This document shows, one piece after another, positions 1 to 33,506 of a stretch of 33,506 nt of DNA. Position 1 is the first letter of the stretch, and each line of letters opens with the position of its first letter. A program made the position numbers and the translations under genes. The notes under the pieces were generated by a model. It did not search any database. It worked only from the letters and a program-made list of their open reading frames with translations, and was not told the origin of the DNA. Source of the DNA: Betaproteobacteria bacterium. GTDB lineage: Bacteria > Pseudomonadota > Gammaproteobacteria > Burkholderiales > Rhodocyclaceae. Location: contig SHNC01000214.1 of NCBI GenBank assembly GCA_004295105.1, positions 1 through 33,506 of the forward strand, given 5' to 3'.

Positions 1-108
1 AGCCCGGAAGAACTGCGCAAGGCGCAGACCCGCTCGGAACAAGATCATGCGAGGGCGGCCCATGCCCCCCCCGAGGCGCCGAAGCCCGAGAACGTGGCGC
101 AGCGCTGA
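1..108 (+). CDS. 3' end of an unidentified protein (partial)
   Basis: An open frame runs from the left edge to a TGA at 106-108 and gives 35 residues of a hydrophilic, Ala/Pro/Glu-rich tail (ends ENVAQR). The start lies outside the window. No domain can be recognised in such a short charged tail, so no function is proposed. The frame is open from base 1, uses codons typical of the neighbouring genes, and is followed by a terminator-like hairpin at 152-182, all of which favour a real gene end over a chance frame. Confidence 0.5.
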   Translation, partial: SPEELRKAQTRSEQDHARAAHAPPEAPKPENVAQR

Positions 109-151
109 TCGGCGACCGGCATCCGGAACCATCGACACACATCCAAAAGAA

Positions 152-182
152 AAGCGCTGCAGGGCGAAACCCTGGAGCGCTT
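152..182. terminator. Terminator hairpin between convergent genes
   Basis: Stem AAGCGCT plus CAGGG pairs with CCCTG plus AGCGCTT around a CGAAA loop, with one G-G mismatch. On the minus strand the stem is followed by a T-rich run (TTTTCTTTT, complement of 143-152), so it best serves the minus-strand gene ending at 222. It may also stop the plus-strand gene ending at 108. Confidence 0.7.
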
Positions 183-221
183 CATGACTTTCATGTCGCC
201 GCCGGCCGGCGGCGCCCAGCA

Positions 222-683
222 TCAGAGCTTGCGATCGCCGACGCGTCCGGCGAACGTCCAGCCCTGATCGGCGGCGTAGCGGTAGACGAAGCCACTCGGG
301 CCGTCGATGAACAGCGTCATCGAACCGGTGTCCGCCTTCGCCGTGCCGCCGAATTCGCTGCGGCCGAGGTACTTCCAGCCCGCCTCGGGCAGGTAGACGA
401 AGGTGCTGCCGGTCGGACGATCGAGGAACACCGCCAGCGGCTGCGCCGCCGCGTTGTCCGCCGACGCAGACGTCTCCGACAACGAAAGCTTGACGGACTG
501 CACACCGCCCTGATTTACCACGCGCCAGCCGTCGGTGCCGCGGAATTCGAGGCTCTGGACGGCACCGGACGGCGTCGCCACCGACAGGGACAGCACCGCC
601 TCCGGCGACGCGAATGCCGGCGTGGCGGCGGACAGGGCGACGGCCGCCAGGGCCGCCACGGTGAGTTTGCTGATGTTCGACAT
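222..683 (-). CDS. Small exported protein of unknown function
   Basis: This 153-residue protein begins with a clear Sec signal peptide: a short basic start, a hydrophobic Ala/Leu/Val core at about residues 7-22, and an AFA-S cleavage site near residue 26. The mature part is rich in Gly, Ser and aromatic residues and has two related stretches, GWKYLGRSEFGG and GWTFAGRVGD, suggesting a small beta-rich periplasmic domain. I do not recognise the family. The start at 683 was chosen because an AAGGAG ribosome site precedes it and the signal peptide begins there; the longer upstream frame (to 872) reads through non-coding sequence. It lies 154 bp downstream of the response regulator on the same strand, with a possible weak terminator between, so it is probably transcribed separately. 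Confidence 0.8.
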   Translation of the reverse strand: MSNISKLTVAALAAVALSAATPAFASPEAVLSLSVATPSGAVQSLEFRGTDGWRVVNQGGVQSVKLSLSETSASADNAAAQPLAVFLDRPTGSTFVYLPEAGWKYLGRSEFGGTAKADTGSMTLFIDGPSGFVYRYAADQGWTFAGRVGDRKL

Positions 684-717
684 CAGGGGCTCCTTCGGGA
701 ATGGTGAAAACCTGAAA

Positions 718-734
718 ATGCTGCGTTGCAGCAT
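718..734 (-). terminator. Short hairpin followed by T's (weak terminator or 5' UTR stem)
   Basis: ATGCTGC-AAC-GCAGCAT on the minus strand is a perfect 7-bp stem followed by TTTTC. It lies about 104 nt after the response-regulator stop and about 35 nt before the exported-protein start. It could end the ATPase-kinase-regulator transcript or be a leader stem of the next gene. The stem is short, so confidence is modest. Confidence 0.35.
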
Positions 735-837
735 AGATGGTTGAAGTTTATCACCATTTTTGCAGCGCACCAATCGAATTCCCGAAAAATCCTTGGCTAT
801 TCTGTCCGAATAGGGTGCCGAACCACACGCTGCCGCC

Positions 838-1473
838 CTATGCGGCATCGCCCTCCTCGACCAGTTGCGCATAGCTGCGGATCAACTGCGCCAGCGAATC
901 CGCCTCCAGTTTGGAAAACAGATTCGCACGGTGCGTCTCCACGGTGCGTGGCGACAAACCCAGCGCCCGCGCGATCTCTTTGTTGGTGAGCCCGCCGATG
1001 ATGAGGCCGAGCACCTCGCGTTCGCGCTCCGAAAGCTGTGCGTAACGCTGCCGTGCAATGCGATCCGCTCGCAGGCGCTCGCGCGAGCGCACGTGCTGCC
1101 GCACAGCCTTCTGCAGGGTGTCGAGCAGCAGATCGTCATCCACCGGTTTCTCGAGGAATTCGGCGGCACCGGACTTGAAGGCCCGCCGGCACAGATCCAC
1201 CGTGCCATGCCCGGTCATCATGATCACCGGCTGGTCCACGCCGCGCGCCGCCAGCGTCTCCAGCACCGCAAGGCCGCTGGTGCCCGGCATGCGCACGTCG
1301 AGCAGGATGGCGCCGACGTTGTCGCCGTCGAAGCCGGCGAGGAAGTCGTCCGGTCCGGTCCACGTTCGAACCCGCAGGCCGACGGTGCCGATCAGCAGCG
1401 CCAGGCTGTTTCGCACTGCCTCGTCGTCGTCGACGAGATGGATCAAGGGGGATAGCTGAACGGCGTCACTCAT
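838..1473 (-). CDS. FixJ/NarL-type two-component response regulator
   Basis: The 211-residue protein has an N-terminal receiver domain with acidic pocket D15-D17, phospho-acceptor D59 (LLDVRMPG), T87 (MMTGHG) and K109 (FLEKP). A C-terminal LuxR-type helix-turn-helix follows at about 147-195 (LSEREREVL, TNKEIARALGLSPRTVETHR). This is the FixJ/DctR/TtrR arrangement of a DNA-binding transcriptional regulator. Its ATG overlaps the kinase stop by 4 bp (ATGA at 1470-1473), so the two are translationally coupled and almost certainly a cognate pair. Gene position suggests that it controls the upstream cation pump operon and perhaps the downstream exported protein; no specific operator was identified. 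The family is certain, the target genes are inference. Confidence 0.93.
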   Translation of the reverse strand: MSDAVQLSPLIHLVDDDEAVRNSLALLIGTVGLRVRTWTGPDDFLAGFDGDNVGAILLDVRMPGTSGLAVLETLAARGVDQPVIMMTGHGTVDLCRRAFKSGAAEFLEKPVDDDLLLDTLQKAVRQHVRSRERLRADRIARQRYAQLSEREREVLGLIIGGLTNKEIARALGLSPRTVETHRANLFSKLEADSLAQLIRSYAQLVEEGDAA

Positions 1474-2957
1474 GGCTGATGTCGCAGAGGAAGGCTGAGG
1501 ATGAAGGCGGCACCCGGCATGCCTGCCGCCACGCGCCGCGGGTCGCCGGCGGCGGCGAGTTCCAGCCTCCCGTCCATGCCGGCGGCCAGCGTCTCGCACA
1601 GGCTCAGCCCAAGGCCGAGCCCCCCTTCGCGGGTGGTGAAGAAGGGATCGAACACCCGCGCGCGCAAGGCCGGCGGAATCCCGGGCCCCGAGTCGGCAAC
1701 GAGCAGCCAGCCGTCGCGAGCCTCGGCACCAGCCGTCAGGCTCAGGCGACGTTCCGGCTCCGGCACCTGCTCGAGCGCATGCAGCGCGTTGCCCAACAGG
1801 TTGTGGATGATCTGGTCGAGCGCGACCGGGTCGGCCATTACGATGGGGGTGCCCTGACCCTGCACGCGTACCTGGATGCGCAATCGCCGCAGTTGCGGTT
1901 CCACCAGGTGCAGTGCCCCGTCCACGGCCGCCCGCAGGTCGACCGCCTCGATGCGGTCGGCGCCGCCCGGACGTTCCATGATGCGCCGCAGGCGCGACAG
2001 CACGTCCGCGGCGCGACGCGCCTGCTCGCCCGCGGCCTTCATCGCCCCGCGGGCCGCATCGACATCCGCGGGATCGTCGCGCAGCAGGCGCTCTGCGGCC
2101 CGCGTGCTGGCAAGGATGGCGGTGAGCGGCTGGTTGAGTTCGTGCGCCATGCCGGCGGCCACCTCGCCCATCGCGTTGAGCCGGCCGCGCTGGCCGAGGC
2201 GCAGCAGTTCCTCCGCACGCCGGCGCGCGACACGCTGCTGCTGAAGCAGGGCGGCCCCCACGAGTACCCCGCCGATCAGCGCCGCTGCCGCACCCATGTA
2301 CGCCCAGGGCAGCTCGCTCCAGCCGACGCGGCGTTCCGCGACCACGTCGAAGGGCTGGCTCCGCACTGTCAGCGGCTTGTCGAATTGGAACCGCCAGCCG
2401 CCCTGCTCGGCGGCGCCGGGCTGGATCACCCAGCGATGGCCCGCGTGCGACAACTCGACGCGGACCGCGTCCATACCGGCGAACGGCCACTCCGCGGCGC
2501 GCACCATCCCGGCCAGATCGATGCGCAGGGCATGGCTGGCCTGGTCCGAGGCTTGCACCACCCACAGCCGTCCCTCGCCCAGTTCCGACACCAGGCCCCA
2601 GGCGCGTCCGGCGCGCCGCGACGCAGCCTCCGCCGACGCGAGCGCCTCGGCACGCGCAGCATCGCCCCATGGCAGATTGCCTTCGCGTCGCAGCACCGCG
2701 AGCACGCGCGGATAGATTGCCGGCAGGCGCTGCGCCGCAGCGTCGGCACCCGGAACATCGAGCAGGGCCAGCGTGGCAAGGATCGTTTCATGCTCGACTG
2801 CCCGCAGACTCAGCAGGCGGTGCACCACCCGCGCATCCGCTTCGAAGCGCTCCCGCAACCGCTGCAGCTCCGCCGTGCCGAGGGCGACCGCGGCGGCCAC
2901 CGTTAGCAGCAGCCACGCGGAAATCCATGCGAGTGCCCAGACCAGCTTGTGTCTCAC
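1470..2957 (-). CDS. Membrane sensor histidine kinase (FixL/DctB-like)
   Basis: The 495-residue kinase has one N-terminal membrane segment (about 5-28), a periplasmic sensor region of about 185 residues with no recognisable ligand motif, and a second membrane segment (about 218-238). The HATPase core follows: H-box with H272 (AHELNQPLTAI), N-box around N386-N390 (HNLLGNALHAL), G1 DSGPGIP at 422, F-box FDPFF at 436 and G2 GLGLGLS at 446. It phosphorylates the downstream FixJ-type regulator. A GTG start at 2957 was chosen: it overlaps the ATPase stop (GTGA at 2954-2957), has GGGAG five bases upstream, and begins just before the first membrane segment. The sensed signal is unknown; coupling to a cation pump suggests ion level or membrane state. 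Confidence 0.9.
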   Translation of the reverse strand: MRHKLVWALAWISAWLLLTVAAAVALGTAELQRLRERFEADARVVHRLLSLRAVEHETILATLALLDVPGADAAAQRLPAIYPRVLAVLRREGNLPWGDAARAEALASAEAASRRAGRAWGLVSELGEGRLWVVQASDQASHALRIDLAGMVRAAEWPFAGMDAVRVELSHAGHRWVIQPGAAEQGGWRFQFDKPLTVRSQPFDVVAERRVGWSELPWAYMGAAAALIGGVLVGAALLQQQRVARRRAEELLRLGQRGRLNAMGEVAAGMAHELNQPLTAILASTRAAERLLRDDPADVDAARGAMKAAGEQARRAADVLSRLRRIMERPGGADRIEAVDLRAAVDGALHLVEPQLRRLRIQVRVQGQGTPIVMADPVALDQIIHNLLGNALHALEQVPEPERRLSLTAGAEARDGWLLVADSGPGIPPALRARVFDPFFTTREGGLGLGLSLCETLAAGMDGRLELAAAGDPRRVAAGMPGAAFILSLPLRHQP

Positions 2958-5683
2958 CTCGACTCCCGACCGGCGTTGGGCGCATGCGGGGCTCGACGCA
3001 CCCAGGCCTTGCGCAACTCCTCGGCAAGCAGCATTGCCGCCGCAAAGGGCAGCGCCTGCAGCCATATGTCGCCGCCAAGCGGAGCGGCGCCGAACAGCCA
3101 GTTGCCCGGCGGCGTATAGACGATGAAGGCGATCAGGGCCAGCTCGGCGCCGATGCCCCACCAGATCATGGGATTCGCGGCGAAGCGGGTCGTCAGCGAC
3201 GACCTCGTCGCATGCCGGCACAGGAACAGATTCACGAGCTGCATCACCACGATGGTCGCAAGGCAGGCGGTGGTCGCCCGGAGATAGAGCGGATCGGTCT
3301 TCGCCGGCATGTCGCCGTAGTGCCAACCGCCGGCAGACAAGACGAGGAAGAACACCGCCATCGCCGCCGCAGCCTCGAGAATGCCGAGAAAGAGGTAGGC
3401 GCGGGCGATCAGCCCCCACGACAGCAGGCGTTCGTCGCGCCGCCGCGGCGGCCGGCGCATCACGTCCGGATCGGGCTTCTCGGCCCCCAGCGCCAGCGCG
3501 GGCAGCATGTCGGTGCCGAGGTCCACCGCCAGGATCTGGATGATGGTGAGCGGCAGCGGAATGCGGAACAGCACGAAGGCGAGATAGGGAATCAGCTCTG
3601 GGATGTTGGAGGTCAGGATGTAGGTGAGGAACTTGCGGATGTTGTCGAACACCGCGCGCCCCTCCTCGATCGCATCCACGATGCTGGCGAAGTTGTCGTC
3701 GAGCAGGATGAGGTCGGCCGCTTCCTTGGCGACGTCGGTGCCCGCAACACCCATGGCGATGCCGATGTCGGCCACCTTCAGCGCCGGCGCATCATTCACG
3801 CCGTCCCCGGTCACCGCGACGATGTGGCCCTTCTTCTGCAGCGCCTCGACGATCAGCATCTTCTGCTCGGCCGCCACCCGGGCGAACAGGGTCTCCGGCG
3901 CATCGAGCGCCAGTTGCAACTGGGTGGCCGACATGCGTCGCAGGGCATCGCCGACGACGACCACCGGTTCGGCCGTCTTCACCAGACCGATCTCGCGCCC
4001 GATGGCGATCGCCGTGTGCGGATGGTCGCCGGTGACCATGATGACGCGGATACCCGCTTCACCACAGCGGGTGATCGCCTGCGGCACCTGCGGCCGCGGC
4101 GGATCCTCGAGGCCGACGAGACCGCTGAACACCAGGCCGCACTCGGCCGCAGCCAATGCGGCGGCGGAACCGGCGGGCACATCGGCCAAGGCGGCGTCAG
4201 CGCGCCGGGCGAAGGCCAGCACACGCAGGCCGGCATCGGCCATCGCGTTCTGCGATTGGAGCAGGCGGGCGCGCAGCGCGCCATCGAGCGGCACGACCCG
4301 GTCGTCGATCAGCGCGGAATCGCAGATGGCGAGTACACGCTCCGGCGCACCCTTGCACAACAGCGCGCGGCCCTGCGGCGTGTCGCACAGTACGGACATG
4401 CGCTTGCGGTCGGAATCGAACGGGACCTCGGCGATGCGCCGCCACCCGTCGAGCCCGATCGCATGAAGGCGGCCGGTGGCCGCCAGGGCCCGCTCCATCG
4501 GGTCGCCGACCGGCTCGACGCCATCGTTCCCCTCGGCCGCCCTCAGGTTGTGACACAGCGCGGCATCGATGAACAGGGGCTGCCCCGCTGCCCGCAGATC
4601 CGGCCGCACCGCGAGGTCGTCCGCGCTGCAGGCTTCGCCCGCGATCCACAGGCGCCGCACCGACATGCGATTCTGCGTCAGCGTGCCGGTCTTGTCGCAG
4701 CAGATCACGGTGGTCGAGCCCAGCGTCTCCACCGCCGGCAGATGCCGCACCAGTGCATTGCGCCGTGCCATGCGCTGGGTCGCCATCGCCAGCGACAACG
4801 TGACGGTGGGCGCGAGCCCCTCGGGCACGTTGGCGACGATGATGCCGATCGCGAACAGAAAGTTCTCCCAGAACGGCAGCCCCAGCGCCTGCCCGATGAC
4901 GAAGAAGGCGACTCCGACGCCGCACGCCAGCGTCGCCACCAGCCGCGACAGACGTGCAATCTCGCGCTGCAGCGGCGAGCCGGTCTCGCCTGCGATCTGC
5001 GTCAAGTGCGCGATGCGGCCGAATTCGGTGCGCATGCCGGTGGCGAACACTACCGCACGCCCGTCGCCGGACACCACCGACGTGCCGGCCAGCACCACAT
5101 TGCGTGCGAACAGCAGCGACTCCGCTGCCCCGGGCTCGCTGTCGCGGGCCTTGGGCAGCGATTCGCCGGTGACGGTCGCAGTGTTCAGCCGCAAGCCGGT
5201 GGCCTCGATCACGCGACAGTCCGCCGGCACCGCATCACCCTCATCCAGCAGCACTATGTCACCGGGCACCAGCGCCTCGGCGTCGATCTGGGCGACCTCG
5301 CCCGCGCGCACCGCCTTCACCCGCAGCGGCAGCAGCCGGCGCAGCGCCGCCACTGCACGCTCGGCCCGGTATTCCTGCCAGAAGGAAAACAGCCCGTTGA
5401 TCAGGATGACGCCCACGATGGCAACCCCGAGCCGCCCCATGCCTTCGCCTGGCTGGAAGTGCTCGGCGATGAAAGCGAGCGCCGCCGCCAGCCACAGCAC
5501 CATGGCGAAGAAGTGGGTGAATTCGCGCGCGAAGCGCAATGCGAGATGCTCGCGGCCGACCTCCTCGACCCGATTGGGGCCGTATTCCGCCAGCCGACGG
5601 GCGACCTCGGCCCTGGTCAGGCCATCGGGGGCGCTCTTGAGGCTGGCAAGCGCCTGGTCGACGGAAAGCTCGTGTATGCGCAT
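2954..5683 (-). CDS. Na,K-ATPase-like (P2-type) cation-transporting P-type ATPase
   Basis: This 909-residue inner-membrane pump uses ATP to move cations. Visible features are TGES at 172 (actuator), PEGL at 287 (TM4), phosphorylated D330 in DKTGTLTQNR, KGAPE at 444 (nucleotide binding), TGDHP at 551 and TGDGVNDAP at 625. About ten membrane segments are present. TM5 reads YILTSNIPEL (688-697) and TM6 DLGTDM (721-726), closely matching animal Na,K-ATPase rather than SERCA. Residues equivalent to E327, Y771, S775, N776, E779, D804, D808 and E954 are kept; the D926 equivalent is N818. The ATG at 5683 is preferred over an upstream TTG (5734). No strong ribosome site is visible. It is the first gene of an operon with a kinase and regulator. 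Ion specificity cannot be settled from sequence; Ca2+ remains possible. Confidence 0.92.
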   Translation of the reverse strand: MRIHELSVDQALASLKSAPDGLTRAEVARRLAEYGPNRVEEVGREHLALRFAREFTHFFAMVLWLAAALAFIAEHFQPGEGMGRLGVAIVGVILINGLFSFWQEYRAERAVAALRRLLPLRVKAVRAGEVAQIDAEALVPGDIVLLDEGDAVPADCRVIEATGLRLNTATVTGESLPKARDSEPGAAESLLFARNVVLAGTSVVSGDGRAVVFATGMRTEFGRIAHLTQIAGETGSPLQREIARLSRLVATLACGVGVAFFVIGQALGLPFWENFLFAIGIIVANVPEGLAPTVTLSLAMATQRMARRNALVRHLPAVETLGSTTVICCDKTGTLTQNRMSVRRLWIAGEACSADDLAVRPDLRAAGQPLFIDAALCHNLRAAEGNDGVEPVGDPMERALAATGRLHAIGLDGWRRIAEVPFDSDRKRMSVLCDTPQGRALLCKGAPERVLAICDSALIDDRVVPLDGALRARLLQSQNAMADAGLRVLAFARRADAALADVPAGSAAALAAAECGLVFSGLVGLEDPPRPQVPQAITRCGEAGIRVIMVTGDHPHTAIAIGREIGLVKTAEPVVVVGDALRRMSATQLQLALDAPETLFARVAAEQKMLIVEALQKKGHIVAVTGDGVNDAPALKVADIGIAMGVAGTDVAKEAADLILLDDNFASIVDAIEEGRAVFDNIRKFLTYILTSNIPELIPYLAFVLFRIPLPLTIIQILAVDLGTDMLPALALGAEKPDPDVMRRPPRRRDERLLSWGLIARAYLFLGILEAAAAMAVFFLVLSAGGWHYGDMPAKTDPLYLRATTACLATIVVMQLVNLFLCRHATRSSLTTRFAANPMIWWGIGAELALIAFIVYTPPGNWLFGAAPLGGDIWLQALPFAAAMLLAEELRKAWVRRAPHAPNAGRESR

Positions 5684-5850
5684 TGCTGGGCAGAGGGCGG
5701 TCGGACAACGACGAGCCGGGCGGCCCTCGTCCAACGCAACGTGGATACTCTATGCCGGAATGCGCGACCGCGCACGGGTGCTCAGGTCAGGATCGCCCTC
5801 TCCAGCGCGGCGCGTACCCTGCGGCGTTGCGAACGTGGCCAAGAGCTCAA

Positions 5851-5871
5851 ATGTTCCACCAGGTGAAACAT
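5851..5871. promoter_or_regulatory. Operator-like inverted repeat upstream of the sulfatase gene
   Basis: Two 10-bp arms, ATGTTCCACC and GGTGAAACAT, flank a single central A and differ from perfect symmetry by one base pair. The dyad lies 11 bp upstream of a plausible -35 element of the sulfatase promoter. It is typical in size of a dimeric repressor or activator site. The IclR-type regulator at the far end of this cluster is the obvious candidate, but that link is inference. Confidence 0.5.
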
Positions 5872-5881
5872 ATCCCGTGTG

Positions 5882-5911
5882 TTGCCCCGGATAAGGTGGC
5901 CAATCGATAAA
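5882..5911 (+). promoter_or_regulatory. Candidate sigma-70 promoter for the sulfatase-cytochrome operon
   Basis: TTGCCC (5882-5887) and GATAAA (5906-5911) are separated by 18 bp, each matching about four of six consensus bases. A second dyad, ATTGAATG / CATTCAAT (5911-5918 and 5927-5934), covers the expected start of transcription and could be a further control site. The rest of the 5684-5962 spacer shows nothing clear. Confidence 0.35.
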
Positions 5912-5962
5912 TTGAATGCACGCATCCATTCAATGCATCGCAGAACACCCAGGAGACATCGC

Positions 5963-7726
5963 ATGAAACCCATCCCGCGCCTTCTCGCCAGCCTTTGTGT
6001 GCCGATCATCGCGGCGACGGCACTGCCGCCGGCTGCACAGGCGGCCACTCCGGCGAACACGCCGGCCAGGAAGCCCAACATCCTGCTGATCGTGGCCGAC
6101 GACCTCGGCTATACCGACCTGGGCTCCTACGGCGCCGAGATCGCCACACCCAACCTCGACAGGCTGGCGAACACCGGCGCGAAGATGACGAGCTTCTACG
6201 CGTCGCCCTTCTGCTCGCCCACCCGGGCGATGCTGATGTCGGGCGTCGACAACCACCTCGCCGGCTTCGGCGACATGGCCGAGCTGATGCTTCCCGAGCA
6301 GATGGGCAAACCCGGCTACGAGGGCTACCTGAACGAGCGCGTGGTGCCGATGCCGCAGGTGCTCAAGGATGCGGGCTACCGCACGGCGATGGCGGGCAAG
6401 TGGCACCTCGGCATCAAGGAGGAGCTCAGCCCCGCGACCCGCGGCTTCGACCAGTCATACGCGATGGTGATGGGTGGCGCCAGCCACTGGGGCGACCAGT
6501 CGGGCATCCTCGCCGTCGATCCGAACAAGCCGCCGAAGGCGATCTACCGCGAGAACGGCAAGGCCATCGACATTCCGCGCGACGGCTTCTACTCGTCCGT
6601 GGCCTTCACCGACAAGCTCCTCGAGTACCTGAAGAGCGGCGAATCGTCCGGCAAGCCGTTCTTCGGCTATCTCGCCTTTACCGCACCGCACTGGCCGCTG
6701 CATGCGCCCGACGCCGACATCGCCAAGTACGAAGGCCGCTACAAGGCCGGCTACGACAAGCTGCGCAAGGAGCGCCTGGAGCGCATGATCAAGCAGGGCA
6801 TCGTGCCCGCCGACACGCCGGTGTATGAAGGCCACGCCTACTGGCCCAAGTGGGAGAGCCTGTCGCAGGCTGAGAAGGAATCCGAAGCCCGCCGCATGAC
6901 CGTCTATGCTGCCATGGTCGACAACATGGACCAGCAGATCGGCCGCGTGCTCGAGTATCTGAAGGCAACGGGCGAACTCGACAACACCTTCGTGTTCTTC
7001 ATGTCCGACAATGGCGCCGACGGCAACTCGGTGTACGACGTGGGCCGCACCCGCGAGTGGATTCACAAGGACATGGACAACAGCAACGCCAACATCGGCA
7101 AACCGGGTTCCTTCATCGAATACGGCCCGGGCTGGGCGCAGGTCGGTTCGACCCCGTTCAAGCTCTACAAGTCCTTCATGTACGAGGGCGGCATCTCGGT
7201 GCCGGCCATTGCCTGGGGCCCGGGCATCAAGGGTGGCAGCATCAAGCGCGAATTTGCCCACGTCACCGATGTGGCGCCGACCATCTACGAACTTGCCGGC
7301 GCGAAGCACCCCGGCACCGAATACAAGGGCAAGGAAGTGTTGCCGCTGCGCGGCAAGTCCATGCTGCCCTACCTGCAGGGCAAGGCGCAGCAGGTGCGCA
7401 GCACGAACGATGCCGTCGGCTGGGAGCTGGGCGGGCGCAAGGCCCTGCGCAAGGGCGACTGGAAGATCGTGTATGCGAACAAGCCCTGGGGCAATGACGG
7501 CTGGGAGCTTTACAACCTTGCCCAGGACCGCACCGAAAGCCGCGACCTCGCCGCACAGAATCCGCAGAAGCTCGGCGAACTGCTGGTCGCATGGAAGGAC
7601 TACGTCGCCGAGACCGGCACGCTGGAAATCGACGGCCTTGCCTATCGTCCGGGCTACAGCAATGCCGGCAAGTACTACGATGATCTGAAGATCGAAGCCG
7701 CGATGAAGCCGCGCGCGGCGAAGTAA
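5963..7726 (+). CDS. Periplasmic type I sulfatase (arylsulfatase family)
   Basis: The 587-residue protein hydrolyses sulfate esters. It has a Sec signal peptide with cleavage near AQA-A (about residue 28) and the alkaline-phosphatase-fold sulfatase core. Visible are metal-binding DD at 46-47 (VADDLGY) and the sulfatase signature CSPTR, in which C84 is the formylglycine precursor. GKWHLG and the late MSDNGAD metal ligands follow. Length is normal for bacterial arylsulfatases. The ATG at 5963 has AGGAG seven bases upstream. Cytosolic C-to-formylglycine conversion would require a sulfatase-modifying enzyme encoded elsewhere; none is in the window. It is followed after 25 bp by a multihaem cytochrome, probably in one transcript. 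The substrate is unknown: it could be an aryl or alkyl sulfate scavenged for sulfur, though no sulfur-transport genes are adjacent. Confidence 0.93.
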   Translation: MKPIPRLLASLCVPIIAATALPPAAQAATPANTPARKPNILLIVADDLGYTDLGSYGAEIATPNLDRLANTGAKMTSFYASPFCSPTRAMLMSGVDNHLAGFGDMAELMLPEQMGKPGYEGYLNERVVPMPQVLKDAGYRTAMAGKWHLGIKEELSPATRGFDQSYAMVMGGASHWGDQSGILAVDPNKPPKAIYRENGKAIDIPRDGFYSSVAFTDKLLEYLKSGESSGKPFFGYLAFTAPHWPLHAPDADIAKYEGRYKAGYDKLRKERLERMIKQGIVPADTPVYEGHAYWPKWESLSQAEKESEARRMTVYAAMVDNMDQQIGRVLEYLKATGELDNTFVFFMSDNGADGNSVYDVGRTREWIHKDMDNSNANIGKPGSFIEYGPGWAQVGSTPFKLYKSFMYEGGISVPAIAWGPGIKGGSIKREFAHVTDVAPTIYELAGAKHPGTEYKGKEVLPLRGKSMLPYLQGKAQQVRSTNDAVGWELGGRKALRKGDWKIVYANKPWGNDGWELYNLAQDRTESRDLAAQNPQKLGELLVAWKDYVAETGTLEIDGLAYRPGYSNAGKYYDDLKIEAAMKPRAAK

Positions 7727-7751
7727 GGTCTCGATCACTGGGGATGGAGAG

Positions 7752-9830
7752 GTGCAGGTGGTGCGCAGCTTGCTCTTCGTGTTCATTGTGCTCGCGTCGC
7801 TGCCGGCCCTCGCCACGGCGCCGCGAGCCGAGGTGCGCGCAGACCACGTGCCCGACCGCGAATGCATCGACTGCCATCAGGCACAGGCAATGCAGTGGGC
7901 GGGCTCCAAGCACGACCGTGCGATGCAGGCTGCCACGCCGTCGACCGTCCTCGGCGATTTCAACGACTCCCTCTTCTCGGGCGCAGATCAACGCGCCCGT
8001 TTTTTTCGCCGTGACGGCGCCTTCATGGTGCGCACCGCAGGGCCGGACGGCAAGGAAGCCGACTTCCCCGTCAGCCATACCTTCGGCGTCTACCCGCTGC
8101 AACAGTATCTGCTGCCCCTGCCCGGCGGCCGGCTGCAGGCGCTGACGATTGCCTGGGATGCCCGCAAGCAGCGCTGGTTCTCGCTCTACCCCGAGGGTGG
8201 CATCGCCCCCGGCAGCAACCTGCACTGGAGCGGCCGATACCAGAACTGGAACCTGATGTGTGGCGAGTGCCATACGACGGCGTTCAACAAGCATTACGAC
8301 GACGAACGGGACAGCTATCGCACCACCTGGGCGGAGCCCAACGTGGGCTGCCAGGCGTGTCACGGCCCCGGCCGCGAACACGTGACGAGCGCAAGTCGCC
8401 TCGCCACGGCTCCGGCGTCCGGCAAGGGACCCTCCGCCGCATCTGAGCAACAAGCCACGCCCACGCCCAACCGGGCCCTTGGCCAGCCCCATGCCCAGGT
8501 CGACCAATGCGCGGCCTGCCATTCGCGCCGCACCCGCTTGCAGGAAACAGTCGTGCCGGGCACGCCCTTCCTCGACAATTTCGTGCCGGACAACCTGCGC
8601 GCCGAGCTGTACCACGCCGATGGCCAGCAATTGGAGGAGGTGTTCGAGTACGGCTCGTTCCGGCAGAGTCGCATGTATCAGGCCGGCGTCGGCTGCACCG
8701 ATTGCCATGAACCGCACGGCGGCAAGACACGCGCGAGCGGCAATGCGCTGTGCGTGTCCTGCCACAACACGACGCCCGACACCGCACGATTCGCCGGACT
8801 GAAGGCGAAGAACTATGACTCGCCGCAGCACCACTTCCACACCGCCGGCAATCCCGGCAGCGAGTGCGTGTCGTGCCACATGCCGAGCCGCAACTATATG
8901 GTGGTGCACGATCGCCGCGACCACGCGATCCGCATCCCGCGCCCCGACCTTACACGCCGCATCGGCACACCCAACGCCTGCCAGGCCTGCCATGCCGACC
9001 GCCCCGCCGACTGGGCCGAAGCAGCGATCATCCGGCATCACGGCGCGCGCAACGTGGCGGAACACTACGGCGAGATCCTAGCCGCCGCGCGCGCCGGTCA
9101 GCCCGGCAGCGATGCGAGGCTGGCGGCGCTGATCGACGACGGCCGGCAGCCCGCCATCGTGCGTGCCACCGCGATAGAGCAGCTCGCCGCCCTCGACACG
9201 CTTCCTCCCCCGGCCTCCGCGCTGCAGGACACCGACCCCGTGGTGCGGACGGCCGCCGCCGCGGCCTGGAGCGCCCGCACGGCGGACGAACGCCTCGCGC
9301 GCCTGCCCGCGCTGCTCGCCGATCCTGTGCGCGCGGTGCGCATCACCGCCCTGCGCGGTCTCGCCGACGTCGACGAGGGGCGACTGGCCGCCGACCTGCG
9401 ACCACGCTTCCGCAAGGCGCTCGAGGAATATCTCGAGGCCCAGCAGGCCATGGCCGACATGCCGAGCGGACAGTTGAACCTGGCCACCTTCCTCACGACC
9501 CGCGGGGACCGCGTACGCGCCGAACGTCACTACCGCATTGCGCTCGCACAGGATGGCTCGCTCAACGCCGCGCGTGTCGGCTATGCACGACTGCTCGTCT
9601 CCGGACGACGCCTCGACGATGCGGCGCAGATGCTGCGGGACGGGCTGTCGTCATCGCCGAACCCGGGCGAACTCCACTTCGCCCTCGGCCTGCTGGCAGG
9701 CCAGCGCCAGCAGTGGCAGGAAGCGGCCCGCGAGTTGCAGGCCGCGGCGGCGCTGCTGCCGGACGACATCCGCGTGCGTCGCAACCTCGACATCGTGCGG
9801 CAACGGCTGCAGGCCAACCCGGCAAGGTGA
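7752..9830 (+). CDS. Exported octaheme c-type cytochrome with HEAT/TPR-like C-terminus
   Basis: This 692-residue protein has an N-terminal signal peptide (cleaved near ALA-T) and eight CXXCH haem-binding motifs: CIDCH, CGECH, CQACH, CAACH, CTDCH, CVSCH, CVSCH and CQACH, spread over about residues 38-415. The remainder (about 440-690) is Ala/Leu/Arg-rich alpha-helical sequence, first HEAT-like (VRTAAAAAW, VRAVRITALRGLADV), then TPR-like. The N-terminal half resembles the cytochrome c554-related multihaem group, in which helical repeats mediate protein contacts. It is probably a periplasmic electron carrier or enzyme. GTG starts at 7752, 7758 and 7761 are all possible; GGAGAGG at 7746 best fits 7758, a two-residue difference. 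It follows the sulfatase closely. The redox partner and any link to sulfate-ester use are unknown. Confidence 0.9.
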   Translation: MQVVRSLLFVFIVLASLPALATAPRAEVRADHVPDRECIDCHQAQAMQWAGSKHDRAMQAATPSTVLGDFNDSLFSGADQRARFFRRDGAFMVRTAGPDGKEADFPVSHTFGVYPLQQYLLPLPGGRLQALTIAWDARKQRWFSLYPEGGIAPGSNLHWSGRYQNWNLMCGECHTTAFNKHYDDERDSYRTTWAEPNVGCQACHGPGREHVTSASRLATAPASGKGPSAASEQQATPTPNRALGQPHAQVDQCAACHSRRTRLQETVVPGTPFLDNFVPDNLRAELYHADGQQLEEVFEYGSFRQSRMYQAGVGCTDCHEPHGGKTRASGNALCVSCHNTTPDTARFAGLKAKNYDSPQHHFHTAGNPGSECVSCHMPSRNYMVVHDRRDHAIRIPRPDLTRRIGTPNACQACHADRPADWAEAAIIRHHGARNVAEHYGEILAAARAGQPGSDARLAALIDDGRQPAIVRATAIEQLAALDTLPPPASALQDTDPVVRTAAAAAWSARTADERLARLPALLADPVRAVRITALRGLADVDEGRLAADLRPRFRKALEEYLEAQQAMADMPSGQLNLATFLTTRGDRVRAERHYRIALAQDGSLNAARVGYARLLVSGRRLDDAAQMLRDGLSSSPNPGELHFALGLLAGQRQQWQEAARELQAAAALLPDDIRVRRNLDIVRQRLQANPAR

Positions 9831-9866
9831 GGTCCGCGCGATCCGGGCCGACGGAGCGGCGAGCGT

Positions 9867-10658
9867 TCAGCGTTTCAGATCGGCGGCCACCGCGCACGCC
9901 GTGGCTCGCAGATCGTCGAGGTGCGCCTCCACCACCTTGCCACGCAGCCCGTAGCGGCGGGGCCACACCAGGTTGATGCAGCCGAGCACGTTGCCGTCGG
10001 CAAGGATGGGGACCGCGATCGCGTCCAGGCCATCGTCGAATTCGCTGATGTCTTCTTCGGATCCGCCGAAAATCGCATCGCGTACTGCGTAACCCCGGCG
10101 TCGCGTCTCGTCGAGGATGGCTGGCAGCTCGCGTTTGAGGACGTGCGCGCTGCGCGCATTGTGGGGGGGATGCGCCCGATAGTGGGCCAGCGCCGACTCT
10201 CGCTCCACATCGGGACAGAACGCGAGCCATGCCCGTCCAGGCGCCGACAGGAAGAGATCGATGCGAAAGCCGATGCGGTAGCGCGGATTCATGGCCAGGC
10301 CTGACAGACGCCGGGAACTCTCCGCAAGTTCCATCATGTAGTCGTTGTAGATCAGCAGGTCGGACGGCCACAGTGCCTTGCGCTGGAGCGCGGCCAGATG
10401 CGGCGCGGCAATCTCGGCCAGCCGCAGCGCCCGTTCGGATGGCCTTTCATCGGACTGCAGCGACACGCCGCGCCGCCAGTGGCCATCGTAGATCGCCCGC
10501 CACGCCAGTCCGGCCTGTTCCAGCGTGTGCAGGATGCGCAGCAGCGTCGGTTTGGGCAGGCCGCTGGCCTCATGTAACTGCTGCAGCGAGCGCCCCTCGT
10601 GCTGGCGCAGAAGGCGCAGCACTTCGAGCCCGCGTTCGAGGGCGCGTATGGACTTCAT
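9867..10658 (-). CDS. IclR-family transcriptional regulator
   Basis: The 263-residue protein has an N-terminal winged helix-turn-helix (about 5-65; ALERGLEVLRLL, SLQQLHEASGLPKPTLLRILHTLEQAGL) followed by the IclR effector-binding domain (about 80-260, with the conserved late region AIAVPILADGNVLGCINLVW). IclR proteins bind small aromatic or carboxylic acids and act as repressors or activators. It converges on the sulfatase-cytochrome genes with a 36-bp gap and may act on the dyad at 5851-5871. ATG 10658 is preferred over a longer frame to 10730 because the HTH begins directly there and GGAG lies nine bases upstream. The family is secure, its target and ligand are not known. Confidence 0.92.
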   Translation of the reverse strand: MKSIRALERGLEVLRLLRQHEGRSLQQLHEASGLPKPTLLRILHTLEQAGLAWRAIYDGHWRRGVSLQSDERPSERALRLAEIAAPHLAALQRKALWPSDLLIYNDYMMELAESSRRLSGLAMNPRYRIGFRIDLFLSAPGRAWLAFCPDVERESALAHYRAHPPHNARSAHVLKRELPAILDETRRRGYAVRDAIFGGSEEDISEFDDGLDAIAVPILADGNVLGCINLVWPRRYGLRGKVVEAHLDDLRATACAVAADLKR

Positions 10659-10713
10659 TTCCGCAACTCCTGCAGCGGCGGGCAATGGCCCGCACTCGGA
10701 TGGGCTGTGGACG

Positions 10714-10748
10714 GAAAAGGGGACCCCCATCCTGCGAGTCCCCTTTTC
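10714..10748 (-). terminator. Intrinsic terminator of the pyrophosphatase gene
   Basis: A perfect 11-bp stem, GAAAAGGGGAC / GTCCCCTTTTC, encloses a 13-base loop and ends in TTTTC on the minus strand. It lies about 50 bp beyond the ppa stop. A second perfect 8-bp hairpin (GTTCGCCC-GA-GGGCGAAC, 10755-10772) lies between it and the ppa stop. Confidence 0.7.
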
Positions 10749-10799
10749 TGCTCGGTTCGCCCGAGGGCGAACGCGCGCGCCTGCTTGCCGCTCGCGCGC

Positions 10800-11327
10800 T
10801 TACTTCCTTGCGGCGGCGAGGCCGTTGACGATTTCCTGCTTCGCTTCCTCGACCGTCCCCCAGCCCAGGACCTTGACCCACTTGCCGGGCTCGAGATCCT
10901 TGTAGTGCTCGAAGAAATGCACCGTCTGCTTCATCAGCAGCTCGGGCAGGTCGTCGGTGGTCTGCACCTTGTCGTACAGCGGAGTCAGCTTGGATACCGG
11001 CACGGCGACGACCTTGGCATCGACGCCGCCATCGTCTTCCATCTTCAGCACGCCGACCGGGCGGCAACGGATCACGACGCCGGGGGCCAGCGGGAAGGGC
11101 GTCACGACCAGCACGTCCACCGGATCGCCGTCGCCGGCGATGGTGTGCGGCACGTAGCCGTAGTTGAGCGGATAGCGCATCGAAGTGCCCATGAAGCGGT
11201 CTACGAAGACCGCACCGCTGTCCTTGTCCACTTCGAACTTGATCGGATCGCCCTGCGCGGAGATCTCGATGATGACGTTGATGTCGTTCGGCACGTCCTT
11301 GCCGGCACTGACCAGATCAAAACCCAT
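10800..11327 (-). CDS. ppa: Inorganic pyrophosphatase (family I)
   Basis: The 175-residue cytosolic enzyme hydrolyses pyrophosphate to two phosphates, pulling biosynthetic reactions forward. The family I signature DGDPVD is at 66-71 and supplies the Mg2+-binding aspartates. The preceding conserved [10 protein letters not shown] is at 51-60, and PLYDKV and HYKDLE carry further active-site residues. Length matches bacterial hexameric PPases (about 175). The ATG has GGGAGGG just upstream and a good -10 (TATAAT) 28 bp before it. It is transcribed alone, between its own promoter and terminator. Confidence 0.97.
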
Positions 11328-11355
11328 GGTTCCCTCCCGTGGAAAAAGTGCGCGA

Positions 11356-11361
11356 ATTATA
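11356..11361 (-). promoter_or_regulatory. -10 element of the ppa promoter
   Basis: A perfect TATAAT on the minus strand lies 28 bp upstream of the ppa ATG, predicting a leader of about 22 nt. No good -35 is visible at 16-18 bp, which suggests an upstream activator or an extended contact. Confidence 0.5.
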
Positions 11362-11479
11362 GGGGAAAATCCCTATGCCGAATGCGGTCGATACGGCCAG
11401 CCGGAGCAGCCGCCGCGTGGAAGTTCCTCGTGGAGTGTCCAGGCGCTTACCGGCCGGCCGCGAAATGCCCGCGGCAGGA

Positions 11480-11689
11480 TCAGGCCGGGGCATCGAAGCC
11501 GGCACCCTCGACGGCGGCACGCATCGAGTCGACCGTCACCTTGCCAGGATCGAAGCGCACGCGGGCTTCGGCCGCTTCCAGCGACACCTGTGCGTCCTCG
11601 ACCCCCGTCAGGCCCTTCAACACGCCGGTTACGCTGCGTACGCAGCCTCCGCAAGTCATGCCCTGCACCTTGATCGTTACTTCGTCCAT
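11480..11689 (-). CDS. CopZ-like copper chaperone (HMA domain)
   Basis: The 69-residue protein is a single heavy-metal-associated domain with the Cu(I)-binding motif GMTCGGC near residues 10-16 and the usual beta-alpha-beta-beta-alpha-beta pattern. Such chaperones carry Cu(I) through the cytosol to the ATPase encoded next door. It starts 47 bp after the CopA stop and is likely cotranscribed. Two consecutive ATGs (11692 and 11689) are possible; a GAGGAG site lies four and seven bases upstream respectively, so the second is preferred. Confidence 0.9.
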   Translation of the reverse strand: MDEVTIKVQGMTCGGCVRSVTGVLKGLTGVEDAQVSLEAAEARVRFDPGKVTVDSMRAAVEGAGFDAPA

Positions 11690-11736
11690 CATCCTGCTCC
11701 TCGAGAAATCAACCACAGCTCGCCCGTCGGCGCCGC

Positions 11737-13983
11737 TCATCGGCCCGGCCGCCAGCGCTTCAGCAGCAGCGAATTGCTCACTACCGAAACCGAACTCATC
11801 GCCATCGCCGCCCCCGCGATCACCGGATTCAGCATGCCGGCCGCTGCCAGCGGAATGCCGAGCACGTTGTATACGAAGGCGAAGAACAGATTCTGGCGGA
11901 TCTTGGACAGCGTCGCCCGCGACAGGTCGATCGCATCGGCCACGCCATGCAGGCTGTTGCGCACCAGCGTGATGTCCGCGGCCTCCACCGCGACGTCGGC
12001 ACCGACGCCGATCGCGAACGACACATCGGCCGCGGCGAGCGCCGGCGCATCGTTGATGCCGTCCCCCGCCATGCCGACACGCTCGCCCGCAGCGGCGAGC
12101 GACTTCACCGCGGCAGCCTTGTCGCCCGGCAGCACGCCGGCACGCCAGTCGCCGATGCCGGTCTCGCGCGCGATCGCGGCCGCGGTGGCCGGATGGTCGC
12201 CAGTGAGCATCACCACTCGCAGGCCCTTGGCCTGAAGCCGTGCCACAGCGGCCGCGGAATCCGCGCGCACACGGTCCGCGACGCCGATCAGCCCGGCCAG
12301 GCGCCCGTCGCACGCTACCGCGACGAGGGTATGTCCGGCCGCAGCCAGTTCGGCCAAGAGGGGCTGTGGCACGGCCGCACCGCGGCTGGCGACGAATTCG
12401 GGCGAGCCGAGCACGACCTCCGCCCAGCCTCCGACCCTGCGCACCCGCCCTTCGACGCCCTTGCCGCCGATCGCCCGGACGCTGTCGGTGTCGGCCGGCG
12501 CCGCGCCGGCCTCCCGGGCCGCCGCGACCACCGCTGCGGCGATGGGGTGCCCGCTGCTCTGCTCGAGTGCGGCGGCGATGGCCAGCACGTCGTCACGCGT
12601 CCAGCCGTCGACGGCGCGCACTTCAGTGACGGCGGGCTGTCCTTCGGTAAGCGTGCCGGTCTTGTCCACCGCCAGCACCCGAATGCGCTCGGCCAATTCC
12701 AGTGCCTCGGCGTTCTTCACCAGCATGCCGGCACGCGCCCCCTGCCCGGTACCGACCATGATCGCGGTGGGCGTGGCCAGACCGAGCGCGCACGGACAGG
12801 CGATCACCAGCACCGCCACCGCGTTGATCAATGCCTGCTGGAAGTCGCCGCTCCATAACCACCAGGCGGCGAACGTGACGAAGGCGACGACGACCACCGC
12901 CGGCACGAACACCGCCGCGATGCGGTCCGCCATGCGCTGTACCGGCGCTTTCGAGCCCTGCGCCTGCTCGACCAGACGGATGATGCCGGCCAGCATGGTG
13001 CTCGCGCCGACACCGGTGGCACGACAGCGCAGGACGCCCTCGCCATTGATCGTGGCCGCGAAGACGGTGTCGCCAGCGCGCTTGTCGACCGGCAGGCTCT
13101 CGCCGGTCAGCATGGACTCGTTCAGGGCCGAGGCACCATTCTCGATCAGCCCATCGACCGGGACCGCGTCCCCCGGACGCAGCAGGAAGGCGTCGCCGGG
13201 TCGCAGGGACTCGACCGGCACCTCGACCACCTCGCCGTCCCGTTCGATGCGCGCCATCCGCGGCTGCAGCCGCAGCAAAGCGTCGATGGCCGCGGTGGTG
13301 CGGGCCTTGGCCCGGGCTTCGAGCAGCTTGCCGAGCAGGATCAGCGTGATGATCATCGCCGAAGCCTCGAAATACACGTGCAGGTCGTGGCGGTCGGCGA
13401 GAGTCACCACCAGGCTGTAGAAATAGGCCATGCTGGTACCGAGCGCCACCAGCACGTCCATATTGGCACTGCCGCCGCGCAGCGAGGCCCATCCCCCGCG
13501 GTAGAAGCGTGCGCCGATCCAGAACTGCACCGGGGTGGCCAGCACGAGCTGCAGCCAGCGCGGCACCAAGTCGTGCTGGCCCTCGGCCATCGGCCACAGC
13601 CCGAACATCGCCGGCATCTGCGCGGCGAGCGGCAGCGTCAGCAGCGCTGCGATCCAGAAGTGGCGCAACTCGAGCCGCCACTCGGCCTCGTGGCGCGCCC
13701 GCGTCTGCTCACGCTGCAGCGCACCGGTCTCCGCTGCCGCGAAGCCGGCGCGCTCGACCGCCGCCTTGGCGGCTTCGATCGTCAGCGTGCCGGGCGTGAA
13801 GTGGAGCGTCGCCCGCTCGGTCGCAAGATTGACGCTCGCCTGCACGCCGGGCAGGCGGTTGAGCACCTTCTCCAGGCGAGTGGCGCACGCGGCACAGGTC
13901 ATGCCCGAAATGGCGAGTTCCAGCGCGTCCGGCCGGCCCTCCGGCACGGCCGGCTCAGGCTTCTCGAGGGTGATCTCTGACAT
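11737..13983 (-). CDS. copA: Cu(I)-exporting P1B-type ATPase
   Basis: The 748-residue inner-membrane pump expels Cu(I) from the cytosol. One N-terminal HMA domain (GMTCAAC, C30 and C33) is followed by eight membrane segments, TGES at 293, the CPC metal-binding motif at 396-398, phosphorylated D440 in DKTGTLTEG, the nucleotide-domain SGHP motif, TGDHP and GDGINDAP. The last two membrane helices carry YN (FVYNVLG) and MSSVSVVSNS, the P1B-1 signature of Cu(I) transport. The ATG 13983 has an AGAGGAAGG site. The ORF extends further upstream, but that part overlaps the divergent regulator and its operator. Its promoter is of the MerR-controlled type (14018-14048). It sits upstream of the chaperone gene and is distinct from the oxidase-assembly pump CcoI at 27.2-29.7 kb. 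Confidence 0.96.
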   Translation of the reverse strand: MSEITLEKPEPAVPEGRPDALELAISGMTCAACATRLEKVLNRLPGVQASVNLATERATLHFTPGTLTIEAAKAAVERAGFAAAETGALQREQTRARHEAEWRLELRHFWIAALLTLPLAAQMPAMFGLWPMAEGQHDLVPRWLQLVLATPVQFWIGARFYRGGWASLRGGSANMDVLVALGTSMAYFYSLVVTLADRHDLHVYFEASAMIITLILLGKLLEARAKARTTAAIDALLRLQPRMARIERDGEVVEVPVESLRPGDAFLLRPGDAVPVDGLIENGASALNESMLTGESLPVDKRAGDTVFAATINGEGVLRCRATGVGASTMLAGIIRLVEQAQGSKAPVQRMADRIAAVFVPAVVVVAFVTFAAWWLWSGDFQQALINAVAVLVIACPCALGLATPTAIMVGTGQGARAGMLVKNAEALELAERIRVLAVDKTGTLTEGQPAVTEVRAVDGWTRDDVLAIAAALEQSSGHPIAAAVVAAAREAGAAPADTDSVRAIGGKGVEGRVRRVGGWAEVVLGSPEFVASRGAAVPQPLLAELAAAGHTLVAVACDGRLAGLIGVADRVRADSAAAVARLQAKGLRVVMLTGDHPATAAAIARETGIGDWRAGVLPGDKAAAVKSLAAAGERVGMAGDGINDAPALAAADVSFAIGVGADVAVEAADITLVRNSLHGVADAIDLSRATLSKIRQNLFFAFVYNVLGIPLAAAGMLNPVIAGAAMAMSSVSVVSNSLLLKRWRPGR

Positions 13984-14017
13984 GCCTTCCTCTTGATTAG
14001 CTTCATCGTGAGGCGCA

Positions 14018-14048
14018 GTGTAAACGCCGTACCTGCGTACGGAGTCAA
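14018..14048 (-). promoter_or_regulatory. MerR-type metal-responsive promoter of copA with 19-bp spacer
   Basis: On the minus strand, -35 TTGACT (14043-14048) and -10 TTACAC (14018-14023) are 19 bp apart, the over-long spacing typical of promoters twisted open by MerR-family activators. The spacer carries a perfect dyad CCGTAC-GCAG-GTACGG (14027-14042), the expected regulator site. It lies between copA and the divergent MerR-type gene, whose ribosome site overlaps the operator edge. Confidence 0.85.
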
Positions 14049-14052
14049 CCCC

Positions 14053-14493
14053 ATGGACCTCAAGAAGTCGCCCGAACTCGATCAGGCCGAGGCAACGCCC
14101 GTTCAGCTCACCATCGGTGCCCTCGCAAAGGCTGCCGACGTCAGCGTGGAGACGATACGGTATTACCAGCGCCGCGGGCTGCTGCGCGAACCGACCCAGA
14201 CCCGCGGCGCCTACCGCGTCTATGGCGACGCCGAACTCGCGAGGCTGCGTGCCATTCGCCGCGCGCAACAGCTTGGCTTCTCGCTCGACGAAATCGAAGG
14301 CCTGCTGGTGCTCCACGAGGAGCGCGACCGCAGCCGAGCGCGCGAGGCGGCGCAGGCGAAGATCGTGCTCATCGACTCCCGCATCCGGCACTTGCAGGAG
14401 ATGCGTGCCGCACTGGCCGAACTCGTGCATTGCTGCGAAAAGGCCGAAGCGGCTGCTCCCTGCCCCATCCTGCGGGCGCTGTCCCGCGACTGA
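14053..14493 (+). CDS. MerR-family metal-responsive regulator (CueR/MerR-like)
   Basis: The 146-residue protein has a MerR winged helix-turn-helix (about 20-88; IGALAKAADVSVETIRYYQRRGLL), a dimerisation coiled coil (about 95-125) and a C-terminal metal-binding loop with C127, C128 and C137. By its divergent position and the 19-bp-spacer promoter it should activate copA in response to metal. The C128-x8-C137 spacing is that of MerR and ZntR rather than the x7 of E. coli CueR. The third sensor cysteine (C82 of MerR, C79 of ZntR) appears absent, as in CueR. Cu(I) is therefore likely by context but not proved by the ligand set. ATG 14053, with GGAG eight bases upstream, is preferred to an upstream start at 13993 that would cross the operator. 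Confidence 0.9.
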   Translation: MDLKKSPELDQAEATPVQLTIGALAKAADVSVETIRYYQRRGLLREPTQTRGAYRVYGDAELARLRAIRRAQQLGFSLDEIEGLLVLHEERDRSRAREAAQAKIVLIDSRIRHLQEMRAALAELVHCCEKAEAAAPCPILRALSRD

Positions 14494-14538
14494 CGCGCAC
14501 GGGCGCGAGGTGCGTCAGCGCTCCCTCGCCGCCACGCG

Positions 14539-15249
14539 TCATACGGCGCAGACCACGCCGCTCCAGAGGTCACCGCCGAGCGAGGGCGCGTGGTACAGCC
14601 CGAACAGGCCGAAGCCCAGCACCAGCAAGCCCGACGCGAAACGCACCTTGCGGTTCCGGGTGAAATCGCGGAAGCGCTTGAACAACATCCCCGCCAGCAA
14701 CAGGTTGGGCAGCGTGCCGAGACCGAAGGCGAGCATCAGTCCCGCACCCCGCACTCCCGATCCGGTGACGAGTGCCGTGGCCAGGATGGAATACGTCAGC
14801 CCGCAGGGAATGAACCCCCACAACAGGCCGAGCGGCAGCGCCTGACGCACCGAGCGCGCCGGCAGGAAGCGGCGCGTGGCAGGCTGAATGCGCCGCCACA
14901 GCAGGTGGCCGGCACGTTCGATCGGCGTCAGCAGGCGGGTGAAACCGGTCAGGTAGAGGCCGAGCGCGACCAGCATCAGATTGGCGAGCACGTAGAGCGT
15001 CATCTGCACCGGCAGCATGCCGTCGTACACCATGCCGACCGACCCGAGCGCGCCGACGACACCGCCGATGGCGCTGTAAGTGGTGATGCGGCCCAGGTTG
15101 TAGGCCAGGTGCAGCGGCCACTGCGGCTTGCCGCCGGGCGTGCTGACCTGCACGGTGAGCGCGCCGACGATACCCCCGCACATCGACACGCAGTGCGTGC
15201 CGCCGAGCAGGCCGATCAGGAAGACGGCGAGATAGCCGGTTTCAGGCAT
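14539..15249 (-). CDS. TauE/SafE-like (DsbD-related) membrane protein
   Basis: The 236-residue protein has six or so membrane helices and two cysteine motifs typical of the SafE/DsbD-like membrane family: GTHCVSMCGG near residue 20 and WGFIPCGLTYS near residue 145. Homologues commonly sit beside copper ATPases and cbb3-oxidase assembly genes in proteobacteria and are thought to aid copper or redox handling; the name sulfite exporter is inherited and unlikely to be literal. It converges with the MerR-type gene (45-bp gap) and follows hemN on the same strand after 85 bp. Function here is inference. Confidence 0.82.
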   Translation of the reverse strand: MPETGYLAVFLIGLLGGTHCVSMCGGIVGALTVQVSTPGGKPQWPLHLAYNLGRITTYSAIGGVVGALGSVGMVYDGMLPVQMTLYVLANLMLVALGLYLTGFTRLLTPIERAGHLLWRRIQPATRRFLPARSVRQALPLGLLWGFIPCGLTYSILATALVTGSGVRGAGLMLAFGLGTLPNLLLAGMLFKRFRDFTRNRKVRFASGLLVLGFGLFGLYHAPSLGGDLWSGVVCAV

Positions 15250-15334
15250 GGTCGATCAACGCGAAGAACGGAGCGGCGCGAACGCCGCAGGCTACGGAGG
15301 CGTCATTCTACGCCGCGGCGCAACATCGCGCCGT

Positions 15335-16747
15335 TCAGATCACGCGCGAGTAGCGCGTCCTTTCGCGGTCGGCACGCAGGTAACGGTCGAACACCATCGC
15401 GATGCCCCGCACCAGCAGGCGACCGGCAGGCAGCACGCTGATCCAGTCACCCTCGACCTTCAGCAGACCGGCCTTCTGCATGTCCTTCAGGTCCTGCAGC
15501 TCTTCAGCGAAGTACTCGCGGAAATTGATCAGGTGGGCAATCTCGATCGACTGCATGGACAGTTCGAAGTGGCACATCAAGGCCTGGATCACCGCCCGGC
15601 GCAACAGGTCGTCCGCGGTGAGCTCGATGCCGCGCAGCACCGGCAGCTCGTCGCGGTCGAGGGCATCGTAATACTCGTCCAGCGTCTTGACGTTCTGCGA
15701 ATACACCGGCCCCACCTTACCGATCGCCGACACGCCGAAGGCCAGCAGGTCGCACTCGGCATGCGTCGAATAGCCTTGGAAGTTGCGGTGCAGCCGCCCC
15801 TGACGCTGGGCAATCGTCAGTTCGTCGTCGGGTTTGGCAAAGTGGTCCATGCCGATATAGACGTAACCGGCGTCGGTCAGCCGGCGGATACCGAGCTGCA
15901 GCAATTGCAGCTTGGCGTCTGGCGTCGGCATGTCGCTCATGAAAATGCGCCGCTGCGGCTTGAACAGGCCCGGCAGATGCGCATAGCTGTATAGCGACAC
16001 CCGATCCGGTGCGATCTGCAGCACCTGTTCCAGCGTGCGATTGAAGCTGATCACGTTCTGCTTCGGCAGGCCGTAGATCAGGTCCATGCTGACCGACTTG
16101 AAGCCGGTATCGCGCGCGGCATCGATGACGAGCTTGGTCTCGTCGACGCTCTGGATGCGGTTGACCGCCTTCTGCACGTCCTCGGCGAAATCCTGCACGC
16201 CCACGCTCATGCGGTTGAAGCCGAGATCGGCGAGCAGCTTCACGGTATCGAAGTCGACCTTGCGCGGGTCGACCTCGATCGAATACTCGCCATTCGGCAC
16301 CAGCGTGAAGTGCTCGCGCACGGCCCCCATCAGTTCGCGCATCTCGTCGTGCGACAGAAAGGTCGGCGTCCCACCACCGAGGTGCAATTGCGTGACCTGG
16401 CGGCTGCCCTGCAGGCAGGCGGCCTGCATCGCGATCTCTTTTGCCAGATATTTCAGGTACTTCGCCGATCGACCGTGATCCTTGGTGATGATCTTGTTGC
16501 AGGCGCAGTAGTAGCAGATCGTGTTACAGAACGGGATGTGGAAGTATAATGAGAGCGGTTTGCTTACCCCGCCGATCGCCCGCTTCGCCAACCACGCCTT
16601 CAGCGCGTCGGCATTGAAGGCCTCCACGAAACGGTCTGCGGTGGGGTACGAGGTGTACCGCGGTCCGTTGATGTCGAAGCGGCGGATCAATTGCGGATCG
16701 AAGATGAGGTCGTTGTGGCTGGTCACGGTCTGACTGGTCATGGTCAT
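15335..16747 (-). CDS. hemN: Oxygen-independent coproporphyrinogen III oxidase
   Basis: The 470-residue radical-SAM enzyme oxidatively decarboxylates coproporphyrinogen III to protoporphyrinogen IX without oxygen, supplying haem for anaerobic and microaerobic cytochromes. The cluster motif C74-x3-C78-x2-C81-x-C83 (CNTICYYCAC) is intact, preceded by GPRYTSYPTADRF. GGGTPTFL and the C-terminal HemN domain follow. It is the full-length HemN type (about 460 residues), not the shorter HemW. ATG at 16747 is used; ATG 16741 is also possible and a further upstream TTG (16819) overlaps the FNR box. The box at 16806-16819 predicts induction by FNR or Dnr at low oxygen. Confidence 0.96.
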   Translation of the reverse strand: MTMTSQTVTSHNDLIFDPQLIRRFDINGPRYTSYPTADRFVEAFNADALKAWLAKRAIGGVSKPLSLYFHIPFCNTICYYCACNKIITKDHGRSAKYLKYLAKEIAMQAACLQGSRQVTQLHLGGGTPTFLSHDEMRELMGAVREHFTLVPNGEYSIEVDPRKVDFDTVKLLADLGFNRMSVGVQDFAEDVQKAVNRIQSVDETKLVIDAARDTGFKSVSMDLIYGLPKQNVISFNRTLEQVLQIAPDRVSLYSYAHLPGLFKPQRRIFMSDMPTPDAKLQLLQLGIRRLTDAGYVYIGMDHFAKPDDELTIAQRQGRLHRNFQGYSTHAECDLLAFGVSAIGKVGPVYSQNVKTLDEYYDALDRDELPVLRGIELTADDLLRRAVIQALMCHFELSMQSIEIAHLINFREYFAEELQDLKDMQKAGLLKVEGDWISVLPAGRLLVRGIAMVFDRYLRADRERTRYSRVI

Positions 16748-16805
16748 GCTGCGGGCTCTGGTGCCGTTGTGTGCCCAACGATGGCAGATCGCCCGCGAAT
16801 TGTGG

Positions 16806-16819
16806 TTGACGTGGATCAA
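16806..16819. promoter_or_regulatory. FNR/Dnr box between hemN and fnr
   Basis: TTGAC-GTGG-ATCAA differs from the ideal TTGAT-N4-ATCAA by one base. It lies 59 bp from both the hemN ATG and the fnr ATG. On the hemN side a weak -10 (CATCGT, 16778-16783) sits at the class II distance. On the fnr side no convincing -10 was seen, so autoregulation of fnr is possible but less clear. Confidence 0.8.
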
Positions 16820-16877
16820 CGTGCCCGGAATGAGTGGGCGTCACCGGTTAAGACAAGGGAAACGAAATTTCGTGCAG

Positions 16878-17618
16878 ATGAAGGCGGCAGTCCCCATCAC
16901 CGTCAATGGGCTGAAGGCATCGTGTTCGCAGTGTAACCTCGTTGAGCTCTGCCTGCCGTTCGGAATGTCCGAACACGATCTGGACCGTCTCGACGAACTG
17001 GTGGGTGCGCGGCGCAAGATCAAGCGCCAGCAGAGCCTGTATCGCGCCGGCGACACGTTCGAGGCTATCTATGCGATCCGCGCCGGTTCCTTCAAGACCG
17101 ACGTACTGCTCGAGGATGGCCGCGACCAGGTCACCGGCTTCCAGATGACGGGCGAGATCCTCGGCCTCGACGGCATCAGCACCGAATCGCATTCCTGCAA
17201 CGCCATCGCCCTCGAGGACAGCGAAGTCTGCGTGATTCCTTACGCCAAGCTGGAGGAATTGTCGCGCGAGGTGGAGGGCCTGCAGCATCAGTTCCACAAG
17301 GTCATGAGCCGTGAGATCGTGCGCGACCACGGCGTGATGATGCTGCTCGGCTCGATGCGCGCCGAGGAGCGCCTGGCCGCCTTCCTGCTGAACATGTCCC
17401 AACGCTTCACCGCACGCGGCTTCTCGCCGGCCGAATTCCACCTGCGCATGACGCGCGACGAAATCGGCTCCTACCTTGGCTTGAAGCTCGAGACCGTTTC
17501 GCGTGCTTTCTCGCGCTTCCAGGAGGAAGGGCTGGTGAGCGTGCAGCAGAAGCATATCCGCATCCTGAATGCGGCCAGCCTCAAAAGGCTGCTTCAGCAC
17601 CAGTCCGGCAACCGCTGA
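16878..17618 (+). CDS. fnr: FNR oxygen-sensing transcriptional regulator
   Basis: The 246-residue regulator carries the N-terminal cluster cysteines C16-x2-C19-x5-C25 (CSQCNLVELC) plus C107 (SHSCNAI), the four ligands of the oxygen-labile [4Fe-4S] cluster. A cyclic-nucleotide-type beta-roll (about 35-140), a dimerisation helix and a C-terminal helix-turn-helix with ETVSRAFSRF follow; the E-x2-SR pattern reads TTGAT half-sites. Matching boxes lie in this window at 16806, 20360, 26673 and 26949. ATG 16878 is chosen; an in-frame GTG at 16872 is also possible and the ribosome site (AGGGA, 16855-16859) is distant. Length is normal for FNR. Confidence 0.96.
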   Translation: MKAAVPITVNGLKASCSQCNLVELCLPFGMSEHDLDRLDELVGARRKIKRQQSLYRAGDTFEAIYAIRAGSFKTDVLLEDGRDQVTGFQMTGEILGLDGISTESHSCNAIALEDSEVCVIPYAKLEELSREVEGLQHQFHKVMSREIVRDHGVMMLLGSMRAEERLAAFLLNMSQRFTARGFSPAEFHLRMTRDEIGSYLGLKLETVSRAFSRFQEEGLVSVQQKHIRILNAASLKRLLQHQSGNR

Positions 17619-17646
17619 AGCGAGGCCTGCTTTGCCGGGGCGCGGA

Positions 17647-18042
17647 TCAGACCGCCCCGCCCGCCGCCAGATAACCCAGGGGATCCTTCGTCAGCGCCAC
17701 CGACACGATCCACAGGAAGACTGCGATCGCCGCCGCGAACGCCACCCCGCGAATCGCGAGCGTCGGTCCGCGCTTGAGGGCGACCGTGCCGAGCAGGATG
17801 TAGGCAATCAGGCCGAACACCTTGGCCGTGACCCACGACGCGAAGAACGGGTACTGCGCGATCATGGCGGCCAGCGCGAGTGCGCTGCCGAGCAGCAGGC
17901 TGTCGACGATGTGCGGCAACACCCGCGTCAGGCGGTGCTGCAACCGACGGCTGCCGGTCAACATCCACATCCCGCGCAGCAGAAAGCCCAAGCCGCTGAG
18001 CACCACGCAGGTGACGTGCAGGTGTTTGATCGCGAGATACAT
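17647..18042 (-). CDS. SirB2-like inner-membrane protein
   Basis: The 131-residue, four-helix membrane protein matches the SirB2-type pattern: starts MYLAIKHLHVTCVVLSGLGFLLRG, contains RVLPHIVDSLLLGSALALA, and ends with a hydrophobic helix. The family is widespread near respiratory and invasion-regulator genes in proteobacteria, and its biochemical role is unknown. AGGAG lies five bases before the ATG. It converges with fnr (28-bp gap) and is divergent from the Dnr-like gene, with which it shares a 98-bp spacer. Confidence 0.82.
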   Translation of the reverse strand: MYLAIKHLHVTCVVLSGLGFLLRGMWMLTGSRRLQHRLTRVLPHIVDSLLLGSALALAAMIAQYPFFASWVTAKVFGLIAYILLGTVALKRGPTLAIRGVAFAAAIAVFLWIVSVALTKDPLGYLAAGGAV

Positions 18043-18140
18043 CGCTGCTCCTGATCCGGGGGCGCATCTGCGCCGGCACTTGGGGACGCGACCCTAACAC
18101 GAGCGCGTTAAAATTGCTTCTCACTTCGGAGTGCATGCTC

Positions 18141-18821
18141 ATGGCCAACGCGCCTGTCGATATCCCTGCCCTGCTGCGCCGCATACCGCTGTTCAGCGAA
18201 CTGTCCGACGCCGACCTCGAGCGCGTCGTGCGTTACGCCCGCGAGCGCCGCCTCGCGCGCGGCGAAGTACTGTTCCAGCGAGGTGACCTGCCGCACGGCT
18301 TCTATTTTCTCGTCAGCGGCCAAGTCAAGCTCGCGTTCTCGTCCGCCCAGGGCACCGAGAAGGTGGTCGAGATTCTCGGTCCGATGCAGAGTTTCGGCGA
18401 GGCGGTGATGTTCATGAACCGACCGTACCCGGTATTCGCCGAGGCGCTGACCGAGAGCGTGCTGCTGCACATCGGACAGGCGGTCGTCACCGAGTTGATC
18501 GAGCAGGATTCCAAATTCGCCCTCAAGTTGCTGGCCGGCATGTCGGTGCGGATGCACGGGCTGGTGAGCGACGTCGAGACCTATTCGCTGCGCTCCAGCG
18601 TGCAGCGCGTCATCGGCTACCTGCTGCAGCCGGCCGACGGCGACAAGCCGTGCGAATTCGCGCTGCCGACCAGCAAGCAGGTGATCGCATCGCGTCTCAA
18701 CCTGACGCCCGAGACGCTGTCCCGGATCTTCCATGACCTTTCCGAAGCCGGCCTGATCACCGTGCATGGCAAGCACATCACGCTGCACGATCCTGGCCGG
18801 CTGGCGCGCTACCAGAGCTGA
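18141..18821 (+). CDS. Dnr-like Crp/Fnr regulator (nitrogen-oxide/denitrification type)
   Basis: The 226-residue regulator has the CRP/FNR fold: a beta-roll sensor (about 12-125), a long helix and a C-terminal helix-turn-helix with TSKQVIASRLNLTPETLSRIF. It lacks the N-terminal cysteine cluster of FNR and has the length of Pseudomonas Dnr, which senses NO with haem. Its recognition helix (ETLSR) has the same E-x2-SR reading as the fnr product, so both could bind the same boxes. ATG 18141 is favoured over 18135 because GGAG (18128-18131) is nine bases upstream. A TAAAAT -10 candidate lies at 18109. Assignment to Dnr rather than another cysteine-free Fnr-like subgroup is by overall look, not by a unique motif. 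Confidence 0.85.
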   Translation: MANAPVDIPALLRRIPLFSELSDADLERVVRYARERRLARGEVLFQRGDLPHGFYFLVSGQVKLAFSSAQGTEKVVEILGPMQSFGEAVMFMNRPYPVFAEALTESVLLHIGQAVVTELIEQDSKFALKLLAGMSVRMHGLVSDVETYSLRSSVQRVIGYLLQPADGDKPCEFALPTSKQVIASRLNLTPETLSRIFHDLSEAGLITVHGKHITLHDPGRLARYQS

Positions 18822-18905
18822 ATCGAGTGCCTTGCAGCGGCCCGTCCCGCCGCACCACCGAGGCTCCGGAGCTGCTGCCGCGCGCCCACGCCCCTGTGGC
18901 ATGGA

Positions 18906-20315
18906 TCAATGGAGCGCATACACCTTGCCCGGCTCCGGAATCACGGGCTCAGGCCAGCCCAGCGCCGACTGTATCGCCGCGGCAAAGGTGGTCGCCGCGG
19001 CCATTTCCCCATGCACGACGAAGGTCTTGCGCGGGGGCTGGTGCAGATGTCCAAGCCAAGCCAGCAGCGCCGGCTGGTCGGCGTGCGCCGACAGGCCGCC
19101 GATGGTATGAATCCGCGCGCGAACGGGGATGCGTTCCCCGAACAGCGTGACGTAGCGCGCACCGTCGACCAGCCTTCGTCCCAGCGTTCCGGCCGCCTGG
19201 AAACCGACCATGACGATCGAACATTCGCGCCGGTCGAGGTTATAGCGCAGGTGGTGCTTGATGCGGCCCGCTTCGCACATCCCCGAAGCCGATAGGATCA
19301 CCAGCCCGCCGCGGCAACCGTTCAGCGCGATCGACTCCTCCACGTCCTGCACGAAACGCACGCTGAACCGATCGCTGTTGTGCTGCGCCCAGCGATAGAG
19401 TTCGCGCGTCTCCGCATCCCACAAGTCCTCGTGCTTCACCGTGAGTGCGGTCGCTGCCGACGCCATCGGCGAGTCGACCACCACCTGCAACCTGTCGATG
19501 CGGCCCGAGCGCACGAGGTCCGCCAGCACGAAGAGCAGTTCCTGCGTACGTCCCACTGCGAAGGCGGGGATGATGACGTTGCCCCCGTCGTGGACGAGAG
19601 TCTGGTGGAGGGCGACGGTGAGTTCATCGAGTGTCTGCGCCATCTGCCGGTGGGCACGATTGCCGTACGTCGACTCGATGCACAGGATGTCGGCACGCTC
19701 GGTGACTTCGGGATCGCGCAGCACCGGCCGCAAGGGCTGGCCCAGGTCGCCACTGAAGACGATCCGCCGCGTTGCGCCTCCCATCGCCACGTCCACCTCG
19801 ATGAAGGATGAACCGAGGATGTGACCCGCGTCGCGGAATCGACAGCGAACACCCTTGTGCGGCTCGAGACCTTCGTCGTAATCGATCGCGCGCAGACGCG
19901 ACAGGCTGAGGCGTGCCTGCTCCACAGTGTACAGCGGCGCGACGTCCCAGCCCCGCCTCGCGTGCCGCGCCCGATCGTGCCGATTGGCCCACTCCGCTTC
20001 CTTTTCCTGGATGTGGGCAGCGTCGAGCAACATCACGCCGAGCAGATCCACCGTGGCGCGCGTTGCATAGATGGGCCCCTTGTATCCCAGTGCTACCAGC
20101 CGCGGGAGGAGCCCCGAGTGGTCGAGGTGGGCATGAGTGAGCAGGACGAAGTCGATGTCCCGCAGGGCGAAATCGAGCGCGCGCATGTTCCTGAGGGGAG
20201 CACTGCGCCCCCCCTGGAACAGTCCGCAGTCGACGAGGAAACAGCCTCCCTCGTGCCGAACGCGAGTGCACGATCCGGTCACTTCACCCGCAGCTCCCAG
20301 GAAGGTCAGTTCCAT
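18906..20315 (-). CDS. Metallo-beta-lactamase/beta-CASP family RNA-processing exonuclease
   Basis: The 469-residue protein has the MBL zinc motif HAHLDH (61-66), a later DAGHILGSSF ligand, the phosphate-binding FSGDLGQP, and a beta-CASP insert with SPMASAAT. GMCEAGRIKHHL and a C-terminal RMMBL segment (IGGLSAHADQ, FVVHGE) follow. This is the Ysh1/CPSF-73-like bacterial group that processes or degrades RNA. ATG 20315 is preferred over 20336 because the MELTFLGAAGEVTGS fold start is there and AGGGGAA precedes it. It is divergent from the universal stress gene; the FNR box in the shared 122-bp spacer could also influence it. The RNA target is unknown. Confidence 0.92.
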   Translation of the reverse strand: MELTFLGAAGEVTGSCTRVRHEGGCFLVDCGLFQGGRSAPLRNMRALDFALRDIDFVLLTHAHLDHSGLLPRLVALGYKGPIYATRATVDLLGVMLLDAAHIQEKEAEWANRHDRARHARRGWDVAPLYTVEQARLSLSRLRAIDYDEGLEPHKGVRCRFRDAGHILGSSFIEVDVAMGGATRRIVFSGDLGQPLRPVLRDPEVTERADILCIESTYGNRAHRQMAQTLDELTVALHQTLVHDGGNVIIPAFAVGRTQELLFVLADLVRSGRIDRLQVVVDSPMASAATALTVKHEDLWDAETRELYRWAQHNSDRFSVRFVQDVEESIALNGCRGGLVILSASGMCEAGRIKHHLRYNLDRRECSIVMVGFQAAGTLGRRLVDGARYVTLFGERIPVRARIHTIGGLSAHADQPALLAWLGHLHQPPRKTFVVHGEMAAATTFAAAIQSALGWPEPVIPEPGKVYALH

Positions 20316-20359
20316 GCTCGGTTCCCCTGTCCGCATCCTGCTGTCGGAAGCGAATGCGA

Positions 20360-20403
20360 TTGATGGCCATCAAACCACCCCTGCGGTATTCGCAAGCTAT
20401 AAT
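20360..20403 (+). promoter_or_regulatory. FNR-dependent promoter of the universal stress gene
   Basis: A perfect TTGAT-GGCC-ATCAA box (20360-20373) is followed after 24 bp by a perfect TATAAT -10 (20398-20403). The box centre falls about 43 bp before the expected start, close to the class II position. It also lies 40-50 bp from the divergent beta-CASP gene. Confidence 0.85.
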
Positions 20404-20437
20404 GCCTTGTCGATCACACTAGCAGGGGAGCCCGACG

Positions 20438-20881
20438 ATGTTCAAACATTTCCTGGTACCGACGGATGGTTCGGCCTTGTCCGAGGGCACTGTCGCCCGC
20501 GCAGTGTCGTTTGCCCGCGAAGCGGGCGCGCGCATCACCTTTTTCTACGCTCAGCCCGACTTCCCCATGCCGATCTATGGCGAAGGCGCCTTGATCGACC
20601 CGACGACGCCGGAGCAGTTCGCCAAGGCGGCGGCGGCGGAAGCGGAACAGATCCTGCAGCGTGCGAAAGCCATGGCCGATGCCGAGGGTGTTTCGTCCGA
20701 TACCGACTCGGTGGTCAATGAAGTACCTTATGAAGCGATCATCGACGCGGCCGATCGCCATGGATGCGACCTGATCTTCATGGCGTCGCATGGGCGGCGC
20801 GGCATTGCCGGGCTGCTGCTCGGCAGCGAGACGCAAAAGGTGCTGACGCACAGCAAGACGCCGGTATTGGTCTATCGCTGA
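20438..20881 (+). CDS. Universal stress protein (UspA family)
   Basis: The 147-residue cytosolic protein has a single Usp domain: N-terminal LVPTDGSALS with the ATP-site Asp, and C-terminal ASHGRRGIAGLLLGS. This matches the nucleotide motif G-x2-G-x9-G-S except that the first Gly is Ala. A GGGGAG site precedes the ATG. The upstream FNR box with an ideal -10 predicts strong anaerobic induction, as known for Usp proteins of anaerobically energy-starved pseudomonads. It ends six bases before a long palindromic terminator. Confidence 0.93.
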   Translation: MFKHFLVPTDGSALSEGTVARAVSFAREAGARITFFYAQPDFPMPIYGEGALIDPTTPEQFAKAAAAEAEQILQRAKAMADAEGVSSDTDSVVNEVPYEAIIDAADRHGCDLIFMASHGRRGIAGLLLGSETQKVLTHSKTPVLVYR

Positions 20882-20886
20882 TCGCC

Positions 20887-20938
20887 GCATCACTAATGCA
20901 AACGGCCCGCCGAAGCGGGCCGTTTGCATTAGTGATGC
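20887..20938. terminator. 52-bp palindromic bidirectional terminator
   Basis: Two perfectly complementary 24-base arms flank a CGAA loop (UUCG on the minus strand); the core is GGCCCGC / GCGGGCC with flanking AAAC and GTTT. It separates the plus-strand stress gene (ends 20881) from the minus-strand cco-linked genes. The stop codon of the latter (20929-20931) lies inside the right arm. Confidence 0.85.
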
Positions 20939-21174
20939 CGGCTGGGCTGATTGAGTTCTGTTGCCGGTCGCTGCAAGAAGATGGTGGTCAGGCTCGAAGC
21001 CGCGCAAACGAGCCAGAATCCGATGAATCCGATCGAATACGTCGCCAGCGCACTGTAGTGCACCGGTTTGCCGAACAGATACAGTTCCTGCGGATCGACG
21101 ACCGTGAAGAAAACGCCTTCGGCCAGCGCCGCAACGAGGAAAGACGGCCACAGCACCAGAATCCACTTGCGCAT
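20929..21174 (-). CDS. Small inner-membrane protein at the end of the cco cluster
   Basis: The 81-residue protein has two predicted membrane helices (about 4-24 and 41-64) and a short polar tail. I recognise no family motif. The ATG 21174 was chosen because an AGGAGAG ribosome site lies seven to nine bases upstream; the frame continues upstream to 21249 but with a charged, non-membrane sequence. It is the last gene in the minus-strand series after ccoH and ends within the terminator palindrome. Position suggests a role connected with the cbb3 oxidase or membrane assembly, but that is inference only. Confidence 0.7.
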   Translation of the reverse strand: MRKWILVLWPSFLVAALAEGVFFTVVDPQELYLFGKPVHYSALATYSIGFIGFWLVCAASSLTTIFLQRPATELNQPSRHH

Positions 21175-21265
21175 CTGATCTCTCTCCTTTGCCGAGTCCT
21201 GTCCGACTTCGTGCCCGGACTTCGCGCTCCGCATCCTCATCTGCGACATGACGCTTCGCGAGAGG

Positions 21266-21385
21266 TCAATGATAAACGGCCATCACGATCATGAACAGGA
21301 TGGTGACCGGCCCGAGCAGGCCGATATCGGTACTGGCAAGCTCCCTCAGTGCCGTGATGCACCTCCTGTGCAGGCGACGCGTCAC
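21266..21385 (-). CDS. DUF3149-like single-helix microprotein after ccoH
   Basis: A 39-residue frame begins at a GTG overlapping the ccoH stop (GTGA, 21382-21385) and ends at 21266. Its second half, TDIGLLGPVTILFMIVMAVY, is one membrane helix and resembles the TDxGLxS...FMxxM pattern of DUF3149 microproteins. It stops right after the helix, lacking the basic tail I expect for that family. A strong AGGAGG lies inside the frame (21363-21368) with no ATG, GTG or TTG at proper distance in this frame, so the true start is uncertain. A 61-residue version from ATG 21451 would overlap ccoH by 70 bp. Confidence 0.5.
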   Translation of the reverse strand: MTRRLHRRCITALRELASTDIGLLGPVTILFMIVMAVYH

Positions 21386-21894
21386 GGCGCCGATGGATCG
21401 ATCCGGATTTCCGTCTCTGTCGGGAGATATGCGGTCCCGTTCATTCGCCAACTGCGGGACTCGTCTTCCAACTGAAACAACCAGCGACCGGTGGCGAGTG
21501 CGCTCATGCGGCCCTCGAACACGCCGCCCGAAGCGCTCAAGGTCAGTGTCTGGTCCATACCGCCGCGGGTCGGGTGCGACACCGTCACGATGATCCGGGA
21601 TGGCACACTGGCAAGGTCGCGCGCTGCAAGCTCGATGCGCATGGAATCACTGCGGATCTGGAGCCGCGCTGACAGCCCGAGTTCGCGCGCGCGCTCGGTT
21701 CGACCGATGGTCTGCACGATGGCGCGGCCTTCCTTGTAGTAGTCATCGACCACCAGGCCATCCCAGGTCTTGATCGCGATCACCAGGGTGATGACGCCGG
21801 CGATGACGGCAATGGCCGGCAAGGCGATCAGAAACCAGGGCCAGCCCTGACGGTACCAGGGAACGTTGTCGCGGTCGGTCAATGTCGTACTCAT
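21382..21894 (-). CDS. ccoH: FixH-family cbb3 oxidase assembly protein
   Basis: The 170-residue protein has one N-terminal membrane helix (about 16-40, after WYRQGWPWFLIALP) and a periplasmic domain containing the FixH hallmark DDYYKEG. CcoH contacts CcoN and is needed for stable cbb3 oxidase assembly. Its ATG starts one base after the ccoG stop (TGATATG), so translation is probably coupled. Confidence 0.92.
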   Translation of the reverse strand: MSTTLTDRDNVPWYRQGWPWFLIALPAIAVIAGVITLVIAIKTWDGLVVDDYYKEGRAIVQTIGRTERARELGLSARLQIRSDSMRIELAARDLASVPSRIIVTVSHPTRGGMDQTLTLSASGGVFEGRMSALATGRWLFQLEDESRSWRMNGTAYLPTETEIRIDPSAP

Positions 21895-21895
21895 A

Positions 21896-23323
21896 TCAAC
21901 GTGGGAACAGGAAGGTGGTCTTTTCGTGCACCGTCAGCGACGGATCGTCTTCCGCCTTGACGTCGAAGGCGATTTCGTTGGCGCCCGGTTTGCCGGAATC
22001 ATAGGGTACGAGCACGCGCAGCGTGACCGCTTCGGTGGCCGCAGGACCCACCTTCACCTTGCCGTCACCGTCGATCTTCACCCCCTCGAGGCCGGACACC
22101 GCCAGATTGAAGTTGCGCGCCGCCTCGGTCATGTTCATGACCTGCAGACGATAGACGTTCTCGATCATGCCGTCCTCGACCTCCCGTGCCAGCGAAGCGC
22201 GATCGCGGATCACGTCGACCCGCAGCGGCTCGCGCATCGCAAGCCCCCAGACGAAGCCGACGCACACCAGCGCCAGCACCGCACCGTAGAGCAGGGTTCG
22301 CGGACGCATCACGTGGGCGACGATCTCCTTGCTGCCCCAGTGCTGCCTGAGCGCGTTCTCGGTCGAGTAGCGGATCAGCCCCCGCGGATAGTTCATCTTG
22401 TCCATGACCTGGTCGCAGGCGTCGATGCAGGCTGCACAGCCGATGCACTCGTACTGCAGGCCCTTGCGGATGTCGATGCCGGTCGGGCAGACCTGCACGC
22501 AGATGCCGCAATCGATGCAATCGCCCTTGCCGACGCTGCGAGGGTCGATCCCCTTCCTGCGCGTGCCGCGAGGTTCGCCGCGTTCCTCATCGTAAGTGAT
22601 GACCAGGGTATCGGGATCGAACATCACGCTCTGGAAGCGCGCGTAGGGGCACATGTACTTGCAGACCTGCTCGCGCATGATGCCGGCGAACAGATAGGTG
22701 AAGCTGCCGTAGAACAGGATCCAGAACAGTTCCCACGGACCGAAGCCAAAAGTCGTCACCGACTGCAGCAGTTCCTGAAGCGGTGAAAAATAGGCGACGA
22801 AGGTGAAGCCGGTCCACAGCGACAGCAGGGCCCAGGCGCCGTATTTGGCACTGCGGATCGCCAGCTTGCGCCCGCTCATCGGTGCCTGATCGAGCTTCTG
22901 CCGCTTGTTGTGGTCGCCCTCGATCTTCTGCTCGATCCACATGAAGATCTCCGTATAGACCGTCTGCGGACACGCATAGCCGCACCACAAGCGGCCTGCC
23001 ACCGCGGTGAAGAAGAACAGCGCGTAGGCCGAGATGATGAGCAGGATGGCGAGGAAGAACACGTCCTGGGGCCAGAACACCCAGCCGAAAATGTAGAACT
23101 TGCGCTCGGTCAGATGAAACAGTACGGCCTGCCGGTCGTTCCACCTCAACCATGGCAGGCCGTAAAAGATGATCTGCGTGATCCACACCAAGGCCCAGCG
23201 CCAATTGGCGAAGAGGCCGGTCACCGCTCTCACGTAAAGCTTCTTGCGCGGCGCATAGAGGACTTCATCTTGGTCGACCGCGGCGTCCCGACGCGGAGAC
23301 GGTTTGGGGGAGGCGTCGTTCAT
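21896..23323 (-). CDS. ccoG: CcoG, membrane iron-sulfur protein (cupric reductase) for cbb3 assembly
   Basis: The 475-residue protein (RdxA/FixG family) has about five membrane helices, including GYACPQTVYTEIFMWIEQKIEG. A double [4Fe-4S] ferredoxin domain follows with CIDCGICVQVCP and CIGCAACIDACD (about 270-315). The C-terminal Ig-like periplasmic domain comes last. CcoG is known in Rhodobacter as a cupric reductase that provides Cu(I) for the CuB centre. The ATG at 23323 has only a weak ribosome site. It lies downstream of a hairpin terminator after ccoP, so it may be expressed by read-through or from its own weak promoter. Confidence 0.96.
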   Translation of the reverse strand: MNDASPKPSPRRDAAVDQDEVLYAPRKKLYVRAVTGLFANWRWALVWITQIIFYGLPWLRWNDRQAVLFHLTERKFYIFGWVFWPQDVFFLAILLIISAYALFFFTAVAGRLWCGYACPQTVYTEIFMWIEQKIEGDHNKRQKLDQAPMSGRKLAIRSAKYGAWALLSLWTGFTFVAYFSPLQELLQSVTTFGFGPWELFWILFYGSFTYLFAGIMREQVCKYMCPYARFQSVMFDPDTLVITYDEERGEPRGTRRKGIDPRSVGKGDCIDCGICVQVCPTGIDIRKGLQYECIGCAACIDACDQVMDKMNYPRGLIRYSTENALRQHWGSKEIVAHVMRPRTLLYGAVLALVCVGFVWGLAMREPLRVDVIRDRASLAREVEDGMIENVYRLQVMNMTEAARNFNLAVSGLEGVKIDGDGKVKVGPAATEAVTLRVLVPYDSGKPGANEIAFDVKAEDDPSLTVHEKTTFLFPR

Positions 23324-23365
23324 GATCGCTTTATTAGTGGATACTAACTTTTAGACAGCGAGAAA

Positions 23366-23387
23366 CCCCGGAGGTCGCCCTCCGGGG
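23366..23387 (-). terminator. Hairpin between ccoP and ccoG (attenuator/partial terminator)
   Basis: A perfect 9-bp stem, CCCCGGAGG / CCTCCGGGG, with a four-base loop is followed by TTTCTC on the minus strand, ten bases after the ccoP stop. It probably reduces transcription from the abundant structural genes into the accessory genes ccoG and ccoH. Confidence 0.7.
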
Positions 23388-23397
23388 CAAGACACGC

Positions 23398-24288
23398 TTA
23401 CTTCTTGTTCAGGCCGATCACATAGGCGGCCAGCAGGTGAACCTTGTCTTCGCCCAGGAACTCGCCGAACTTCGGCATCTGGTTGTTGCGGCCGTTGGTG
23501 ATGGTCTCGATGATCGTGGCTTCGGACGAGCCATACAGCCACGCCTTGTTTGCCAGGTTCGGGGCACCCATCGCAACGTTGCCCTTGGCATCGGCACCAT
23601 GGCAGGCGACGCAGTTCTGCTGGAACAGATCGGCACCGCGCTGGGCACGCAGCGAGTCATGCGCCAGTCCCGACAGCGAGCGCACATAGTTGGCGACGTC
23701 CTTCACCCCCTCGCCACCCAGCGCTGGGCCGAAGGGCGGCATCACGCCCATGCGGCCACCGAGGATGGTGGTCTTGATGGTCGCGGGCTCGCCCCCCCAC
23801 TGCCATTCGTCGTCCGTGAGGTTGGGGAAGCCCTTCGCCCCCTGGGCAGCCGAGCCGTGGCACTGTGCGCAGTAGGTCAGGAACATGCGCTGGCCCATCG
23901 CCTTCGCCTCCGGATCGGCGGCCACCGCGGCAAGGTCCATGTCCTTGTACTTGGCGAAGATCGGGCCGTACTTCTCGTTGGCCGCCTTCATTTCCGCCTC
24001 GTACTGGGCACGCGCACCGCGCTCCTGGTTGGTGGTGCCGAAGCCGGGATAGATCGACAGATACACGATGGCGAAGCCGATCGTGATCCAGAACAGATAC
24101 ATCCACCAGCGCGGCAGCGGGTTGTTGTACTCGGCAAGCGTCTCGTCCCACACGTGGCCGTGCAACTGCGCGGGTCCCGATTCCCGCTTGGTCATGTTCG
24201 ACACCAGCACGAACACGCAGAACAGGATGCTGAGGGCGACGATCGCCATCACATACACGTTCCAGAAACCGCTGATAAAGTCAGCCAT
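23398..24288 (-). CDS. ccoP: cbb3 cytochrome c oxidase subunit III (dihaem)
   Basis: The 296-residue subunit passes electrons from soluble cytochromes to CcoO. N-terminal hydrophobic helix at about 5-27, a second at about 57-77 (PRWWMYLFWITIGFAIVYL), then two c-type haem domains with CAQCH and CVACH. The axial methionines are likely in GVMPPFG and NQMPKFG. ATG 24288 is chosen, with AAGGA seven bases upstream; the longer frame overlaps ccoQ. Gap to ccoQ is 13 bp. Confidence 0.97.
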   Translation of the reverse strand: MADFISGFWNVYVMAIVALSILFCVFVLVSNMTKRESGPAQLHGHVWDETLAEYNNPLPRWWMYLFWITIGFAIVYLSIYPGFGTTNQERGARAQYEAEMKAANEKYGPIFAKYKDMDLAAVAADPEAKAMGQRMFLTYCAQCHGSAAQGAKGFPNLTDDEWQWGGEPATIKTTILGGRMGVMPPFGPALGGEGVKDVANYVRSLSGLAHDSLRAQRGADLFQQNCVACHGADAKGNVAMGAPNLANKAWLYGSSEATIIETITNGRNNQMPKFGEFLGEDKVHLLAAYVIGLNKK

Positions 24289-24301
24289 TTTGTCTTCCTT
24301 C

Positions 24302-24469
24302 TTATCCTCGCCGTCCGTTTCCGGCCGGCAGATCCTCGTCGTCCAGGGGCAGGCGCGCCGCTTCGTCGAATCCTGCCTTCGCATGCCGGCTGTAGGCCCA
24401 GGCGCAAATGCCCAGGAAGGACAGCAGCCCCAAGACCGTAATGATGCTTCGGAAGTCGTTGATATCCAC
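24302..24469 (-). CDS. ccoQ: cbb3 oxidase subunit CcoQ
   Basis: The 55-residue protein has one membrane helix (ITVLGLLSFLGICAWAYS) and an acidic cytoplasmic tail, typical of CcoQ, which stabilises the cbb3 complex. It starts at GTG 24469, with GGAGAGGG upstream, between ccoO (14-bp gap) and ccoP. No in-frame ATG exists near the start. Confidence 0.9.
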   Translation of the reverse strand: MDINDFRSIITVLGLLSFLGICAWAYSRHAKAGFDEAARLPLDDEDLPAGNGRRG

Positions 24470-24483
24470 GGCTCGCCCTCTCC

Positions 24484-25119
24484 TTACTTCACGTTTTGCA
24501 GCGCAAGGCCCAGCCCCTGCAGGTAGGCGACCACCGCGTCGAGCTCGGTCTTGCCGGCGACCGCGGCAGGCGCTGCCGCGATCTCGTCGTCGCTGTACTT
24601 GTGCAGGCCGACCTTGTTCAGCGCGCGCATGCGGTCCTGGATGTCGTCCGCCTTGACCGGACGGTTGAGCCAGGGGAAGGCAGGCATGTTGGATTCCGGC
24701 ACGACGTCGCGCGGGTTCAGCAGGTGGACCCGATGCCATTCGTCCGAGTAGCGGCCACCGACCCGTGCGAGGTCCGGACCGGTGCGCTTGGAACCCCACT
24801 GGAACGGGTGGTCGTAGATGTATTCGCCCGCCACCGAGAAATGACCATAACGCTCGGTCTCGGCGCGGAACGGACGGATCATCTGCGAGTGGCAGTTGTA
24901 GCAACCTTCGCGGACGTAGATGTCGCGACCGACCAGGCGCACCGGATCATACGGCTTGACCTGCAGCGGATTGCCCTTGTTGTCGATCGGCGAAGTCGTC
25001 GAGTGCTGGAAGAACAGCGGCACGATCTCCAGCAGACCGCCCACGCTGACCGTCAGCAGCGTGAGGACGATCAGCAGGAATACGTTGCTCTCGATCTTTT
25101 CGTGCTTCGATTGAGCCAT
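24484..25119 (-). CDS. ccoO: cbb3 cytochrome c oxidase subunit II (monohaem)
   Basis: The 211-residue subunit has one N-terminal membrane helix (about 12-35) and a periplasmic c-type haem domain with CYNCH ([15 protein letters not shown]). The likely axial methionine is in SNMPAFPWL. It passes electrons from CcoP to the haem b/b3-CuB subunit. It follows ccoN after 18 bp and has AAACAAGA before its ATG. Confidence 0.98.
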
Positions 25120-25137
25120 CTTGTTTTTCTCCGTTTG

Positions 25138-26565
25138 TCAGTGAGCGGCCGCAGGCGCGAGCACCGGCGCGTTGTAGGCCTTCTCACCCGCGATGGTCTT
25201 CACCATGTTGTAGAACATGAGGACCATGCCGGTCAGGAACAGCACGCCACCGATGAAGCGGATCGTCCAGAACGGATAGCTCGCCTTCACGCTCTCGACG
25301 AAGGAGTAGGTCAGCGTGCCGTCCGGGTTGGTGGCGCGCCACATCAGGCCCTGCATCACGCCGGCGATCCACATCGAGGCGATGTAGAGCACGACGCCGA
25401 TGGTGGCGACCCAGAAGTGGGCGTTGACCAGCTTGACGCTGTACATCTCGGCCTTGCCGTAGAGGCGCGGCAGCAGGAAGTAGATCGAGCCGATCGACAC
25501 CATCGCCACCCAGCCCAGCGCGCCGGAGTGCACGTGCCCCACCGTCCAGTCGGTGTAGTGCGACAGCGCGTTGACCGTCTTCACCGACATCATCGGACCC
25601 TCGAAGGTCGACATGCCGTAGAAGGACAGCGATGTGATCAGGAACTTCAGGATCGGATCGGTGCGCAGCTTGTGCCAGGCGCCGGACAGCGTCATGACGC
25701 CGTTGATCATGCCACCCCAGGACGGCGCCAGCAGGATCAGCGAGAAGACCATGCCCACCGACTGGGTCCAGTCGGGCAGCGCGGTGTAGTGCAGGTGGTG
25801 CGGGCCGGCCCACATGTAGGTGAAGATCAGCGCCCAGAAGTGCACCACCGACAGGCGATAGGAATAGACGGGACGTTCGGCCTGCTTCGGCACGAAGTAG
25901 TACATCATGCCCAGGAAGCCGGCGGTCAGGAAGAAACCGACCGCGTTGTGGCCGTACCACCACTGAATCATGGCGTCCTGCACGCCGGCATAGGCCGAGT
26001 AGGACTTCATGCTGTTCATCGAGACCGGGATGGCCGCGCTATTGACGATGTGCAGCAGCGCCACCGTCAGGATGAAGGCGCCGAAGAACCAGTTCGCGAC
26101 ATAGATGTGCGACACCTTGCGCTTGGCGATGGTGCCGAAGAACACGATCGCATAGGACACCCACACGACGGCAATCAGCAGGTCGATCGGCCACTCGAGT
26201 TCGGCGTATTCCTTGCCCGACGTGTAGCCCAGTGGCAGGGTGATCGCAGCGAGGATGATGACCACCTGCCAGCCCCAGAAGGTGAAGGCCGCGAGGCCCG
26301 GCGCAAAAAGCCGGGTATGGCAGGTGCGCTGCACGACGTAGTACGACGTCGCGAACAATGCACAGCCGCCGAAGGCGAAGATCACCGCGTTGGTGTGAAG
26401 CGGACGGAGCCTGCCGAAATGCAGGAATTCGTGTACGTTCAGTTCAGGCCACACGAGCTGTGCCGCGGCGATGACACCGACCAGCATGCCCACGATGCCC
26501 CACACCACCGTCATGATGGAGAACTGCCGCACGACTTTATAGTTATAAGTCGCTTGCGATTGCAT
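25138..26565 (-). CDS. ccoN: cbb3 cytochrome c oxidase subunit I
   Basis: The 475-residue catalytic subunit reduces O2 at a haem b3-CuB centre with very high affinity and pumps protons. Twelve membrane helices are visible. Haem and copper histidines lie in [25 protein letters not shown] and [10 protein letters not shown]. It begins [15 protein letters not shown] 26565 has GAGG eight bases upstream and is preferred over an in-frame GTG three codons earlier. It heads the ccoNOQP operon and is driven by a textbook FNR promoter (26646-26686). Confidence 0.98.
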
Positions 26566-26645
26566 GTGAGTCACCTCTACGAAAGAAAACTCTTTGGAGT
26601 ATTGCCCCCAGGCCGCAAGTCACGCTTGCAGCGCAAAACGCCGCA

Positions 26646-26686
26646 AGGATACCGTTGGTCCGGGCCCACAATTTGATACAGATCAA
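26646..26686 (-). promoter_or_regulatory. Class II FNR promoter of ccoNOQP
   Basis: A perfect TTGAT-ACAG-ATCAA box (26673-26686) is followed on the minus strand after 21 bp by -10 TATCCT (26646-26651). The predicted start is near 26638, placing the box centre near -41 and giving a leader of about 70 nt. Confidence 0.92.
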
Positions 26687-26813
26687 CATTGTATTGCACT
26701 GCGTCAGTCGGCGGAAGCAAGAAGACCAATCTGTGCGCTATGGCGCCCCTCGGGACCGACGGGCAGGAATGCCGGCAAATCGATTTGTCATTGTTCGCGC
26801 GAGCGCGACGGGC

Positions 26814-26842
26814 AAAAAAAAAGGGTGCGTCTGCACGCACCC
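26814..26842 (-). terminator. Strong intrinsic terminator
   Basis: On the minus strand GGGTGCGT-GCAG-ACGCACCC, a perfect 8-bp GC-rich stem with a tetraloop, is followed by nine Ts (complement of 26814-26822). It ends transcripts coming from ccoS and from the promoter at 26922-26962, and insulates ccoN. Confidence 0.95.
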
Positions 26843-26915
26843 CCAACCCCAACAGAGAGACAAACGTTTCCGGCCCCTGCCGCCAGACCCTGGCACCTGC
26901 CAGAACCGGAACCAC
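26814..26915 (-). ncRNA. Candidate FNR-induced small RNA between ccoS and ccoN
   Basis: A complete small transcription unit of about 101 nt is visible: FNR box, -10 CATAAT, predicted start near 26914, and an intrinsic terminator with nine Us. No start codon with a ribosome site and no plausible ORF lie within. The RNA can form a 5' stem: GUUCCGG pairs with CCGGAAAC around an inner hairpin CUGGC-AGGU-GCCAG (26890-26903). A single-stranded CU-rich stretch containing UCUCUCU (about 26853-26859) follows, then the terminator stem. This order (structured 5' end, open pyrimidine-rich seed, terminator with U tail) is typical of Hfq-type base-pairing RNAs. Functional parallels are E. coli FnrS and neisserial AniS, both FNR-activated; no sequence relation is claimed. 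An alternative is a remnant promoter whose product is only a terminated leader. Confidence 0.65.
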
Positions 26916-26921
26916 GGGCGA

Positions 26922-26962
26922 ATTATGCCGACCTGCCCGGAAAAGGTATTGACCTAGATCAA
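26922..26962 (-). promoter_or_regulatory. Orphan class II FNR promoter
   Basis: TTGAT-CTAG-GTCAA on the minus strand (26949-26962; one base off ideal) is followed after 21 bp by CATAAT (26922-26927). The 21-bp distance equals that in the ccoN promoter. No coding gene follows before the terminator at 26814-26842, so the promoter appears to serve the candidate small RNA. Confidence 0.85.
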
Positions 26963-27015
26963 CGGATCCTGAAGAGCCTGCCAATGAGGCCTGCAAGCCG
27001 CGGTCGGCTGACCGA

Positions 27016-27219
27016 TCAGGCATCCCTTTCCCCGGCGCGCTGCTCGCCGTCCTTCGGGGTGTCCCTCGCAGGAAGTTCGTCGCGGTCGTCGAGCAGCAGG
27101 CGGTACGCGGGGCCTTCGAGATCGTCGTACTGGCCGTTGCGCAGCGACCACCAGAACAGCAGGCCGATGATGAAGACCAGGATGACCGAGATCGGGATCA
27201 GCAGGTAAAGGCTTTCCAT
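27016..27219 (-). CDS. ccoS: cbb3 oxidase maturation protein CcoS
   Basis: The 67-residue protein has a single N-terminal membrane helix (ESLYLLIPISVILVFIIGLLFWWSL) and the CcoS hallmark RNGQYDDLEGPAYRLLLDD. CcoS is needed for haem and copper insertion into CcoN. It starts nine bases after the ccoI stop and is cotranscribed with it. Its C-terminal tail is charged and variable. Confidence 0.95.
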   Translation of the reverse strand: MESLYLLIPISVILVFIIGLLFWWSLRNGQYDDLEGPAYRLLLDDRDELPARDTPKDGEQRAGERDA

Positions 27220-27228
27220 GTTCGTCCT

Positions 27229-29724
27229 TCAGCGGCCGCCCTGCAGTCGCATCGCGTTCAGTACCACCAGCAGCGAGCTGGCCGCCATGCCGATTCCGGC
27301 CATCCACGGCGTGACCAGGCCGGCCATCGCCAGCGGCACCGACGTAAAGTTGTAGGCGAACGACCACCACAGATTCTGCCGGATGATGCGCAGCGCCTTG
27401 CGCGACACGGTGATCCCCCTCCCCAGGCTGGCCAGGTTCTCGTTCAGCAGGACGATGTCGGCCTGGTTGCGCGCGAGGTCGGTGCCACCACCCATCGCGA
27501 CCGACACATGAGCCTGCGCCAGCACCGGCGCGTCATTGACGCCATCTCCCACCATCGCCACCACCGCGAGCGGATCCTTCTGCAGCATGGCGATGTGTGC
27601 CTGTTTGCCCTGTGGCGTGAGGCCACCATGAGCATCGGCAATTCGCAGCGCGCCAGCGACCGCAGCGACCACGGCAGGCGAATCTCCGGACAGCACCGTC
27701 GTGCCGATGCCGTCTGCCGAAAGCTGGGCCACAAAGGGTGCCGCCTCGACGCGCGCCACGTCGGCGAGGCGGAACAAGGCGAGCCAGCCCTCGCGCGCGC
27801 CCAGCGCGACTACCGTGCCGCCGCGCCGCTCGAATTCCTCCAGGGCGTCTGGTATCGCCACCTGCGCGCGCGCTGCGACGAAATCGGGCCGGCCGATCCA
27901 CACGGTGCGCCCGGCGACTTCCCCTGCCATGCCCTGCCCGGTTTCGGCCTGCAATGCGCGCACCGCGGGCAGCGCCAGGCCGGCCGCAGCCTCGCGCAGG
28001 CCGGCCGCGACCGGGTGCTCCGAGCCCTGCTCGAGGGCCGCCGCAAGGGCCAGTGCCGCTTCGGGCGAGAGCTCGCCGAGCGGCCTCGCTTCCTCAAGCT
28101 TCATGCGCCCGTAGGTCAGGGTGCCGGTCTTGTCGAGCACGACATGGTTCGTCCGCGCCAGCGTCTCGATCGCATGCCCTCGGGTCACCAGCACACCCAT
28201 GCGCGCAAGCGCATCGGTCGCCACCGTCAGCGCGGTCGGCGTCGCCAGCGACAGGGCGCACGGACAGGCCACGACCAGCACCGAGACGAAGACCCACAGC
28301 GCGCGCTGCGGGTCGATGAAGTACCACGCGATGCCGGTCAGGCCGGCCAGCGCGAGCAGCACGATGATGAAGGCCACCGCGACGCGGTCGGCAACGGTGG
28401 CCACCCGCGGCTTGTCGGTGGCGGCGCGCTCCATCAGGCGGCGGATCGCGGCGAGCCGCGTCGCATCGCCGACCTGCTCGACCTGGAACACCAGCGGGCT
28501 GGACACGTTGATGCTGCCTCCGGTGAGTATCCCGCCGACCCCCTTGGGCACCGGACGGCTCTCGCCGGTCAGCAGCGCCTCATTGACCTCGCCCGTGCCG
28601 GCGATCACCACGCCATCCGCCGCGATGGTCTCCCCCGGCCGCACGCGCAGCACGTCGCCGGGCGCGAGGTGTGACACCGGCACGCGCTCGCCGTCCTGGG
28701 AAGGCCACGCGGCGAGGCGTTCAGCGAAGGCTGGCAGCACCTTGCCGAGTTCTTCCACCCCGCGCACCGCCTTCTGGCGCGCGACCATCTCGAGGTAGCG
28801 GCCTCCGAGCAGGAAGAACACGAACATCGTCACCGAGTCGAAATAGACCTCGGGACCATGCGTGAGCGTGGCCCACAGGCTGGCGAGGAAGGCGCTGCCC
28901 ACGCCCAGCGCGACCGGCACGTCCATGCCCAGACGGCGCAGTTTCACGTCGCGCCAGGCGCGCTGGAAGAAGGGCGCGGCCGAATACAGAACCACCGGCA
29001 GGGTGAGCAGCAGGCTCGCCCAGCGCAGCAGCAGTTCGATGTCCCAGGTCATGTCGCCCTCGCCCGCCACATACACGGGGAACGCATACATCATGACCTG
29101 CATCATGCCGAAGCCGGCGACGAACACTCGCCACAGCATGGAGCGCCGCTCCCGGTGGGCGACCTGCTCGGAGCGCTCGGCGTCGTAGGGATAGGCGCGG
29201 TAGCCGATCGCCTGCACCGCCGCCAGGATGTCCGACAGCTTGATGCGGCGCTCGTCCCAGCGCACCCGCGCCCGGCGCGTGGCGTAGTTGATCTGGATCG
29301 CAGACACCCCCGGCTGGCGCGCGACATGCTGCTCGTTGAGCCAGACGCAGGCGGCGCAGGTGATGCCCTCGAGGATCAGCGAGGCTTCGCGCTCGTGCTC
29401 GCCCACCGGGCGCACGAAGCTCTTCTGGAAGTCGGGGTGATCGAACAGACCGAGTTCCTGCAGTTCGGTCGGCAGGGCCTCGCGGCGCGTTTCGGGCATC
29501 GCGTCGCGGTGGCGGTAGTAGTCGATCAGGCCGTTATCGACGATGGACTGCGCCACCGCCTCGCAGCCGACACAGCACATGCGCCGATCGCGGCCATCGA
29601 TGCGAACGTAATGATGGCTGTCGCGCGGAATCGGAAGCCCGCAGTGATAGCAGTCGATATCGGTCGTCGCCCCCTCGCGGACGGGATCGGCGGCTTCGGC
29701 GGGCGGCAGTTCGGCTGAGTTCAT
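27229..29724 (-). CDS. ccoI: CcoI/FixI copper-transporting P-type ATPase for cbb3 assembly
   Basis: The 831-residue P1B-type ATPase exports Cu to the periplasm for the CuB centre of CcoN rather than for detoxification. An N-terminal cysteine-rich metal-binding region (CYHCGLPIP, MCCVGC) precedes an HMA domain (GITCAACVWL). Eight membrane helices, TGES, the CPC motif (VVACPCALSLATPTAL), DKTGTLTYG, SEHPVAAG and GDGVNDAPV follow. The last helices carry AYNFTSVP and ASSLLVVLNAMRL. The extra N-terminal Cys region separates CcoI from the CopA at 11.7 kb. It begins the ccoI-ccoS unit; a perfect hairpin lies in its leader. Confidence 0.96.
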   Translation of the reverse strand: MNSAELPPAEAADPVREGATTDIDCYHCGLPIPRDSHHYVRIDGRDRRMCCVGCEAVAQSIVDNGLIDYYRHRDAMPETRREALPTELQELGLFDHPDFQKSFVRPVGEHEREASLILEGITCAACVWLNEQHVARQPGVSAIQINYATRRARVRWDERRIKLSDILAAVQAIGYRAYPYDAERSEQVAHRERRSMLWRVFVAGFGMMQVMMYAFPVYVAGEGDMTWDIELLLRWASLLLTLPVVLYSAAPFFQRAWRDVKLRRLGMDVPVALGVGSAFLASLWATLTHGPEVYFDSVTMFVFFLLGGRYLEMVARQKAVRGVEELGKVLPAFAERLAAWPSQDGERVPVSHLAPGDVLRVRPGETIAADGVVIAGTGEVNEALLTGESRPVPKGVGGILTGGSINVSSPLVFQVEQVGDATRLAAIRRLMERAATDKPRVATVADRVAVAFIIVLLALAGLTGIAWYFIDPQRALWVFVSVLVVACPCALSLATPTALTVATDALARMGVLVTRGHAIETLARTNHVVLDKTGTLTYGRMKLEEARPLGELSPEAALALAAALEQGSEHPVAAGLREAAAGLALPAVRALQAETGQGMAGEVAGRTVWIGRPDFVAARAQVAIPDALEEFERRGGTVVALGAREGWLALFRLADVARVEAAPFVAQLSADGIGTTVLSGDSPAVVAAVAGALRIADAHGGLTPQGKQAHIAMLQKDPLAVVAMVGDGVNDAPVLAQAHVSVAMGGGTDLARNQADIVLLNENLASLGRGITVSRKALRIIRQNLWWSFAYNFTSVPLAMAGLVTPWMAGIGMAASSLLVVLNAMRLQGGR

Positions 29725-29740
29725 CGACGACGATAGGCAG

Positions 29741-29771
29741 CCGCCCCGGATGGCCCAGCCATCCGGGGCGG
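29741..29771. repeat. Perfect 13-bp-stem hairpin in the ccoI leader
   Basis: CCGCCCCGGATGG and CCATCCGGGGCGG flank a five-base loop, 17 bp upstream of the ccoI ATG. Neither side has a T-run. It may end transcription from the upstream dehydrogenase gene or fold in the ccoI leader and limit its translation. The rest of the 29725-29885 spacer shows no FNR box. Confidence 0.7.
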
Positions 29772-29885
29772 TCAGAAGGGACGCGCACTTTTAGCACATT
29801 TCCGTCAGGCCGGCTATTGCACCGCAGCATCCTTACGGCAGGCGAGCTCGGGCTGCCTTCCGCCCGAGCGGGCAAGCTGCAGGCC

Positions 29886-30653
29886 TCACTTGGCAGCCAT
29901 GCGAATCGCGCCGTCGAGGCGGATCACCTCGCCGTTGAGATAGCTGTTCTCGAGGATGTGCCGCACCAGCGCGGCGAATTCCGCCGGCTTGCCCATGCGT
30001 GAGGGGAAAGGCACGGTCTTGCCCAGCGAGTCCTGCACGTCCTGCGGCATGCCCATCAGCATGGGCGTTTCCATGATGCCCGGCGCGATCGTCATCACGC
30101 GGATGCCGAAGCGCGCCAGCTCGCGGGCAACGGGCAGGGTCAGGCCGACGACGCCCGCCTTGGATGCCGCATAGCCGGCCTGTCCGACCTGGCCGTCGAA
30201 GGCCGCAATCGACGCCGTGTTGACGATCACCCCGCGCTCGCCTCCAGCATCCGGCGCGGCCTTGCTCATCACATCGGCAGCCAGCCGCAGCATGTTGAAG
30301 GTGCCGATCAGGTTGATGTTCACCGTGCGTGCGAAGGACTCGAGTCGGTGCGGGGCATCGCGACCGACCACCTTCTCCGCCGGCGCGACACCGGCGCAGC
30401 TCACCAGGCCATTCAGTCCGCCGAAGCGCGACATTGCGGCGTCGATCGCCGCCTTGGCGCTCGCCTCGTCGGTCACGTCGGTAGCGACGAACAGTGCCGC
30501 CTGGCCGAGCTCGGCCGCCGTGGCTTCGCCCGCGTCGCGATTCACGTCCGCCAGCACCACCCGCCCGCCGCCCTCCACCAGCATGCGGGCCGTGGCTGCG
30601 CCCAGCCCCGATCCGCCCCCCGTCACCACGAATACGCCGTTCTCGATCTTCAT
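29886..30653 (-). CDS. Short-chain dehydrogenase, 3-hydroxyacyl-CoA dehydrogenase type II-like
   Basis: The 255-residue SDR has the NAD-binding TGGGSGLG motif at 11-18, D36 (NAD over NADP preference), N114, and the catalytic S148 ([10 protein letters not shown]), Y161 and K165 (YAASK). The overall sequence, including [21 protein letters not shown] split around the active site and [14 protein letters not shown], resembles HSD17B10-type 3-hydroxyacyl-CoA / 2-methyl-3-hydroxybutyryl-CoA dehydrogenases of fatty-acid and isoleucine breakdown. ATG 30653 has GGAG upstream. Its promoter overlaps a LiuR-like dyad, consistent with branched-chain or fatty-acid catabolism. The exact acyl-CoA substrate is not determined. 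Confidence 0.9.
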
Positions 30654-30705
30654 CTGCGAATCTCCTCTCTCCCCGTCCGCCGACCGCGGCGAACGCCAAG
30701 GCGCG

Positions 30706-30735
30706 AAAATATGTGCAGTTAACGTCAACGTCAAC
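30706..30735 (-). promoter_or_regulatory. Promoter of the SDR gene overlapped by a LiuR-like operator
   Basis: On the minus strand -35 TTGACG (30729-30734) and -10 TATTTT (30706-30711) are 17 bp apart. The dyad TTAACG-TCAA-CGTCAA (30719-30734) overlaps the -35 and spacer. It resembles the TTnACGTnnACGTnAA sites of LiuR, the MerR-family regulator of branched-chain amino-acid breakdown. The promoter is clear by eye; the regulator assignment is inference. Confidence 0.6.
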
Positions 30736-30834
30736 TAAAAGTGCATTGCCGCGATCACCCTGCCGGAAGATTCGCGCCGCCGCTCGCCGCCCGCGAGCAG
30801 CCACATGCGGACCAGGAACCCAACCATGCCCGTC

Positions 30835-32106
30835 TCAACCCGTCCGCGTCGGCGCAGCGCCGACGTCGGCACGCAGGCGTGGCACCAGCCGCAGGCTCCA
30901 CGCGAAGAATGCGCCCAGCAGCAGCCCTTCGACCAGCATCGCCGCCTGAACGCCGATGCGTGCGGCCAGCAATCCCGCCAGCAAGCCGCCGATCGCATCG
31001 AAGCCAAAGCGGGTCGAGCTGAAGAAGGACACGACACGCCCGCGCAGGTGATCCGGAGCGGCACTCTGCAGCAGCGTATTGACGCCGACGTTGCACACCG
31101 AGATACCGAAGCCCACGCCCGCCATCGCCAACAGCGCCAGCGACAGGTGGCGGTTGTAGGCGAAGACCAGCAATGCCAGCGCACTGAGACCGGCGCCGCC
31201 GACCACCACCCGAACGAGGCTCTTCAGGCGCCTGCGCGTGGCGAGGAAGATCGTGCCGAGAAAGGCGCCGGCGCCGGCCGCGCCCCACAGCCAGCCCAGC
31301 ATGCGTGCGTCGCCGGTAAACACGTCCTTGGCGAACACCGGCAGCAGCACGGCGTAGCTGGAGGCGGTGATGTTCACCACCGCCAGGATCAGGATCTGCA
31401 TGCGCGGCGGGTACTCTGTCCACACATAGCGCAATCCTTCGCGGAACACCTCGCCGATCGACCCTGCGGCGCGCGGCGTCTCGGCCACGCGGATGCGGGC
31501 CACACCCGTTGCGAGTGCGGCAAACGACAGTGCATTGATGGCGAAGCACACGGCTTCCGAGGTCAGCCCCAGCAGCAGGCCGGCGAGCGGCGGGCCGATG
31601 AAGCGCCCGGAATTGAAGAGCATTGCATTGAGCGCGAGCGCATTGGGCAGATCCTCGCGCCGATCGACAAACGCACCGATCTGCGACTGCCGCAGCGGCG
31701 TGTCGAACGCATTGAGCACGCCCAGCAGCACCGACATGGCGATGATCAACTCGGGACCGATGGCCTCGAACGCGGTCAGCAGCGCAAGGCTGGCCGCCTG
31801 CAGCGCAAGCAGACCCTGTACCAGGATCAGCAGGCGACGCTTGTCGCGGCGATCGATCCACGCGCCGGCCAGCGGCCCGATGAACAGGATGGGCAGCAGC
31901 GACGAAAAGGTCGTGACGCCCAGCAAGGCCACCGAACCGGTCAGGCGGTATATCAGCCAGGACAGTGCCACCTGCTGGATCCACGAGCCCAGCACGGACA
32001 CGCCCTGGCCAGCGAAGTAGAGGCGAAAGTTGCGATGTGCGAGAGCGCGCACCGAAGGTGGCCACGCCCGCGACGTGCGACTTCCCGCCCCATCAGGCTC
32101 GCTCAA
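30835..32106 (-). CDS. MFS transporter (EntS/MFS_3-like)
   Basis: The 423-residue protein has about twelve membrane helices and begins with the typical LAHRNFRLYFAGQGVSVLGSWIQQVALSWLIYRLTGS (positions about 22-58). GAWIDRRDKRR follows, the A-motif-like loop between helices 2 and 3. This is the MFS_3/EntS-like exporter group, often drug or siderophore efflux; the substrate is unknown. Its start is TTG at 32106 with GGGGAG seven bases upstream. It follows the ACT-domain gene after 33 bp and is probably cotranscribed. Confidence 0.87.
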   Translation of the reverse strand: MSEPDGAGSRTSRAWPPSVRALAHRNFRLYFAGQGVSVLGSWIQQVALSWLIYRLTGSVALLGVTTFSSLLPILFIGPLAGAWIDRRDKRRLLILVQGLLALQAASLALLTAFEAIGPELIIAMSVLLGVLNAFDTPLRQSQIGAFVDRREDLPNALALNAMLFNSGRFIGPPLAGLLLGLTSEAVCFAINALSFAALATGVARIRVAETPRAAGSIGEVFREGLRYVWTEYPPRMQILILAVVNITASSYAVLLPVFAKDVFTGDARMLGWLWGAAGAGAFLGTIFLATRRRLKSLVRVVVGGAGLSALALLVFAYNRHLSLALLAMAGVGFGISVCNVGVNTLLQSAAPDHLRGRVVSFFSSTRFGFDAIGGLLAGLLAARIGVQAAMLVEGLLLGAFFAWSLRLVPRLRADVGAAPTRTG

Positions 32107-32139
32107 GCGCCGGCTCCCCGCTGCTGCCGTCCATTCCGC

Positions 32140-32673
32140 TCAACGGCCCCGATCGCCGTCGTCGAGGTTCAGATCGACCATCAGCTCGTTGGCCAGTGCC
32201 TCGAGGTCGTGGCGCAGTGCCTCGAGCGACACCGAGGACGACACCTCGAGGACCGCCTTCGCCCGGAACAACTGCTCGCTCGACATCGGCGCGCTCTCGC
32301 AGGCAGTTTCGAGTTCCTCGATGCTGACGCCATGGCGCGCGAGCACCATCGAGATGTCACGCACGATGCCGGGGCGATCGTGACCGACGAGTTCGAGCCG
32401 CGTCATGCGCCGCCCTGCAGTCAGGCCTGGGGCAGCGCCGCGTTCGATGGTCAGGTGCAGGCCTTCCGTTTCGAGTTCGCGCAGCGATGCTTCGAGGCGG
32501 TCGGCATCGCCCTCATCGACCTCAAGGCGCACGACGCCGGCGAACTGGCCCGCCAACTGCGCCAGCCGGCTCTCGAGCCAGTTCGCACCGCCGGCAGTGG
32601 CACATGCCGCAACGGCGCTGACCAGCCCCGGCCGGTCGCGTCCGATCAGGGTCAGCACGAGGGATGTCTTCAT
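32140..32673 (-). CDS. Double-ACT-domain regulatory protein (GcvR-like)
   Basis: The 177-residue cytosolic protein has two ACT domains, each opening with a G-x-DRPG motif (GRDRPGLV at about 11 and GHDRPGIV at about 97). This is the arrangement of the glycine-cleavage regulator GcvR and its relatives, which bind amino acids and other proteins rather than DNA. No gcv genes are nearby, so a direct role in glycine cleavage is not shown. ATG 32673 with AAAGGA upstream is preferred to a longer frame that overlaps the upstream gene. Confidence 0.88.
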   Translation of the reverse strand: MKTSLVLTLIGRDRPGLVSAVAACATAGGANWLESRLAQLAGQFAGVVRLEVDEGDADRLEASLRELETEGLHLTIERGAAPGLTAGRRMTRLELVGHDRPGIVRDISMVLARHGVSIEELETACESAPMSSEQLFRAKAVLEVSSSVSLEALRHDLEALANELMVDLNLDDGDRGR

Positions 32674-32738
32674 GTCGGAATCCTTTGCATTGGACACGGG
32701 GAGGCCGATCGTACTGCGATCCGCCCGTTGGGGGACAT

Positions 32739-33506
32739 TCACAGTGCCAGCGACAGACCCTTCGGATGGCAGGCCTCGTAGCCGCGCGCCTGCTGGTCCG
32801 CGACATCGGCCCACGGCGAGGTCGTCACCGTCAGATAGTTGAAATGCAGGTGTGGGCGGCCGCGCCCGTTGTGGCTGGACAACAGCAGTTCGACCGCGCG
32901 TGCGTGCGGGTGGCGGAACACTGCACCGCTGGTCGAGATCATGTAGTTCTGGCAGGCCAGCTTCTGCAGCAGCGACGGCGTGATGTTGGCGACGCTGCCA
33001 TGGTGCGGAAGCTTGAAGCCATCCAGTGCCAGGCGAGGTGATCCGCCCTGAAGCAGGCGATCGATCGAAGCTTCGAGCACCGACGGCCAGGCATCGCCTG
33101 CCAGCAGCAGGCGCACCTCGGGCGCATCCTTGGGATACTCGAGCAGCAGCGCGATGCTGCTGCCGTTGGCCAGGCTACCGTCACCCCCGAAGGGCGCTTC
33201 GCCACCGGGTTCCCCCTCGCTCCCGCCCAGCGTGTCCTCCGGCCCGCCCTGCAAGTCGTGGTCGTGGGCGTCCGGCAACTCGAAGCGGCCTTCGGCGGCT
33301 TCGTCCTCCACGCCCAGGACATCGCCCAACGGTCGCAGGTTGCGCGCGTCCGCCAGCCTGCGGCGCAGTGCGGCGACATCCCCCGAGGCCACCCGCGCGG
33401 CCCGCAATTCGTCGGCCCAGCGGTCCTTCAGTTCGAGCAGACGCTCGTGGTCGGGTGACAGCAGGGTCAGGCGGCACCCGCCCGGCAACTCCGCCACCGG
33501 CAGTCC
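32739..33506 (-). CDS. Metallo-beta-lactamase-fold hydrolase, C-terminal part (cut by window edge)
   Basis: The last 255 residues of a longer protein; the frame is open to the right edge. The end has the features of ComEC-like MBL proteins: LLLAGDAWPSVLEASI (late metal aspartate), LPHHGSVANI and SGAVFRHPHARAVELLL. The zinc-binding HxHxDH would lie beyond the edge. An acidic, Gly/Glu-rich low-complexity stretch (about 90-125 from the edge) interrupts the domain and may be a loop. It probably hydrolyses a phosphodiester or similar bond; no function is assigned. It lies 65 bp upstream of the ACT-domain gene. Confidence 0.82.
   Translation of the reverse strand, partial: GLPVAELPGGCRLTLLSPDHERLLELKDRWADELRAARVASGDVAALRRRLADARNLRPLGDVLGVEDEAAEGRFELPDAHDHDLQGGPEDTLGGSEGEPGGEAPFGGDGSLANGSSIALLLEYPKDAPEVRLLLAGDAWPSVLEASIDRLLQGGSPRLALDGFKLPHHGSVANITPSLLQKLACQNYMISTSGAVFRHPHARAVELLLSSHNGRGRPHLHFNYLTVTTSPWADVADQQARGYEACHPKGLSLAL

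Follow-up and report, generated by a model that had tools for sequence, protein, structure and literature searches.

The window analysed here, a 33,506-nt stretch from a genome of the family Rhodocyclaceae, carries cco genes on its minus strand in the order ccoI, ccoS, spacer, ccoN. The names ccoS and ccoI are those which we take to follow from gene position and from the type of sequence. The spacer contains a predicted RNA gene, and its features and neighbours, given in the direction of transcription, are the following:

27229–29724, minus strand: ccoI, open reading frame upstream of ccoS, used for synteny
27016–27219, minus strand: ccoS, translation of 67 aa, upstream neighbour of the RNA gene
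26949–26962, minus strand: FNR box TTGATCTAGGTCAA, identified in the sequence, centred at about −41 from the predicted start
26922–26927, minus strand: −10 hexamer CATAAT, identified in the sequence, 21 bp from the FNR box
26814–26915, minus strand: predicted small RNA of about 100 nt, from sequence and promoter geometry
26868–26911, minus strand: 5′ stem-loop from the predicted fold, conserved as a fold and not in sequence
26841–26858, minus strand: seed UCUCUGUUGGGGUUGGGG (DNA TCTCTGTTGGGGTTGGGG), unpaired CU/G-rich stretch directly before the terminator
26814–26842, minus strand: intrinsic terminator, stem-loop 26823–26842 and T9 26814–26822
26673–26686, minus strand: separate FNR box of the ccoN promoter, TTGATCTGTATCAA, identified in the sequence
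26646–26651, minus strand: −10 hexamer TATCCT of the ccoN promoter, 21 bp from its FNR box
25138–26565, minus strand: ccoN, open reading frame, downstream neighbour, used to find relatives

The first-pass annotation of this DNA proposed an FNR-activated small RNA between ccoS and ccoN, with an FNR box one base off ideal and a CATAAT hexamer at the spacing of the ccoN promoter. Indeed, the box TTGATCTAGGTCAA differs at a single base from TTGATNNNNATCAA, and the distance of 21 bp between box and −10 hexamer is identical at both promoters, the FNR box of ccoN lying about 130 bp beyond the small RNA terminator. A spacing of 21–22 bp corresponds to class II geometry. With the RNA start placed 7 nt after the −10 hexamer by inference, the predicted RNA gene has the FNR box of its own promoter at about −41.

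Conservation of the RNA gene

A BLAST search of 199 genomes of the family (E 0.001, a 176-base region as query) detected the 3′ part of the RNA in 149 genomes, representing 53 of 68 genera. Among the matches listed, most span approximately query positions 112–161, i.e., the terminator together with the stretch leading into it. Six of the 50 BLAST-negative genomes were added by R1, a covariance model of the core, bringing the total to 155 of 199; three of the six have a canonical core (G111, G021, and G128) and three a variant one (G097, G116, and G018), and all six cores adjoin ccoN. In the scan of 51 genomes with R1, 26 matched at E 0.001, scores of at least 39 bits being reached only by the window and these six, and the remaining matches in those genomes had 27 bits or less and were mostly bare terminators.

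We examined 100 loci, one or more per genus rather than all 149 (L001–L039, L044, and L111–L170), and kept 96 of them after the removal of L036, L038, L151, and L152, which have no real core; in this set at least two genomes are present twice under different names. In 90 of the 96 loci ccoN follows 167–435 nt downstream of the core on the same strand, and in one (L009) the contig ends before any ccoN. In the other five (L111, L132, L140, L142, and L159) no ccoN follows, ccoI being still upstream in three, which indicates that the RNA gene can stand alone. A full 8/8 FNR half-site pair is present upstream of the core in 93 of the 96 loci, and the best −10 hexamer, chosen over distances of 15–28 bp, is 21–22 bp from the FNR box in 86 of 92. 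A further FNR-like box (7/8 or better), located between the terminator and the start of ccoN, belongs to ccoN itself in 85 of 90 loci. Locus L137 (G041) combines a canonical core and a downstream ccoN with no FNR-like box in the 200 bases upstream.

In two loci, L126 (G028) and L146 (G063), the RNA core is located at most about 15 nt after a gene named by eye as OmpW-like and is not preceded by its own 8/8 FNR box; here the RNA looks like one that has turned into a 3′-UTR product.

The decisive evidence that the RNA gene is more than a product of chance is the conservation of its core, promoter, and terminator in relatives. Comparative genomics in this way backs the first-pass reading of the element as a putative FNR-activated non-coding RNA gene, the box, the spacing, the terminator, and the CU-rich stretch being kept in about 53 genera. 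Conservation of the box, −10 hexamer, and stems in close relatives, a check which that annotation had itself named, was likewise observed.

By BLAST and the covariance model, the RNA was not found in 44 of the 199 family genomes, some of which are incomplete. A CcoN protein is encoded by 33 of these 44 (E 1e-50), and the region upstream of ccoN was without the core in all 30 of their readable loci. Degenerate or diverged sequences bearing a terminator occupy the same place in G051 (L234), G178 (L244), and G055 (L230). In the wider order, 187 of 399 genomes, some of them of the same family, match R1. The order-wide matches listed from outside the family are mostly bare terminators (model positions 29–55) or have low full-length scores, and a canonical core is present among them only in G369 (L207) and G388 (L210), in both cases between ccoI and ccoN. 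As these two genomes are assigned to other families, either transfer or wrong binning may be involved. The match in G265 (39.5 bits), in whose vicinity cco genes and FNR boxes are missing, was counted as chance; G018 and G116 have similar scores but adjoin ccoN. Locus L217 (G236, family f39), where CCCCTGTTGGGGTTAGGG precedes a terminator (29.6 bits), is a candidate far relative, with no match to ccoN or ccoI nearby.

Structure of the predicted RNA

The description of a nested 5′ stem-loop and an open CU-rich stretch, given in the first-pass annotation, holds, and the latter is conserved in loci from about 53 genera. The two parts differ in their mode of conservation. No sequence is common to the 5′ parts of relatives, whose length ranges from 0 to 141 nt, the predicted transcripts having a median length of 97 nt (range 40–182, n = 89). 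In genus g41 (L136 and L166) the FNR box is only 48 nt before the core, so the predicted RNA of this genus comprises little beyond seed and terminator. The 106-nt RNA of the window has a predicted folding energy of −45 kcal/mol, which 9 of 200 shuffles equal (z −1.74); taken by itself this is unremarkable and modest evidence. The 5′ parts of relatives fold better than shuffled ones, with a mean z of −2.03 (n = 88 predicted, mononucleotide shuffles).

The first 14 nt of the seed, UCUCUGUUGGGGUU (26845–26858), are invariant across 48 aligned cores chosen from 89 distinct cores, and the seed is altered in the three variant genomes G097, G116, and G018. Its last two bases overlap the terminator stem. 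The terminator with nine Us, which the first-pass annotation had also noted, consists of a stem at 26842–26823 followed by T9. A 2.5-kb stretch yielded three terminator-like sites, this one included, where 1.4 are expected, which by itself is likewise modest evidence. The stem covaries in relatives: over 93 sequences, 98.0% of its cells are paired, five of eight pairs have changed on both sides, and double changes occur in 47 cells vs. a shuffled mean of 3.2, a covariation count that leans towards structure because the model was built from part of the same sequences. In slid versions of the stem, pairing drops to 73.3% or less.

Predicted targets of the seed

Complements of the seed near ATG codons were searched in 198 genomes, with a dinucleotide-identical pattern as control. 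The seed complement gave 45 hits, among them 13 antisense to the RNA gene and one site that was counted twice, vs. 46 hits of the control. As test and control are equal in this respect, raw counts show no enrichment, and we rejected them as a proof of targeting. Inspection by eye assigned about 20 of the 31 test sites outside the small RNA and about 13 of the 46 control hits to real gene starts (14 vs. 8 with a Shine-Dalgarno core), in a comparison that is post hoc and not independent of phylogeny. An automatic gene-start filter favoured the control (11 test vs. 16 control). Several test sites have 16–20 nt of unbroken complement. A 10-mer variant also matches gene starts, assigned by eye, in genomes without the RNA: aceE in G013, pckG in G105, and ftsH in G178. 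Seed-complement patterns alone are thus suggestive at best as evidence of targets. The genes downstream of the test sites, named by Pfam, by NCBIfam (several matches partial or below cut-off), or by eye, include the following:

Cu/Zn superoxide dismutase, sodC (G073, G121), site at the start
DsrC/TusE-like protein (G010, G073, G117)
DsrE-like proteins (including G101 and G015)
4-hydroxyphenylpyruvate dioxygenase, hppD (three genomes of one genus, including G154)
2-oxoglutarate dehydrogenase E1, sucA (two genomes of one genus, including G088)
ErpA (G048)
peroxiredoxin (G083, G129)
thiol peroxidase, tpx (G135)
cytochrome bd subunit I, cydA (G026)
aconitase B, acnB (G101)
flavohemoprotein (G094)
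oxygenase reductase (two genomes of one genus)
flavin reductase, beside a likely oxygenase reductase (the window's own genome)

Sites at ProA, allantoicase, a metallophosphoesterase, and YceI fit no theme.

The dsrC family was selected because three of its members (G010, G073, and G117) were pattern hits. Homologs of dsrC (E 1e-12) are present in 50 of 198 genomes, and none was found at this threshold in the window's own genome; the leaders of the best 30 loci were compared with the seed. For 23 orthologs that are independent of the pattern search and come from RNA-bearing genomes of nine genera, duplex energies average −32.1, vs. −19.3 (sd 2.4) for dinucleotide-shuffled seeds, none of 300 being as good as the real seed. 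Individually, all except the g26 ortholog (22 of 23) outperform 95% or more of the shuffles. The dsrC orthologs of three RNA-less genomes pair more weakly (−18.9, −21.0, and −23.4), their mean as a group being −21.1 vs. −16.6 for shuffles, with 2 of 300 as good. The site is located at the Shine-Dalgarno sequence, varies by C to U with G-U pairs retained, and is seen in about nine genera when the pattern-found ortholog of G041 (g42) is counted. In the ten loci inspected, dsrC is apart from its neighbours, which vary among genera. Results of our analysis strongly predict this stand-alone dsrC/tusE-like gene of sulfur relay as the best-supported target, and in its case the conserved, unpaired seed is complementary to a predicted mRNA start region.

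Many dsrC leaders (L430–L458) are preceded by a palindrome (approximately GACTAAAATAGTC) which we take to be similar to the type 1 IscR site, hinting at possible joint Fe-S and oxygen control.

Outside dsrC, the predicted sites are lineage-specific. Strong duplexes at start codons were obtained for sodC of G073 (−40.3), the dsrE-like gene of G101 (−39.4), tpx of G135 (−36.9), the peroxiredoxin gene of G083 (−36.1), a wrbA-like gene of G033 (−35.2), and cydA of G026 (−34.8), with none of 200 shuffled seeds as good in each of the six cases. Because such sites were found via a complement search, their duplex energies are not an independent test. Weak sites, with the number of equally good shuffles of 200, are those of hppD in G154 (18), the dsrE-like gene of G015 (10), sucA in G088 (9), the flavohemoprotein gene (8), and the flavin reductase gene (5), the one predicted target among the hits listed for the window's own genome and a weak one. 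We rejected sodC as a universal target: among 49 orthologs only those of G073 and G121 (g11), both pattern-found, pair strongly. L378 and L371 rank next among 30 orthologs, being matched by 6 and 9 of 200 shuffles, respectively, and in a further 19 the best is that of G043 (1 of 200), the ortholog of the window's own genome having 9 of 200.

Pairing in cis with the cco genes was rejected as well. RNAduplex, applied to 10 kb of the window and to eight loci (5.8–9.4 kb), gave nothing stronger than sites of about −20 to −26 kcal/mol. At this background energy, two coding positions are found repeatedly, as would be expected for conserved coding sequence: about +1215 in ccoN, in 5 of 9, and about +2720, in 4 of 9. 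The two roles suggested in the first-pass annotation fared differently. Dampening of aerobic functions gains from the predicted Shine-Dalgarno targets, strongly in the case of dsrC/tusE and in single lineages in the case of sodC, peroxiredoxin, tpx, sucA, acnB, and cydA. Balancing of oxidase assembly found no support, the pairing sites within the cco locus staying at background energy.

Alternative explanations, related RNAs, and proposed function

The position of the RNA gene directly upstream of ccoN, on the same strand in 90 of the 96 loci, would also suit a cis element of the cbb3 operon, namely an FNR-driven leader with a terminator attenuating read-through into ccoN. We regard it as very unlikely, since in most loci ccoN has an FNR-like box of its own downstream of that terminator, it does not follow the RNA gene in five loci, and the cco locus offers only background pairing. 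Moreover, the invariant part is a single-stranded seed and not an alternative antiterminator, and the predicted RNA of g41 hardly exceeds seed and terminator. That the element follows ccoS and ends in a terminator could mean that it merely terminates the ccoIS operon, or acts as a site at the level of DNA, and that the promoter matches arose by chance; yet an 8/8 FNR pair is expected by chance in about 0.3% of 187-position stretches (uniform bases) and is seen in 93 of 96, and an invariant 14-mer before a covarying stem is unnecessary for termination, which makes this explanation scarcely credible.

The probability that the transcript is a short mRNA for a small protein appears close to negligible. 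Open reading frames do cross the region mechanically, and a closed one of at least 10 aa is present in 17 of 89 distinct predicted transcripts, 12 of the 17 with a Shine-Dalgarno-like stretch; the other 72, however, have none, and the 5′ part varies from nothing to 141 nt. The absence of a coding gene stated in the first-pass annotation can be upheld to this extent, and the predicted RNA gene appears as a non-coding one that ends at an intrinsic terminator. An FNR-induced RNA whose invariant stretch serves to bind or titrate a protein (or a different RNA), instead of pairing with mRNAs, would account for a seed that is almost constant although most predicted mRNA targets are unconserved between genera. 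This is unlikely in view of the dsrC leaders, which retain long complementarity to the seed over about nine genera.

We consider it probable that the gene encodes a stand-alone, FNR-activated, trans-acting small RNA, presumably Hfq-dependent, that masks Shine-Dalgarno regions and has dsrC as its clearest target. Rfam holds an FnrS model. At gathering scores, Rfam 15 gave no family in the window or in seven relative loci, and, with E values up to 10 admitted, FnrS did not appear among the matches of the region. With a relaxed threshold, the models of SorY (RF02651), AniS (RF02274), and SorX (RF02784) align over their full length far below their cut-offs: 20.1 bits vs. 111, 16.1 vs. 50, and 14.3 vs. 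46.6, respectively, so that by this test the RNA is not a member of the AniS family, and the scores of SorY and SorX likewise fall short. SorY and SorX are RNAs of Rhodobacter. They have in common with the RNA described here the motif CUGUUGG just 5′ of a GC-rich terminator (window 26823–26858), which may reflect chance, convergence, or distant kinship, but they are named for singlet oxygen resistance and not for low oxygen.

AniS of Neisseria meningitidis, the counterpart of FnrS of N. gonorrhoeae, is described as made at low oxygen, Hfq-dependent, and FNR-controlled (PMC4176332). Its length and layout are similar to those of the RNA in the window, which its model aligns end to end, but the aligned seed region differs. 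FnrS of Escherichia coli is reported to be FNR-regulated and to lower at least 32 mRNAs, with sodB among its targets (PMC10993149). In its FNR activation the RNA proposed here would be alike, and its predicted targets sodC, peroxiredoxin, tpx, sucA, acnB, and cydA are of similar flavour. The position of its seed, adjoining the terminator, differs from that in FnrS, and its best target is dsrC. The RNA would work like FnrS or AniS, but Rfam scores do not make it a member of either. The HRC-8-4 motif of Rhodobacterales, described as conserved, non-coding, and located mostly between ccoP and ccoG (PMC8632094), is comparable in the first two respects and in lying within a cbb3 locus; going by that description, it is set apart by bacterial class and by its position in the locus. 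Among the papers listed by searches of the open-licence PMC literature, we found no report of this RNA. A study of FNR motifs in ‘Ca. Accumulibacter’ is reported to have covered only regions upstream of protein-coding genes (PMC6446978).

The mechanism that we propose is built on conservation, promoter architecture, terminator covariation, and complementary sites, all of them apparent in the sequences. At low oxygen, FNR bound at about −41 would activate transcription of the RNA gene alongside the neighbouring ccoNOQP, which has its own FNR promoter. The resulting RNA of about 100 nt would end at the strong intrinsic terminator. Its unpaired UCUCUGUUGGGGUUGGGG would pair with mRNAs from other loci at their C-rich Shine-Dalgarno regions, probably with Hfq as the platform, the gene for which the window's own genome contains. 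Such pairing would block translation of the targets, repression rather than activation being inferred because the sites overlap the Shine-Dalgarno sequence. In single lineages, further targets would come from oxygen defence and the TCA cycle, or else from oxygen-dependent catabolism or alternative respiration. Owing to the names of the targets and the parallel with FnrS, the physiological role may be to lower oxygen defence, aerobic functions, and sulfur relay while cbb3 is made.

In a wider interpretation, which we offer tentatively as possible and somewhat short of an even chance, this would be the family's own oxygen-responsive small RNA, unrelated to FnrS and AniS as far as Rfam models go, which is linked to cbb3 by synteny but acts in trans, a single near-invariant seed serving many start regions. 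The leader of the stand-alone dsrC/tusE-like gene, its anchor target, would have co-evolved with the seed. At low oxygen a sulfur-relay protein would then be silenced and, depending on the lineage, also TCA enzymes, the defence against peroxide and superoxide, and even the competing bd oxidase.

Denitrifiers and wastewater bacteria of ecological and technical importance belong to this family and would share an oxygen-responsive RNA regulator that we found in none of the Rfam families. If this is true, an FnrS-like layer of regulation has evolved independently, FNR is linked to a DsrC-type sulfur relay, and the RNA exemplifies clearly how a seed can stay almost frozen while its targets change.
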